From Actinomycetota bacterium (GTDB lineage: Bacteria > Actinomycetota > Actinomycetes > S36-B12 > UBA5976): 64,000 bases of DNA. This document shows positions 1 through 64,000 of the stretch, one piece after another (position 1 is the first letter of the stretch; each line of letters begins with the position of its first letter). Position numbers and translations under genes: made by a program. Where the stretch lies: contig JAPLBY010000029.1 of assembly GCA_026392515.1 (NCBI GenBank), positions 77,493-141,492 of the forward strand, read 5' to 3'. Below the pieces are notes generated by a model. It was not told the origin of the DNA, made no database searches, and was given only the letters and a program-made list of their open reading frames with translations.

Positions 1-4
1 CAAA

Positions 5-283
5 GTGAACAAGGCAGAACTAATTGATGGAGTAGCTGAAGCCGCAGGCCTAAGCAAAAAAGACGCCACCGCAGCTGTAGATGCAGTTTTTGACACCATC
101 TCCCGCGCAGTAGCCAAGGGTGACAAAGTTTCCCTAACAGGCTTCGGTATCTTCGAGAAGTCAGACCGCGCAGCCCGTACTGGCCGCAACCCACAGACTG
201 GTGCTCCAGTTCAGATTGCAGCAACATCAGTACCTAAGTTCCGCGCTGGCGCTGAATTCAAGAAAAAGGTTTCAGGCAAATAA
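5..283 (+). CDS. hup: HU family DNA-binding protein
   Basis: [32 protein letters not shown]... with [21 protein letters not shown] signature of HU/IHF family. Confidence 0.95.
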
Positions 284-300
284 GCCTTAAAACTTAAAGT

Positions 301-340
301 AATCGGACTCGTTGGGAAACCAACGAGTCCGATTCATTTT
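301..340 (+). terminator. Rho-independent terminator after hup
   Basis: AATCGGACTCGTTGG-GAAA-CCAACGAGTCCGATT perfect 15-bp stem followed by a T-rich tract. Confidence 0.9.
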
Positions 341-360
341 TATGTCAGGATGATTAAGTC

Positions 361-1101
361 ATGAGCAAATTCCCGCCACAGTCACACCGTGGCTTTTGGT
401 ATCGGTTTATCGCATTCGTTTTGCGCCCGATCCTAAAAGCAGCCACGGCCCGGGACTGGCGAGGTGGCGAATTCTTGCGCGTTGACCAAGGAATCGTCGT
501 AGCTATGAATCACCTTTCTTGGTATGACCCATTAGTGGCTGCTCACTTTGTTAATGACAATGGCCGGCCCGTTAGATTCTTGGCCAAAGTTGAAGTCTTT
601 AAGATTCCGTTGCTTGGATCGATTTTAAAAAGTGCCGGACAAATTCCGGTTCAGCGCGGTAACTCAGATGCAGCAGCTGGCTCATTGCGCGAAGCATTTA
701 GCGCAATTGAAAATGGTCAGTGTGTTGTCATCTACCCAGAAGGCACATTGACTCGTGATCCAAACCTTTGGCCGATGACTGCAAAGACTGGTGCAGCGCG
801 TATTGCACTAATGACCGGCGCTCCAGTTATTCCCGCAGCGCAATGGGGCCCGCAAGAAGTTATTCCGCCTTATTCAAAGAGCATTCGATTGTTCCCGCGC
901 AAAACTATGCACGTCTGGGCCGGACCTGCAATTGATCTTGATGACTTAAGAAGTCAACCAATTTCGGCCAGCACGCTACGCGAAGCCACGGAACGCATCA
1001 TGTTGGCCATTACTAAAATATTGGCAGAGCAACGTGGCGAGACTCCACCTGCTCAACCGCTGGACCGACGAATTGCACTTCAGAAGAAAGCAGAATCGTA
1101 A
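361..1101 (+). CDS. plsC: 1-acyl-sn-glycerol-3-phosphate acyltransferase family protein
   Basis: NHLSWYDP (HX4D-type) and YPEGTLTRD motifs of the PlsC family; upstream of gpsA. Confidence 0.85.
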   Translation: MSKFPPQSHRGFWYRFIAFVLRPILKAATARDWRGGEFLRVDQGIVVAMNHLSWYDPLVAAHFVNDNGRPVRFLAKVEVFKIPLLGSILKSAGQIPVQRGNSDAAAGSLREAFSAIENGQCVVIYPEGTLTRDPNLWPMTAKTGAARIALMTGAPVIPAAQWGPQEVIPPYSKSIRLFPRKTMHVWAGPAIDLDDLRSQPISASTLREATERIMLAITKILAEQRGETPPAQPLDRRIALQKKAES

Positions 1102-2120
1102 TGCGCGTCGCCGTAATGGGAGCTGGCTCTTGGGGATCAGTTTTCTCGATGATTCTTGCTGATGCTGGATGCGATGTTTCGCTTTGGGCTCGTAGCGCAG
1201 CAATTGCTGATGACATCAATTCCACTCACATTAACCACGCATACTTTCCAGAACTAACTCTTCCTAAAAACATCCTGGCCACTACAAATCCAGATAAAGC
1301 ATTAACTGATGCTGACCTTGTTGTGCTGGCAATGCCGGCCCAAACTTTGCGAGGAAATCTTTCTGCCTGGAGCTTGTCTATTCCAACGGATTCCATTTTG
1401 GTATCGCTTATCAAAGGCGTAGAACTAGGCACAGCCGAGCGCATGACTGAAGTTATTGCGGAGATAACCAAAGTTGATACCGAAAGAGTTGCGGTAGTTT
1501 CCGGACCAAACTTGGCACACGAAATCGCAGCTCGCGAACCAGCTGCAACCACGGTCGCCTGTATTAATGAAGAGTTTGCAATCAAGATTCAAGATGCTTG
1601 CACCACCGACTATTTCCGGCCGTATTACACAACCGATGTTGTTGGTGTGGAAATTGCGGGCGCAGTTAAAAACGTAATTGCCCTGGCAAACGGTATGGCC
1701 GTTGGTCTTGGTTATGGCGAGAATTCCCAGTCTGCACTTATGACGCGCGGCCTGGCTGAGATGTCTCGCTTGGGTGTTGCCCTTGGCGCCAACCCTCTTA
1801 CTTTTGCTGGGCTAGCCGGCGTTGGCGATTTGATTGCAACTTGTCAGTCACCGCTATCGCGCAACCGAACCATTGGTGTTTACCTTGGCGAAGGCAAAAC
1901 GATTGAGCAAGCTCAGACTTTAACCAAAACCACGTCAGAAGGCGTTAAGAGTTGCCAATCCATTTCGGATCTTGCCAATCGCCATGGGGTTGAGATGCCA
2001 ATTACTGAGCAAGTTGTAAACGTGATTCATCGCGGAACCAGCGCTGAGAAAGTTCTGAAGGCTTTCATGTCTCGACCAACAACGGCCGAAGAAGGCCAAG
2101 AACTAATGGAGCATATGTAG
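1101..2120 (+). CDS. gpsA: NAD(P)H-dependent glycerol-3-phosphate dehydrogenase
   Basis: N-terminal GAGSWGSVFSMILADAG Rossmann motif; VVSGPNLAHEIAAREPAATTVA; AGAVKNVIALANGMAVGLGYGENSQSALMTRGLAEM. Confidence 0.95.
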   Translation: MRVAVMGAGSWGSVFSMILADAGCDVSLWARSAAIADDINSTHINHAYFPELTLPKNILATTNPDKALTDADLVVLAMPAQTLRGNLSAWSLSIPTDSILVSLIKGVELGTAERMTEVIAEITKVDTERVAVVSGPNLAHEIAAREPAATTVACINEEFAIKIQDACTTDYFRPYYTTDVVGVEIAGAVKNVIALANGMAVGLGYGENSQSALMTRGLAEMSRLGVALGANPLTFAGLAGVGDLIATCQSPLSRNRTIGVYLGEGKTIEQAQTLTKTTSEGVKSCQSISDLANRHGVEMPITEQVVNVIHRGTSAEKVLKAFMSRPTTAEEGQELMEHM

Positions 2121-2123
2121 TTA

Positions 2124-3305
2124 CTAATATCCCATTTTTGGTTGAGTTTGATTTGCAATCTCACCAGTGGCATTTAGTGCTTGATCCAGATCAGCCCAAA
2201 TATCGTTTGCGTTTTCAATTCCAACTGATACGCGAATTAGATTCTCAGGAACTGCAGAATTTTCTTTAGGCCATCTGCGTCTACGTTCCATCAAGGTTTC
2301 GACACCACCAAGTGAAGTTGCATAAGTAATTAGCTCAACAGACTGACAAACTAGCTCGGCCGCTTCAGCATCGCCATCAACTTCAAATGCCAACATGAAT
2401 CCAGGGCCATCAGATTGACGCTTAGCAATGTCTGCATTCTTATGTCCACCAAGTCCTGGATAGTGCACAGCACGAACCTTGGTATGCCCAGCTAACTTCT
2501 CGGCAATGAATTGTGCATTTGATTCAGCGCGATCCACGCGAATTGCCAAAGTGCGAATACCGCGCAGTGCCAGGTAAGAATCGAATGCACTTGGCACGGC
2601 TCCCAAAAGAACTCGGCGACCAATAATCTTTTGCGCTAATTCTTCATCTGCAGTTACGAGCGCGCCCATAAGTAAGTCAGAGTGCCCAGCCAAACCTTTG
2701 GTAGCACTATGCATTACTAGGTGTGCACCTAGTTCAAGTGGTCGTTGCCGAATTGGAGTCATGAAGGTGTTATCTACTGCAAGGTAAGCGCCGTAATGTC
2801 GAGCCACGGTTGCAGTTGCTTCAATGTCACAAATTTCCATCATCGGATTAGTCGGCGTTTCAATCCAAACCCAAGAAGCAGGATTTCCGTCTCCGGCAAT
2901 TGCTGCTTTGACTGCAACATCATCAGTGACATCAACAAGTCGCAATTCAATTCGACCAAGGTCGTGAAGTTCCTTTAGTCGCATTGCAACACCGGTGTAT
3001 GAGTACTGACTAGCTACTACTGGTTTTCCTTGCGGGAATAAATCGAAGATGGCATTTGCCGCAGCCATGCCACTTGAGAAAACTGTGCACCGCCCACCTT
3101 CAAGTGCGCCGATTGCTTGCTCCAAGGAATCCAAGGTGGCGTTCCAATCGCGCATGTAGCCATAGGGTCCACCTGCGTGCATCGTGCTCGACAACACAAT
3201 CGGGGGATTGATAGGACCGTCTGGCGTTACAGGTGGACGACCAGCCTGCACGGCAGCGGTATCTAAATTCTTGAAGGACTCATGACCATTTTTCGGCGCG
3301 CTCAT
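2124..3305 (-). CDS. PLP-dependent trans-sulfuration enzyme family (cystathionine gamma-synthase/lyase-like)
   Basis: Cys/Met metabolism PLP enzyme signature (METPTNPMMEICDI, HSATKGLAGHSDLLMG). Start placed at internal ATG (MSAPKNGHESFKNLDT...) rather than the longer ORF start. Confidence 0.85.
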   Translation of the reverse strand: MSAPKNGHESFKNLDTAAVQAGRPPVTPDGPINPPIVLSSTMHAGGPYGYMRDWNATLDSLEQAIGALEGGRCTVFSSGMAAANAIFDLFPQGKPVVASQYSYTGVAMRLKELHDLGRIELRLVDVTDDVAVKAAIAGDGNPASWVWIETPTNPMMEICDIEATATVARHYGAYLAVDNTFMTPIRQRPLELGAHLVMHSATKGLAGHSDLLMGALVTADEELAQKIIGRRVLLGAVPSAFDSYLALRGIRTLAIRVDRAESNAQFIAEKLAGHTKVRAVHYPGLGGHKNADIAKRQSDGPGFMLAFEVDGDAEAAELVCQSVELITYATSLGGVETLMERRRRWPKENSAVPENLIRVSVGIENANDIWADLDQALNATGEIANQTQPKMGY

Positions 3306-3358
3306 AGGGAAAACACTAGTGCCATTAGATTTCAAAATGTTTCGGTAGCGTTGGACAG

Positions 3359-4453
3359 GTGAGTAAGAAAATCCGGGTAGCCGTAATCTTTGGCGGTCGC
3401 AGCAGCGAGCACTCGATTTCTTGCATATCTGCAGGCAGCGTTCTGCGCGCGCTTGATCGAAATCTTTATGATGTGGTGCCAATTGGCATCACAAAATCTG
3501 GCAAATGGGTTCTTGAAGCCGACGATGCTAATCGATTAGCGATTCAAAATGGTGTCTTTCCTGAAGTTGACTCAACCAACCCAGCAGTTCTTTTCACCGC
3601 AGATCCAAGTGCTAAAGATTTAGTGGTGCAATCCAAAGTGCCAGAGGTCCTGCAGCAAGTGGATGTTGCCTTCCCAGTGCTTCATGGACCATGGGGCGAA
3701 GATGGCACGATTCAAGGCTTACTTGAGTTAGCTGGAATTCCATATGTAGGCTCCGGCGTATTTGCATCAGCTGCCGCAATGGATAAAGCTCACTTAAAAG
3801 CAATGATGCATTCTGCTGGACTGCCAATTGGTCCGTATGAAGTTGTGAGTAATGCGCAGTGGCTAACTGAAAAAGATGCCAGCTTGGCGCGCATCAAGAC
3901 GTTAGGTCTGCCAGTTTTCATTAAGCCATGTCGCGCCGGTTCCAGTGTTGGAATCAGCAAAGTTAAGTCCCACGATGACTTAGTGGCAGCAATTGAAGTC
4001 GCCAGAATTCATGATCCAAAAATTATTGCCGAAGTAAGTATTGAAAATGCTCGCGAAATTGAATGCGGCGTTTTAGGTACCAGCACAGGACCTAAGGCAA
4101 GTGTTTGTGCCGAAATCATTGTGCGTGATGGACACGAGTTTTATGACTTTGAAGCAAAGTACGTAGATGATTCCGTTGAACTATCAGTCCCAGGAAAACT
4201 CGATCCAGCCCAACACGAGAAACTTCGTGAGCTTGCGGTTCAAGCTTTCTTGGCGATGGATGGCGAAGGACTTGCTCGGGTAGACATGTTTGTCACTGGA
4301 AATGATGTCGTGATTAACGAAATCAACACCATGCCAGGCTTCACGCCAATTTCGATGTACCCACGGATGTGGGCTGAAACTGGTCTTGATTACCCAGCGT
4401 TGGTTGATGCCTTGGTGCAAGATGCACTTCGCCGTGGTGTTGGTCTGCGCTAA
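3359..4453 (+). CDS. ddl: D-alanine--D-alanine ligase
   Basis: VAVIFGGRSSEHSISCISA; HGPWGEDGTIQGLLELAGIPYVGSGV; INEINTMPGFTPISMYPRMW. Confidence 0.95.
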   Translation: MSKKIRVAVIFGGRSSEHSISCISAGSVLRALDRNLYDVVPIGITKSGKWVLEADDANRLAIQNGVFPEVDSTNPAVLFTADPSAKDLVVQSKVPEVLQQVDVAFPVLHGPWGEDGTIQGLLELAGIPYVGSGVFASAAAMDKAHLKAMMHSAGLPIGPYEVVSNAQWLTEKDASLARIKTLGLPVFIKPCRAGSSVGISKVKSHDDLVAAIEVARIHDPKIIAEVSIENAREIECGVLGTSTGPKASVCAEIIVRDGHEFYDFEAKYVDDSVELSVPGKLDPAQHEKLRELAVQAFLAMDGEGLARVDMFVTGNDVVINEINTMPGFTPISMYPRMWAETGLDYPALVDALVQDALRRGVGLR

Positions 4454-4472
4454 TCGCGCTAACGTGTAATAC

Positions 4473-5441
4473 ATGACCGAGCAAAGTGTGAGTGGCCAAA
4501 CCGTTGGCCAACTTGGCGAATTTGCATTGATTGACGCAATTGCAGCCCGACTGGCTAAATCATCAATCGAAACGGTTTCGGTAGGTATTGGCGATGACTC
4601 TGCAGTTGTATCTGCCAAGGGCGGGAACGTTGTCGCTTGCATAGACATGTTGACGCAAGGCGTGCATTTCCGTCTTGACTGGTCTGAAGCAAAAGATATT
4701 GGTCGTAAAGCAGCTGCGCAAAACTTAGCCGACATCTTTGCGATGGGAGCAACACCAACGGCATTGCTAGTTGGACTTGCGCTTCCTTCCGATACCCAAG
4801 TGTCTTGGGTAATGGGTTTAGCAGATGGTTTGAGTGAAGAAGCATCACTAGTTGGCGTGACCGTAGTTGGCGGCGACATAGTTCGTGGCGATTCAATTGC
4901 AATCAGCGTTACTGCGTTAGGTGAACTAGGGGAGCGAGCAGCAATTCTGCGATCCGGTGCAAAGCCAGGAGATGTTTTAGCCCTGGCCGGTCGACTTGGG
5001 TTTGCCCAAGCTGGATTGTTAATGCTTTCTCGCGGCTTTAGATCGCCAAGAGTTTTAGTTGGAGCCCACCGCGTCCCAGAACCACCATATGAATTAGTTC
5101 GACTTGCTACGCATGCGACATCGATGATCGACATCAGCGATGGTTTAGTTTCAGATTTGAGTCACATCGCTAAAGCATCTGGCGTCTCAATAAATATCAA
5201 GACTGCAGAATTTGATATTCCTGAACCACTTGCCGCAGCAGCTTCGGCATTTAATGGGGATGCGCTGGAATGGATTTTGACGGGCGGTGAAGATCACGCA
5301 TTTGCTGCCACATTCAGCAATGCTCTTGATGTGCCTTCTGGCTGGACCATTATTGGATCAGTCGAAGCTGGAGAGCCAGCTGTAACCGTTGATGGCGAGA
5401 TCTATTCCGGTAAAGGTTGGGATCACTTCTCAACCAACTAA
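4473..5441 (+). CDS. thiL: Thiamine-monophosphate kinase
   Basis: VGIGDDSAVV, DMLTQGVHFRLDW, GRKAAAQNLADIFAMGATP motifs of ThiL. Confidence 0.93.
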   Translation: MTEQSVSGQTVGQLGEFALIDAIAARLAKSSIETVSVGIGDDSAVVSAKGGNVVACIDMLTQGVHFRLDWSEAKDIGRKAAAQNLADIFAMGATPTALLVGLALPSDTQVSWVMGLADGLSEEASLVGVTVVGGDIVRGDSIAISVTALGELGERAAILRSGAKPGDVLALAGRLGFAQAGLLMLSRGFRSPRVLVGAHRVPEPPYELVRLATHATSMIDISDGLVSDLSHIAKASGVSINIKTAEFDIPEPLAAAASAFNGDALEWILTGGEDHAFAATFSNALDVPSGWTIIGSVEAGEPAVTVDGEIYSGKGWDHFSTN

Positions 5442-5472
5442 AAATCCCCCCGATTAAATCGAGGGGATTTTT
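5440..5472. terminator. Bidirectional terminator between convergent thiL and rpmB
   Basis: AAAATCCCC...GGGGATTTTT inverted repeat located between convergent genes. Confidence 0.85.
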
Positions 5473-5487
5473 AAGTTTAGTTAGCTA

Positions 5488-5676
5488 TCAGACGCGGGAA
5501 ACTTTTCCAGCCTTGATGCATGAAGTGCAAACATTTAGACGCTTTGGCGAGTTGTTAACAACTGCGTGCACGGTCTGGATGTTTGGATTGAAACGACGCT
5601 TGGTTCGACGGTGTGAGTGGGAAATGGCGTGGCCAAAGCCTGGGCCTTTGCCACAGACGTCACATACAGCAGCCAT
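5488..5676 (-). CDS. rpmB: 50S ribosomal protein L28
   Basis: [34 protein letters not shown]; length 62 aa. Confidence 0.95.
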
Positions 5677-5826
5677 TTTGACTCCTTGAAGATTGATGGT
5701 TTTGCTTGGTTAAGCCTTGCCAGACTACCTGCGAATGCTCAGAAATTCCAATTCGGGCTCAACTAAACCCTATAACTGCGGGCTTGTGACTCATCCGGAA
5801 ACCTATGAGACAGGTAACCTAGGGGC

Positions 5827-6714
5827 GTGGCAAACACTGGAAATGCGGGTATTGACGCGGCTACGCTCCAGGCAGCCATGGTTCAGTTCCAGGACTTACT
5901 GGCCCAAAATGAGCAGTTACTCAACGATTTAAACGTTTATCCAGTGCCAGATTCCGATACTGGCTCAAATACTCTGCACACGCTTAAGGCAGGCATTGCC
6001 AACGCTTCAGGCCACGCATCCGACTTAGGTGAGTACGCCGCAGCCTTAGCAACGGGTGCCGCGAAGTCCGCTCTAGGAAATTCGGGCGTGATCTTGGCTC
6101 AGTATTTGCAGGGACTGGCACAAGGCTTATCGCAAGTTAAAACTACTGATCAATGTTCACCAAGTGAATGGCAGCAGTCGCTTGAGCAAGCTGCAGTTGT
6201 TGCTCGGGAGTCGGTACTAACTCCTGCGGAAGGCACCATGCTCACGATTGCTGATGCTGCCGCGAATGTTCCAGCGCAATCAGATTTTCAAAAGTATTAT
6301 CAGGCTGTTCAAATCGCAGTTCGTGCTGCCGTAATTGAAACGCAGAATTTGTTACCAGAACTTGTCGCAGCAGAAGTTGTTGATTCAGGCGCCTTGGCAC
6401 TTTCGTTTTTTCATGACAGTGTCGCATTAAGTTTTGGGGTAACTGTAAGTCCACTGGAGATAAAGCCTCGCAAACTCGTTGCCACGAGTTACTCAGGTCC
6501 AGCATTTGAATTAATGTTTTCGGTCATCTGCTCACAAGCGATCAAAGAAGAAATTGAAAGCAAGATTTCTAGCCTTGGTGAATCGATTGCGATTTCTGGC
6601 CTCGAACCAGACTTCAACTTCCACATTCACACCAACGAACCAGACAAAGTGATTGCAAGTTGTGAAAACCAAGTCGAAATAACCAATATTCGAATCTCTG
6701 AGCTAGGCAACTAA
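5827..6714 (+). CDS. DAK2 domain-containing (FakA-like) protein, short form
   Basis: LNVYPVPDSDTGSNTLHTLKAG, ALGNSGVILAQYLQGLAQGL, TPAEGTMLTIADAAA, then a FakA middle-domain-like IHTNEPDKVI segment; located upstream of recG. Confidence 0.8.
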   Translation: MANTGNAGIDAATLQAAMVQFQDLLAQNEQLLNDLNVYPVPDSDTGSNTLHTLKAGIANASGHASDLGEYAAALATGAAKSALGNSGVILAQYLQGLAQGLSQVKTTDQCSPSEWQQSLEQAAVVARESVLTPAEGTMLTIADAAANVPAQSDFQKYYQAVQIAVRAAVIETQNLLPELVAAEVVDSGALALSFFHDSVALSFGVTVSPLEIKPRKLVATSYSGPAFELMFSVICSQAIKEEIESKISSLGESIAISGLEPDFNFHIHTNEPDKVIASCENQVEITNIRISELGN

Positions 6715-6718
6715 TTAG

Positions 6719-8884
6719 ATGGCCGACTTAAGTACTCAAGTAGTTGAAGTTGTTGGCGCCAAGACTGCAGCGCTCTTAAAGTCAGAATTTGAAATTGAAT
6801 TGGTTGAAGATTTACTTCGGCACTATCCACGCAGATATGAACAACGTGGTGCATTAACTGATCTTGGCAATCTTGACATTGGTGATCACGTCACGGTGCA
6901 GGCTCAGGTTAAGAGTTTTAAGAATTTAAAGAACGCAAAGGGCGGCACGCGTCAAGAAGTTGTTATCAGTGATGGCTCAGGCTCTTTGACTTTGATGTTC
7001 TTTAATCAACACTGGCGCGAAAAAGATTTAGTAGCCGGTCGGCAAGGTTTGTTCGCTGGACAAGTTTCGGTGTTTAACAACAAGCGCCAGTTAACTCATC
7101 CAGAGTATGAACTTCTTGATGATGCAGCTGATGTAAATCCAGATGATTACGCCGAAGCTTTCTTGCCGGTCTATCCCGCAACTAAGAAACTGCAGACTTG
7201 GACGATCGAACGCAGCATTGACTTGGCACTAACTGCACTTGGCAATGTTGAAGACCCGTTGCCAGCGGACATCCGAAAATCTGAAGGCCTGATCGATTTA
7301 GATGTTGCGTTGCATGCGATTCATAAGCCAACATCCCTTGAGCAACTTGAAGCCAGCAGATTACGTCTGAAGTGGGATGAAGCTTTAGCCCTTCAAGTTG
7401 TTTTGGCTAAGCAACGTCACGAAGAAGATTCCTGGCCAGCTATTTCGAGAACCGAAAAACCAGATGGCTTACTTGCCGCTTTTGATGCGAGATTGCCCTT
7501 CACCCTGACGCAAGGACAAAGTGAAGTAGCTAAAACAATTTCGGCTGAAATGGCAGCTGGCCATCCAATGCATCGCCTACTGCAAGGTGAAGTAGGTAGT
7601 GGAAAGACCGTTGTTGCGGTGCGAGCGATGCTGACTGTCGTGGATTCAGGTGGCCAAGCAGCATTGCTGGCACCAACTGAAGTGCTGGCAGCCCAGCACT
7701 ATCGAGCAATTACTAACTTGCTTGGGCCATTGGCCGAGAGAGGGAAACTCGGGGCTCACGATGAAGGCACTGGCGTAACCCTGCTGACCGGATCAATGAC
7801 AACTGCGGCCAGGCGACAAGCCTTGCTAGACATCACGTCAGGCCAAGCTGGAATCGTCATCGGAACACATGCGTTGCTTGAAGATCGAGTTGATTTCTTT
7901 GATCTGGGACTTGTCGTTATCGACGAGCAACATCGCTTTGGTGTGGAACAGCGCGCAACGTTAGTTGGCAAAGCTGGAAGTGATCGACGTCCGCACGTTC
8001 TAGTTATGACTGCAACACCAATTCCGCGCACGGTTGCCATGACTGCATTTGGAGCACTTGATATTTCAACTTTGAGTGAACTCCCAGCCGGACGTTCGCC
8101 GATTACTTCTCACGTTGTTTTGTCCGCTGAGAAACCAAGCCACTTAGCCAGAGCTTGGGAACGCATTGTCGAAGAAGTTAAAGCAGGGCATCAGGCGTAT
8201 GTAGTTGTCCCACGAATTGCCAGCCAAGAAGATAAAGATCTAAAGCCGGGCCAACGCCAAGCAATTGCACTTGAAGATTTAGCACCGCAGTTAATCGAGG
8301 GCCCACTAAAAGATGTTCGTGTTGGAATCATGCACGGGCAAATGCCAGGCGCGGACAAAGATGATGTGATGCAAAGATTTGCAAATGGTCCAGCACATAA
8401 AGACGGCATTGATGTTTTGATCTCAACTACGGTTATCGAAGTTGGTGTGGATGTTCCGAATGCGACAACCATGGTGATCATGGATGCGGATCGTTTCGGC
8501 ATTAGCCAGTTACACCAACTCCGCGGTCGCGTAGGTCGTGGCAGCGCTCCTGGGCTATGTCTGCTGGTAACGGAAGCACCAGCGTTTAGTCCAGCTCGGG
8601 AACGCTTGGCGGCAGTTGCCTCAACGAATGATGGCTTTGAATTGGCAGCCCTTGATCTGGAGCAACGACGTGAAGGTGATGTTCTAGGGCGCAATCAATC
8701 AGGTATGCGCTCGAGCTTGAAGTTAGTTAGCATCCTGCGTGATGAAGAGATTTTGGAACAAGCCAGAATTGCTGCTGTGGATATCGTGAACAAAGATCCT
8801 GAATTGGATTCCAATCCAGCACTAGCCAGAGCTGTGCAATCGCTAATTGATCAAGCGCGCGCTGAGTTTGTGAAGAAATCATGA
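6719..8884 (+). CDS. recG: ATP-dependent DNA helicase RecG
   Basis: GEVGSGKTVVAVRA Walker A, VVIDEQHRFGVEQR, VMTATPIPRTVAMTAFGALDISTLSELPAGR, QLHQLRGRVGRG. Confidence 0.95.
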   Translation: MADLSTQVVEVVGAKTAALLKSEFEIELVEDLLRHYPRRYEQRGALTDLGNLDIGDHVTVQAQVKSFKNLKNAKGGTRQEVVISDGSGSLTLMFFNQHWREKDLVAGRQGLFAGQVSVFNNKRQLTHPEYELLDDAADVNPDDYAEAFLPVYPATKKLQTWTIERSIDLALTALGNVEDPLPADIRKSEGLIDLDVALHAIHKPTSLEQLEASRLRLKWDEALALQVVLAKQRHEEDSWPAISRTEKPDGLLAAFDARLPFTLTQGQSEVAKTISAEMAAGHPMHRLLQGEVGSGKTVVAVRAMLTVVDSGGQAALLAPTEVLAAQHYRAITNLLGPLAERGKLGAHDEGTGVTLLTGSMTTAARRQALLDITSGQAGIVIGTHALLEDRVDFFDLGLVVIDEQHRFGVEQRATLVGKAGSDRRPHVLVMTATPIPRTVAMTAFGALDISTLSELPAGRSPITSHVVLSAEKPSHLARAWERIVEEVKAGHQAYVVVPRIASQEDKDLKPGQRQAIALEDLAPQLIEGPLKDVRVGIMHGQMPGADKDDVMQRFANGPAHKDGIDVLISTTVIEVGVDVPNATTMVIMDADRFGISQLHQLRGRVGRGSAPGLCLLVTEAPAFSPARERLAAVASTNDGFELAALDLEQRREGDVLGRNQSGMRSSLKLVSILRDEEILEQARIAAVDIVNKDPELDSNPALARAVQSLIDQARAEFVKKS

Positions 8885-9450
8885 CGCGAATAATTGGCGG
8901 TGATTTCCGCGGTCGCTCAATCAAAGTTCCTGACGCGGAAACTCGCCCAACTTCAAGTCGAGTTCGGGAAGCAATTTTTTCTTCGGTTGAGCATGCAGTG
9001 AGTGGACTTGATGACTTAAGAGTTTTGGATTTGTTCTCAGGGTCGGGTGCATTTGGAATTGAATCAATCTCGCGCGGCGCAGCTGAAGCGGTGCTGATTG
9101 AAAAAGACTTGCGCGCAGCAGACACACTTCATTCCAACGTCGCAAACTTTGGCATCAAGAATGCTCGGGTTGTAATCGCTGATGCCTTCAATGATGTGGC
9201 ACAAAAATCTGGGCGTGGAAGTTTTGATGTGGTGTTTATTGATCCGCCTTATTCTTTCGAAGACGAACAGGTCAACACCTTGATTGGTCACCTGGCAAAG
9301 AATGACTGGCTAAACGAATACGCCGTGATTGTGGTGGAACGCGGGTCACGATCCCGAGTAATTTGGCCAGAATCTGTTGAAGAACTTCGCAAGAAGGTTT
9401 ATGGAGACACGACTATTTGGTACGGTCAGTATCTGAACAGTGATCAATAG
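8881..9450 (+). CDS. rsmD: 16S rRNA (guanine(966)-N(2))-methyltransferase
   Basis: RIIGGDFRGRSIKVPDAETRPTSSRVREAIFS, LDLFSGSGAFGIESISRGA, FIDPPY; ATGA overlap with recG. Confidence 0.93.
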   Translation: MTRIIGGDFRGRSIKVPDAETRPTSSRVREAIFSSVEHAVSGLDDLRVLDLFSGSGAFGIESISRGAAEAVLIEKDLRAADTLHSNVANFGIKNARVVIADAFNDVAQKSGRGSFDVVFIDPPYSFEDEQVNTLIGHLAKNDWLNEYAVIVVERGSRSRVIWPESVEELRKKVYGDTTIWYGQYLNSDQ

Positions 9451-9487
9451 TAATTCGACAACTGTCGGTTTTGAGAGGGTGAGTTAG

Positions 9488-9982
9488 ATGGCAAAGAGCG
9501 GAACTAGAAAAGCCGTTTGTCCAGGTTCTTTTGATCCTGTAACTTTTGGCCACCTTGACGTCTTTGCCCGCGCAGCCGAACAGTATGACCACGTGACCGT
9601 TGCGGTCCTGCAAAACAGCACTAAAGCTGGATTGTTCACTATGGAACAGCGCATTGAAATGATCACCGAATGCGTTAAGCCTTACCCAAACATCGTGGTT
9701 GATACCTTTAAAGGCTTGCTAGTCGATTACTGCAAAGGCAATGGAATTAGCGCAATTTTCAAGGGCCTGCGAGCCGTATCGGACTTTGATTACGAACTTC
9801 AGATGGCTCAAATGAACTCCCGTCTAGGCGTAGACACCTTGTTTGTGGCAACGAATCCGGAGTACAGCTTCCTTTCTTCCAGCATTGTTAAGGAAATCGC
9901 CAAATTTGGCGGGGATGTGGCTGGCCTTGTTCCAGACAATGTCCATGAGGCTCTGAAGGCCCAACTGAACGCAAAATCCTGA
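9488..9982 (+). CDS. coaD: Pantetheine-phosphate adenylyltransferase
   Basis: CPGSFDPVTFGHLDVFARA; KGLRAVSDFDYELQMAQMN; SFLSSSIVKEIAKFGGDV. Confidence 0.97.
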   Translation: MAKSGTRKAVCPGSFDPVTFGHLDVFARAAEQYDHVTVAVLQNSTKAGLFTMEQRIEMITECVKPYPNIVVDTFKGLLVDYCKGNGISAIFKGLRAVSDFDYELQMAQMNSRLGVDTLFVATNPEYSFLSSSIVKEIAKFGGDVAGLVPDNVHEALKAQLNAKS

Positions 9983-9991
9983 TTTTGCGCT

Positions 9992-10022
9992 GGTTTCTCC
10001 CAGACTCGATTTGGGAGAGCCA
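9992..10022 (+). terminator. Hairpin downstream of coaD, possible terminator
   Basis: TCTCCCA(9996-10002)...TGGGAGA(10012-10018), no strong U tract. Confidence 0.4.
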
Positions 10023-10093
10023 CTAAAAACGCGCTAATCTAGCCATTGGTCTTTCACGAGGCCGAATGAGCCTTACTTCCAGCGAGGAATACT

Positions 10094-10657
10094 GTGTCTA
10101 CCCTCGATCCAAGCTCGTCGCTAGTTCTCGATACTCGAGATCTTGGTCGCCGTGCTGGATCGATGAAGAAACTAGATTTCTCGGTGGCGGCACCGGCTGA
10201 TCTCGGCGTCGGATTGATTGCAGTCCCACCAGGATCTGAAATTGAGTTTGATCTCAGGCTCGAATCAGTAATTGATGGGGTTCTCGTCAGCGGAAGTGCT
10301 TTGCTAACGGTTGCGGGTGAATGTTCAAGATGTTTGGAGCCGTTGTCTTTCGATACGGAAGTCGATCTCCAAGAACTTTTTGAATATCCCGCGACTGATT
10401 CACGAGGCCGCCAAATTGAAAATGGCAACGATGACGATGAACAACCGAAGTTAGATGATGATCTTCTTGATCTAGAGCCGGTTATTCGCGATGCAGTATT
10501 GCTGGCTATGCCGCTAGCACCACTGTGCCAACCTGAATGTGCAGGACTGTGCATCACTTGCGGTGAAAACCTCAACGATGTTCCAGATCACGCACACGAA
10601 GAAATTGATCCGCGATGGGCAACTCTTGCGAATCTCAAGGATTTAACTGACGAATAA
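10094..10657 (+). CDS. DUF177 (YceD) family protein
   Basis: Cys pairs CSRCLEPL and LCQPECAGLCITCGENLN with DPRWATLANL C-terminus; immediately upstream of rpmF as is typical. Confidence 0.9.
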   Translation: MSTLDPSSSLVLDTRDLGRRAGSMKKLDFSVAAPADLGVGLIAVPPGSEIEFDLRLESVIDGVLVSGSALLTVAGECSRCLEPLSFDTEVDLQELFEYPATDSRGRQIENGNDDDEQPKLDDDLLDLEPVIRDAVLLAMPLAPLCQPECAGLCITCGENLNDVPDHAHEEIDPRWATLANLKDLTDE

Positions 10658-10712
10658 GAAAGACGATTTGAACTAAAGAGTTCGAATCGAAAACCTGAAA
10701 GGATGGCAGACC

Positions 10713-10886
10713 GTGGCCGTTCCGAAGCGTAAGACTTCACGCAGCAACACCCGTCATCGTCGTTCCGCATGGAAGGCAACAGCTGCAAACCTTGCAACCT
10801 GCGATCGTTGCCGTGCTCCAAAGTTGCAGCACACTGCTTGCCCAACTTGTGGCACATACGACAAGCGCCAGGTCCTTAGCGTCTAA
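10713..10886 (+). CDS. rpmF: 50S ribosomal protein L32
   Basis: Own translation from [60 protein letters not shown] (57 aa); too short for the supplied ORF track. Confidence 0.95.
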
Positions 10887-10891
10887 TTGCC

Positions 10892-11629
10892 GTGGCCAAG
10901 TCCACACCGCAAGAACAGCTATTTGACCGACTGGGTTTAGTTTTCGATGCCCAGTTACTCGAATTAGCGCTCACGCATCGGTCATTCGCCTACGAGTCAG
11001 GCGGACTACCAACTAATGAGCGACTTGAGTTTTTAGGCGATTCCGTTTTGGGCGTCGTTGTAACTGATGAGTTGTATCACCGTTACCCAGATTTGCCGGA
11101 AGGCAATCTTGCAAAACTTCGCTCTGCTGTAGTCAGTGCTCGCGCATTAGCCGTACAAGCCCGCCGCCTTGGTCTAGGTGAATTCATTCGCCTTGGTCGT
11201 GGCGAAGAAACTACTGGTGGTCGTGACAAATCCTCGATTCTGGCTGACACCTTCGAAGCAATTCTCGGCGCAGTTTATTTGGATCTAGGAATCGAAGTTT
11301 CGCGCGAACTAATCCTGCGGTTATTAGATGACCAACTTGCTGAAGCTGCTGAGTTAGGCGCAGGGTTAGATTGGAAAACTTCGCTACAAGAACTCACCGC
11401 TGAATTAGGTATCGGAGTTCCGATGTATGCTATCGAAGAATCCGGTCCAGATCATGCCAAACAATTTGAAGCTCAAGTAGTTCTGGCTGAAAAGCGATAC
11501 GGCCATGGCACTGGCAGTAATAAAAAGGAAGCTGAGCAAGAGGCTGCAGCCAGTGCTTACGCAGAGTTAAAGGCCGAACGTGCCATTGAAGATCAGCGTA
11601 ATTCCGAAGACTCCCACAGCAGCGAGTAG
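10892..11629 (+). CDS. rnc: Ribonuclease III
   Basis: [20 protein letters not shown] signature; C-terminal dsRBD ([19 protein letters not shown]). Confidence 0.97.
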
Positions 11630-11631
11630 TA

Positions 11632-12495
11632 ATGCCCGAGTTACCAGAAGTCGAAGTTGTCCGCCGGGGTATCGATAAGTGGGTTAGTGGTCGGACCATC
11701 GAGACCACAAAAGTTTTGCACTCCAGGGCAGTTCGTAATCACATTGCCGGTTCAAAAGATTTCATCAAGCGACTTAACGGTCGAACCGTAACTTCAGTTA
11801 ACCGACGTGGGAAATTCATGTGGCTCAGTTTGGATGATGATCATGCCTTGGTGACTCACTTGGGAATGAGTGGGCAAGTTCTAGTGCAACCACTTGATGC
11901 TGATCCCGAAAAACACTTACGAGTTCGGTGCACATTTACCGATAATGGTCGAGCCATGCACTTTGTTGATCAACGAACTTTTGGTGGAATGGCAATTGAA
12001 GAAATGGTTGACGATGTTGCCGGTCGCTTGATACCGGAGTCTGTCCAACACATTGCGCTAGATCCACTTGACGAGTATTTCGATCCAGAAACTTTTATCT
12101 CTGGAATTCGCAAAAAGAACACCCAGGTTAAGCGCGCCATTTTGGATCAAACGTTAATTAGTGGAATTGGAAACATTTATGCAGATGAAGCTTTGTGGCG
12201 ATCCAAAATTCATTGGGCTACGCCTACTCAGCGCTTAACCCGCACTCAAGCCGCAACTCTTTTAAAGCATGCAACTGAAGTTATGACCCAAGCACTTAGC
12301 CAAGGTGGAACGTCATTTGATGCGCTTTATGTGAATGTAAACGGGGAGAGTGGTTACTTCTCACAGGAATTGAATGCCTATGGTCGAGAAGATGAGCCAT
12401 GTGATCGGTGCGGCAGCATCATTGTGCGCGAAGCTTTTGCCAACCGCTCATCGTTTCGGTGCCCACGTTGTCAACGCAAACCGCGGACAAATTAA
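11632..12495 (+). CDS. mutM: Formamidopyrimidine-DNA glycosylase
   Basis: [14 protein letters not shown]-terminus; [11 protein letters not shown]-terminal zinc finger CDRCGS...CPRCQRK. Confidence 0.97.
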
Positions 12496-12533
12496 AGCCG
12501 ACCCTGACAAAATAGGGCGATGGGAATAGCGCC

Positions 12534-13367
12534 ATGACTTACATGCCGGTAGATGGGAAGCCAGATCGCATGCACGTGGGTGCGCGGGCACTTGATTTAA
12601 CTAAGTGGATTGAAATCAATTCAGATTACGAAATAGATCTTGCGCAAAAGCATGACTTACTAACCAAAAAACATGATGAAGTTTTTGTCTCCATTCCGTT
12701 AGGTGATGCGGGCTCAAGGGAAGTTCTTGAACTACTGACCGAACACTTACCTCGGATTTTTCCAGAACGCTGGCCAAACGAAGTTTCTGTTGACCCAAGC
12801 CTTCATCCGCTTGAAGCGGCATCACTACTTGTGCAAGAAGATCTATGTGTAATGAGCCAAGTTGGGAAAGATTGGATCTTGTCAGCAGCTAGTTTGTGTT
12901 TTCCAAGTCGCTGGGATGTTCGCGAAAAGATTGGCAAAAACCTGCTTGGGATTCATGGTCCAGTCCCGCATTACGCCGAGACCATCGGATCCGCCACTCA
13001 AAACATCTTCGACAAACTAACCGTGGAGCGTCCAGTTTGGCGCGTGAACTGGACTGTTATGGATAGCGGGGAACTGCATCAGCCAACTGCAGTTCGCAGT
13101 CCGGATGCCATGGAAATCACAAGCGCCAATATCGAGGAGGCGCTCTACTTCCGACGCGAGCGCCAAACCTTGCGAAAATTGCCTGATTCTGGAGACATTC
13201 TCTTCACAATTCGCACATATTCGGACACTTTTGCTCAGGTAGTTAAACAGTTTCCAGACTTCCGCCAGCACATTGGCACCACCATTGCTGGATCGACGCC
13301 TCAGCTAGTTGACTACAAGGGTTGGGCCAATATCCTCAATGAATTGCAATCCTGGTCAAAGTCGTAA
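12534..13367 (+). CDS. DUF3445 family protein (heme-dependent oxidative N-demethylase alpha-subunit-like)
   Basis: ASLCFPSRWDVREKIGKNLLGIHGPVPHYAETIG and RRERQTLRKLPDSGDILFTIRTY match remembered DUF3445 motifs. Confidence 0.75.
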   Translation: MTYMPVDGKPDRMHVGARALDLTKWIEINSDYEIDLAQKHDLLTKKHDEVFVSIPLGDAGSREVLELLTEHLPRIFPERWPNEVSVDPSLHPLEAASLLVQEDLCVMSQVGKDWILSAASLCFPSRWDVREKIGKNLLGIHGPVPHYAETIGSATQNIFDKLTVERPVWRVNWTVMDSGELHQPTAVRSPDAMEITSANIEEALYFRRERQTLRKLPDSGDILFTIRTYSDTFAQVVKQFPDFRQHIGTTIAGSTPQLVDYKGWANILNELQSWSKS

Positions 13368-13477
13368 TTTCCCTGCCCAAATCCAATGATTTCAAGGGCA
13401 AAAGATAGACTGGGCGCAAGCAATTCCACCGCCTGCGTCCTCTTCCCCTGACCAGCGAAAACTCGAGAAAGATTCGC

Positions 13478-16400
13478 GTGTACCTGAAGAGTCTGACGAT
13501 CCGCGGCTTCAAGTCGTTCGCATCTTCAACGACCCTGAATTTCGAGCAAGGTATCACTGCTGTTGTCGGGCCAAATGGCTCAGGAAAATCCAATGTTGTA
13601 GATGCAATCGCTTGGGTTCTAGGTGAGCAAGGCGCAAAGAGCTTGCGTGGCGGAAAAATGGAAGACGTTATCTTTGCTGGTTCTACCGGCAGAGCGCCGC
13701 TTGGCCGCGCTGAAGTTCTGTTAACAATTGACAACTCCGATGGCGCATTGCCTATCGACTATACCGAAGTAACTATTTCGCGAACCATGTTCCGCAATGG
13801 CGGATCTGAATACGCAATCAACGGAACCACTTCAAGATTATTAGACATTCAAGAATTGCTAAGTGACTCTGGCATTGGTCGCGAGATGCACGTCATTGTT
13901 GGCCAAGGTCAATTACGCGACATCTTGTTAGCAACTCCAGAGCAACGTCGTGGCTACATTGAAGAAGCCGCAGGAGTTTTGAAGCACCGAAAGAGAAAAG
14001 AAAAAGCACTTCGCAAGCTAGATGCAATGGAAGTTAACCTCACTCGAGTTGAGGATTTAACAAATGAGTTGCGTCGCCAACTTAAACCACTTGGCCGCCA
14101 AGCCGAAGTTGCTAGACGGGCTAATGTAATTCAATCTGATGTCCGCGATTCCCGCCTGCGACTTTTAGCTGATGACTTAACTCAAATGAAGAGTGCGCTC
14201 GAAGCTGAAATAGCTGATGAAACTGCCTTGCGAGAGCGGCGCAGCGAAGTTGAAAGTGAGTTGACCGCAGCAAAAGCTCGAGAAGCAATCTTGGACGCCG
14301 CAATCGTTGAGTCTGCGCCACTTGTTGATCGTTCCCAAAACACTTTCTATGCCTTAGGTGCCCAGCAAGAGCGACTTCGCTCGACAATGGCTCTTGCTAA
14401 AGAACGTGTGCGCTTGGGCGAAGCTGAAGAAGAAGACGTTCAGCGTGGTCGCGATCCTGAAGAAATTGATCGCGAAGCGCATGCACTTCGAGTTCAAGAA
14501 TCTGAATTAGCTGGCCAGGTTGATGCTGATCGGTTAGCTCTTAATGCTGCAATCAGCGAGCGTACTTCTGCAGAAGCTGCTCTAGCTGCCGAAGATGCTC
14601 GCCTTCATGCCGCTACGCGCGCAGTTGCAGACAGACGTGAAGGGCTAGCCAGAATCGCTGGCCAAGTTGCCGCCGCAAAGTCTCGCTTGGATGCGCGTTC
14701 TGCTGAAATCGAACGCCTAGATGAACGCCTTGCCGAAGCTCGCGAGCGGGCAGATCAAGCCGCTCAGGAATTTACGGCATTGGAAACTCAAGTTGCCGGC
14801 ATGGATGCTGGCGAACTTGGACTTGATAGTGAGCACGATGAGTCCTCGCGCGCCCTGGCAGATGCTGAAAAAGAATTAGAGTCAGCCAAACTTGAAGAGC
14901 AAGAAGCAGAACGCGAACGTGCTGGTGCGATTGCTCGCCTTGAGGCTCTTGAGCAAGGTATGGCACGTCGTGATGGCGGGGCAGCAATCCTTGCTGCCAC
15001 CGACACAATGTCAGGAATCCTTGGTTCAGTTGCTGCACTCATGCAGATTGAAAATGGCTGGGAATCAGCAATCGCTGCAGCGCTTGGCTCAGCAGCAGAT
15101 GCAATCGCAGTTTCGTCAACTGATGCGGCAGAAAATGCCGTTCGAATGTTACGCCGTGATGATGCCGGTCGCGCTGCATTAGTTGTTGTTGGACAAAACT
15201 CCAGTGATCAAAGCCAGTGGCCAACACTTTCTGGTAGTCAGCGTTACGCAGTAGACCTCATTTCTTGTGATGCCGAATTACGTTCTTCACTTTCTGGAAT
15301 TTTGCAGCGAGTGGTTGTCACCAACTCACTTGAAGAAGCCCGCCAAGTTGTTACCGCAAACCAAACACTTCGCGCTGTAACTCGTGATGGTGACTTAGTC
15401 GGTCACGGATTTGTTCAAGGTGGATCCCAAGGCACCCAAAGCCTGGTCGAGATCCAAGCTGCAATTGATGAAGCTCGACTTAAGTTAGAAGCTTCAGCAC
15501 ACCGCGTTGACCGCGCCAAGTTCGCCGTTGTTGGCGCAACCCAAGCCCAAGAAGCTGCGCTTGTGCTCGTCAGTAACTCACTTGAAAGATTGCATGAATC
15601 TGATGCCAGTATGGCTGCCATCGCTGTTCAACTTGGAAGCCTGCAATCTGTTGTTCGAAGTGCAACTGGTGAAGCAGATCGTGTTGCCGCTGCAATTGCT
15701 TCGGCAAACAAAGCTCGTGAAGATGATTTGCGCAGCGTACAAGAACTTGAAGCTCGTTACGCTGCTGCTGAGAACGATCAAATCTCCGATTCAGAATTAA
15801 GCGAAGAAAGTCGGGAATCGTTAGTCAAGACACTTGAGGATGTTCGTCAGGCAGAACTCAATGTCCGCCTTACTGTTCGTACCGGTGAAGAACGAGTCCG
15901 TGCACTCGGAACCCAAGCTGAACAACTTGAGCACTCGGCAAATCTTGAGCGCACCGCTCGCGCTCGCGCGATCGAATTGCGGGAACGCCGCCGCCGCGAA
16001 GCACAGATCGCAAAAGCAGTGGTTGTTGCTTCCGAAACTGCACTTGAGTTACTGACCCAGTCAGTTGCGTTAGCTCAGTTCGAACGCGAGCAAGCAGTTA
16101 CTACTCGCCAAGCCGAAGAAGCCGAAGTTCGCAAGATTCGCGAACGCATCCGGGAACTAACTGCTGACCTTGAAGTCCTGACAGATTCAGTTCACCGCGA
16201 CGAAGTAGCGCGCGCCGAACAAAGACTTCGCATTGAGGCCATGGAAAATAAGTCGGTCGAAGACTATGGCGTTGGACCAGAAGAATTACTGGCTGAATAC
16301 GGTCCAGATGTATTGGTACCACCTTCGCCACCAGCACCAGGTGATGAAGTTAATCCAGATGATCCAGAACCAGAGCCGTACCCATACGTTCGCACTCAGC

Positions 16401-17092
16401 AGGAATCTAGATTGGCCGCCGCTGAGCGTTCGCTTGCATTGCTTGGAAAAGTTAATCCACTTGCACTTGAAGAATTCTCAGCCCTGGAAGAGCGCCACAA
16501 ATTCCTTGGTGAACAACTTGAAGATCTTCGCAAGTCACGAAACGACTTGATGAGTGTTATTCGCGATGTTGATGCTCGCGTCCAAGAAGTTTTCTCGCAG
16601 GCTTACGAAGACACAGCACGCGAATTCATGTTGGTTTTCTCCAGATTATTCCCAGGCGGTGAGGCTCGCATGATCCTTACTGAGCCAAACGATTTGCTTA
16701 ACTCAGGCGTCGAAATCGAAGCCCGCCCACCAGGCAAGACTTACAAGCGTCTCTCATTGCTTTCAGGTGGTGAGCAGTCACTTACCGCTGTTGCCTTCTT
16801 GATCGCATTGTTTAAGTCACGTCCAAGTCCGTTCTACATCCTCGACGAAGTTGAAGCTGCCCTCGATGATGTAAACCTTGGTCGCTTGCTTGAGATTCTG
16901 GCTGAACTACGAACTAACTCACAGCTCTTGATCATTACTCACCAAAAGCGCACTATGGAGATTGCTGATGCACTTTATGGCGTATCTATGCGTGGCGATG
17001 GTGTCACTCAGGTCATTAGCCAGCGCATAACTCATGATGATCACGACAATCCAGAGCAACGTGCTGATGCTCAAATGGCAAACAATTCTTAA
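13478..17092 (+). CDS. smc: Chromosome segregation protein SMC
   Basis: N-terminal KSLTIRGFKSFA...VGPNGSGKSNVVDAIAWVLGEQGAKSLRGGKMEDVIFAGS; hinge; C-terminal LSGGEQSLTAVAFLIALFKSRPSPFYILDEVEAALDD; GTG start. Confidence 0.97.
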   Translation: MYLKSLTIRGFKSFASSTTLNFEQGITAVVGPNGSGKSNVVDAIAWVLGEQGAKSLRGGKMEDVIFAGSTGRAPLGRAEVLLTIDNSDGALPIDYTEVTISRTMFRNGGSEYAINGTTSRLLDIQELLSDSGIGREMHVIVGQGQLRDILLATPEQRRGYIEEAAGVLKHRKRKEKALRKLDAMEVNLTRVEDLTNELRRQLKPLGRQAEVARRANVIQSDVRDSRLRLLADDLTQMKSALEAEIADETALRERRSEVESELTAAKAREAILDAAIVESAPLVDRSQNTFYALGAQQERLRSTMALAKERVRLGEAEEEDVQRGRDPEEIDREAHALRVQESELAGQVDADRLALNAAISERTSAEAALAAEDARLHAATRAVADRREGLARIAGQVAAAKSRLDARSAEIERLDERLAEARERADQAAQEFTALETQVAGMDAGELGLDSEHDESSRALADAEKELESAKLEEQEAERERAGAIARLEALEQGMARRDGGAAILAATDTMSGILGSVAALMQIENGWESAIAAALGSAADAIAVSSTDAAENAVRMLRRDDAGRAALVVVGQNSSDQSQWPTLSGSQRYAVDLISCDAELRSSLSGILQRVVVTNSLEEARQVVTANQTLRAVTRDGDLVGHGFVQGGSQGTQSLVEIQAAIDEARLKLEASAHRVDRAKFAVVGATQAQEAALVLVSNSLERLHESDASMAAIAVQLGSLQSVVRSATGEADRVAAAIASANKAREDDLRSVQELEARYAAAENDQISDSELSEESRESLVKTLEDVRQAELNVRLTVRTGEERVRALGTQAEQLEHSANLERTARARAIELRERRRREAQIAKAVVVASETALELLTQSVALAQFEREQAVTTRQAEEAEVRKIRERIRELTADLEVLTDSVHRDEVARAEQRLRIEAMENKSVEDYGVGPEELLAEYGPDVLVPPSPPAPGDEVNPDDPEPEPYPYVRTQQESRLAAAERSLALLGKVNPLALEEFSALEERHKFLGEQLEDLRKSRNDLMSVIRDVDARVQEVFSQAYEDTAREFMLVFSRLFPGGEARMILTEPNDLLNSGVEIEARPPGKTYKRLSLLSGGEQSLTAVAFLIALFKSRPSPFYILDEVEAALDDVNLGRLLEILAELRTNSQLLIITHQKRTMEIADALYGVSMRGDGVTQVISQRITHDDHDNPEQRADAQMANNS

Positions 17093-17107
17093 TCTAAGGA
17101 CTAATCG

Positions 17108-18289
17108 ATGAACCAAAATTCCTCATTGGTCATTTCAATTGCAGTAGCCGCTGTTTTGGTAATTACGATCGCTATATTTTTGGCTTCCAGAAAGTCCAAC
17201 GGCAAGAAACAAAATATTTCTGCTCCGATGACTCCAACTAAAGTTTCTGAACCAACAGTTCAAATCTCAGCGCAGCAAGTTGAAGCGCCAAAGGTTGAAG
17301 TAAACCCGGTGTCACTGGCTGAAATCCCTGGCACAGTTGAATCAAAGCAAATACCCGTGGATGTTCCAGAATCTATGGAAGGGCGAAAGCTCAAGTTACG
17401 AGAGCGCCTGGGTCGCTCGCAAGGAAGTCTTGGTCAAGTCTTTCGGCAAACATTTTCAGGCTCAACGATCAGTGATGATGCTTGGCAAGATTTAGAAGAC
17501 ACCTTGATCATGGCCGATCTTGGTGTCAGTGCCGCAACTGGAATTGTTGAAATTCTAAAAAGTGCCGTCAAGAAGTCTGGTGCAACTTCAGCTGACGAAC
17601 TGCACGAAATTGCTAAGACCGAACTCATCAAACTGGTCGATGGTGGATTTGAACGAACTATGCACGTGGATCGTCACCCAGATCGACCAGCCGTAGTTTT
17701 AACCGTTGGCGTAAATGGCACGGGTAAGACAACCACGACTGGCAAACTTGCTCGGATGCTTTCGGCCCAAGACAAAGATGTATTGCTTGGCGCAGCCGAT
17801 ACCTTCCGCGCTGCAGCCGCTGAACAGTTAACTACCTGGGGCGACCGCGTTGGCGTACCGGTTATCAGGGGAGCCGAAGGTAGCGATCCAGCATCAGTTG
17901 CCTTTGAATCAGTGACTGCAGGTCTTGAGCAAGAAGTTGACGTTGTCTTAATTGATACTGCGGGCCGCTTACACACAAAACAAGGTTTGATGGATGAGCT
18001 TGGAAAGGTGTATCGCGTTGCTGGAAAACTCGGCGCGGTAGATGAAGTGCTGCTAGTTATCGATGCCACGACTGGTCAAAACGGATTAACTCAAGCAAAA
18101 GTCTTTAGTGAAGTTGTTCCAGTAACAGGTGTGGTTTTGAGCAAGCTTGATGGCACAGCTAAAGGTGGAATCATCGTGGCAATTCAAGAGGCACTCGGCG
18201 TTCCAGTTAAGTTAGTTGGCCTTGGCGAAGGCCCGGATGACTTAGCGCCATTCGACGCCACTGATTTCGTTTCTGGGTTACTTTCGTAA
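17108..18289 (+). CDS. ftsY: Signal recognition particle receptor FtsY
   Basis: N-terminal TM segment; TVGVNGTGKTTTTGKLARML, DTFRAAAAEQL, DTAGRLHTKQGLMDELGKV, KLDGTAKGG. Confidence 0.97.
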   Translation: MNQNSSLVISIAVAAVLVITIAIFLASRKSNGKKQNISAPMTPTKVSEPTVQISAQQVEAPKVEVNPVSLAEIPGTVESKQIPVDVPESMEGRKLKLRERLGRSQGSLGQVFRQTFSGSTISDDAWQDLEDTLIMADLGVSAATGIVEILKSAVKKSGATSADELHEIAKTELIKLVDGGFERTMHVDRHPDRPAVVLTVGVNGTGKTTTTGKLARMLSAQDKDVLLGAADTFRAAAAEQLTTWGDRVGVPVIRGAEGSDPASVAFESVTAGLEQEVDVVLIDTAGRLHTKQGLMDELGKVYRVAGKLGAVDEVLLVIDATTGQNGLTQAKVFSEVVPVTGVVLSKLDGTAKGGIIVAIQEALGVPVKLVGLGEGPDDLAPFDATDFVSGLLS

Positions 18290-18413
18290 ATCGTATATAT
18301 CGGACATTTGTTATCAATTCGGACAAATCTAGGTAAATATATCTCGGATTCCCTTTACTCACGATGTTTGGTTCAATACATTCCCAATAACAACCACCTG
18401 GAATGGGGTCAGT

Positions 18414-18731
18414 GTGAAAACTCGGAAAATCATTGCTGTACTTGTGGCGGCATTTATGGTTATTGCGGCTAGCGCATCACCAGCGCAAGCAGCAAAGAAA
18501 CCAGCAAAAACTTACAACTTTAAAGTGACTGGAACTATTTCCGGTGCTGCAGGTAAAACTGTCTTATTGATAGCAGATACCGGACGCGTGCTTGGTTCGC
18601 AGGCAATCGGATCAGCTAAGCAAGGTCTATCAATTACCTCTTCACAGAAAACTTCCAATCTCAGCGGTGCAACTTTGCAGTTAGTAACCACAAGCGGTGG
18701 CGACTACTACGGCCCTGTAGTACTTGGGTAG
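18414..18731 (+). CDS. Secreted protein, N-terminal part (signal peptide plus beta-rich segment); apparently continues in the +1 frame
   Basis: MKTRKIIAVLVAAFMVIAASASPAQAA signal peptide; ends GPVVLG-stop, and the overlapping +1 ORF continues as LGRKSKTQVYTQFG... Confidence 0.7.
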   Translation: MKTRKIIAVLVAAFMVIAASASPAQAAKKPAKTYNFKVTGTISGAAGKTVLLIADTGRVLGSQAIGSAKQGLSITSSQKTSNLSGATLQLVTTSGGDYYGPVVLG

Positions 18732-20085
18732 GAAATCAAAAACTCAGGTTTACACCCAGTTTGGAACTAAGACTTCTGGCAAAGGTAAGTACAAAGTCGG
18801 CACAATTGTTGTCTCAGGCGCAAGTGCCTCAGGACTCCAGGGATATGGAAAAGTTAAGAAAAAGCTAAGTCTTGTCAAGAAGGACGTAGTCTCCGCAACA
18901 AATTACAAGCCAGCCGGAGTTGGAACTTACGGCAAGACTGGCGGATTAGCTGTTTCGCTACTTGGTGGTGCACGAGGTTTTGTTGCATCCGGACCACTTG
19001 GTGACATAGACCTCAGGAATGTTATTGCTGAAGACAAAAAGTTTGACGGTGCTGACGCCGATGGTGATGGTTTGCCAAACGCCTTCGACGTAAACGATGA
19101 CGGCGATGCGGTGCTTGATCAAGCTGATGCAAACAATCCAGCACCAAGTGCTGGTGCGAATTGCCAAGCAGGCGCCTCGTTTAACATTTTCACTAACTTC
19201 AAGTCAACACAGACAAACATGCAAGGAAACATCAATGCATATGGAAATGGAGATTCACGAGCAGATGATTCCAAGATTGCAAATGCATTGACAAATACCA
19301 TGTCTATTGTGCTGCAACCCATCACAAGTGTTTGTGGATCAAATGTAGTGCGGTCGGAGTTCAAGGGTGTAGGCACTTTGCCTTATGCCCCGGCAAACTA
19401 TGTAGACATCACAGGTAAATCTGGTCCAACAGGTGATTATCAGTGGACAGTTGGCAATGGTCAGATAAGTGGCAACGCCATCGCAGGTTTGGCTGGGTAC
19501 TCATTCAAAGCACCGAATGAAATTTCAGGTCAGGACGTTCTAATGCAGCGCGTTACAACTGCAGATGGAAATGTGTATGAGTTTGCTGGAACCATGGGAT
19601 TTGTTTTTGTAACTCATCCGCTACCGCTGCGATACAGCACAGACAATGGCACATCATGGAGTAACTTCACATTTAGTGGTGGCGTGGCAAGTTATGGTAC
19701 GGCTCAAAAGATTGCACTAGCCAACAACACTAAGTTGACAGTGGAGTTTGCGGTACCGCAGCGCCTTGCCTTCGACGGGGAAACAGCAGGTTACTGGGAT
19801 CTTGGAAACATGACTTACTCTCCTGATGCTCCAAATGCCTTTGGTGCACCCGGTGGCCCTGGAAAGTGTGACTCTCAAGCTGCTACGGATGCAACTGCAG
19901 ATTCAGCTGTAGCAGCGTCGGCAAGAGTGTTCCAGCTGGCATTCACACTTGGTACTTGCTTCTCGGACAAGTCAAAGAGCTGGGGAACATCAGGCCAAGA
20001 ACTTCAAGGTGGCGTTGATATCCAAGTTGTACCAGCCGGTGGTGGAGGTAACTCTGCTCAAAAGTTAGGTATCTCTGCACAGTAA
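18724..20085 (+). CDS. Secreted surface protein, C-terminal part with Asp-rich Ca-binding-like motif (thrombospondin type 3-like)
   Basis: GADADGDGLPNAFDVNDDGDAVLDQADANNP Asp-rich motif; no signal peptide of its own; starts at TTG inside the end of the preceding ORF. Confidence 0.6.
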   Translation: MGRKSKTQVYTQFGTKTSGKGKYKVGTIVVSGASASGLQGYGKVKKKLSLVKKDVVSATNYKPAGVGTYGKTGGLAVSLLGGARGFVASGPLGDIDLRNVIAEDKKFDGADADGDGLPNAFDVNDDGDAVLDQADANNPAPSAGANCQAGASFNIFTNFKSTQTNMQGNINAYGNGDSRADDSKIANALTNTMSIVLQPITSVCGSNVVRSEFKGVGTLPYAPANYVDITGKSGPTGDYQWTVGNGQISGNAIAGLAGYSFKAPNEISGQDVLMQRVTTADGNVYEFAGTMGFVFVTHPLPLRYSTDNGTSWSNFTFSGGVASYGTAQKIALANNTKLTVEFAVPQRLAFDGETAGYWDLGNMTYSPDAPNAFGAPGGPGKCDSQAATDATADSAVAASARVFQLAFTLGTCFSDKSKSWGTSGQELQGGVDIQVVPAGGGGNSAQKLGISAQ

Positions 20086-20096
20086 ACCAAACAAAG

Positions 20097-20134
20097 CAAA
20101 GAACAGGTCGCTCAAATGAGCGGCCTGTTCTTTG
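20097..20134. terminator. Terminator after the secreted-protein gene (bidirectional)
   Basis: CAAAGAACAGGTCGCTC-AAAT-GAGCGGCCTGTTCTTTG stem (one mismatch), between convergent genes. Confidence 0.85.
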
Positions 20135-20146
20135 TTGATTCAGTAT

Positions 20147-20491
20147 TTAACCAATAGAAGTTTTTGTAACTAAACCATTGTCTATCTCTAAATTGATTCG
20201 ATTAATTCGGTAATCCATTGTCATTGGGTAGTACTCATCATCGCGGCGAACTACCCGGTAGGCCAATTGCTCACTACTGATTCCTTCAATAGTTTGAATT
20301 GCTAGTTCTTCGGTCATGCCAATCACTTCTTGAGAAACGGCAATAACGGTAGGGGATGGCTCAAATTGCATATCGGAACTCGAACTTTCTGGCGCAGGCA
20401 TGGCGGTTGACGTAACCGCATCATCTGGACTTTGGCTGCCGCAGGCAGTTAGTGCCAACATGGCAACTATGGCTCCGGCAAGTAATTTCAT
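20147..20491 (-). CDS. Small lipoprotein with peptidase-inhibitor I78-like C-terminal domain
   Basis: Lipobox LTAC; C-term GMTEELAIQTIEG...YRVVRRDDEYYPMTMDYRINRINLEIDNGLVTK resembles I78. Confidence 0.6.
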   Translation of the reverse strand: MKLLAGAIVAMLALTACGSQSPDDAVTSTAMPAPESSSSDMQFEPSPTVIAVSQEVIGMTEELAIQTIEGISSEQLAYRVVRRDDEYYPMTMDYRINRINLEIDNGLVTKTSIG

Positions 20492-20566
20492 ACTTTTATT
20501 ATGCCCAGATTGGTGCCAACTAATCGTGCACTAAAGTCAAAGACAAATACCTAGTTGGAGTCAGAC

Positions 20567-21973
20567 ATGAGTGGACCAATTTCACGAATTGCTCAGGCAG
20601 TTTCTGAAGGCAAGTTAACGCCAACCCAAACGGTTACCAGAGCTTTGCAAAACATTGAGTCAAGTAATCCCACTCTCAACTACATGGCTCAACATTGTGC
20701 GGAAACTGCCCTTGAAGCCGCCGCTAGTCACTCAGTCGCCGGAGTTCTGGCAGGAGTTCCAGTTTTAGTAAAAGACTTAGAGCAAGTTATTGGTCTACCC
20801 ACTCGTAAAGGCAGCCTGGCACTTGCAGATGCGCCGCCCGAGAAAGTTGACGGAACAGTGGTTGCTCGATTAAAGGCAGCCGGAGCAATTGTTGTAGGTA
20901 AGACAACGCTTCCGGAATTTGCAATCGAGGGTTACACAGCTAATCGCGCAACCGGAGTAACTCACAATCCTTGGAATCTTGAATTGTCTCCTGGTGGTTC
21001 AAGTGGAGGTTCGGCAGCTGCAATTAGTGCTGGCGTAGTTCCAATTGCCACGGCAACTGATGGCGGGGGATCAATCCGAATTCCAGCTGCATTTTGCGGA
21101 TTGGTTGGATTGAAACCATCTAACGGAATTATCGGTCGTTGGCCAACCCAAGACTGGATAGATTTTTCAACGGAAGGTCCGTTTGCCACCACAGTTAGTG
21201 ACCTTCGATTACTGATGTCAGTTATTGCAGGTGTAGCAAATGGTGATCCAATTGGCGAAGTTGGAATGCGGCCACAGGACTATTTGAATTTCCAGAATCA
21301 GACGCCAACAAAGATTTACGCAGCTACCAGAACTTCAGACTTTGGTGCTTTGCCGAATGAATTAGAACAAGTCTTTCGCGGCGCAGTTGCCGAACTAAGT
21401 GGTCAACTAAATCAACAAGTTACTTGGATAGAGCCTGGATCGCTTTTTGGTACCGCAGATCCTGATTTGGACTGGTTCACTATGGCAACCGCAGAGCACT
21501 TGGTATCACTTGGTCGGGATTGGGTGGTTGAAAACTTTGATCTCCTGCATCCAGCGAGCCAGGAGTTCTTCACCCAAGGTATGAATGCAGATTTAGATGA
21601 GTACCTGGAAGCCCGTCGTCGCAGATTTGAATATGTGCGAGTCATGGATGAACTGCTAACCGGAAATTCAATTTTGTTAACACCAACTGTCGCAGAAATT
21701 GGTTGGTTTGCCGATGGCCGATTGTCCCCAGATTCGCCAGCGGCGCTTTCACCGCCAGAGAGTTATTCAACAGCGCTGCAAAACATAATTGGGCATCCTG
21801 CGATATCGTTGCCACTACCTGTTATGAGCAGTGGCCTGCCGGGTGCTTTACAAATTACAGCCGGAAGATATCGCGAAGACTTATTACTTGATATGGCGCA
21901 AAATTGGGAACGCACAAACCCTTGGCAACTTAACGCTACGGGTTACGACGCCTTCGATGCTTTTCTAGATTAA
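20567..21973 (+). CDS. Amidase (amidase signature family)
   Basis: LSPGGSSGGSAAAISAGVVPIATATDGGGSIRIPAAFCGLVGLKPS amidase signature; ATG at 20567 preferred over upstream TTG. Confidence 0.92.
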   Translation: MSGPISRIAQAVSEGKLTPTQTVTRALQNIESSNPTLNYMAQHCAETALEAAASHSVAGVLAGVPVLVKDLEQVIGLPTRKGSLALADAPPEKVDGTVVARLKAAGAIVVGKTTLPEFAIEGYTANRATGVTHNPWNLELSPGGSSGGSAAAISAGVVPIATATDGGGSIRIPAAFCGLVGLKPSNGIIGRWPTQDWIDFSTEGPFATTVSDLRLLMSVIAGVANGDPIGEVGMRPQDYLNFQNQTPTKIYAATRTSDFGALPNELEQVFRGAVAELSGQLNQQVTWIEPGSLFGTADPDLDWFTMATAEHLVSLGRDWVVENFDLLHPASQEFFTQGMNADLDEYLEARRRRFEYVRVMDELLTGNSILLTPTVAEIGWFADGRLSPDSPAALSPPESYSTALQNIIGHPAISLPLPVMSSGLPGALQITAGRYREDLLLDMAQNWERTNPWQLNATGYDAFDAFLD

Positions 21974-21982
21974 AGACAATCG

Positions 21983-22948
21983 TTACGAAGGTGCCATAAC
22001 GCTAAGCAAGTCATAAATCACGTGTGAGGCGGCAATGCCTGTCATCTGAGCATGATCGTAAGCCGGCGCAACTTCAACGACATCTGCGCCAACAATGTTC
22101 ATGTCACCAAATGAACGAATCACCTTTAGCAATTCCCGACTAGTTAAGCCGCCAGCTTCTGGAGTTCCAGTTCCAGGTGCATGCGATGGATCCAGCACAT
22201 CGATATCAATTGACACATACATTGGTCGGTTTTGAACCCGTTCGCGAATCTTGTCGATTGCACCCTGTGGCCCAATGTCTTCAAATTCAACTGACGAGAA
22301 GATTTCAAAACCTAAACTCTTGTCTTGATCTAAGTCTTTGGCAGAATAAAGCGGTCCACGAATGCCAACATGCATCGAACCTTCTTTATCAATTAGTCCT
22401 TCTTCAGATGCACGCCTAAATGGTGTTCCGTGCGTGTAATCCTCACCGAAGTAGGAATCCCAGGTATCAAGGTGGGCGTCAAAGTGCACCACGCTAATTG
22501 GGCCATGCTTTGCAGCCATAGTGCGCAATAGCGGCAGGGCAATGGTGTGATCGCCACCGATGGTAATCAATCGCTTTGCTCGTTCGTGGAGCGCTCTAGA
22601 GCCGCGCTCAATCTGAGAGATCGCTTCTTCAATGTGAAATGGATTGGCCGCAATGTCGCCAGCATCTGCAACTTGCTGTGAGGCAAACGGTGACTTGCTA
22701 CCAGCCGGATTGAAAGGGCGAAGTAAGCGCGAAGATTCGCGAACATGGCTTGGGCCAAATCTGGCGCCAGGTCGGTAGCTGACTCCGGTATCAAATGGAA
22801 TGCCCACCAAAGCCACATCAACGTCAGATACTTCATCGATAAACGGCAGGCGTGCAAATGTTCCCAAGCCGGCATATCGAGGAACTTGAGTTGCATCCAC
22901 CTGACCAACAACATCTCCGGTAAGTAATCGCGGCAGTGAGTTTTCCAT
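21983..22948 (-). CDS. Agmatinase/ureohydrolase (arginase) family protein
   Basis: [42 protein letters not shown] metal-binding motifs; substrate not determinable by eye. Confidence 0.9.
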
Positions 22949-23043
22949 TTTGGCTCCAGATCTCGGGCTGATTCCCTTAATTTAGTGCAAAGAGTAGCCA
23001 GCAGTCAGGAACCACAGGACATTTAACCTACTCGCCTCTAGAG

Positions 23044-23622
23044 TTGCTAGTTATGCACGCGATGTCGACCATTGAGCTCATGCAAGAGTGGGCCCGAATG
23101 TCAGTTTGGATGATGGGTCCTTTGGCTTTAATTCTGGCAGCGCGCACTCGCCAAAGCTTTGGATTCGTTCTTATCAGCGTTACTAGTTTTCTTGCTGTCT
23201 GGGTTGCATTAAGCATTCCGATTGGACTTGCAATGTCGGCATTGCACAGATTTGATCACCGGTATATTTCGGTGGTATTGCTCGGGATCGCTGGGGCATA
23301 TCAATTTTCACGTAGACACGAAGGTGCAGTTTTGAATTGCATGAAGACTAGTGAAAACAATTTATTTTTTGGACTGCGAACTGGTTGGACCTGTTTCGTG
23401 GCCTGTGGTCCGTTAATGATTGCAGCTTATGCGATTATGCCAACTACACCGTGGCTGATGGTTGGCATCACAGTAGTAATGGTTGCCGAATTCATATCTA
23501 GCAATCGACTATTAGTTGCCCGCTCAATCGGATTGATTTCAGCCGTAGCTGCAATTGGAATCTTGTTTCTGGCTGGGCCAATTTCATTTGGTGACTTCCC
23601 AACAATTGGGCAGCACCACTAG
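23044..23622 (+). CDS. DUF2182-like integral membrane protein
   Basis: Multiple TM segments; GIAGAYQFSRRHEGAVLNCM...GLRTGWTCFVACGPLM pattern reminiscent of DUF2182. Confidence 0.5.
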   Translation: MLVMHAMSTIELMQEWARMSVWMMGPLALILAARTRQSFGFVLISVTSFLAVWVALSIPIGLAMSALHRFDHRYISVVLLGIAGAYQFSRRHEGAVLNCMKTSENNLFFGLRTGWTCFVACGPLMIAAYAIMPTTPWLMVGITVVMVAEFISSNRLLVARSIGLISAVAAIGILFLAGPISFGDFPTIGQHH

Positions 23623-23631
23623 TCAAACGTT

Positions 23632-24177
23632 TTAGGCTGTTGGCCTAACGTCCATATCTTCACCAGTGGCGACATCGCCAACTTCGACTAACACGATCTG
23701 TTCTGGATGCTCGGCAATGTAAGACCGGGCACCTTGATCGCCGGTTGCACTCTTGATTAATTCTGGCCAAGTGGAACTTGCAAACTTCACTGGGTGACCG
23801 CGCTTTGCATCATAGGCAGCAACCACGATCTCACCAGGGGCATTTACAATTCGAGTCACGGCGTCTGAAGTAAGTCCCGGTAAGTCAACTAATGAAACAA
23901 CAACTTCATCAATTTCTGATTCGGCATTCAAATGCTTTAAGCCAACCTGAAGCGACGAACCCATTCCAGTTGCCCAGTCTTGGTTTTCCAAAACAGTCGC
24001 GCCAGGGACTTCACCAAGCCAGGCACCAAGTACTACGAAGACTGGATTGCAGCCAGCTTCGGCCAAAACATTTACTGCTCGATCGACTAGTCGTTCACCG
24101 TTGTGAACATACGGAGCCTTTGGTCCGCCAAAGCGCTTACCTTCACCAGCAGCCAGAACTAACCCAGCAGTTGTCAT
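23632..24177 (-). CDS. MobA/MocA-like nucleotidyltransferase (molybdenum cofactor NTP-transferase)
   Basis: MTTAGLVLAAGEGKRFGGPK N-terminus, LVDLPGLTSDAVTRI; 4-bp overlap with xdhC-like gene; start at internal ATG. Confidence 0.85.
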   Translation of the reverse strand: MTTAGLVLAAGEGKRFGGPKAPYVHNGERLVDRAVNVLAEAGCNPVFVVLGAWLGEVPGATVLENQDWATGMGSSLQVGLKHLNAESEIDEVVVSLVDLPGLTSDAVTRIVNAPGEIVVAAYDAKRGHPVKFASSTWPELIKSATGDQGARSYIAEHPEQIVLVEVGDVATGEDMDVRPTA

Positions 24178-25280
24178 CGCGGTGCGCCAGGGTGAATCGT
24201 GCCATCTGTTTGTGCCAAGTTCTTTCCGGAGCCGCCCCAACGATCCTGAATCACTTCAGCCAAAATCGAGATCGCAGTTTCTTCTGGCGTACGTGCGCCA
24301 AGATCCAGGCCGATCGGGGACTTTACACGATTCAAATCTTCTGGATCAACACCAGCTTCAATCAGACGAGCAACGCGATCGTTATGTGTTTTACGAGAGC
24401 CCATTGCGCCAATGTAGGCAGCTTTTGTCTTTAGCGCCTCAATAACAACTGGAACATCAAATTTAGGATCATGGGTCAAAATGCAGATGACAGTGCGGGA
24501 ATCAATTTCTTGCGTTGCCAGCCAACGATGTGGCCAATCGTTCACAACTTCATCAGCATCCGGGAAACGTTTCTTTGTGGCAAACACTTCGCGCGCGTCA
24601 CAGACTGTCACGTGAAAACCTAAGAATTTTCCAGCTTTTGCTACCGCAGCAGCAAAATCGATCGCACCGAACACAAGCATTCGAGGCTTTGGTGCAAATG
24701 TGGAAACGAAGATTTCTAGGTCACCCTCAAGACGTTCGCCGTCAGATCCGTAATGCAAAAACCCGGTTGTTCCAGATTCCAAAAGTCCAAGCACGTCAGC
24801 GCCAACTGCAGAGTTAAGGCGATCGCTACCAAGGTCTCCTGCAGTTCGATCCGGCCAAACAACTAGGTGCTTACCAACATGGGCAGTTCCATTAACTACT
24901 GTTGCAACAGCAACCGGCTGATCCGCTTGCACACTGGCGTAAAGATCTGGAAGTTCTGGCCAAGTCTCGGTAGAGATTTGCTCGACGAAAACTTCAAGGA
25001 TTCCGCCACATGTTAAACCAACGGCAAATGCGTCATCATTACTAATTCCGTATTTTTCAAACTGTGGGACACCATCGGCAATTACCTCGCCAGCCATTTC
25101 ATAAACAGCGCCTTCAATACAGCCACCACTAACTGAGCCAACTGCTTCACCTGCGGCATTAACCAACATTGATGCACCAGCGGGACGTGGAGCTGATCGC
25201 CAAGTACGAACCACGGTTGCCATTGCGGTGGTGTCGCCAGAGTTGTATGCGGCGATTAAGTCGTCGAGTACTTCTTTCAA
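24174..25280 (-). CDS. XdhC/CoxI family protein
   Basis: TWRSAPRPAGASMLVNAAGEAVGSVSGGCIEGAVYE; C-terminal Rossmann YIGAMGSRKTHNDRVARLIEAG, SPIGLDLGARTPEETAISILAE. Confidence 0.92.
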   Translation of the reverse strand: MKEVLDDLIAAYNSGDTTAMATVVRTWRSAPRPAGASMLVNAAGEAVGSVSGGCIEGAVYEMAGEVIADGVPQFEKYGISNDDAFAVGLTCGGILEVFVEQISTETWPELPDLYASVQADQPVAVATVVNGTAHVGKHLVVWPDRTAGDLGSDRLNSAVGADVLGLLESGTTGFLHYGSDGERLEGDLEIFVSTFAPKPRMLVFGAIDFAAAVAKAGKFLGFHVTVCDAREVFATKKRFPDADEVVNDWPHRWLATQEIDSRTVICILTHDPKFDVPVVIEALKTKAAYIGAMGSRKTHNDRVARLIEAGVDPEDLNRVKSPIGLDLGARTPEETAISILAEVIQDRWGGSGKNLAQTDGTIHPGAPR

Positions 25281-25351
25281 GATGATGTCCTATGTTTATG
25301 GCGTGTATCTAGGGCGAATACTAAGAGGTGAATTGTCGGCTTTCCATAACC

Positions 25352-26548
25352 CTAGGGCAGATTGAGCCACGGCACTATCTGGCCGGCATCTGCCCCGCTG
25401 GGTGGCAGCACTGCGTAACCATCTGCTTTAACAAAGCCTCGCAACATAGAAGAATCTAAGTGCTCAAGTGGGGTTGCAATGTTGGATTCAATCGAACACA
25501 GTGCAAGGCGAACCTCGCGCGCTGGTCCCTTTAAGTCCGTGCTCAGTTCGCAAGTTTCAAGTTCAGGCAGCGGCTGACCGTTAGCGCCAGCAATGAATGG
25601 CACTGCCAAGCTCAATAATCCGATGACCGCAGACTGTGGATTGCCTGGCAGGCCAATTAAATGTCGATTGCCAATCTTTGCCAACAACTGGTGATAGCCA
25701 GGTCTAACTAATACGGCATCAATAATGAAGCTGCCACCAGCGTCAACGATTGCGTTATGCAAATGATCTACCGGTCCAGCAGCGGTGCCACCAGTGGTCA
25801 CAATCAAATCTGCTTTGGATTGTGAAATTGCAACGAAATGATCTTCTAAAGTATCTGCGACCAGCTTTACTTGATTCAACTCGGCGCCGATGTAGTCAAT
25901 CCAAAGTGGCAACTGTGGGCCGAGTGAATCTCTAACTTTTCCATCGCGAGATGGGCCAGAACTTAATAACTCATCACCAAAGACGAATACATCAATAACA
26001 ATTTTCTTGAAAACCTTTAACTCGTCATGACCACCGGCTGCAGCAACACCAATTATTGCTGGTGTTAGTTTTGTACCTTTTGGAATCAGTACGTCGCCAG
26101 TCTTGGCCTCGTAACCACTCGGCCTGACATCATGGAAGTAGGGAAGTGCACCAGAGTCATCTAGAAGTCCAGCAGCACCATCGATTGCAATTACTTTCTC
26201 GCCGTCGATCTGACTTTCTTCATCTTTTAATGCAGCAGTAGCACCTTCTGGCATAACTGCGCCAGTTGCGATGTGAACACACTCACCACTGGACAAGCTT
26301 TCTACAAACTCATGTCCAGCGAGTGCATCTCCAACTCGCTGCCATGGACCCGGACCACTAACTGCCCAACCATCGATCCGTGATGCCGCGAACGGTGGCA
26401 TGTCACCTAAGGCAAGTACATCTTGGGAAAGTACATGACCGGATGCATCGGGCAATGGCAAAGTAACTGATGCGTTCGGGGAGGCACTTTGGTGCGCTAA
26501 CTGCCGGGCTTGCTCCCAGGTAACTTCGAACTCAGGGCCAGTAGTCAT
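25352..26548 (-). CDS. moeA: Molybdopterin molybdenumtransferase
   Basis: MPPFAASRIDGWAV, TGAVMPEGA, VTTGGTAAGPVDHLHNAI, GLPGNPQSAV. Confidence 0.93.
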   Translation of the reverse strand: MTTGPEFEVTWEQARQLAHQSASPNASVTLPLPDASGHVLSQDVLALGDMPPFAASRIDGWAVSGPGPWQRVGDALAGHEFVESLSSGECVHIATGAVMPEGATAALKDEESQIDGEKVIAIDGAAGLLDDSGALPYFHDVRPSGYEAKTGDVLIPKGTKLTPAIIGVAAAGGHDELKVFKKIVIDVFVFGDELLSSGPSRDGKVRDSLGPQLPLWIDYIGAELNQVKLVADTLEDHFVAISQSKADLIVTTGGTAAGPVDHLHNAIVDAGGSFIIDAVLVRPGYHQLLAKIGNRHLIGLPGNPQSAVIGLLSLAVPFIAGANGQPLPELETCELSTDLKGPAREVRLALCSIESNIATPLEHLDSSMLRGFVKADGYAVLPPSGADAGQIVPWLNLP

Positions 26549-26654
26549 CCCTCTATTGTTCTAGATTTTCACAATGCGAGACGTGTGCGCTGAAAAACCC
26601 ATTGAATTCGGGCTTGCAGTATCGCAATTGGAAAAATCCCCCGATAATAAAGGT

Positions 26655-27077
26655 ATGTCTAACGTCTCGGGGGCTTTTGTCACCACAGATCCGATTTCAG
26701 TTTCAGATCTGGCTGCCTTAGTTCGCTCCAATACCGCTGGAGCAATTGTTACGTTCTCTGGCGATGTTCGAGACAACGATCATGGCCGCTCCGTTTTGTC
26801 CCTTTCGTACGAAGCGCATCCAAGTGCCCAAGCTTTATTGGAAAAAGTTGCCAGCCAGATCGCCGGACAGTACGACGTTTTAAGTGTGGCAGTTGCGCAC
26901 CGTCATGGTGATATTGCAATCGGTGAGGCTGCGCTGATCGCCGCAGTAGCCGCAAAGCATCGCAAAGCAGCTTTCAATGCCTGCACTGCATTGGTTGATG
27001 AAGTAAAGGCACAAATTCCGATCTGGAAGCATCAGGTTTTTGCAGACGGCACCGATGAATGGGTGAACTGCGCATGA
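26655..27077 (+). CDS. moaE: Molybdopterin synthase catalytic subunit
   Basis: GAIVTFSGDVRDNDHGRSVLSLSYEAHPSA, AVAHRHGDIAIGEAALIAAVAAKHRKAAFNACTALVDEVKAQIPIWKHQVFADGTDEWVNC. Confidence 0.95.
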   Translation: MSNVSGAFVTTDPISVSDLAALVRSNTAGAIVTFSGDVRDNDHGRSVLSLSYEAHPSAQALLEKVASQIAGQYDVLSVAVAHRHGDIAIGEAALIAAVAAKHRKAAFNACTALVDEVKAQIPIWKHQVFADGTDEWVNCA

Positions 27078-28075
27078 GTAAGTTGATTGACACTTTTGGA
27101 CGCGTTCACCGCGACATTCGCGTTTCACTAACCGATCGCTGTAACTTGCGCTGCACATATTGCATGCCACATGACTTCGCAGCATGGATGCCAACCGAAG
27201 ATTTGCTAACCACTGATGAGTTAATGACAATTCTTGAAGTTGGAATCGAAGCTGGTATCGATGAAGTCCGCCTAACGGGTGGCGAACCATTACTGCGTCC
27301 AGACATCGTTGACATCGTGACACGCATTAATAGCCTTCCGAATCCGCCAAAACTTTCATTAACAACAAACGGAATCCGTTTAGCCGCGCTCGCGCAACCG
27401 CTTAAAGATGCAGGCTTAGAGCGCGTAAACGTTTCGTTAGACACATTGAGCGCCGAACGCTTCAAGTCAATGACTTATCGTGATCGCTTTGATGATGTTC
27501 TTAAGGGTTTGAAGGCTGCGCGTGATGCTGATTTAACCCCAATCAAAATCAACACTGTGTTGATGCCCGGTGTAAATGATGATGAAGCAGTTGGACTTCT
27601 TAAGTGGGCCCTTGATGAAGGCTTCAAACTTCGATTCATTGAACAGATGCCTCTGGATGCCGGTGGCATTTGGGACCGCTCAACCATGGTTACCGCTGAT
27701 GATGTATTCCATGCTTTGAATCCGGTTTTCTCGTTAACACCTGTCGAAGCCCGAGGCTCAGCACCTGCCGAAGAATTTTTGATCAATGGTGGACCTGAGA
27801 CGGTTGGAATTATCGCAAGTGTTACTCGTCCGTTCTGTGGATCCTGTGATCGCCTTCGCTTAACTTCGGATGGTCAATTACGTTCCTGCCTGTTTGCAAC
27901 CAGTGAAATGGATCTGCGTTTAGTGCTTCGTGAATCTGATGGAACTGACGAAGAAAAGCGTGCTGAAATCGCATCCCGTTTTGGCAAGACAGTTTTGGCG
28001 AAATTGCCAGGACATGGAATTAATGACCCAAGCTTTATTCAGCCAGCAAGGCCAATGTCGGCAATAGGCGGTTAG
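27074..28075 (+). CDS. moaA: GTP 3',8-cyclase MoaA
   Basis: Radical SAM CX3CX2C (DRCNLRCTYCMP), RLTGGEPLLRPD, C-terminal CGSCDRLRLTSDGQLRSCLF. Confidence 0.97.
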   Translation: MSKLIDTFGRVHRDIRVSLTDRCNLRCTYCMPHDFAAWMPTEDLLTTDELMTILEVGIEAGIDEVRLTGGEPLLRPDIVDIVTRINSLPNPPKLSLTTNGIRLAALAQPLKDAGLERVNVSLDTLSAERFKSMTYRDRFDDVLKGLKAARDADLTPIKINTVLMPGVNDDEAVGLLKWALDEGFKLRFIEQMPLDAGGIWDRSTMVTADDVFHALNPVFSLTPVEARGSAPAEEFLINGGPETVGIIASVTRPFCGSCDRLRLTSDGQLRSCLFATSEMDLRLVLRESDGTDEEKRAEIASRFGKTVLAKLPGHGINDPSFIQPARPMSAIGG

Positions 28076-28078
28076 TTC

Positions 28079-28318
28079 GTGGCTGTAACAGTTAGATTCT
28101 TTGCTGCAGCACGCGCTGCCGCAGGAGTAAACGAAATCACTTTAGATTCATCATCAGCGATGCACATTCTGGATCAGGCAGCAGCGTTACATCCAAAGCT
28201 TGGGCAAGTTCTTCCACAATGCAGTTACTTACTGGATGAAGTATCTCTGCGAGATTTAAGCGTTCAAGTTGCAGACGGCTCAACACTCGATGTTTTGCCT
28301 CCCTTTGCCGGAGGGTGA
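28079..28318 (+). CDS. moaD: MoaD/ThiS family sulfur carrier protein
   Basis: VTVRFFAAARAAAGVNE..., C-terminal LPPFAGG; follows moaA. Confidence 0.9.
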   Translation: MAVTVRFFAAARAAAGVNEITLDSSSAMHILDQAAALHPKLGQVLPQCSYLLDEVSLRDLSVQVADGSTLDVLPPFAGG

Positions 28319-28319
28319 G

Positions 28320-29069
28320 TTGCTGAATTTACAAACTACAGATTACTTAATCGCACTGTGCTTAATGTTCGGCGCGATTCTTTACACCTCTGTTGGACAT
28401 GCCGGATCTTCGGTTTACATCGCAATCATGTCGCTATTTGGGGTTCCAGCCCAGGTCATAAAGCCAACCGCACTTGTTTTAAACATCATCGTTTCCTCCT
28501 ACACAAGCTTTAGATACATCTCGGCAAAACTTTTTGATCTAAAGCTTTATCTTCCACTTGCAGTCGGTGCGATACCTATGGCTTTCATTGGTGGCTCAAT
28601 CAATCTTCCGGGAGATATCTACAAGCCAATTGTTGGATTCATCCTGTTGTTTGCAGGCATCATGTTTCTGTTTCAACTCACGCCCAAGCAAACTGGAGAG
28701 CCAAAGCATCCACATGTTGCAATTTCGATTCTTACAGGTGCGTCAATCGGATTGCTCTCGGGATTAACTGGAACTGGCGGCGGAATCTTTTTATCACCGC
28801 TAATCATTTTCTTTGGCTGGACTTCAGTTAAGGGTGCATCGGGAACGGCTGCGCTGTTTATTCTTACGAATTCGGTTTTCGGCCTACTGGGACACATTTC
28901 TTCAGTCTCAAATCTTCCCGATGCAATGTGGATCTTTGCGCTCGCTGTAATCGTTGGTGCATTGATAGGTACTCGACTTGGAATCAAGCAATTCTCAAAT
29001 GATGGTGTCCGCCGAGCGTTAGGCGCAGTGCTGATAATTGCCAGCATGAAACTCATCTTTAATCTCTAG
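28320..29069 (+). CDS. Sulfite exporter TauE/SafE family protein
   Basis: Poly-TM; GHAGSSVYIAIMSLFG, TGASIGLLSGLTGTGGGIFLSPLIIFFGWTSVKGASGTAALFIL; TTG start inferred. Confidence 0.9.
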   Translation: MLNLQTTDYLIALCLMFGAILYTSVGHAGSSVYIAIMSLFGVPAQVIKPTALVLNIIVSSYTSFRYISAKLFDLKLYLPLAVGAIPMAFIGGSINLPGDIYKPIVGFILLFAGIMFLFQLTPKQTGEPKHPHVAISILTGASIGLLSGLTGTGGGIFLSPLIIFFGWTSVKGASGTAALFILTNSVFGLLGHISSVSNLPDAMWIFALAVIVGALIGTRLGIKQFSNDGVRRALGAVLIIASMKLIFNL

Positions 29070-29131
29070 AAATAAGACATAAATCGCAAAGACCCTAATT
29101 TAGGCGCATAATTGAGGGGTTAACTCGGGAG

Positions 29132-30022
29132 GTGAGTATGCCAAAGATTCTGGCATCGCGGATTGCAGAGCTGCAAAAATCTCGCACTCCATACGTACAC
29201 GCCCGTGTTGTACTCGCTGAAAAACCAACTTCAGCAAAGCCTGGCGATGAAGCGATCATTTTTGCTGATGGATCCATGGAAGGTTTTGTTGGGGGATCTT
29301 GCTCTGACTCAACTGTGCGATCCCAAAGCGTTTCCTTACTTGAAGAAGGAAATCCAATCCTGCTTCGCATTGCACCAATGCCTGAGGTTGATACTCAGTC
29401 AGGAAAACGAACTGTTCACAACCCATGCCTTTCCGGTGGAACTTTAGAGATATTTTTGGAGCCAATCATGCCCGCACCTGTCGTAGCAATTTATGGAGAT
29501 AGTCCCATTTCTGGCGCATTGCTAAAGCAAGGCCCTGTTGCTGGTTACGAAGTTGTCGAGTGGAGTTCTGACGTTGACTTGAACAACACTTTTGCAATCA
29601 TCGTTGCTGCCCATGGTCGCGAAGATGAAACTATGTTGCTTGAAGCGGCAGTCTTAGCTGGCGTTCCTTACGTTGGTTTAGTTGCAAGTCGTAAACGTGG
29701 CGCATCAGTAATCGACATGTTGACATTGACTCCTGAGCAAAAGGCTTCAATCTTTTCTCCAGCTGGTCTTGATATCGGAGCTAAGAAGCCAGATCACATC
29801 GCAATTTCAATTCTTGCTGAGATGGTTCAAGCTGCAGCAAATCAAGCCGAGTCCGCTCCAGCTAAGCCAGCTTTCGAAACTGCAATCGATCCAGTGTGCA
29901 ATATGACAGTGGCAATGTTGCCAGAATCTATTCACGCAGAAATCGAAGGTCAAACGGTTTGGTTCTGCGCACCTGGTTGCCTTAAGGCTTACTCAGCAAA
30001 TCCCGCTGCTTACGCCAGTTAA
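29132..30022 (+). CDS. XdhC/CoxI family protein with C-terminal YHS domain
   Basis: FVGGSCSDSTVRSQSVSLLEEG, Rossmann C-domain YVGLVASRKRGASVIDML, SPAGLDIGAKKPDHIAISILAEMV, then IDPVCNMTV...VWFCAPGCLKAYSANPAAY (YHS). Confidence 0.9.
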   Translation: MSMPKILASRIAELQKSRTPYVHARVVLAEKPTSAKPGDEAIIFADGSMEGFVGGSCSDSTVRSQSVSLLEEGNPILLRIAPMPEVDTQSGKRTVHNPCLSGGTLEIFLEPIMPAPVVAIYGDSPISGALLKQGPVAGYEVVEWSSDVDLNNTFAIIVAAHGREDETMLLEAAVLAGVPYVGLVASRKRGASVIDMLTLTPEQKASIFSPAGLDIGAKKPDHIAISILAEMVQAAANQAESAPAKPAFETAIDPVCNMTVAMLPESIHAEIEGQTVWFCAPGCLKAYSANPAAYAS

Positions 30023-30792
30023 AGAACTGCAACCTGCATTAACTGCTTGAAAGTTTCTTCACCTTCGCCAGTTATTGAAATCCTTGGGTCTGAACTATCA
30101 ATGCGTCCCCATAAATAAAGATCCATTGCTTCAGCGTCTCCAGATATGACCAAGCGCGCCGAAGCGTTCACTTGATCAGCAGCGGAAACTGTTGCGGCTT
30201 TATCTGTGAACTGCAGATCCCAAACCTGAGAACCAGACTTTGTTGTCGCAACAATCGAAACGATTCCAAAATCAACGTTAGGAACTTCTGGCCAAGACCC
30301 CATCAGTGGCAGAAAATCTAAAACTTCATCCACGCCATCTAGAGCTAAAGCTTCATCAATCTTGGTGATAGCGCCAACTGCCTGTTCGACATCAATGCGA
30401 TGGATTACGGTTTCATGTGCCATGCGGCGAAACCAAAAATCGACTGATTGGTCGCTGTGGTGCCAGGACCAAGTTGCGCGTTCAGGGCGATTAATGTCCA
30501 AGGCTTTAGTGATGGCATCAAATCCCCAAGACATGAATTCCATGAAGTCTTCGGTGCGGGGATAAGGCGCTAGATGTTCTTTGTTTTCCGCCTGACTTCC
30601 AGTTTCAACAACAAATGCCTGACCAAGGTAGACGTGCGCCATGTGTTTGGCTAAGTCCTTCGTCGTCCAACCTGGACAACTTGGGACTTCAACTGGAGTT
30701 CCAGGTATTGCTGCGGCCAATAGTCGGTAGTCAGCATTTAAGTGAATTAAGTATTGTTCTCTCGAAAGTTCGGTTCCGGCTACAGATCTCAT
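30019..30792 (-). CDS. Maleylpyruvate isomerase family mycothiol-dependent enzyme
   Basis: PVEVPSCPGWTTKDLAKHMAHVYL; RMAHETVIHRIDVEQAVG; LYLWGRIDSSD pattern of the MDMPI family. Confidence 0.85.
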   Translation of the reverse strand: MRSVAGTELSREQYLIHLNADYRLLAAAIPGTPVEVPSCPGWTTKDLAKHMAHVYLGQAFVVETGSQAENKEHLAPYPRTEDFMEFMSWGFDAITKALDINRPERATWSWHHSDQSVDFWFRRMAHETVIHRIDVEQAVGAITKIDEALALDGVDEVLDFLPLMGSWPEVPNVDFGIVSIVATTKSGSQVWDLQFTDKAATVSAADQVNASARLVISGDAEAMDLYLWGRIDSSDPRISITGEGEETFKQLMQVAVL

Positions 30793-30822
30793 GTGCCTAA
30801 GCCTACGGATTAGACTTTGAAC

Positions 30823-32325
30823 ATGTTCGCATCCTTATCAGATCGCCTCGGCGCCACCTTTAAGCAATTGCGTGGCAAGGGACGACTAACCGAGAACGAC
30901 ATTGATGAGACTGTAAGAGAAATTCGCATCGCACTACTTGATGCCGACGTCGCACTGCCGGTAGTCCGCGAGTTTTGCGCCCGAATCAAAGAGCGCGCAC
31001 TTGGATCTGAAGTATCCGCAGCCCTTAATCCAGCGCAACAAATCATCAAGATCGTCAATGAGGAATTGATTGGAATTCTGGGTGGCGAAACCAGGCGACT
31101 AAAGCTTGCTAAGAATCCTCCGACCGTGATTTTGCTTGCCGGCCTACAAGGAGCTGGTAAAACCACACTTGCTGGAAAACTTGCGGCACACCTGCGATCG
31201 CAAGGTCATCAACCAATGTTGGTTGCAGCTGACTTGCAGCGACCAAATGCAGTTGATCAATTGAAAATTGTTGGCGAGCAATCAAACACAGTTGTATTTG
31301 CTCCCGAGCCAGGTAATGGTGTTGGCGATCCAGTTAAAGTAACTCGCGATGCAATGAAGTTTGCTAAAGACAAACTTCATGATGTTGTAATTGTCGATAC
31401 TGCCGGACGCCTATCTATTGATAGCGAATTAATGGATCAGCTAGCGAAAGTTAAAGCTGAAGCTAAGCCAGATGAAACACTCCTGGTAATCGATGCAATG
31501 ACAGGTCAAGATGCGGTCAACACTGCTGAGACTTTTGCTCGCGACATTGGAATTGATGCAGTTGTCCTAACAAAGCTTGATGGTGATGCTCGTGGTGGCG
31601 CGGCGCTTTCAGTTGCAACCATCACAGGTAAGCCGATCATGTTTGCCTCAACGGGTGAGAAGTTAACTGACTTTGAAGTTTTCCATCCAGATCGTATGGC
31701 TTCCAGAATTTTGGACATGGGTGATTTGCTAACTCTGATTGAGCAGGCAGAACAAACACTTGATAAAGATCAAACCGAAAAGTTCGCCAAGAAAGTTAAA
31801 GACGGTGAAGACTTCACGCTGACCGACTTCATGCAACAGATGCAACAGATTCGCAAAATGGGATCTATGACAAAGATGCTTGGCATGTTGCCAGGTATGG
31901 CTGAAATGAAAAAGCAGATTGAAAATGTTGACGAGCGCGAGATTGATCGCGTCGAAGCAATCATTTCTTCAATGACTCCTGCTGAGCGCGAAGATCCGAA
32001 ATTACTTAATGGATCACGACGTGCTCGCATCGCTAAGGGATCAGGTATGCAAGTTAGCGATGTAAATACTTTGATGGACCGCTTTGTCGTTGCGCAAAAA
32101 ATGATGAAGCAAATGGCTAAGGGTGGCTCAGTTCCTGGCATGCCACCAATGCCAGGAATGCCCGGCATGCGTCCGCAACAAAAGAAAGTTCAAAAACCAG
32201 GCAAGGGTGCAAAGAAATCAGGTAACCCAGCTAAACGAGCAGCTCAAGATTCAGGAATTGAATTCGAAGAGCCAAGTGCAACGCTTACTGAGATACCGAG
32301 TGCGTTCCGAGACTTTCTGACATAA
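30823..32325 (+). CDS. ffh: Signal recognition particle protein Ffh
   Basis: MFASLSDRLGATFKQLRGKGRLTE; LLAGLQGAGKTTLAGKLAAHL; DTAGRLSIDSELMDQL; Met-rich M domain. Confidence 0.97.
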   Translation: MFASLSDRLGATFKQLRGKGRLTENDIDETVREIRIALLDADVALPVVREFCARIKERALGSEVSAALNPAQQIIKIVNEELIGILGGETRRLKLAKNPPTVILLAGLQGAGKTTLAGKLAAHLRSQGHQPMLVAADLQRPNAVDQLKIVGEQSNTVVFAPEPGNGVGDPVKVTRDAMKFAKDKLHDVVIVDTAGRLSIDSELMDQLAKVKAEAKPDETLLVIDAMTGQDAVNTAETFARDIGIDAVVLTKLDGDARGGAALSVATITGKPIMFASTGEKLTDFEVFHPDRMASRILDMGDLLTLIEQAEQTLDKDQTEKFAKKVKDGEDFTLTDFMQQMQQIRKMGSMTKMLGMLPGMAEMKKQIENVDEREIDRVEAIISSMTPAEREDPKLLNGSRRARIAKGSGMQVSDVNTLMDRFVVAQKMMKQMAKGGSVPGMPPMPGMPGMRPQQKKVQKPGKGAKKSGNPAKRAAQDSGIEFEEPSATLTEIPSAFRDFLT

Positions 32326-32671
32326 CTTTGGGGTCTTCGACTTGAATCACTACTGAGTCGAAATGATTCCCCAGTAAGTTAAATCGAATTGTGTGGTCTG
32401 CAAGCTTCGCCCGAACATTCCAAAAATGTGTCACACCATGGCGCTGACGATAGGTTCCAGCAATCACACCAAACCCATAAGTTTGGGAAAACGTGTAGGT
32501 ACCTGGAGCCCGGAAACCTTTGCATTCCTTTAGGATTTCTGCTCCGGTATCTATCGAGACAATGTGCTCAAGGGGAATAGTTATGTCCTTGCGGGAGGCA
32601 TTTAGAAACTTGTCCCAGGTGGAAAACTCAATAACGACCGCTGATTCAGTCACAGAAACCCTGGGAAACAT
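32285..32671 (-). CDS. Uncharacterised protein, possible PH-like fold
   Basis: Coherent 128-aa ORF (VSIDTGAEILKECKGFRAPGTYTFSQTYGFGVIAGTYRQRHGVTHFWNVRAKLADHTIRFNLLGNHFDSVVIQVEDP); overlaps the ffh 3' end on the opposite strand. Confidence 0.65.
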   Translation of the reverse strand: MFPRVSVTESAVVIEFSTWDKFLNASRKDITIPLEHIVSIDTGAEILKECKGFRAPGTYTFSQTYGFGVIAGTYRQRHGVTHFWNVRAKLADHTIRFNLLGNHFDSVVIQVEDPKVMSESLGTHSVSQ

Positions 32672-32884
32672 AGTTCCAGTTTAGATCAACAAAACAGCCA
32701 CAATTCCAGAGGAATTCCCTCAATTTCCTGATTTTTGCCTTGTCTGGCATGATTTATCAAGTAATCCCGACTTGGAAGCCGGCCCTCTACCCGCAACCTT
32801 GTTGGATTCATAGACATTAACTAGTTGCGCCCCCGCTGCAACAACGGTTTTATGTCACACCAATTATCAGGAGAAATAAAACTC

Positions 32885-33445
32885 GTGGCCGTAAAGATCA
32901 AACTTAAGCGCATGGGCAGCATCCGCAACCCGCAATACCGCGTAGTAATTGCCGACGCCCGTACTGCTCGCGATGGCCGTGCCATCGAAGAAATCGGTTT
33001 GTACCATCCAAAAGAAGAACCAAGTCTTATCAAGATCAATTCAGATCGCGTTCAGTACTGGCTAGGCGTTGGCGCACAGCCAACTGAGCCAGTAATGGTG
33101 CTGTTAAAGATCACTGGTGACTGGCAGAAGTTCAAGGGCCTTCCAGGCGCCGAAGGAACTTTGCGAGTCAAAGAAGCAAAGGTAGAAAAGAACACCAAGT
33201 TTGCTGAGACCGTTGCAGCTGTTGCTAACGAACCACGCACACCAACAATTCGTCCAAAGGTTGAGAAGCCGGTCGAAGAGGTAAAGGTTGAAGAAGTTGC
33301 TGCCGCTCCAAGTGAAGAAGTAGCTGCTGAAGTTAGCACCGAAGCAACAGCTGAAGCTGTAATCGGAAATGTTGAAGAAGTTGTAGAAGAAACAGTTGAA
33401 GCAATTGCAGAAGATGCTGCCGAAGCTGTAACCGAAGAGGCCTAA
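32885..33445 (+). CDS. rpsP: 30S ribosomal protein S16 with long acidic C-terminal extension
   Basis: [44 protein letters not shown] start with upstream AGGAG. Confidence 0.97.
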
Positions 33446-33448
33446 GCA

Positions 33449-33685
33449 ATGCTTGACGAGACTTTAGAACACCTCGTTAAAGGAATTGTTGACCATCCAG
33501 ACGATGTTGTCGTTCGCGAGAACAACCGTCGGGGCGCAACACTTGAGGTCAAGCTCAATCCTGAAGACATGGGTCGGGTAATCGGCAAAGCCGGTCGCAC
33601 CGCAACAGCACTTCGCACTGTCGTAAACGCATTGTCCGACAAGGGCAATGTGCGTATCGACATTCTTGACGTCGACGGAAGGTAA
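33449..33685 (+). CDS. khpA: KH-domain RNA-binding protein KhpA
   Basis: MLDETLEHLVKGIVDHPDDV...VNPEDMGRVIGKAGRTATALRTVV-type KH motif; between rpsP and rimM. Confidence 0.93.
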   Translation: MLDETLEHLVKGIVDHPDDVVVRENNRRGATLEVKLNPEDMGRVIGKAGRTATALRTVVNALSDKGNVRIDILDVDGR

Positions 33686-33688
33686 TAA

Positions 33689-34225
33689 ATGCAGCTCGTA
33701 ATCGGGCGCATTGGCCGAGCACATGGCGTGCGCGGCGACCTTTTCGTTGAACCAATGACAGATGAACCAGATCATCGCTATGCAGATGGAACGGTTTTGA
33801 TGACTTCTGATAACACCACGCTCACTGTGGCCACCTCAAAGTGGCACAGTGGGCGTTTTGTTGTTCACTTCGCGGGAATTGAAGATCGCACCGCAGCCGA
33901 AGCCTTGCGCGGCCAGACTTTAACCATCGATGTCGATCCAACCGAACTACCTGAAGATCCGGATGAGTTTTACGATCATCAACTCGTTGGACTTGATGTA
34001 AAGCTCGAGGACGGTTCCTTAGTTGGAGTCGTTGGGGAAGTTATTCACTTACCAAGCCAGGACTTACTTTCCGTTAAACGCGAGGGTGACACCGAGGTTT
34101 TGATTCCCTTTGTGATGGAATTTGTGCCCGAGATTGATCTAGAGACAAGAACAGTAACAATCACCCCGCCACCCGGATTGCTTAACGAGCTTGAGGCAAT
34201 AGTCGTAAGGGATGGGGAAGTTTGA
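33689..34225 (+). CDS. rimM: Ribosome maturation factor RimM
   Basis: IGRIGRAHGVRGDLFVEPMTDEP; PFVMEFVPEIDLETRTVTITPPPGLL. Confidence 0.95.
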   Translation: MQLVIGRIGRAHGVRGDLFVEPMTDEPDHRYADGTVLMTSDNTTLTVATSKWHSGRFVVHFAGIEDRTAAEALRGQTLTIDVDPTELPEDPDEFYDHQLVGLDVKLEDGSLVGVVGEVIHLPSQDLLSVKREGDTEVLIPFVMEFVPEIDLETRTVTITPPPGLLNELEAIVVRDGEV

Positions 34226-34917
34226 TGTTGATGTTTGATGTCATCACAGTTTTCCCGGATTACTTAAAGCCACTCGAGCTTTCGCTTATGGGCAAAGCAA
34301 TCGAAGACGGTTTGATTTCCGTCAACGTTAAAGACTTGCGTGATTACACATCCGACAAACATCAGACAGTTGATGATTCCCCGTATGGTGGCGGACCAGG
34401 AATGGTTATGAAGCCTGAACCATGGGGAGAGGCATTAGATCAATTCACTAGAGCTGAAACCATTTTGATTATCCCAACACCATCTGGAAAACCATTTACT
34501 CAAGCCCTTGCAACCGAGCTATCTACTGCAAACCACATTGTCTTTGCCTGCGGTCGTTATGAAGGCATTGATTCCCGAGTATCGGAGCATTACAAGACCA
34601 AGATTCGAGTCGAGGAAGTTTCAATAGGTGATTACGTGCTTGCCGGTGGAGAAGTTGCCGTGCTTGTAATGGTTGAGGCGATTGCCCGACTTGTTCCAGG
34701 TGTACTTGGAAATCAGGAAAGTTTTGCAGACGATTCATTTGCTGTTGGTGCGATGGAAAATTTGTTAGAGGGTCCGATCTACACTCGACCACCAGTTTGG
34801 CGAGATTTAGAAGTTCCCCAAGTTTTGACTTCAGGGGATCACGCCAAGATATCCGCTTGGAAGCACGAGCAAGCTAAATTGCGCACTGCGCAGAATCGTC
34901 CAGACTTAGCTGAGTAA
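34222..34917 (+). CDS. trmD: tRNA (guanine-N1)-methyltransferase TrmD
   Basis: DDSPYGGGPGMVMKPEPW; ACGRYEGIDSRV; SIGDYVLAGGEVAVLVMVEAIARLVPGVLGN. Confidence 0.97.
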   Translation: MMLMFDVITVFPDYLKPLELSLMGKAIEDGLISVNVKDLRDYTSDKHQTVDDSPYGGGPGMVMKPEPWGEALDQFTRAETILIIPTPSGKPFTQALATELSTANHIVFACGRYEGIDSRVSEHYKTKIRVEEVSIGDYVLAGGEVAVLVMVEAIARLVPGVLGNQESFADDSFAVGAMENLLEGPIYTRPPVWRDLEVPQVLTSGDHAKISAWKHEQAKLRTAQNRPDLAE

Positions 34918-35775
34918 TTGCACCATTGGGTCGCCATAGACATATTCGTTCAAGACGTAATTGATTTCAGGTAGCGACAAGGCTTCGGTGTAAGCGGTAT
35001 TCATAAAGAATTTTGAAAAGTCAGAGTTCTCAATGGCTTTTTTGGCCCTTGGATGATTGAACTTCAAATACATCTGAGTTGTGACTTTCTTGCGTTCGAA
35101 GTCAGTTGTTAGTTTTCCGCAGTTGTATCCAAAGAGTGTCATGGCTGCATCAGCAAGTTCTGGCGTAGTGCGCTCAATAATTCCCATGTCTTTAACTTTG
35201 ACTATTGGTCGTAGCTTCGTCTTGCGCTCCCAGTACTGAACGCAAGTGCGCAATCGATTTTTAGCATGAGCGTCGTATCCATTGACATCAACATAATTGA
35301 TGGTCAAGTCATCATCACGAACTAAATGAAAGCTTTGATCCAGACGATTTTGCACCGACCATTTTCGCCAGGATCTAGGCACAACAAAAACGATTAAATC
35401 TGAAACTTGCGCAGCTTTGTTGAAGAACGGAATTGATAACGAGTTGTTCCGCCCAAACGGGGGATTAGTAACAGTTAGTAAACCTTTTTGATTAATCTCT
35501 TGATCCAGAAAATCGCCCAGTGTGATCTTTTGGTGATGAGGCTCTATGTCAAAACTAATTACCTTTTTCAAGCCATGTGCTTTTGCCGCATCGATAAAAG
35601 CGCCAGTGCCACCGGCAGGTTCAAGCAGAATTCTCCCCGATAAATCACCGATTCGTTTTTTCACATTGCGCATGACTTGATCCGCAATTTCTGGCGGGGT
35701 ATAAAACTGTTCCTTGCCAGTAACTCTGGGGTTACCAAGCCGCACTTTGTTAAGTTGCGGGTCTGACGGTGGCAT
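34906..35775 (-). CDS. SAM-dependent methyltransferase, N6-adenine DNA MTase-like (NPPF)
   Basis: TGKEQFYTPPEIADQVM; motif I LLEPAGGTGAFIDAA; FDIEPHH; motif IV VTNPPFGRN. Start set at MPPSDPQLNK; an upstream in-frame ATG at 35808 is possible. Confidence 0.75.
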   Translation of the reverse strand: MPPSDPQLNKVRLGNPRVTGKEQFYTPPEIADQVMRNVKKRIGDLSGRILLEPAGGTGAFIDAAKAHGLKKVISFDIEPHHQKITLGDFLDQEINQKGLLTVTNPPFGRNNSLSIPFFNKAAQVSDLIVFVVPRSWRKWSVQNRLDQSFHLVRDDDLTINYVDVNGYDAHAKNRLRTCVQYWERKTKLRPIVKVKDMGIIERTTPELADAAMTLFGYNCGKLTTDFERKKVTTQMYLKFNHPRAKKAIENSDFSKFFMNTAYTEALSLPEINYVLNEYVYGDPMVQLLS

Positions 35776-35804
35776 GAGGAAGCTTTCGGTAGGTGGTGCT
35801 CTAA

Positions 35805-35816
35805 GCATATATATGC
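35805..35816. promoter_or_regulatory. 12-bp AT-rich palindrome upstream of the methyltransferase gene
   Basis: GCATATATATGC perfect palindrome; contains a -10-like TATATAT. Confidence 0.4.
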
Positions 35817-35896
35817 ACCCACTGATTCGTGGCATTCTGACGGTAATTTGCTGGAAACCCACTAGTTATGGCAAACTCAACTTTGTTGGAACGTAG

Positions 35897-35918
35897 CAGC
35901 ACCGCCACAGGGGTGCTG
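35897..35918 (+). promoter_or_regulatory. Hairpin in rplS 5' leader
   Basis: CAGCACC...GGTGCTG 7-bp stem upstream of rplS. Confidence 0.35.
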
Positions 35919-35998
35919 AAACATTAAGTTCTAAACAAACCCGGCAAGAACCATTTATTGGGCTTTCGACCTGCGGCGACATGTCCTTCGGAGTAATA

Positions 35999-36349
35999 AT
36001 GCATTTTCTAGACGATGTAGACGCAGCATCCCTGCGCACTGGAATTCCAGATTTCCGTCCCGGCGACAACGTAAAAGTTCACGTTCGAGTTGTTGAAGGA
36101 ACCCGTTCCCGTATTCAGATTTTCCAGGGCGTTGTAATCCGTCGCCATGGTGGTGGACTTCGTGAGACTTTCACAGTCCGCAAAATCAGTTTTGGAACCG
36201 GTGTTGAGCGTACTTTCCCGCTTCACTCACCAATTGTTGAATTGATCGAATTGGTCAGCCGTGGAGATGTCCGTCGCGCCAAGCTTTACTACCTTCGTGA
36301 TCTACGCGGCAAGAAGGCAAAGATCAAGGAATTGCGCGACAACGTTTAA
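35999..36349 (+). CDS. rplS: 50S ribosomal protein L19
   Basis: [49 protein letters not shown]...[16 protein letters not shown]. Confidence 0.97.
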
Positions 36350-36361
36350 TTCTTTACAAAT

Positions 36362-36399
36362 TAGCGGGCTCACTTACTAGTGAGTCCGCTAATTTTTTG
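36362..36399 (+). terminator. Terminator after rplS
   Basis: AGCGGGCTCAC...GTGAGTCCGCT followed by AATTTTTTG. Confidence 0.9.
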
Positions 36400-36422
36400 T
36401 TTAAAAGTATGATTAAAGAACT

Positions 36423-37070
36423 ATGGGTCACAAAAAGGACAAGCCAAAAAAGCAGCCTAGTCTGGTGCGCGAATTAGTGACCGTTGTAGGAACTGCTTTA
36501 ATCCTTTCAATTTTGGTTCGCACTTTTCTAATCCAAGCTTTTTATGTTCCTAGCGCTTCCATGGAAGATACTCTCCAGGAAAATGACCGCATAATTGTGT
36601 CAAAGATTTCTACGCAATTCACTGGTGTCAATCGTGGAAATGTAATTGTCTTCCATGACCCAGGTGGTTGGCTCGGCGCGGGATTCCCTAATCCTTATGA
36701 CACTCCAGTTGGTCGTGTACTCCAAGCAATCGGAATCGTGCCAGCTAACTCTGGAAATGATTTAGTTAAGCGCGTCATTGGTGTTGCTAATGACACAGTT
36801 AAATGCTGTGACACTCAAGGTCGAATAGTTCTAAACGGCGTTGGAATGGACGAGCCGTACATTAAAGAAGGCGCAACCACTGATCAGGTAACTTTTGAAG
36901 TCCTTGTTCCCGAAGGTCATGTTTTTGTAATGGGCGATAATCGCGGCAACTCCGAAGATTCTCGCTTTCACTTAGACAAGAACAACGGCATGGTGCCAGA
37001 AGAAGAAATCATTGGTCGAGTTGCCATGCGCATTTGGCCAATTGGTCGCATTGGTGGGATTGAAAATTAG
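36423..37070 (+). CDS. lepB: Signal peptidase I
   Basis: FYVPSASMEDTLQENDRIIVSK; DLVKRVIGVANDTV; VFVMGDNRGNSEDSR. Confidence 0.95.
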   Translation: MGHKKDKPKKQPSLVRELVTVVGTALILSILVRTFLIQAFYVPSASMEDTLQENDRIIVSKISTQFTGVNRGNVIVFHDPGGWLGAGFPNPYDTPVGRVLQAIGIVPANSGNDLVKRVIGVANDTVKCCDTQGRIVLNGVGMDEPYIKEGATTDQVTFEVLVPEGHVFVMGDNRGNSEDSRFHLDKNNGMVPEEEIIGRVAMRIWPIGRIGGIEN

Positions 37071-37749
37071 TTCGGCAGCACCAACTCTTGAATTAGAGCG
37101 GGAGTTGTTTTCAACTGGCGTTAAATACATTGCAGGTGTCGATGAAGTTGGACGTGGCGCACTTGCTGGACCGGTTTCAGTTGGGGTGGCAATTGTTTCG
37201 GCCGAGACCTCGCAAGTCCCAGCTGGCTTAAGAGATAGTAAACAAATCAGTCGAACTGCCCGAGAGAAATTGATTGAACCGGTTTCGGCTTGGGTAGTTG
37301 AATATGCAATTGGGCATGTGGCAGCCAGCGAAATTGATGAGATTGGAATTGTGCCAGCGCTTCGTTTGGCTTGGGTGAGGGCTCACCAACAGTTAAGTAT
37401 CAAACCGGATCATGTAATTCTCGATGGCAAACATAATTGGCTACTCGAACCCGAATCCGATTTATTCACAACGCCCATTTCGGACATTGTGGTTCCGGTG
37501 ACTATGAAGATTAAGGCGGATGCATCGTGCGCCTCAGTGTCCGCGGCAAGCGTCTTGGCCAAAGTAGCTCGGGATGAATTGATGCGGGAAGCTGCTCTGA
37601 TTTATCCAGACTTTGGTTGGGAAGGAAACGTTGGCTATGGATCTAGCGACCACATGGCTGCCATCGCCCGCCTTGGCCCAACTGACCTACATCGCAAGTC
37701 TTGGAAATTACCTAGTGGCCCGAGTGAATCTGACCCAGTCACCGCATAG
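37060..37749 (+). CDS. rnhB: Ribonuclease HII
   Basis: YIAGVDEVGRGALAGPVSVGVAI; VPALRLAWVRA; KADASCASVSAASVLAKVARD; TTG start overlapping lepB inferred. Confidence 0.93.
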   Translation: MKISSAAPTLELERELFSTGVKYIAGVDEVGRGALAGPVSVGVAIVSAETSQVPAGLRDSKQISRTAREKLIEPVSAWVVEYAIGHVAASEIDEIGIVPALRLAWVRAHQQLSIKPDHVILDGKHNWLLEPESDLFTTPISDIVVPVTMKIKADASCASVSAASVLAKVARDELMREAALIYPDFGWEGNVGYGSSDHMAAIARLGPTDLHRKSWKLPSGPSESDPVTA

Positions 37750-37758
37750 GCTAATTAC

Positions 37759-38064
37759 ATGTCAGCGGATGAGTTAGAGCGTTATGAATCCGAGATGGAG
37801 CTTGAGCTTTATCGGGAGTACCGCGATTTAGTCCACCTCTTTAGCTACATAGTTCACACTGAGCGTCGAATGTATTTAGCAAATGGTGTTGATGTTCAAG
37901 TTCGCACTAATGATGCTGGCGATGTTTACTTCGAAGCCACACTTACTGATGCCTGGATCTGGGACATGTATGGCCAGGCAAGATTTGTTAAGAAAGCTCG
38001 CGTCTTAACTTTCAAAGATGTCAATGTCGAAGAGCTATCAAAGCCTGACATGGAGGTTCCTTAA
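37759..38064 (+). CDS. DUF2469 family protein
   Basis: ELERYESEMELELYREYRDLVHLFSYIVHTERRMYLANGVDV; follows rnhB as in many Actinobacteria. Confidence 0.92.
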   Translation: MSADELERYESEMELELYREYRDLVHLFSYIVHTERRMYLANGVDVQVRTNDAGDVYFEATLTDAWIWDMYGQARFVKKARVLTFKDVNVEELSKPDMEVP

Positions 38065-38141
38065 GTCTTTCCACATATTGATTTAGTTCACAGAAACTAG
38101 ATTCTCACGCTTAACTTCTTTAAACCTTTCACCATGTACAG

Positions 38142-38501
38142 GTGCATCTTAAAAACAGTGAACTTGGAAAAATCGGCGAAGACATTGCCACGATCTATTT
38201 GCAGGACATGGGTTATGAAATCCTGGGACGTAACTGGAGATTTAAACGCGTCGAACTCGACATAATTGCGCAAAAGGATTCCACGTTAGTTTTCTGTGAA
38301 GTCAAGACTCGTCGATCGATAAGCCACGGAATTCCAAGTGATGCAATTACACCGCTCAAGCTCCAGCACATTAGGACTGCAGCGCTCCATTGGCTAAGTA
38401 ACAACCAGTCCCGACATCAAGGGATTCGTTTCGATGCCATCAGCGTGATCTATTGCGAAAGTCAGCCACCAACCATTAGCCATGTCAAAGGGATCGAATA
38501 A
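38142..38501 (+). CDS. YraN family (UPF0102) endonuclease-like protein
   Basis: ELGKIGEDIATIYLQDMGYEILGRNWRFKRVELDIIAQKDSTLVFCEVKTRRS. Confidence 0.92.
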   Translation: MHLKNSELGKIGEDIATIYLQDMGYEILGRNWRFKRVELDIIAQKDSTLVFCEVKTRRSISHGIPSDAITPLKLQHIRTAALHWLSNNQSRHQGIRFDAISVIYCESQPPTISHVKGIE

Positions 38502-40024
38502 TGACTCTGGCTAGAGCATGTGGTGTTGTGATCAACGGTGTTGAAGGTTTAGTTGTCGATATCGAGGCTTACCTAAGTCAGGGCCTTCCGGGTATGGCAA
38601 TTGTTGGACTCCCTGACACTGCAGTTGGCGAAGCTCGGGATCGAGTTCGCGCTGCGGTTCAAAACAGTGAATTGTCCTGGCCATCAGAACGACGAATCAC
38701 CGTTGGCCTGTCACCTGCATCAGTTCACAAACGAGGTGCATCACTTGATCTAGGTATTGCACTTTCAATCTTGTCAGCGCACTCGCAAATCCCAGAAATG
38801 ACTAAAACCATTGTGATTGGCGAACTGGCCCTTGATGGCCAAGTACGACCAGTTAAGGGAGTTCTGGTTGCTGCGCTCTGTGCTTACCGCCGTGGCTATG
38901 ACACTTTGATAGTTCCGCAATCACAAGTTAATGAAGCGCAATTAGTTCCTGACTTGAAAGTCGTTGGCGTTAAGAGTTTGTCGGATGCGGTCGCGTATCT
39001 ACGTGGGGAAGGTGTATCTGGTGACTTGCCCGAACCAATTGAGTTTGTCAACGAACCCATTCCAGATTTAAGTGAAGTGCGCGGACAATCAAATGCCCGT
39101 CGGGCGCTAGAGGTGGCAGCTGCCGGTGGTCACCACTTGGCATTCTTGGGGTCACCTGGGGTTGGCAAAACTATGTTGGCCCAGCGATTGCCTGGCTTGT
39201 TGCCTAAGTTAACTGACGATCAAGCAGTTGAAGTAACTGCAATCTATTCAGCAGCTGGTGCCTTGAGCGCTGGGCAAGGATTAATCAGAACACCACCATT
39301 TCAAGCGCCACATCACACCACTACTAAAGCTGCCTTGATTGGTGGCGGTAGCAACGCAGTGCGCGTTGGCATGGTGACCATGGCAAACCATGGCGTGCTT
39401 TGTTTAGATGAAGCAGCTGAGTTTGAGCGTTCAGTTTTGGATGCGTTGCGTCAACCACTTGAATCAGGCGTAGTCACAATCGCAAGGTCTGGATTTCAAA
39501 CCGTCTTGCCTGCAAAGTTTCAACTGGTTCTGGCATCCAACCCTTGTCCATGTGGGAAGTTCATTGGCACGGGCGCGCAATGCAGTTGCTCATCACAAGT
39601 ACGTCGCCGATATTTCTCTCGGCTTTCTGGGCCGCTGTTAGACCGCATTGATCTGCGAGTAACCCTGGAGCGGCCAAGTTTGGCCGAACTTGATCCCAGT
39701 TCCGGCGAACTTGAAGGCACTGATGTAGTTGCTGCGCGAGTTGCTCAGGCCAGAGAGCGCGCTGCACATAGATATCGCAATGAACCTTGGAATATCAATT
39801 CCCAAGTGCCTGGCCCAATGCTGCGCCGAAGATATCCAGTTTCCGATGAGGCACGTGAACTACTTGCAAATGATTCACTCGAGATTTCGGCACGCGGCGC
39901 AGATCGAATCCTTCGAGTTGCTTGGACAATTGCTGATCTACGTGGGCATGACATTCCAAACGAGACCGACATCGCTGCAGCGCTTATGTACCGAGATGGC
40001 AATGGTTCATGGCAAGCCAGTTAA
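38501..40024 (+). CDS. comM: YifB/ComM family Mg chelatase-like AAA ATPase
   Basis: GLPGMAIVGLPDTAVGEARDRVRAA; FLGSPGVGKTMLAQRLPGLLP; FQAPHHTTTKAALIGGG; LASNPCPCG. Confidence 0.93.
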   Translation: MTLARACGVVINGVEGLVVDIEAYLSQGLPGMAIVGLPDTAVGEARDRVRAAVQNSELSWPSERRITVGLSPASVHKRGASLDLGIALSILSAHSQIPEMTKTIVIGELALDGQVRPVKGVLVAALCAYRRGYDTLIVPQSQVNEAQLVPDLKVVGVKSLSDAVAYLRGEGVSGDLPEPIEFVNEPIPDLSEVRGQSNARRALEVAAAGGHHLAFLGSPGVGKTMLAQRLPGLLPKLTDDQAVEVTAIYSAAGALSAGQGLIRTPPFQAPHHTTTKAALIGGGSNAVRVGMVTMANHGVLCLDEAAEFERSVLDALRQPLESGVVTIARSGFQTVLPAKFQLVLASNPCPCGKFIGTGAQCSCSSQVRRRYFSRLSGPLLDRIDLRVTLERPSLAELDPSSGELEGTDVVAARVAQARERAAHRYRNEPWNINSQVPGPMLRRRYPVSDEARELLANDSLEISARGADRILRVAWTIADLRGHDIPNETDIAAALMYRDGNGSWQAS

Positions 40025-41079
40025 CCGATCGGCAAGCTCGATTAATCATTTCCATTGCCGGTGAACCAGGTGATGAGCGAGTAGGTCAAGCGGTTGCTGA
40101 GTTTGGCGCCGCTGATGCAGTTGAGCGATGGGAGAGTGGCTACGGCGCAGATGCCATGTGTAAATCAATAGATCGAGTTTTAAACTCGCCTTTGATTGAA
40201 CAGGCAGTTAAATCTTTGAACTCAGTGCGGGGAAGGTTTATAACTCCAGCAGATGATGAGTGGCCAGATTCACTTGATGATCTAGACACTGCAGCACCAG
40301 TTGGACTTTGGTGCACTGGTGGTGGTTCGCTCGCTGAAATCTCAAATCAAAGCTTGGCGGTTGTCGGTGCTCGCTCCGCAACTGCATATGGTCATCGCAT
40401 TGCATACGAATTGGGGATACAAGGTGCGAAGGAAAACGTGGGAATCATTTCCGGTGCGGCTTATGGAATCGATGCCGCAGCCCATCGCGGATCGTTAGCT
40501 GGGAAAGGCCTCACCATTGCAGTTTTAGCTTGTGGAGTTGATGTGGCATATCCCGCTTCGCATCGAGGATTACTTTCCACAATCACAGACACTGGTGTTG
40601 TTGTCAGTGAAGCGCCACCTGGGGCTAAACCCCACAAACATAGATTCTTGATCAGGAATCGATTGATAGCTGCGCTATCCCAATCCACAGTTGTAGTTGA
40701 AGCTGCGCTACGGTCTGGTTCACTCTCCACATCCAATTGGGCTCACGTCCTTAACCGACAGATCTGGGGGATACCTGGTCCAATTACTAGTGCCACGTCG
40801 GCTGGAGTGCATGCTGCGATCCGAGACAACATGATGAAGATTGCCACCAGTGCAGACGAGATCTTTCAAGACTTCAAGTCCCCAACACTTCCCGTACAAC
40901 TTGGATTATTAGATGGCGCCATAGTTGGTTTGATTTCCCAAAGCCCCAGATCCACCCATGAACTTGCTATTCACTTTGGCACAGAAGTTGATTTCCATGA
41001 CCTCCAAGCCGCGTTGATGTTATTGGAAGTTCGAAAACTAATCTCGCTATCAAATCAAGGCTGGAAACTAGTCAAGTAA
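40009..41079 (+). CDS. dprA: DNA-processing protein DprA
   Basis: AVVGARSATAYGHRIAYELG; SGAAYGIDAAAHRGSLA; RFLIRNRLIAALSQSTVVVEAALRSGSLSTSNWA. Confidence 0.92.
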   Translation: MASQLTDRQARLIISIAGEPGDERVGQAVAEFGAADAVERWESGYGADAMCKSIDRVLNSPLIEQAVKSLNSVRGRFITPADDEWPDSLDDLDTAAPVGLWCTGGGSLAEISNQSLAVVGARSATAYGHRIAYELGIQGAKENVGIISGAAYGIDAAAHRGSLAGKGLTIAVLACGVDVAYPASHRGLLSTITDTGVVVSEAPPGAKPHKHRFLIRNRLIAALSQSTVVVEAALRSGSLSTSNWAHVLNRQIWGIPGPITSATSAGVHAAIRDNMMKIATSADEIFQDFKSPTLPVQLGLLDGAIVGLISQSPRSTHELAIHFGTEVDFHDLQAALMLLEVRKLISLSNQGWKLVK

Positions 41080-41144
41080 AAAGTCTTGGCAGCGTAAGGC
41101 CCAATGTTCTTGCTATTTTGCGCCAGGCTTGCAACGGTAGAGGT

Positions 41145-42080
41145 ATGAATAGCACCGAGTTGGCGAATGTTAGCGCAAGCTTCCATTCAGCAAGTGCTCG
41201 CTTCATTCAGTACGTTGAGCTTGAGTTGGGTAGAAGTCCAAATACTTCCAAGGCGTATCGAAAAGATCTCGATAACTTGTTTTTGTTCGTGCAATCTCGT
41301 GGCTGCCAGGAATTGCAAGATATTGGAATTGTGGAGTTGCGCGGTTGGCTTGCTAGCCAGAGGGTGGCCGGGCTTTCTTCAGCAACCATTGCGCGCCGCG
41401 CAACATCGATCCGAATGTTCTTTGCCTGGGCAACTCACACCAAATTGATTTCGGAAGATCCAGCGAGCGCTTTGGTGATTCCTAAAGTCAGTAAAAAGTT
41501 GCCTCACATTTTGCAACAAAACCAAGCTGAGAATTTAATGGATCGCGCAGCCTTGCGGGCAGATGACAATTCGCCAACTCACATTCGCGACCAAGCTATG
41601 TTGGAACTTTTGTATGCAACTGGCATTCGTGTTGGCGAATTAGTTGGACTTGATATTCATGACCTTGATCCAACTCGCAGAACTATTCGAGTTCTTGGTA
41701 AAGGTTCCAAAGAACGCGTTGTACCTTTCGGCGCAATCGCAGAAAAAACTGTCGAGAAGTATTTAGCAATTGCTCGCCCCGCACTTGCAAATGATTCAAG
41801 TGGTGCTGCGCTGTTCTTAGGTTCGCGCGGTAAACGAATTGATCAACGAGTTGTTCGCACTATGGTGCACGAAGTTTTATCTAGCCTTGAAGGTGTGCCA
41901 GATCTCGGGCCGCATGGTTTGCGACATTCAGCTGCTACGCATCTGATTGAAGGTGGCGCAGACATCAGAGCAGTACAAGAAATTCTCGGTCACTCAAGTT
42001 TGGCAACCACTCAGCTCTATACGCACGTGTCTATGGACCGACTCCGCGCTGTGTTTGAGCAAGCACACCCACGAGCGTGA
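41145..42080 (+). CDS. xerC: Tyrosine recombinase XerC-like
   Basis: ELLYATGIRVGELVGLDIHDLD; GPHGLRHSAATHLIEGGADIRAVQEILGHSSLATTQLYTHVS. Confidence 0.92.
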   Translation: MNSTELANVSASFHSASARFIQYVELELGRSPNTSKAYRKDLDNLFLFVQSRGCQELQDIGIVELRGWLASQRVAGLSSATIARRATSIRMFFAWATHTKLISEDPASALVIPKVSKKLPHILQQNQAENLMDRAALRADDNSPTHIRDQAMLELLYATGIRVGELVGLDIHDLDPTRRTIRVLGKGSKERVVPFGAIAEKTVEKYLAIARPALANDSSGAALFLGSRGKRIDQRVVRTMVHEVLSSLEGVPDLGPHGLRHSAATHLIEGGADIRAVQEILGHSSLATTQLYTHVSMDRLRAVFEQAHPRA

Positions 42081-42112
42081 GCGAGTGGGTACAAGTAAAC
42101 ACTGTCGAGGGC

Positions 42113-42619
42113 TTAAGTCTTAGGAAGTAACCGCACGCGCTTTTGAACTAGCGAAAGTGGATTCAAGTATTTCTCACCCTGAAGTAATCCCCAATGTAAA
42201 CAACTAACTGTTGCTTGAGATGAGCAGTGACTTTCACCCGCGCTTAGCGTTCCAATCACATCACCAACTCGAACTCGCGATCCAACAGTTACCGAGGCAA
42301 TGACGGGTTCGTAAGTTGTTCGAAGTTTTCCGTGCTTGATTACAACCACACCTTTGCCAGCAACTAGACCAGCAAACGTAACTACGCCATTGCCAGCGGC
42401 TAAAACTTGATCGCCACTTTGCCCAACCAGATCAACACCGCGATGACCTGGCAGCCAATTCTGGGCAGGGCGATTAAAGCCAGCACTGAGCGATGCTGGC
42501 TTCAATGGCCAGTCCCACTGCTTTGCCCCATGGGCTGGACTGGGCTGAGTTAAACCGGCAGTCAGAACTATCACCAAGGTGAAAACCCTAAGCATTGGGC
42601 GAAAAACCACAGATTCCAT
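42113..42619 (-). CDS. M23 family metallopeptidase (murein hydrolase-like), secreted
   Basis: Signal peptide; WLPGHRGVDLVGQSGDQVLAAGNGVVTFAGLVAGKGVVVIKHG; SHCSSQATVSCLHWGLLQG. Confidence 0.85.
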   Translation of the reverse strand: MESVVFRPMLRVFTLVIVLTAGLTQPSPAHGAKQWDWPLKPASLSAGFNRPAQNWLPGHRGVDLVGQSGDQVLAAGNGVVTFAGLVAGKGVVVIKHGKLRTTYEPVIASVTVGSRVRVGDVIGTLSAGESHCSSQATVSCLHWGLLQGEKYLNPLSLVQKRVRLLPKT

Positions 42620-42820
42620 AGGACAAGGATCGCCTTGATCCGATAGGACCCCAATCCCGCCAAGCCAACTGTGGAATGGCCCAGGCTGTGGTTTTTAGGA
42701 CACCAAAACCCCCATAAACTAGGGGTTGCACCTAGCAATAGGTGACTTCACAGGTTCAACAAAGTGAATCGTTAGACCATCGGTCCTGGCAACGGGCGGT
42801 CTCCGACACGAGAACCAAGG

Positions 42821-42840
42821 ATGACTTCAACCGAAGTCAT
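42821..42840 (+). promoter_or_regulatory. Hairpin in rpsB 5' leader
   Basis: ATGACTTC-AACC-GAAGTCAT perfect 8-bp stem, about 50 nt before rpsB start. Confidence 0.5.
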
Positions 42841-42892
42841 ACAAACCGCAATGAGGTTGGTTAACGCCAGCCTAAGAAATAGGAGTACAACC

Positions 42893-43717
42893 ATGGCCGT
42901 CGTATCGACGCGACAGCTGCTGGATAACGGTGTTCACTTCGGACACCAGACCCGCCGCTGGAACCCAAAAATGAAGCGCTTTATTTTCACTGAGCGCAAT
43001 GGCATTTACATCATCGATTTGCAGCAGTCACTTGCTTACATTGACCGCGCATACGAATTCGTTCGTGAAACCGTAGCTCACGGTGGCACCGTTCTTTTCG
43101 TAGGCACCAAGAAGCAGGCTCAGGAAGCAATTGCAACTGAAGCTGCTCGCGTTGGTATGCCATATGTAAACCACCGTTGGTTAGGTGGAATGCTTACAAA
43201 CTTCCAGACCGTTTCAAAGCGTATTTCTCGCATGAAGGAACTAGAACAGATCAACTTTGATGATGTTGCTGGTTCAGGTCTGACCAAGAAAGAACTTCTA
43301 GTTCTTCGTCGCGAAAAAGAAAAGTTGGAACTTGTTCTAACTGGTATTCGTGACATGCAGAAACTTCCAAGTGCAATTTGGGTTGTTGACACAAACAAAG
43401 AGCACATTGCAGTTGGCGAAGCTCACAAGCTAAACATCCCAGTTGTTGGCATTCTTGATACAAACTGTGATCCAGATGTTGTGGACTACCCAATCCCAGG
43501 AAATGACGATGCACTTCGCGCTGTTGGTTTGCTAACTCGCGTAATTGCAGATGCAATTGCTGATGGCTTGATGGCACGCGCTGGCGGTGCAGTTGCTGGT
43601 GCACCTGCAGACGCAGCAGTTGAGCCACTTGCTGACTGGGAAAAGGAACTTCTAACTGGAACTGCAGACGCAGCACCAGCTGAAGCTCCAGCTGCCGAAG
43701 CACCTGCTGCTGAATAA
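42893..43717 (+). CDS. rpsB: 30S ribosomal protein S2
   Basis: [45 protein letters not shown]; longer ORF start at 42821 lies in a leader hairpin. Confidence 0.97.
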
Positions 43718-43723
43718 GCATTC

Positions 43724-43755
43724 GTAACTGCGGGCGTAACTTTGCCCGCAGTTAC
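43724..43755 (+). terminator. Hairpin between rpsB and tsf (attenuator/partial terminator or processing site)
   Basis: GTAACTGCGGGC-GTAACTTT-GCCCGCAGTTAC, perfect 12-bp stem. Confidence 0.6.
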
Positions 43756-43806
43756 AACTCTCGTTATCCAATACCTACTGACCCCAAAACTAAAAGGAAA
43801 TAAATC

Positions 43807-44619
43807 ATGTCTATTTCAGCCGCGGACGTAAAGAAACTTCGCGACATTACTTCAGCCGGAATGATGGAGTGCAAGAAAGCACTTGAAGAATCAAACGGTG
43901 ACTTCGATAAGGCTGTGGAGCTACTACGTATCTCTGGAGCTGCAAAAGCTGCAAAGCGTGGTGCTGAGCGTGAAACTTCAGCTGGCATCGTGGCTCAAAA
44001 TGCAGGCGTTCTAGTTGAATTGCTTTGCGAAACTGACTTCGTAGCAAAGAGCGAAGACTTCCTAAAGCTAGGTGACGAAATTGCAGCTGCAGTTAAGTCA
44101 TCCGGCGCTAAGGATTCAGCCGCCGCCGCCGCACTAACTCTTGGTAGCGGAAAGACTGCGGAACAAGCAGTTGCAGACATGGCTGTAGTTATTGGCGAAA
44201 AGATCGAACTCGGTCGCGTTGCCAATCACGAAGGTGACGTTGCGGTTTACATGCACCGTCGCTCGGCAGACTTGCCACCAGCTGTTGGGGTTTTGGTTTC
44301 CTATTCAGGATCTGAAGATGCTGCTCGCAGCGCTGCCATGCAGATCGCTGCGATGCGCCCAAGTTACTTAACTCGGGATGAAGTTCCGGCAGATGTAGTC
44401 GAAAACGAAAAGCACATTGCTATGGAAACTGCCAAAGAAGAAGGCAAGCCAGAAGCTGCCCTTCCAAAGATTGTGGAAGGCCGCGTAAATGGTTTCTTCA
44501 AGGACAACTGTCTACTAGAGCAGTCCTCAGTTATCGATAACAAGAAGTCTGTTAAGCAGGTTCTGGAAGAAGCCGGAACAAGCATCACAAGCTTCACCCG
44601 AATTGAAATTGCTGGCTAA
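43807..44619 (+). CDS. tsf: Translation elongation factor Ts
   Basis: SAADVKKLRDITSAGMMECKKALEESNGDFDKAVELLR; VELLCETDFVAK. Confidence 0.97.
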   Translation: MSISAADVKKLRDITSAGMMECKKALEESNGDFDKAVELLRISGAAKAAKRGAERETSAGIVAQNAGVLVELLCETDFVAKSEDFLKLGDEIAAAVKSSGAKDSAAAAALTLGSGKTAEQAVADMAVVIGEKIELGRVANHEGDVAVYMHRRSADLPPAVGVLVSYSGSEDAARSAAMQIAAMRPSYLTRDEVPADVVENEKHIAMETAKEEGKPEAALPKIVEGRVNGFFKDNCLLEQSSVIDNKKSVKQVLEEAGTSITSFTRIEIAG

Positions 44620-44636
44620 CTAGCAATCTCTAACCT

Positions 44637-44688
44637 CTTTTGGCGCTACCTCCCGTCTGTGATCCAGCCGGTGGGATAGCGCCAAAAG
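44637..44688 (+). terminator. Terminator-like hairpin after tsf
   Basis: CTTTTGGCGCTA...TAGCGCCAAAAG perfect 12-bp outer stem. Confidence 0.65.
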
Positions 44689-44772
44689 TATTTTGTAGGG
44701 AAGTTTTGTGAGGACCATATTTTGGTGGGGTCTGTGCAGACTTTTTCGGGTAAGTAAGGCAAGATTAAGGGC

Positions 44773-45528
44773 GTGAGTACATCTGATAAATCCATCTGGC
44801 CTGGTGTTCCAAAAGGTGGCTGGAAGCGCGTACTTCTAAAGCTTTCCGGTGAAGCCTTTGCTGGTGAAGGAAAACTTGGCGTAGATCCAGATGTCGTTAA
44901 TGACATTGCTCGCCAAATTACTGAAGTTGTTAAAACCGGCGCCGAAGTTGCTGTTGTAATCGGTGGTGGCAACTATTTCCGTGGTGCCCAGCTAGCTGAG
45001 CGCGGTATGGATCGAGCCCGAGCTGACTACATGGGTATGCTCGGCACCGTCATGAACTGCCTAGCGCTTCAGGATTTCCTCGAGAAGCAAGGTGTTGCAA
45101 CTCGAGTTCAAACTGCAATCCCAATGAGCCAAGTTGCCGAGCCTTACATTCCCGGTCGCGCCGTGCGCCATTTGGAAAAGGGTCGTGTAGTTATTTTTGG
45201 CGCCGGACTTGGCACTCCTTACTTCAGTACGGATAGTTGCGCCGCTCAGCGCGCACTTGAAATTGGCTGCGAAGTTGTATTGATGGCCAAGGGTGTCGAT
45301 GGGGTTTTCGATGACGACCCTCGCACCAATCCAGCCGCTAAGCGCTATGAAAACTTAAGTCACGATGATGTCTTATCTCAAAACCTGAAAGTCGCTGATG
45401 CAACGGCAATTAGCCTCTGCCGCGACAATGATTTACCTATTGTGGTTTTCAATTTGCTAGTAGATGGCAACATTGCTCGCGCAGTTCGTGGAGAACAAGT
45501 CGGAACCCTAATTAAGACCAGTCGCTAG
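44773..45528 (+). CDS. pyrH: UMP kinase
   Basis: [59 protein letters not shown]. Confidence 0.97.
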
Positions 45529-45543
45529 AGGATTTGAGTAGAC

Positions 45544-46101
45544 ATGATTAACGAAACCCTAAAAGATGCCGAAGAAAAAATGGCAAAGGCAACTGAAGTT
45601 ACTCGAGAAGAGTTCACCACAATTCGTGCTGGCCGAGCTAACGCCGCTTTGTTCTCAAAGATCCTGGTTGATTACTACGGAACGCCAACACCGATTCAAC
45701 AAGTGGCTTCGATCCAGACTCCAGAACCTCGCGTAGCTGTTATCACTCCATTTGATAAGACCGCACTAGGCGCAATTGAACGTGCGATTCGTGATTCTGA
45801 CTTAGGTGTTAACCCATCCAATGATGGCGCAATCGTTCGGGTGCCATTCCCACAGCTAACTGAAGAGCGTCGTAAGGAATTCATTAAGGTTGCCAAAGCT
45901 AAGGCTGAAGATGCTCGAATTGCAATTCGCAACATTCGACGCAGCGCCAAAGAAGCTCTAGAAAAAATGGCGAAAGATGGCGATGCTGGTAAAGATGACG
46001 TGGCTCGCGCTGAAAAAGCTTTAGAGGATTTAACAACAAAGGCTGTCGCCCATATTGACGACATGCTTAAGCACAAAGAAGCTGAACTTCTAGAGGTCTA
46101 G
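45544..46101 (+). CDS. frr: Ribosome recycling factor
   Basis: [54 protein letters not shown]. Confidence 0.97.
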
Positions 46102-46103
46102 TT

Positions 46104-46928
46104 ATGACTTCTAATCAAACTGATTACGGTAAAGCCGGAAGAAATTTACCGGTAGCTACTGCAGTTGGTCTTGGACTTCTAGCCACAGTTATCGCATCAC
46201 TGTTTATTGACGTTCGATTCTTTGCCATTCTGGTTGCTTTTGCAGCAATGCTTGCAGTCCGAGAATTAAGCAAAGCACTTGCCATCGGGCTATCTGATCG
46301 CATGAGCATCCTGCTACAAATCTTGGCGCCTGCAATCGTGGTATCAGCTGCAGTCTCTGGAGTCGAAGGTTTACTAGCTGCTTTCGTAGCAAGTGCATTA
46401 TTAGTTCTCGCCGTTCGTCTACTTGATGGCCAAGAAGCATACGTTCACCATGTAACCCGCTCGATCTTTACTTTGGTTTATGCTCCATTGCTTGCCGGCT
46501 TTGCAGTTTTGCTTTCCACGCAAGAAGACGGAGCCTGGAAAGTGCTGGTATTCATCTTGCTAACTGCTGCCACTGATTTAGGTGGCTACGCGGCCGGTGC
46601 TATTTTTGGCAAGCATCCAATGGCGCCAAAAATTTCTCCAAAGAAATCTTGGGAAGGCTTTGTCGGTGCACTAGTTCTCCAGCTAATTGTTGGAGTAGTG
46701 CTATGGATTTATGTATTTGATCAACCCTGGTGGGAAGGCGCAATTGTTGGTTTTGTGATGATGCTGACTGCAACCATCGGCGATCTAGTCGAATCGATGA
46801 TTAAGCGAGACCTTGGAATCAAGGACATGGGATCTTTACTGCCTGGACATGGTGGCGTAATGGATCGCTTGGATTCGTTAGTCATTAATGCCTTCATGGC
46901 GTGGCTGCTCTTTGGATTTTTTCTCTAA
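46104..46928 (+). CDS. cdsA: Phosphatidate cytidylyltransferase
   Basis: Poly-TM; GKHPMAPKISPKKSWEGFVGAL; C-terminal SMIKRDLGIKDMGSLLPGHGGVMDRLDSL signature. Confidence 0.95.
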   Translation: MTSNQTDYGKAGRNLPVATAVGLGLLATVIASLFIDVRFFAILVAFAAMLAVRELSKALAIGLSDRMSILLQILAPAIVVSAAVSGVEGLLAAFVASALLVLAVRLLDGQEAYVHHVTRSIFTLVYAPLLAGFAVLLSTQEDGAWKVLVFILLTAATDLGGYAAGAIFGKHPMAPKISPKKSWEGFVGALVLQLIVGVVLWIYVFDQPWWEGAIVGFVMMLTATIGDLVESMIKRDLGIKDMGSLLPGHGGVMDRLDSLVINAFMAWLLFGFFL

Positions 46929-46955
46929 CTAGCAATGTGCCCGTAGGCTAAAGGC

Positions 46956-48062
46956 ATGCCTGCACCCGGTGAATTGATCATGGTCGAACCAAAGCGACCA
47001 AAGCCACCTAAACATTGGTCCGATTGGACTGTTGAAGAGCGCAAGGCTCAAGTAATTGAACTTGGATTACCAGGTTTTCGGGCAGATCAGTTTTCCCGTC
47101 AGTGGTACCAGCGCCTTAACAATGACACAGCTTCCTGGACTGATGTGCCAGCAGATATGCGCGAGGCTGTAAAGGACTTACTGTTTCCGGATTTAATGAC
47201 AAGTATTCGCGAACTTAAATGCGATAACGGAACTACGGTTAAGCAAGTTTGGAAACTCTTCGATGGTGTTCTTGTCGAGAGTGTTCTAATGCGATACACC
47301 GATCGAACCACGATGTGCATTTCCTCCCAAGCAGGTTGCGGCATGAACTGCCCGTTCTGCGCTACGGGTCAGAGCGGTTTAACTCGCAACTTATCTACTG
47401 CTGAAATTGTGGAACAAGTACTGGCAGGTGCACGCTCACTTGCTAAAGGCGAAATTGAAGGTGGCATTGGCCGCGTTAACAATCTTGTGTTTATGGGCAT
47501 GGGTGAACCTATGGCCAATTACAACAGCGTCATCGGCGCAATTCGCCGTCTAACCGAGCCTGCGCCTGCCGGCTTTGGCATGTCAGCGCGTGGAATCACA
47601 GTTTCAACCGTTGGGTTAGTTCCTCGTATGCGTCAGTTAGCTGAAGAAGGCATCCCGGTAACACTTGCCGTTTCGTTACATGCTCCAGATGATGAGCTGC
47701 GCGACACTTTGGTTCCAATCAATACTCGGTTTAAGGTGCAAGAAGTTTTAGATGCTGCTTGGTATTACGCAGACAAAACTGGCCGTCGAATTTCAATTGA
47801 ATACGCAATGATCAAGGACATTAATGATCAGGCTTGGCGCGCCGACTTACTTGGCGAGAAACTTGCCGGCAATCTGGTACACGTGAATTTGATTCCACTA
47901 AACCCAACCCCTGGTTCTAAGTGGACGGCCTCACGCCCAGAGGACGAAGATGAATTTGTACGTCGCTTAAAGAGTCATGGCGTGCCTGTTACCGTGCGTG
48001 ATACTCGCGGCCGTGACATTGATGGTGCTTGTGGCCAGCTTGCGGCAGCAACTAAGAACTAA
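46956..48062 (+). CDS. rlmN: Dual-specificity 23S rRNA/tRNA methyltransferase RlmN
   Basis: [64 protein letters not shown]. Confidence 0.96.
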
Positions 48063-48116
48063 TACTTTCTGACACCTTCTGGCTCGCTCACAACTCATTA
48101 GTGGTAGACACTTCCT

Positions 48117-49997
48117 ATGAGCAGTTACCAGCAGGCCTACGATCAAAGCTTGAGTGACCCGGCTGGATTCTGGGGCGAAGCTGCCAAATTGGTGAAGTGG
48201 GATAAACCTCCAAAGGTAATTTTGGATGACAGTAACGTTCCGCTGTATCGCTGGTTTTCCGATGGCATGTTGAACACTTGCTACAACGCACTGGATCGTC
48301 ACGTTATTGATGGTCGGGCGGATCAACCGGCCGTAATTCACGAAAGTGCAATTACCGGTAAGTCAGCGATTTTGACTTACGCCCAAATGCTTGAAAAGAC
48401 AGCTCGGTTTGCCGGCGCCCTGCGTATGGCAGGAGTTGAAAAAGGGGATCGGGTTGTTATCTACATGCCGATGGTGCCCGAAGCCCTAATTGCCATGTTG
48501 GCCTGTGCCAGATTGGGCGCAGTTCATTCAGTTGTGTTCGGTGGATTTGCTCCAGCTGAGCTCGCAGCCCGAATTGATGATGCAAAGCCAAAGGTAATCG
48601 TGTCAGCCTCATGCGGTCTAGAACCAACTCGAGTTGTGGAATACAAGCCAATGCTTGATGAGTCAATCGCACTTGCAACTCACAAACCAAGCCGATGCAT
48701 AATCCTGCAGCGCGAGCAACACCCAGTTGAACTTGGTCCACTTGATATGGACTGGAAAGATGCCATGGCTATGGCAGAGCCTGCCGAATGTGTTTCGGTT
48801 GCAGCTACTGACCCGCTTTACATTTTGTATACCTCGGGCACAACGGGAAAACCTAAAGGTATTGTGCGCGACAATGGTGGTCACGCCGTTGCGCTGACTT
48901 GGTCGATGAAAAATGTCTACAACATCGAAGCTGGTGATATGTGGTGGTCTGCGTCAGATGTTGGCTGGGTGGTTGGACATTCTTACATCGTTTATGCACC
49001 ACTATTTGCTGGAGCAACCACGATTGTCTTTGAAGGCAAGCCGGTTGGTACACCAGATGCCGGAACTTTCTGGCGAGTGATTGAAAAATACGGGGTCAAA
49101 GGATTGTTTACTGCGCCAACTGCGATTCGGGCAATTCGCAAAGAAGATTACAACGCAGATTTCATCAAGAGTGCAGATCTATCGAAATTTGAAAACCTAT
49201 TTCTTGCGGGTGAGCGCTTGGATCCTGATACTTATCATTGGGCAACGGAAAATCTCGGCGTCCCTGTGATTGATAACTGGTGGCAAACTGAAACTGGTTG
49301 GCCGATTGCGTCTAACTTGCGAGGTCTTGAACCAATGCCAATTAAGCCAGGATCGCCAACGGTTGCGATTCCTGGTTATGAAATAAGAGTGCTTGACGAA
49401 TCAGGCAATGAGTTGCCGGCTGGAACTGAAGGCAACATCGCGATCACTTTGCCATTACCACCTGGAACTTTGCCAACACTGTGGGGAGATGACCAGCGTT
49501 ACATCGATTCCTATCTAACCGTTTTCCCAGGAATGTATGCCAGTGGTGATGGTGGCTACATTGACGAAGATGGATACGTCTACATCATGGGTCGTACTGA
49601 CGATGTAATCAATGTTGCTGGTCATCGACTAAGTACTGGTTCACTTGAAGCTGTAGTGGCAACACACGAATTAGTAGCCGAATGCGCAGTGATAGGTGTG
49701 GCTGATGCAATCAAGGGTCAAATTCCAAAAGCTTTCGTAGTTCTTAAGGCTGGTGCTCAGGTCGATGCCGAAGAATTGCGCAAACAAATTGTGGCACTGG
49801 TTCGAAAAGAGGTTGGACCAGTAGCTGCATTAAACGAAGTAGTAGTTGTACCTGGGTTGCCAAAGACCCGGTCTGGCAAAGTTCTTCGCAAGACTATGCG
49901 GGGGATTGCAGATGGCAAACACGTGGATATCCCAAGCACAATCGAAGATGCATCTATTTTGGACATTTTGCGCCCATTACTAAGAGTCGAATCCTAA
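48117..49997 (+). CDS. Acetyl-/propionyl-CoA synthetase family protein (PrpE-like)
   Basis: YILYTSGTTGKPKGIVRDNGGHAVALTWSMKNVYNI; WWQTETGWPIASN; TRSGKVLRKTMRGIADG. Confidence 0.9.
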   Translation: MSSYQQAYDQSLSDPAGFWGEAAKLVKWDKPPKVILDDSNVPLYRWFSDGMLNTCYNALDRHVIDGRADQPAVIHESAITGKSAILTYAQMLEKTARFAGALRMAGVEKGDRVVIYMPMVPEALIAMLACARLGAVHSVVFGGFAPAELAARIDDAKPKVIVSASCGLEPTRVVEYKPMLDESIALATHKPSRCIILQREQHPVELGPLDMDWKDAMAMAEPAECVSVAATDPLYILYTSGTTGKPKGIVRDNGGHAVALTWSMKNVYNIEAGDMWWSASDVGWVVGHSYIVYAPLFAGATTIVFEGKPVGTPDAGTFWRVIEKYGVKGLFTAPTAIRAIRKEDYNADFIKSADLSKFENLFLAGERLDPDTYHWATENLGVPVIDNWWQTETGWPIASNLRGLEPMPIKPGSPTVAIPGYEIRVLDESGNELPAGTEGNIAITLPLPPGTLPTLWGDDQRYIDSYLTVFPGMYASGDGGYIDEDGYVYIMGRTDDVINVAGHRLSTGSLEAVVATHELVAECAVIGVADAIKGQIPKAFVVLKAGAQVDAEELRKQIVALVRKEVGPVAALNEVVVVPGLPKTRSGKVLRKTMRGIADGKHVDIPSTIEDASILDILRPLLRVES

Positions 49998-50050
49998 AAA
50001 TCAACCCAAATAAACGTTAATTGGTAGGTCACAAGTCATAGGGTTGAGCC

Positions 50051-50758
50051 ATGGCTCTTTCAACTACAACACGTAAATCTCTATTCGGAATCAACGCACT
50101 AAGTGCTTGGATCGGTTTAGGTATGTCAACCTTCATCGAGCTCTTTGGGCTTGTTGAACCATTAGATACAGGCGAAGCCCCAGTTACCTCGCTGTTTGGT
50201 CACACTGGTGACTATGCATCAGGTCTGGCGGGCGCACCAGAGCGACTAATTGACTTGTTTAGCTACTTCACAATTTGGAGCCAAATTGTGGTTGGTGTTG
50301 TAATGACGCTGCTGTACTTAAATCCAGGGCGCGATGGAAAACTTTTCAAGGTTTTCCGTATCGACAGCATCTTGATGATCACTGTTACTGGCGTGGTTTA
50401 CAACTTGCTGCTTGGCCCGAATTACCCACCACAGGGACTTAATCAAATCTCCAGCCCAATTCAGCACACCATAACTCCGCTAATCACGGTGCTGGTGTTT
50501 GTTATTGCTGGGCCACGAGGTTGGTTCACACTTAAGAACGTCGCAGCCGCTTTGGTTTTGCCAATCATTTATGTTTTCTACACGCTCTTCCGTGGCGCAA
50601 TTATTGGCAAGTATCCATATGACTTCTTTGACGTTGTGTCATTTGGATATGCCTACGTATTGACTTTCGTTATGGGAATTCTGTTCGCTTCGATAGTTGT
50701 CGCTGGCATCTATTGGGGCATTGATAAAGCGTTAACCCGTAAACCAAAGAACGTATAA
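50051..50758 (+). CDS. Pr6Pr family membrane protein
   Basis: Six-TM pattern with HTITPLITVLVF...YTLFRGAIIGKYPYDFFDV. Confidence 0.75.
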   Translation: MALSTTTRKSLFGINALSAWIGLGMSTFIELFGLVEPLDTGEAPVTSLFGHTGDYASGLAGAPERLIDLFSYFTIWSQIVVGVVMTLLYLNPGRDGKLFKVFRIDSILMITVTGVVYNLLLGPNYPPQGLNQISSPIQHTITPLITVLVFVIAGPRGWFTLKNVAAALVLPIIYVFYTLFRGAIIGKYPYDFFDVVSFGYAYVLTFVMGILFASIVVAGIYWGIDKALTRKPKNV

Positions 50759-50766
50759 GGAGCAAA

Positions 50767-51054
50767 ATGTCAGACAACAATGCCGGCTTCACACCACCAC
50801 CAGCACCACCTGTTGGCTTCTCAGAAGTAACAAAGCTTGATCCGAATGAAAGCAATAAGACTATTTTGCCGATTGTTTTGTTCTTGATCCTGTTGCCAAC
50901 TGTTCATCGCTTCTACGTAGGAAAAATTGGAACCGGATTACTTTTCTTCTTCACTGTTGGTGGACTTGGAATTTGGTGGATTTACGATGTAATCATTTCC
51001 ATCACCGGAAACTTCACAGATAAGCAAGGGCGAAAGATTACTCGCTGGACCTAA
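50767..51054 (+). CDS. TM2 domain-containing protein
   Basis: LLPTVHRFYVGKIGTGLLFFFTVGGLGIWWIYDVI. Confidence 0.85.
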   Translation: MSDNNAGFTPPPAPPVGFSEVTKLDPNESNKTILPIVLFLILLPTVHRFYVGKIGTGLLFFFTVGGLGIWWIYDVIISITGNFTDKQGRKITRWT

Positions 51055-51074
51055 ATACCAGGATTTGAATCAAT

Positions 51075-51106
51075 AAAAATGCCCCCGATCGCTCGGGGGC
51101 ATTTTT
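51075..51106. terminator. Bidirectional terminator between TM2 and acyl-CoA dehydrogenase genes
   Basis: AAAAATGCCCCCGAtcgcTCGGGGGCATTTTT near-perfect stem. Confidence 0.9.
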
Positions 51107-51116
51107 ATTTGGTTTA

Positions 51117-52301
51117 TTAGGCCTTGTAGTCGGCGTAAGCAGCAATTCCGGTAAGTGCTTGACCAACAACTAAGGTGTGGATTTCGTTTGTACCTTCGTA
51201 GGTGTAAACGCTTTCCAAGTTATTCATGTGGCGAATGATTGGGTATTCCAGCGTGATGCCAGATCCACCAAGCATTGAACGGGATTCGCGAGCGACTTCA
51301 AGAGCCATACGAACGTTGTTCTTCTTGCCAACGCTGACCTGCTCCGGACGCAGTAAGTGCTGATCCTTTAGTTTTCCAAGATGAGCAGCTAGCAACATTC
51401 CATTACCGGTTGCAATTGCCATGTCAGCAATCTTTTGCTGTGACAACTGGAAGGCGGCAAGTGGGCGATTGAACTGATGACGGTTCAACTGGTAATCAAT
51501 TGCGGTTTCTAAGCAATCGCGAGCCGCCCCAACAACACCAAACAAGATTCCAAAGCGGGCTTCGGATAGGCAGGAAAGTGGGCCACGAAGTGTCTGTACT
51601 TCAGGAAGTACTGCAGAGGCTGGAAGGCGAACATTTTCGAATACCAATTCACTGGTGATCGAAGCGCGTAGTGACATCTTGTGCTTTACCAAGTTGGCTT
51701 TGAAGCCTGGGGTATTGGTTGGAACTACGAAGCCTTCAATGCCGTTATCGGTGTGAGCCCAAACGATTGCAACATCTGCAATGTTTCCGTTTGTAATCCA
51801 CATTTTTGAGCCGTTAAGAATCCAGTCATCACCATCACGTTTAGCATTGGTGCGCATTTCACTTGGGTTAGAGCCAGCATCAGCTTCAGTTAGACCAAAG
51901 CAACCAAGTGCTTCGCCAGCTGCCATGCGTGGCAACCATTCTTGCTTCTGCTCTTCGGAACCGAACTTGTGAATTGCAAACATTGCAAGCGATCCCTGGA
52001 CAGAAACGAATGAACGAAGACCTGAGTCACCGGCTTCAAGTTCAAGGCAAGCTAGACCATAAGAAGTAGCGTCTGTACCAGCACAGCCGTAACCCTCAAG
52101 GTGCATGCCGAACATACCCATTTGGCCGATTTCCTTTGCCAACTCGCGAGCAGGGAACTCGCCATCTTCAAACCACTGGCCAACGTGTGGCTTAATGCGG
52201 TCATCGACGAACTTACGGACTGCATCGCGCATTGCAAGCTGTTCATCATTGAACAGGCTGTCGATTGCGTAAAGCTCAAATGGATGTTGTGGCGCGGCCA
52301 T
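51117..52301 (-). CDS. Acyl-CoA dehydrogenase family protein (glutaryl-CoA dehydrogenase-like)
   Basis: GMHLEGYGCAGTDATSYGLACLELEAGDSGLRSFVSVQGSLAMFAI; GCFGLTEADAGSNPSEMRT; WITNGNIADVAIVWA; start at MAAPQHPFEL. Confidence 0.9.
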   Translation of the reverse strand: MAAPQHPFELYAIDSLFNDEQLAMRDAVRKFVDDRIKPHVGQWFEDGEFPARELAKEIGQMGMFGMHLEGYGCAGTDATSYGLACLELEAGDSGLRSFVSVQGSLAMFAIHKFGSEEQKQEWLPRMAAGEALGCFGLTEADAGSNPSEMRTNAKRDGDDWILNGSKMWITNGNIADVAIVWAHTDNGIEGFVVPTNTPGFKANLVKHKMSLRASITSELVFENVRLPASAVLPEVQTLRGPLSCLSEARFGILFGVVGAARDCLETAIDYQLNRHQFNRPLAAFQLSQQKIADMAIATGNGMLLAAHLGKLKDQHLLRPEQVSVGKKNNVRMALEVARESRSMLGGSGITLEYPIIRHMNNLESVYTYEGTNEIHTLVVGQALTGIAAYADYKA

Positions 52302-52319
52302 TGGGTATCCTATCGTTGG

Positions 52320-52354
52320 AATTGGATCCAATTTATCACAGATTGGATCCAATC
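52320..52354. promoter_or_regulatory. Tandem palindromic operator upstream of acyl-CoA dehydrogenase gene
   Basis: AATTGGATCCAATT (52320-52333) and GATTGGATCCAATC (52341-52354), both perfect palindromes, centres 21 bp apart. Confidence 0.8.
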
Positions 52355-52391
52355 TTCAAGCACCCTAACCAGGTGATTGGTCCTTAATTTA

Positions 52392-53228
52392 CTAGGAAAT
52401 CGTCAGCAAAATTACGGCGATACCAGCGCCATAGAGGCCAATAACCTGGTGACGCTCCAAGCGTTCCTTCAGGAAGATCCGAGCCAGTAATACCGTAATC
52501 GCTGGATACAGGGCCGCGATAACCGAGATGATTACCAGCTGGCCACGCTGGGAAGCGAGCATAAAGGTAGTGCCGCCCCAAACATCCAAAGCACCAGAGG
52601 CCATTGCTCGCTTGGTATCAACTGGCTTACCTGCCATTGATTTCCAGAGCACTAAAGCCGTGATGCAAAAAATCACCATAGTTAAAGATCGTGCGGTGAT
52701 TACTGGAGAAAGCCCAGACCCAATTGGCGCGCTACCAACACTTAACAAGAATCCAGCAAAACCGAATCCACCAAAGACAGCGTAAATAGCTGCAGTTTTA
52801 GTAAGTGGGTGAGTGGCGTCAACAGTTGAACGACTCACGAGCACAATCGAAGCCATAGCAAGTAGTGCCCCGATTGATCCAGTTACTGTTAACCGCTCAC
52901 CGCGAAACAAGCCAACGCTAAATGGAATAATTACCGCGACAAGCGCAGTAATTGGTGCGACCGCGCCCATTGGACCTAGTCCCAGAGATTTCAAAACAAA
53001 TATGTATCCGATAACGCCAAATAGTCCGGCGGATAAACCGGCAGTAACTGCTTCGCGACTAAAGTCGGCGCCCAGAAATGGTGCAGCAATCAGCAGCGAA
53101 ACTAAACCAGCGCCAACCGTGATTGGTAGAACTTTAAACAGCGGACTGGTTCTGGTTGCAAGTCCACCAAAATAGTCACCGAAGCCATATGCGAGCGCGC
53201 ACGCAAAGGCAAGCAGGACGGCAGACAT
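52392..53228 (-). CDS. EamA/DMT family transporter
   Basis: About 10 TM segments; LYPAITVLLARIFLKERLERHQVIGLYGAGIAVILL. Confidence 0.85.
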   Translation of the reverse strand: MSAVLLAFACALAYGFGDYFGGLATRTSPLFKVLPITVGAGLVSLLIAAPFLGADFSREAVTAGLSAGLFGVIGYIFVLKSLGLGPMGAVAPITALVAVIIPFSVGLFRGERLTVTGSIGALLAMASIVLVSRSTVDATHPLTKTAAIYAVFGGFGFAGFLLSVGSAPIGSGLSPVITARSLTMVIFCITALVLWKSMAGKPVDTKRAMASGALDVWGGTTFMLASQRGQLVIISVIAALYPAITVLLARIFLKERLERHQVIGLYGAGIAVILLTIS

Positions 53229-53247
53229 AAGACTTCGAGTCTATGGC

Positions 53248-54084
53248 TTAGCTTGTGGCCAAAAGCACTACAGCCGCACCAGCACCAAACAAGCCGATAA
53301 GTTGATGTCGTTCCATACGTTCGTGCAAAACAACGCGAGCAAGAAGCACGGTAAATGCTGGGTAGAGAGCGGCAACCACGGCCACAAGCACTAAGTCACC
53401 AGCGCGGGTTGCCATCATGAAGGTAGCCCCACCAACAACATCAAGTGCGCCTGAAGAAATTGCGAGCTTGTAATCAATCGCTCCATCGCGAATCGTCTTC
53501 CATTTTGCGATTGCGATAAAAATGAAAATTCCACCCGTGACTAATCGGCCCACGATTACTGGTGCTAACCCACTGTCATCAGGCCCACCACTAATTCCAA
53601 GTAGGTAACCAGCAATACCAAGACCAGCGATGATTGCCACAATTACAGCTTTTGCAGTAACTGGGTGAGTGGCATCAGCAGTTGAGCGACTTACTAAAAC
53701 AATTGAAATGAAGGCTAAGCCGGCACCAATAAATCCGACAGTCGAAAGTGTTTCACCACGCAGAAAACCAACTGCAAAAGGAATGATTGCTCCGATTACT
53801 GCCGAGATTGGGGCGACCACACTCATCGGACCAAGGGCAAGTCCATACATGATGAAGATGTAACCGATAGTTCCAGAAAGACCAGCTGCAACACCAGCGA
53901 CAATGGCGCCTTGACTAAAGGTTGCCCCAAAGAATGGAACTGCAAGGCCAAGCGTCACAATTCCAGTTGCAACGATGATTGGCAGAACTTTCCAAATTGA
54001 ACCTCGACGAGTTGCCAAGCCACCCCAGAAATCAGCAACGCCATAACTTACGGCGCAAATGAGCGCCAATACGATCGCGGTCAT
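53248..54084 (-). CDS. EamA/DMT family transporter (tandem paralog of the preceding one)
   Basis: Same length (278 aa); LYPAFTVLLARVVLHERMERHQLIGLFGAGAAVVLL. Confidence 0.85.
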   Translation of the reverse strand: MTAIVLALICAVSYGVADFWGGLATRRGSIWKVLPIIVATGIVTLGLAVPFFGATFSQGAIVAGVAAGLSGTIGYIFIMYGLALGPMSVVAPISAVIGAIIPFAVGFLRGETLSTVGFIGAGLAFISIVLVSRSTADATHPVTAKAVIVAIIAGLGIAGYLLGISGGPDDSGLAPVIVGRLVTGGIFIFIAIAKWKTIRDGAIDYKLAISSGALDVVGGATFMMATRAGDLVLVAVVAALYPAFTVLLARVVLHERMERHQLIGLFGAGAAVVLLATS

Positions 54085-54087
54085 GAA

Positions 54088-55470
54088 TTACTGTCCTAAG
54101 AGTTTGGAAACTACGCCCGCAAGTTTTGAGGGTTTGCCAGTTTTGTCTTCAGCGTGATCTGCTCGAGACATAATCTGCAATCCAGCATTTGCACCAATCC
54201 ACCGAAGCGGCTCAACTTCCCAATTAGGGGACTTGTGATTTACCCAAGGAAGTTTGGTAATTGGAGTTTCTTGGTTCGTGATTAAGTCTGCAAGAGTTCG
54301 GCCAGAAAGGTTTGTGGTGCCGACACCGTCACCTACATAGCCACCAGCCCAAGCAATTCCAGTTTTGCGATCAAGACCAGCTGATGCCATCCAATCGCGA
54401 GCTACACCAAGTGGCCCACCCCAAGTGTGAGTTACTTTGGCGTCAGCTACTACTGGGAACAGCTCAGCTAATACGCCAAGTAGCGCAGGATGAACTTCGC
54501 TGTGCTGGTCGTATTCATCTTTGATTGAGGAGCCGAAGTGATATGGCGCACCGCGGCCGCCAAATGCAAAACGATTGTCTGCAGTGCGTTGACCATAAAT
54601 GATTAGATTTCTAAAGTCACGAAAAGTTTCGCGTTGAGCTAAACCAATCTGATCCCAAACCTGCGCACTTAATGGTTCAGTTGCCATCATCAAGGAATAG
54701 ATCGGAACTATCTTTCGCTTCTGGCCTTCGAGTGACTTTGTGTAACCCTCAGTTGCTCGCACCACGTATCGAGCGCTGATTACGCCACCAGTCGTAAATA
54801 CTTTGCCTGACTCAATCTTGGTTGCTGCAGTATGTTCATAAATTGTGGCGCCGCGCTTTTCAACCAGATTTGCCAGTAAGCGAACTAACTTAGCTGGATT
54901 GAGCGCAGCGACGTGTGGTGTGTAAGTGGCACCGAAGAGATTGGTTGCTTGGGCGCGCTCTTTAGCTTCGCCTGCACTTAACAATGCATAGTGCTCAGCG
55001 CCGTAGCCCCATTCCTCCCAATGGTGAATGTAATCTTGCGCGCGCTGCCACTGCAGCGGAGTGCGAGCAAACGAAATAGTTCCACCGCGCTGCCATTCGC
55101 AGTCGATGCCTTCGGCCTTTACTACATTTTCAACTTCAGTCACAGTGTCATGCATGGCATCTTGCATGGCGCGAGCAGATTCACGGCCATGAATGCGACC
55201 AAGTTTGTCGATCTCGGTAGGGAAGTAAGCCGAACACCAACCACCATTACGGCCAGAAGCACCATAGCCGGCAACTTCAGCATCAATGATTGCAATGTTC
55301 AGATTTGGGTCGCGCTGTTGCAAGTAATAAGCCGTCCAAAGTCCGGTGTAACCAGCGCCAACAATGGCCACGTCAACATCAATGTCTGAGTGCAGCGCGT
55401 AGCGAGAGGAAGTTGCCAACTCTTCGGGCAACGTGTTCCACCATAAGGACTTTGATCGGTAATCAGTCAT
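54088..55470 (-). CDS. FAD-dependent oxidoreductase (DAO family; gamma-glutamylputrescine oxidase-like)
   Basis: VDVAIVGAGYTGLWTAYYLQQRDPNLNIAIIDAEVAGYGASGRNGGW; WAGGYVGDGVGTTNLSGRTLADLI. Confidence 0.88.
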   Translation of the reverse strand: MTDYRSKSLWWNTLPEELATSSRYALHSDIDVDVAIVGAGYTGLWTAYYLQQRDPNLNIAIIDAEVAGYGASGRNGGWCSAYFPTEIDKLGRIHGRESARAMQDAMHDTVTEVENVVKAEGIDCEWQRGGTISFARTPLQWQRAQDYIHHWEEWGYGAEHYALLSAGEAKERAQATNLFGATYTPHVAALNPAKLVRLLANLVEKRGATIYEHTAATKIESGKVFTTGGVISARYVVRATEGYTKSLEGQKRKIVPIYSLMMATEPLSAQVWDQIGLAQRETFRDFRNLIIYGQRTADNRFAFGGRGAPYHFGSSIKDEYDQHSEVHPALLGVLAELFPVVADAKVTHTWGGPLGVARDWMASAGLDRKTGIAWAGGYVGDGVGTTNLSGRTLADLITNQETPITKLPWVNHKSPNWEVEPLRWIGANAGLQIMSRADHAEDKTGKPSKLAGVVSKLLGQ

Positions 55471-55482
55471 TTTGCTTCCTTG

Positions 55483-56148
55483 CTAACGCTTCCATTTTTT
55501 GATGTAGTTCGGAGTTGGAATGTTCTTTTCAGTTGTCATTGGATCAGCCACAGGTTCGCCAAAAACTTCCTTCATCGGAACGTAACCTGCCCAAATGTTT
55601 GAGTAAATCGGATCCGTTAAATCACTTGGCACATCATCTGGATCGCCTTCGCTCACCTTGCAGGAAACCTCATCGAGATTCAGTGCGAGCATAAGTGTTG
55701 CCTTGGATTCCTTTGGCGCAGCTTTTCGAGCTTCGTCAGTGCGACCTGGAAGCAAGTGATCCGTGATTCGAATCAGTGCAGCTTCTTTGTCTTCGCCTTC
55801 AAGAACTTCACAAGATCCCAGTGCAATGACGCATCGGTAATGCATGCTGGATTCAAAGGCGCTACGTGCTAACACCATGCCATCGAGCAAAGTGACCGTG
55901 AAGCAGCAAGCTTGACCTGCTGCCAAATTCTTAAAGAGCCTCGATGCGGTTGATCCATGAAATAGCACTCGGTCGCCATCGCGGGCATAGCCAACTGGCA
56001 TTACGAATGGTTGACCATCTACGACGCAAGAAACGTGAGCTACGAGACCCGCATCGAGAATTGCATAAACTTCAGCACGATCTTTAACTGCTTTTTCAGG
56101 AAAGCGACGGACCGAAGTTCGGTCCGTCGCTCCTACTGGATTAGTCAT
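55483..56148 (-). CDS. Pyridoxamine 5'-phosphate oxidase family (FMN-binding split-barrel) protein
   Basis: DRAEVYAILDAGLVAHVSCVVDGQPFVMPVGYARDGDRVLFHGSTASRLFKNL; EVSCKVSEGDPDD. Confidence 0.85.
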   Translation of the reverse strand: MTNPVGATDRTSVRRFPEKAVKDRAEVYAILDAGLVAHVSCVVDGQPFVMPVGYARDGDRVLFHGSTASRLFKNLAAGQACCFTVTLLDGMVLARSAFESSMHYRCVIALGSCEVLEGEDKEAALIRITDHLLPGRTDEARKAAPKESKATLMLALNLDEVSCKVSEGDPDDVPSDLTDPIYSNIWAGYVPMKEVFGEPVADPMTTEKNIPTPNYIKKWKR

Positions 56149-57536
56149 TAGAGAATCTTTTGTCCTTCAGTGAGAACGTGACGCAAGATTTGCTCCATCT
56201 CATCGAACTGCTCTTGACCACAAATCAGTGGTGGAGCCAGCTGGATTACCGGGTCGCCACGATCATCAGCGCGGCAATACAGTCCATTTTCGAACAATGC
56301 CTTAGATAGGTAGCCGCGAAGCAAACGCTCGCACTCATCATCATTGAAGGATTCCTTAGTGGCCTTGTCCTTAACAAGTTCAATGCCATAGAAGAAGCCT
56401 TCGCCACGAACGTCACCAACAATGTCAAGGTCCTTAAGTTTTTCAAGAGTCTGACGGAATTGGTTTTCGTTGTCGCGAACATGTTGATTGATGCCTTCTT
56501 TGTCGAAGATATCAAGGTTTGCCAAAGCAACAGCTGCGGAAACTGGGTGACCACCAAAGGTGTAACCATGTGCGAAGTAAGTGTTGCCCTTCTTGAATGG
56601 TTCGAATACTTTGTCGCCAACTAGCATTGCGCCGATTGGGGAGTATCCCGATGTCATACCCTTTGCAGTTGTGATGATGTCAGGATCAACACCGAAACGC
56701 TTCATTGCAAACATGTCGCCAATACGACCGAATGCACAGATCGTTTCATCTGCAACCATCAATACGTCGTACTGATCGCAGATTTCGCGCACGCGCTCTA
56801 GGTATCCCGGTGGTGGTGGGAAACATCCGCCTGAGTTTTGAACTGGCTCAAGGAATACCGCAGCTACTGTGTCAGCGCCTTCGAAAAGAATTGCTTCTTC
56901 GATGCGATCTGCAGCCCAACGACCGAATGCTTTGATGTCATCGGCGTGATACTCAGCGCGGTAGAAGTTCGTGTTCGGTACGCGGAAACCACCTGGGGTT
57001 AACGGTTCGAAATACTTCTTGGCATCTGGAATACCAGTGATTGCCAAAGCACCCTGTGGTGTGCCGTGATATGCAACTGCGCGACTGATGACTTTATGCT
57101 TCATTGGCTTGCCAGTTAGCTTGTAGTACATCTTTGCTGCTTTCCAAGCTGACTCAACGGCTTCGCCACCACCAGTAGTGAAGAAGACGCGGTTCAACGA
57201 AGATGGCGCGTAACTGATTAGGCGCTCAGCAAGTTCAACTGCCTTTGGATGGGCATAGGACCAAAGTGGGAAGAAGGAAAGTTCCTGCATCTGCTTGGCT
57301 GCAGCTTCAGCAAGTTCGCGACGGCCATGGCCAATCTGAACTGTGAACAAACCAGCTAGACCATCAAGGTACTTACGGCCTTGTTCGTCATAGATGTATG
57401 CACCTTCACCACGAGTGATGATTGGAACTTCGCCACCATTTTCATATGTGGAGTGACGAGTGAAGTGCATCCATAGCCGATCGCGCGCCATGTCTGATAA
57501 TGCGGAGTTAGTTGTTCTATCTTCTAGTGCTGTCAT
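56148..57536 (-). CDS. Class III PLP-dependent aminotransferase (aspartate aminotransferase family; omega-amino acid/polyamine type)
   Basis: YLDGLAGLFTVQIGHGRRELAEAA; FTTGGGEAVESAWKAAKMYY; VADETICAFGRIGDMFA; TTAKGMTSGYSPIGAML. Confidence 0.9.
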   Translation of the reverse strand: MTALEDRTTNSALSDMARDRLWMHFTRHSTYENGGEVPIITRGEGAYIYDEQGRKYLDGLAGLFTVQIGHGRRELAEAAAKQMQELSFFPLWSYAHPKAVELAERLISYAPSSLNRVFFTTGGGEAVESAWKAAKMYYKLTGKPMKHKVISRAVAYHGTPQGALAITGIPDAKKYFEPLTPGGFRVPNTNFYRAEYHADDIKAFGRWAADRIEEAILFEGADTVAAVFLEPVQNSGGCFPPPPGYLERVREICDQYDVLMVADETICAFGRIGDMFAMKRFGVDPDIITTAKGMTSGYSPIGAMLVGDKVFEPFKKGNTYFAHGYTFGGHPVSAAVALANLDIFDKEGINQHVRDNENQFRQTLEKLKDLDIVGDVRGEGFFYGIELVKDKATKESFNDDECERLLRGYLSKALFENGLYCRADDRGDPVIQLAPPLICGQEQFDEMEQILRHVLTEGQKIL

Positions 57537-57555
57537 TACGTATCCAATGTTTTAG

Positions 57556-58014
57556 TTAGCGGGTTCCCCATGTATAGCTCTGCTTGCGCAGTTTCAAATA
57601 CATGAATGTTTCCGTGCGGCGGACCCCAGGAATCGCACGAATTTTACGATTGATCACTTCAAGAAGTGCCTCGTCGTCTTCACAAACAACTTCGAGGATT
57701 ATGTCGAAACTGCCTGCTGTCAGGATGATGTAGCTGATCTCATCCATAAGTGAAAGCACATCTGCGACGGCTTCCATGTCTCCATCAACTTCTATGCCGA
57801 TCATCGCTTCGCGATTAAAACCAACTTGAAGTGGATCCGTAACGGCAACGATTTGCATAACTCCGGTTTCCAGGAGTTTGCTCACCCGTTGGCGAACTGC
57901 AGCTTCCGACAATCCAACGGCCTTACCGATAGTTGCGTAAGGGCGTCGACCGTCTTGCTGAAGTTGCTCAATGATGGCTTTGGAGACATCGTCGAGCACA
58001 GCAACTTTAGACAT
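57556..58014 (-). CDS. Lrp/AsnC family transcriptional regulator
   Basis: MSKVAVLDDVSKAIIEQLQQDGRRPYATIGKAVGLSEAAVRQRVSKLLETGVMQIVAVTDPLQVG; AsnC C-terminal domain. Confidence 0.92.
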   Translation of the reverse strand: MSKVAVLDDVSKAIIEQLQQDGRRPYATIGKAVGLSEAAVRQRVSKLLETGVMQIVAVTDPLQVGFNREAMIGIEVDGDMEAVADVLSLMDEISYIILTAGSFDIILEVVCEDDEALLEVINRKIRAIPGVRRTETFMYLKLRKQSYTWGTR

Positions 58015-58052
58015 GTGTCTAGTTTCAAGGGTTTTCACAGAAAAAACAAGTG

Positions 58053-58092
58053 ATTTCGTAGTATTTTTTCAAAATTGATACGAATTTCGTAG
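58053..58092. promoter_or_regulatory. Candidate Lrp/AsnC operator region between divergent lrp and gabD-like genes
   Basis: Direct repeats ATTTCGTAG at 58053-58061 and 58084-58092 (31 bp apart); the second is part of TACGAATTTCGTA (58079-58091). Confidence 0.5.
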
Positions 58093-58222
58093 ATTTTTAC
58101 AGATTTTGGTCAAGATATCGCAAAAAAGCCCCTGACAACAGGGTCATTCCTTGGGTATTGTTTAATGAATTATCCAGGCCCAACGGTCCTTAAAACCGAC
58201 TGTCTTTTAAAAGGAAGATCCC

Positions 58223-59563
58223 ATGAGTCACTATCAAGTTCTTAACCCAGCAACCGGTGTAGTTGAACAAGAATTCGCCACCGCCACAGATGCCCAGTGC
58301 AACGAAGCAATTGCTGCTGCAGACAACGCGCACAAGGCTTGGAGCAAAGTTTCAATCGCGGACCGCGCCGCAATTGTGCATCGCATTGGACAGCTACACA
58401 TTGATCGTCAAGATGAACTTGCTGCGATTATCAATCGCGAAATGGGTAAGCCATTGGCCGATGCTGCTGGCGAAGTTGAATTCTCTGGTTTCATTTATCA
58501 GTACTACGCAGACAACGCAGCAACTTTGCTTGCGGATACTCCGATCGAACTTTCCGGTGGTGAAGGAACCGCAGTAATGCGCAAGTCTTCAGTTGGTGCG
58601 CTGCTTGGAATCATGCCGTGGAACTTCCCGGCTTACCAGGTTGCTCGATTTGCTGGACCAAACCTTGTGGCAGGCAACACCGTTATTTTGAAGCATGCTC
58701 CACAATGTCCGGAATCAGCATTAGCAATTGTGAAGATTTTTGCAGATGCAGGTGTTCCTGAAGGTGTTTATGTAAACCTGTTTGCATCCAATGAACAAAT
58801 TGCAGACATGATTCCTCACCCAGCAATTCGTGGTGTATCGCTAACTGGTTCAGAACGTGCAGGCGCAGCAGTTGCTGAAATCGCAGGCCGTCACCTAAAG
58901 AAGTGCGTACTTGAACTTGGTGGCTCGGATGCATTCATCCTGCTTAGCACCAAGGACATGGACGCAGTTATCGAATCTGCAGTTATGGCTCGTATCGATA
59001 ACACTGGCCAGGCATGTAACGCTGCAAAGCGCATGGTTGTCGTTGATGGGCTTTATGACGAATTCGTTGACAAGTTCACTTCAGCGATGATGGCTGCTGA
59101 AATTTCTAGCCCACTTAGCTCAGTACGAGCTGCCGAAATCCTTGAAGAGCAAGTTAACCGCGCAGTGAAGCAGGGCGCAAAGCTGGCAAGCGCAGGCCCA
59201 CGTAACGGTGCATTCTTCCCAGCAGGCGTACTAACTGAAGTTTCTACGGATAACGAAATTTTCCGGGAAGAACTATTTGGTCCAGTTGCCCAGATTCACC
59301 GTGCAAAGGATGAAGCTGATGCAATTCGCATTGCTAACGATTCTCAATTCGGATTGGGTTCATACCTATTCACAACAGATGACAAGCAAGCCCTTCGAGT
59401 TGCAGATGCACTTGATACCGGAATGGTTTACGTCAATGGTGTGGGTATGGATGCGCCAGAACTTCCATTTGGTGGAACTAAGCGATCTGGCTTTGGCCGC
59501 GAACTTGGTCCTTTAGGTATTGAAGAATTCCTAAACAAGAAGCTCATCCGCATCAACGGCTAA
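58223..59563 (+). CDS. NAD(P)-dependent aldehyde dehydrogenase (succinate-semialdehyde dehydrogenase-like)
   Basis: PWNFPAYQVARFAGPNLVAGNTVILKHAPQCPESA; VLELGGSDAFIL; GQACNAAKRMVV; PFGGTKRSGFGRELGPLGIEEFLNKKLI. Confidence 0.9.
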   Translation: MSHYQVLNPATGVVEQEFATATDAQCNEAIAAADNAHKAWSKVSIADRAAIVHRIGQLHIDRQDELAAIINREMGKPLADAAGEVEFSGFIYQYYADNAATLLADTPIELSGGEGTAVMRKSSVGALLGIMPWNFPAYQVARFAGPNLVAGNTVILKHAPQCPESALAIVKIFADAGVPEGVYVNLFASNEQIADMIPHPAIRGVSLTGSERAGAAVAEIAGRHLKKCVLELGGSDAFILLSTKDMDAVIESAVMARIDNTGQACNAAKRMVVVDGLYDEFVDKFTSAMMAAEISSPLSSVRAAEILEEQVNRAVKQGAKLASAGPRNGAFFPAGVLTEVSTDNEIFREELFGPVAQIHRAKDEADAIRIANDSQFGLGSYLFTTDDKQALRVADALDTGMVYVNGVGMDAPELPFGGTKRSGFGRELGPLGIEEFLNKKLIRING

Positions 59564-59572
59564 TCAATTACC

Positions 59573-59611
59573 TAAAAATAGGCATCTCTTAATTGAGGTG
59601 CCTATTTTTAT
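59573..59611 (+). terminator. Terminator after aldehyde dehydrogenase gene
   Basis: AAAAATAGGCATCTC...GAGGTGCCTATTTTTA inverted repeat with U tract. Confidence 0.88.
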
Positions 59612-59670
59612 GCCCAAAATTTATTACCTTGATGCCTGCATCTATTCAATTCTCTGCTTACAATGAAAGA

Positions 59671-59860
59671 GCAAGGGGATCACCTGTAGAGGTGGCCGAT
59701 TGGCACTAGGAACATAAGGCCTAGAGCGCATATAGAAGGGGACTGGTGGGATCCGGATTCGCAAAAATGCGAATACCGACAGAAAACAATGCTGGCGATT
59801 TTTGCCAGACACATCTGATCACCAGTGAGCCCCCTCTCACCCAATCGTTTGGACTTTTGC
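59671..59860 (+). ncRNA. Candidate structured 5' leader/riboswitch-like RNA upstream of FAD oxidoreductase
   Basis: Hairpins CACCT-GTAG-AGGTG (59681-59694) and GCaCTAGG...CCTAGaGC (59703-59727); three-way junction closed by AGAaGGGGACTGGTG/CACCAGTgagCCCCcTCT (59734-59748/59820-59837) enclosing CGGATTCGCA-AAAA-TGCGAATaCCG (59754-59778) and CTGGCGA-TTT-TTGCCAG (59792-59808); CCAA-TCGT-TTGG (59841-59852) overlaps the RBS; -10-like TACAAT at 59659-59664. Confidence 0.55.
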
Positions 59861-59861
59861 A

Positions 59862-61283
59862 ATGGTTTTTTCACACACACCTTCACCACATGTTTTGCCA
59901 TCCCTGGCTGATGTCTGGGAAGGCTCTTATTGGCTCGATGATGAAGTTGAGCCAGAACATGATTCATCTCGAGTCGTTGGCAATTTAACTGCTGACCTAT
60001 TAATTGTTGGCGGCGGATTCACAGGACTGTGGGCTGCGATCGAAGCCAAAGAACACAATCCAAACTTGGATGTGGTTTTAGTTGAAGGTAACGCAGTAGC
60101 ACGTGGAGCATCTGGCCAAAACGGTGGCTTCGTTGCCGCGTCCCTGACACACGGTTTTTCCAATGGGCTAGATCGTTGGCCAGATGACATTGCCAAGCTG
60201 ACAAAACTTGGCCAACAAAACTTAAATGAAATGGAACAGTTTGTAATCGATCGCAAAATCGATTGTGACTGGATGCGCGTTGGCGAAATGGATGTTGCCA
60301 CCGAGGAATACCAAGTGACTGAACTTCAAGAGTTTGTTGAAGTAGCAAAACCTTATGGCGAGGAATTGGTTTGGTTAGATCAAGCCGAAACTCGACGTCG
60401 TCTAAATTCACCTACCTACCTTGGCGCATTGTTTGATCCAGATAGTGTCGCAATTTGTGACCCAGCTCGCTTGGCTTGGGGACTTCGCGATGTGGCACTT
60501 TCACTCGGAGTTCGAATCTATGAACACAGCAAAGTAGTTGACTTAGATGAGCGCGGCGATCGGGTTACTGCAAAAACTGAATTCGGTAGCGTTACGGCTC
60601 CAAAGGTTTTGCTTGCAACTAATGCCTTCCCGCCGCTACTTCGTCGCCTTAAGTATTTGATCGTTCCGGTTTATGACTCAGTTCTAGTTACCGAACCATT
60701 AAGCGAGCAACAACGTCGCGACATAGGTTGGGCAGGCAATGAAGGCGTCAGCGATACCGGCAATCAGTTCCATTACTACCGCCCAACTGCAGATGGTCGA
60801 ATTCTTTGGGGTGGATACGACGCGACCTATCATTTCCGCAGTGGCTTTGGGGTTCAGCATGAGCACTCAACTAAGTCTTGGCCAAAATTAGCCGATCACT
60901 TCTTCTCAACGTTCCCGCAGCTTGAAGGTTTGCGTTTTGAGTATGCCTGGAGCGGAGCAATCGACACTTGCACCCGCTTTAGTGCGTTCTGGGGAACTGC
61001 AATGGATGACAAAGTTGTTTATGTCGCTGGCTACACCGGACTTGGTGTTGGAGCCTCACGGTTCGGCGCCCAAGTATCAATCGACAAGTTGCTAGATCGC
61101 GATACAGATCGCCGCAATCTTGAAATGGTTAACACTTTGCCAATTCCATTCCCACCTGAACCATTTAAGTCAGCTGGAATTAACTTCACCCGCTGGTCAC
61201 TTGATAAAGCAGATCGCAATCAAGGTAAACGAAACATTTGGTTACGCACGCTCGATCGATTTGGTATGGGATTCGACAGTTAA
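59862..61283 (+). CDS. FAD-dependent oxidoreductase (DAO family), second paralog
   Basis: ADLLIVGGGFTGLWAAIEAKEHNPNLDVVLVEGNAVARGASGQNGGFVAASLTHG; VAGYTGLGVGASRFGA. Confidence 0.88.
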   Translation: MVFSHTPSPHVLPSLADVWEGSYWLDDEVEPEHDSSRVVGNLTADLLIVGGGFTGLWAAIEAKEHNPNLDVVLVEGNAVARGASGQNGGFVAASLTHGFSNGLDRWPDDIAKLTKLGQQNLNEMEQFVIDRKIDCDWMRVGEMDVATEEYQVTELQEFVEVAKPYGEELVWLDQAETRRRLNSPTYLGALFDPDSVAICDPARLAWGLRDVALSLGVRIYEHSKVVDLDERGDRVTAKTEFGSVTAPKVLLATNAFPPLLRRLKYLIVPVYDSVLVTEPLSEQQRRDIGWAGNEGVSDTGNQFHYYRPTADGRILWGGYDATYHFRSGFGVQHEHSTKSWPKLADHFFSTFPQLEGLRFEYAWSGAIDTCTRFSAFWGTAMDDKVVYVAGYTGLGVGASRFGAQVSIDKLLDRDTDRRNLEMVNTLPIPFPPEPFKSAGINFTRWSLDKADRNQGKRNIWLRTLDRFGMGFDS

Positions 61284-61312
61284 TCTCTGGCTCAAGTTGT
61301 AAAGTCAAAGAC

Positions 61313-62413
61313 ATGGCGACTGGATTTGTTTGGGAAGAGCTTTATGGCTGGCACAGCACCGGCTCTAACACTGGACAAATTCCTTCAAGTTCCATAGTCC
61401 AGCCATATCAACACTTTGAAAGTCCGGAAACTAAAGTTCGATTCGCCTCATTAGTTGAAGTCTCAGGACTGGCCAAAGACTTGGTCCGCATTCCTGCAAT
61501 TCCGGCCACAGAAGAAGACCTGCTGCGGGTTCATACCCAAGAGCATCTGGATCGAATCAAGCGAGAAAGTCTAAATCCAAAAGGTGGTGACGCCGGAGAT
61601 GGCGATTCGCCATTTGGATCGGGTGGATTCGAAATTGCAGCTCTTGCCGCAGGTGGAGCAATAGCTGCGCTGCGGGCTGTGGTTTCTGGCGAAGTTAACA
61701 ATGCCTATGCGTTAGTGCGCCCACCTGGACATCATGCAATTGCGTCAATGGGAATGGGTTACTGCATGTTTGCAAACGCAGCAATTGCAATTGAGAATGT
61801 CCGCGCAACTATGGGCGTACAACGAGTTGCGATTGTGGATTGGGATGTGCACCACGGAAATGGAACGCAGGACATCTATTTCTCAGACCCAGATGTCTTG
61901 TGCATTTCGATCCATCAGGACAATTTGTATCCAGCAAACAGCGGATTAGTTGATGAGATCGGTGACGGATTGGCTGCCGGTTCAGTAATCAATATTCCGT
62001 TACCTGCTGGCTCTGGAATCGGTGCCTACAGCTCGGCATTTGACAGAGTAGTTTTGCCAGCGATTCGTCGATTTAATCCTGATGTAATCGTGATCACTTC
62101 TGGTTTTGATTCGAGTGCATTCGATCCACTTGCCCAGATGCTGCTAACTGCTGCAGGCTATAGCGAGCTAACCAAGAAGATACTTCAACTTGCAGATGAA
62201 GTTTGCTCCGGTCGAGTCATGATGACACATGAAGGTGGATACTCGCCGGTTTATGTACCTTATTGTGGGCTTGCAGTTCTTGAGGAGATGTCTGGTATCA
62301 AAACTGGCATGAATGATCCGTACGGACACGCCTTTGAGAATTTGCCAGATCAGAAACTTTCGGCTGCTCAAGCGGATCGCATATCTCAAGTAGTAGCGAC
62401 CCACGCTTTGTGA
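61313..62413 (+). CDS. Histone deacetylase/acetylpolyamine amidohydrolase family protein (class II HDAC-like)
   Basis: RPPGHHAIASMGMGYCMFANAAIA; VDWDVHHGNGTQDIYFSDPDVLCISIHQDNLYP; TSGFDSSAFDPLAQM; start at MATGFVWEELYGWH. Confidence 0.9.
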   Translation: MATGFVWEELYGWHSTGSNTGQIPSSSIVQPYQHFESPETKVRFASLVEVSGLAKDLVRIPAIPATEEDLLRVHTQEHLDRIKRESLNPKGGDAGDGDSPFGSGGFEIAALAAGGAIAALRAVVSGEVNNAYALVRPPGHHAIASMGMGYCMFANAAIAIENVRATMGVQRVAIVDWDVHHGNGTQDIYFSDPDVLCISIHQDNLYPANSGLVDEIGDGLAAGSVINIPLPAGSGIGAYSSAFDRVVLPAIRRFNPDVIVITSGFDSSAFDPLAQMLLTAAGYSELTKKILQLADEVCSGRVMMTHEGGYSPVYVPYCGLAVLEEMSGIKTGMNDPYGHAFENLPDQKLSAAQADRISQVVATHAL

Positions 62414-62417
62414 TTAT

Positions 62418-63428
62418 TTAGTCGAATCTCTTTACTTGGCCAAGAATCAATCCCTCAGTGATTGCTCTGGCAGCGGCTGCAGCGCGATTTGGCGCACCTA
62501 ACTTATCGAGAATGTGTTCAATGTGAGATCCAACGGTTCGCGAACTGATTTGCAATGCGGCGCCAATTTCCAAGTTAGATAAACCATTTGCCGCCAGAGT
62601 TAAGACTTCGAGTTCACGATGTGTAAGAGGGCCAACATCTGCGACATCTAGCGAGATAACTGCGGACATTGGTTGGTTATCACCGCGGCATGGCATTACC
62701 CGAATTCTAAACATGTCGTCATTGAGATCTTGTGGCCAGATAAATGAGCTCCAGGAATTCATGCTGGCATTTTGATGTGCGTAGGAAATCAAATCGCTAC
62801 CCGGTTTAAACAAGTCATGATCAGGCAATCCAGGAAGCGCAATCGGATTGCCATCAGCGCTGATACCAACGGCGGATTGTCCAGAACCAATCAACATAGA
62901 AAGCCATTTTCCTGATTGAGTTTGATCCGCCATGTTGGCTAGCACGCTACAAAGACTGCTGATTGCATCCCGAGCTATATCTGAAGGGTGCTCTGGTGAT
63001 GTTGTTGAGAGATTGATGACTCCAGTAACTCGACCATCTGTGGTTCGAAGGCACATAGTTAAGCCCTCGCTATATCCAGCAGGAACTAGTACGTCTCCTA
63101 CTGCCCAGTTATCAAATGGATCACCAGGTAGATCCTTCATTCGAACTGGTCTTCCGGTGATTGGAAGGGCAAGCGCCTTCATTAGTTCAGTGAACCTTTG
63201 ACTATGTAAATGGCTAAGTACGTCAGAGTCATAACCAACGCTTGCCAGCGGAGTAACTTCTCCAGTAATTGGATGCAAGGTGTTTATCTCCGCGGCATCA
63301 AATGGAATGAGTTTGCGAAGTTCTTCAAAAACTGCACTTGCCCTAGCTGCTTGCGGAGCCTGCTCCGATGCAACTGCTGCCACGCGTCCTACGACGTCCA
63401 TGGCCTGAGTAAGCGAAGGGCTTGACAT
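62418..63428 (-). CDS. LuxR-family transcriptional regulator with N-terminal GAF-like region
   Basis: C-terminal LTHRELEVLTLAANGLSNLEIGAALQISSRTVGSHIEHILDKLGAPNRAAAAARA. Confidence 0.88.
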   Translation of the reverse strand: MSSPSLTQAMDVVGRVAAVASEQAPQAARASAVFEELRKLIPFDAAEINTLHPITGEVTPLASVGYDSDVLSHLHSQRFTELMKALALPITGRPVRMKDLPGDPFDNWAVGDVLVPAGYSEGLTMCLRTTDGRVTGVINLSTTSPEHPSDIARDAISSLCSVLANMADQTQSGKWLSMLIGSGQSAVGISADGNPIALPGLPDHDLFKPGSDLISYAHQNASMNSWSSFIWPQDLNDDMFRIRVMPCRGDNQPMSAVISLDVADVGPLTHRELEVLTLAANGLSNLEIGAALQISSRTVGSHIEHILDKLGAPNRAAAAARAITEGLILGQVKRFD

Positions 63429-63589
63429 AACGAAATAGTGGCAGAATTAAAGAGTTCTTGTACCTATTATTCGGAACCTAATCATTGGCTGTAATCAAAT
63501 TGTTGCCTGAAATGACCATTTGGAGTCTTTAAGAAAACCTTTAATTTGCAGGATTTTTTGGCCAAATCTCGATATCGTGCAATAAATAT

Positions 63590-63618
63590 CCGCCATTTGA
63601 CGGATAACTCAATGGCGG
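63590..63618 (+). promoter_or_regulatory. Inverted repeat upstream of ABC substrate-binding protein gene
   Basis: CCGCCATT-(13 nt)-AATGGCGG perfect 8-bp arms, overlapping a competing ATCCG...CGGAT repeat. Confidence 0.45.
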
Positions 63619-63685
63619 CATTAAGAGCACTATTGACCCAATTGAGCGCGTACCTCGCGCTCCCTGTCATGCGTGGAGGACGAAA

Positions 63686-64000
63686 GTGATTCGATCCAAG
63701 ACATCAATAAGGGTTGCCAGTTTGGCAGCCGCGGCAGCATTACTTGCTGCTTGTGGTGGCGGTTCTGGGGATGCCTCAGCAACCGGTGCTGCAACAGCCG
63801 CTGCACCAACAGGTGAACCGATTGTTATCGGTGCACCATTTGCACAGTCCGGTCCGGCAGGTATTGCGGATCATAAAGATTGCTGGAACGGAACAGATCT
63901 TGCAATCGAAGAAATCAATAATGCTGGTGGTGTTAATGGTCGTCCACTTGAATTAAGTGTTACCGACATCGACATTCTTACTCCAGAAGGCATTACAGCA
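63686..64000 (+). CDS. ABC transporter substrate-binding lipoprotein (branched-chain amino acid/amide type), truncated by window end
   Basis: Own translation from GTG: VIRSKTSIRVASLAAAAALLAACGGGSGD...GEPIVIGAPFAQSGPAGIADHKDCWNGTDLAIEEINNAGGVNGRPLELSVTD; lipobox LLAAC; no stop before window end. Confidence 0.85.
   Translation, partial: MIRSKTSIRVASLAAAAALLAACGGGSGDASATGAATAAAPTGEPIVIGAPFAQSGPAGIADHKDCWNGTDLAIEEINNAGGVNGRPLELSVTDIDILTPEGITA

Follow-up and report, generated by a model that had tools for sequence, protein, structure and literature searches.

The window analysed here, a stretch of 64,000 nucleotides, is part of the 1.69-Mb draft genome of a freshwater actinobacterium. It carries a gene for a DAO-family FAD oxidoreductase (hereafter DAO) which, as is usual in this genus, adjoins the genes for an aldehyde dehydrogenase and an HDAC-like amidohydrolase, and which is preceded by a leader (59671-59860) that a preliminary description had regarded as a structured RNA (Table 1). 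The leader does fold: its energy of -68.9 kcal/mol compares with -51.8 (s.d. 3.9) for shuffled sequences, corresponding to a z-score of -4.39, and none of the 200 shuffles was as good. The solved relatives of DAO are only distant and of the glycine/sarcosine oxidase kind. The HDAC-like gene may begin inside the end of DAO (61265-61283), and this overlap of about 19 nt suggests translational coupling, yet L032 is without an HDAC gene at that place. Nearby (54088-58038), a second DAO-family gene lies together with genes for a class-III aminotransferase, a PNPOx-like protein and an Lrp/AsnC regulator, a cluster that probably serves related amine metabolism.

Table 1. The DAO leader and the genes behind it; positions refer to the window.
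Feature	Position	Strand	Basis or remark
Putative -10 element TACAAT	59659-59664	+	Predicted transcription start near 59671
P1/P2 stem-loop	59671-59702	+	Conserved 2x2 internal loop CAA-GG-GG / CC-GA-UUG; genus-specific 5' domain
P3 hairpin	59703-59728	+	6 of 8 pairs with compensatory change
Order-wide core, here AAGGGGACTGGTGGGA	59736-59751	+	Order consensus GAAGGGAYUGGUGGGA; invariant stretch in alignments
Junction	59739-59842	+	Closed by GGG:CCC and P4 (59742-59748:59820-59826); consensus folding, two independent subgroups
P5 hairpin	59754-59778	+	Position is that of the hairpin after the core in compact forms; consensus folding
P6 hairpin	59780-59817	+	Outer 59780-59783:59814-59817, inner 59792-59796:59804-59808; sequence differs between the two subgroups, place is the same
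P7 small hairpin GAG...CTC	59827-59838	+	Consensus folding; paired in 97% of cells
Likely Shine-Dalgarno GGA	59851-59853	+	Inferred from position ahead of ATG 59862
DAO-family FAD oxidoreductase, presumed regulated gene	59862-61283	+	Pfam DAO PF01266, E 1.7e-60
HDAC-like amidohydrolase	61265-62413	+	Pfam Hist_deacetyl; solved HDAC-like amidohydrolases as relatives; not constant among relatives

Both hairpins proposed in the preliminary description for the 5' part of the leader are present, at 59680-59695 and 59703-59728, as is the proposed three-way junction. The stem that closes the junction is real but shorter than claimed, its conserved part being limited to 7 bp (59742-59748 with 59820-59826); its neighbours in the consensus are a GGG:CCC pairing (59739-59741 with 59840-59842) and a small hairpin (59827-59838). 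Transcription is predicted to begin upstream of the structure, near 59671, and not downstream of it. The TACAAT put forward as a -10 element has a counterpart in the same-genus leaders, a TTAnnAT-like element some 10 nt upstream of GCAAGGGG, although a simple sigma-70 scan recovered no full promoter.

Homologous leaders, which the preliminary description had proposed to compare for covariation and for retention of the structure in close relatives, display both. A DNA search of 44 genomes of the family recovered the leader from 20 of the 23 members of the genus and, by BLAST, from no other genus among the 44. A DAO match lies just downstream in all 20 carriers, and the three leaderless members of the genus have no DAO match or merely a C-terminal fragment. 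Leader identity falls from 100% to about 70% within the genus, and despite this divergence the blocks GCAAGGGG, CCGATTGG, GGGACTGGTGGGA, CACCAGTGAG and CTCACCC are fixed or nearly so. In an alignment of 13 sequences, 11 pairs of the proposed structure show compensatory change, against 4.9 in shuffles, with none of 500 shuffles reaching the observed number and slid controls remaining far lower. This covariation is found in P1/P2, where 4 of the 11 pairs are compensatory and pairing reaches 96.5%, and in P3; P6 has one compensatory pair (alignment A2), and P4, P5 and P7 have none in the 13 sequences. Because P4, the closing stem of the preliminary description, is invariant, covariation cannot judge it; in L019 and L020 its 3' strand reads AACCCGT in place of CACCAGT, at the cost of part of the pairing. 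Two divergent subgroups, folded independently, yielded one and the same layout, in which P5 and P6 each differ in sequence between the subgroups but keep their place. A covariance model built from the 13 sequences recovered L019 and L020 near 1e-9 and, at about 1e-18 to 1e-22, the subgroup that had been left out of it. The P1/P2 pattern is limited to the genus of the window, the one exception being a shorter stray match in G060. L012 has an insertion of several tens of nucleotides downstream of P7 and ahead of the DAO start, in which GCTCACC/GCTCGCC-like units recur close to the Shine-Dalgarno sequence.

Across the order, a compact motif of about 40 nt recurs about once per genome, consisting of a nearly invariant 16-mer, GAAGGGAYUGGUGGGA, and a covarying hairpin behind it. 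The 15-base form AAGGGAYTGGTGGGA is present in 51 of the 148 genomes of the order, in each exactly once and with either strand considered; the reversed control matches 2. In a sample of the class, the core pattern was found in 13 genomes of the order and in 1 of 356 outside it, and the locus of that sole outside match has no DAO match. A spread beyond the order was rejected on the same count, the matches of covariance model R2 there being weak, mostly confined to the hairpin and in no case accompanied by a DAO match in the locus. Outside the genus of the window, 35 of the 37 order-search loci inspected have a DAO match starting 46-187 nt after the motif start, with 40-58% identity to the window gene; the remaining two comprise a contig that stops just past the motif and what looks like a chance match. 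The core variants GAGGGGAYTGGTGGGA and GGAGGGATTGGTGGGA likewise precede DAO (in G104, G111, G016 and G134). Since there is one motif per genome, second DAO paralogues are without it. In 19 motif-less genomes of the order, a PotC-type permease gene extends to within a few tens of nucleotides of the DAO start, leaving no room for a leader. Upstream of the Micromonospora DAO orthologues L038, L042, L055 and L089, permease coding sequence runs to the DAO start, with no R1 match.

The hairpin behind the core often has 8 bp and a five-base loop of the GNUCG type. In 19 aligned compact sequences it is 96% paired and 6 of its 8 pairs show compensatory change, and none of 500 shuffles matches either the pairing or the covariation score. 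In most compact cases, 27-37 nt separate the hairpin from the start codon. A universal P4-like closure of the core was rejected, helices that enclose it being present only in g31 and in the genus of the window, and an upstream-ORF reading of the core was set aside when inspection by eye revealed no consistent frame. Directly ahead of DAO in L060 and L069 stands GGGUGAUUCC followed by a hairpin, a loosely core-like arrangement.

Translational control is the most likely mode of action, because the + strand of the leader yielded no terminator, the hairpin-to-start spacing is near-constant and the structure lies close to the Shine-Dalgarno sequence. The CCAA-TCGT-TTGG hairpin that the preliminary description placed over this sequence is present in the window but is kept only in the 11 closest leaders (L001-L011), being absent from L012-L020. 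Pairing of the core with the Shine-Dalgarno or start region was considered as a conserved platform and discarded: single cases look good (UCCC or CCCAC before AUG), but they do not stand out from shuffles, and core-to-Shine-Dalgarno complementarity in the compact forms is not above that of shuffles (mean z -0.15).

The preliminary description had not recognised the conserved cores of the TPP, glycine, ykkC/guanidine-I, FMN, Moco or SAM classes in the leader, and Rfam 15 (4227 models) gave no match in the window at gathering score; only evident chance matches were obtained for the leader at E<=10 and for 14 compact loci at permissive E-values. A full-text search of open PMC papers returned no published description of the motif, and the four spelled-out core sequences turned up in only 3 of these papers, none of which, judged by title and abstract, concerns bacterial RNA. 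The DAO leader resembles orphan riboswitch candidates in combining conserved nucleotides, covarying stems and a constant gene context with no assigned ligand; it is absent from Rfam 15. The spermidine riboswitch, a SAM-I variant with a four-stem aptamer, controls transcription termination of biosynthesis genes; the class is reported to be rare, and earlier polyamine riboswitch claims have been judged unconvincing (PMC10853860). Both RNAs are leaders tied to polyamine metabolism genes, but the DAO leader has no SAM-family match even at E<=10, differs in architecture and stands ahead of a presumed catabolic oxidase.

The gene neighbourhood informs on the pathway involved. The HDAC-like gene, taken for the pathway partner of DAO in the preliminary description, proved to be a variable neighbour that does not adjoin DAO in L032, and ligand guesses should therefore not rest on it. 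The partners found order-wide are instead PotABCD-type transporter genes and agmatinase: in several genera, a PotABCD-like operon precedes the motif and DAO follows it, and agmatinase is often encoded downstream of DAO (TIGR01230 above cutoff in L037), along with a carboxynorspermidine synthase-like protein. The transporter and agmatinase genes point to polyamine uptake and catabolism, and DAO, judged by its neighbours, is probably an enzyme that breaks down polyamines.

As part of the DAO transcript, the leader forms a conserved, structured and covarying cis-element that belongs to no Rfam family, and its consistent position before DAO supports the cis-regulatory role put forward in the preliminary description, which we consider very probable. 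Two features of riboswitches are present, namely, a structured 5' untranslated element with covariation and a consistent tie to one metabolic gene or pathway. For a small-molecule riboswitch the case stands at about even and, granted a riboswitch, a ligand of the polyamine type is itself an evenly balanced proposition. Our best explanation as a whole, a translational riboswitch that governs DAO in response to a polyamine-type compound, is one to which we give belief and doubt in equal measure. Under this scenario, the order-wide core and its hairpin would constitute the recognition part and a small molecule of the polyamine/agmatine pathway would bind the core, with the additional helices of the window genus (P1-P4, P6 and P7) helping the binding; binding would alter the access of ribosomes to the nearby Shine-Dalgarno sequence, such that the oxidase would be made when its substrate is present. 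As a more tentative and, as it stands, unlikely extension, the leader might represent a new riboswitch class for a particular compound of the polyamine pathway (putrescine, agmatine, spermidine or an oxidation product) that controls polyamine catabolism, with a core of about 40 nt that in one genus has become a 170-nt multi-junction leader.

The main rival, which strikes us as somewhat unlikely, is a leader bound by an RNA-binding protein, be it a regulator devoted to this leader or, by autoregulation, the oxidase itself; the invariant strand and the hairpin would form its binding site, and the bound protein would either obstruct or permit the loading of ribosomes. A short invariant strand beside a hairpin of variable stem sequence is the typical layout of such sites, the element is present in a single copy per genome ahead of one gene, and a search for a switching helix found none; an invariant 16-mer next to a variable stem has the look of a small aptamer and of a protein site alike. 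In the window genus, however, the element comprises several conserved helices and an internal loop free of variation, a degree of elaboration that exceeds what a protein site usually needs and slightly favours a riboswitch, and no candidate protein was identified. The nearly constant spacing to the start codon would equally suit a constitutive 5' structure that serves mRNA stability or ribosome standby without regulation, but a near-invariant 16-base strand conserved across the order is more than stability needs, making this reading improbable.

Features that might be expected of a DNA operator are the symmetry of the compact hairpin, which forms an inverted repeat of 8 bp around a five-base centre, and a direct repeat, GGGA, within the 16-mer; on this reading, a transcription factor would recognise a palindrome whose place in the untranslated region is incidental. 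Yet the cells of the compact stem hold 24 G-U against 1 A-C combination, where a DNA palindrome predicts equal numbers, and so indicate RNA; considering, in addition, the conserved multi-helix RNA layout of the genus form and the orientation and position fixed inside the predicted transcript, we hold an operator to be quite improbable. T-box leaders and the DAO-leader core have in common a UGG-type sequence within a conserved strand rich in purines, and the UGGU of the core could pair with the ACCA end of a tRNA. A T-box-like leader that senses tRNA or a small RNA nevertheless seems very improbable, given that there is no T-box match in Rfam, that the compact forms leave no room for a specifier stem, that none of the tRNAs at the 30 loci inspected in the window genome ends in UCCCACCA, as pairing with the extended core would have it, and that the order genomes carrying the motif contain no second copy of the 15-base sequence on either strand.

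The DAO leader with its order-wide core is accordingly described here as a previously uncatalogued cis-regulatory RNA candidate, for which riboswitch function is plausible. As a riboswitch, it would be a separate candidate of the polyamine kind, spread through an actinobacterial order and tied to polyamine uptake and breakdown, and the question could be tested directly on an RNA of about 40 nt. It would also provide an example of one regulatory core growing from a compact to an elaborate form within an order.

Further leader types were observed upstream of DAO. The f7 genomes (L149, L155, L157, L160, L161, L164 and L171-L173) have a different conserved structured leader at this place, characterised by TCCGGAGGACCCGGGG and a covarying upstream stem and with no Rfam match in the subset of loci scanned; L069 shares TCCGGAGGACCCGGG with leaders of this type. 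A third type, AGGGGUGAGAGCCGGACGC...GGUCCGUAAUCACC, which folds as a nested stem, is found upstream of DAO in the g2 genomes (L166-L170), and in L166, L167 and L169 the stretch examined also contains an RNase P RNA, the only Rfam match in the scanned f7 and g2 stretches.
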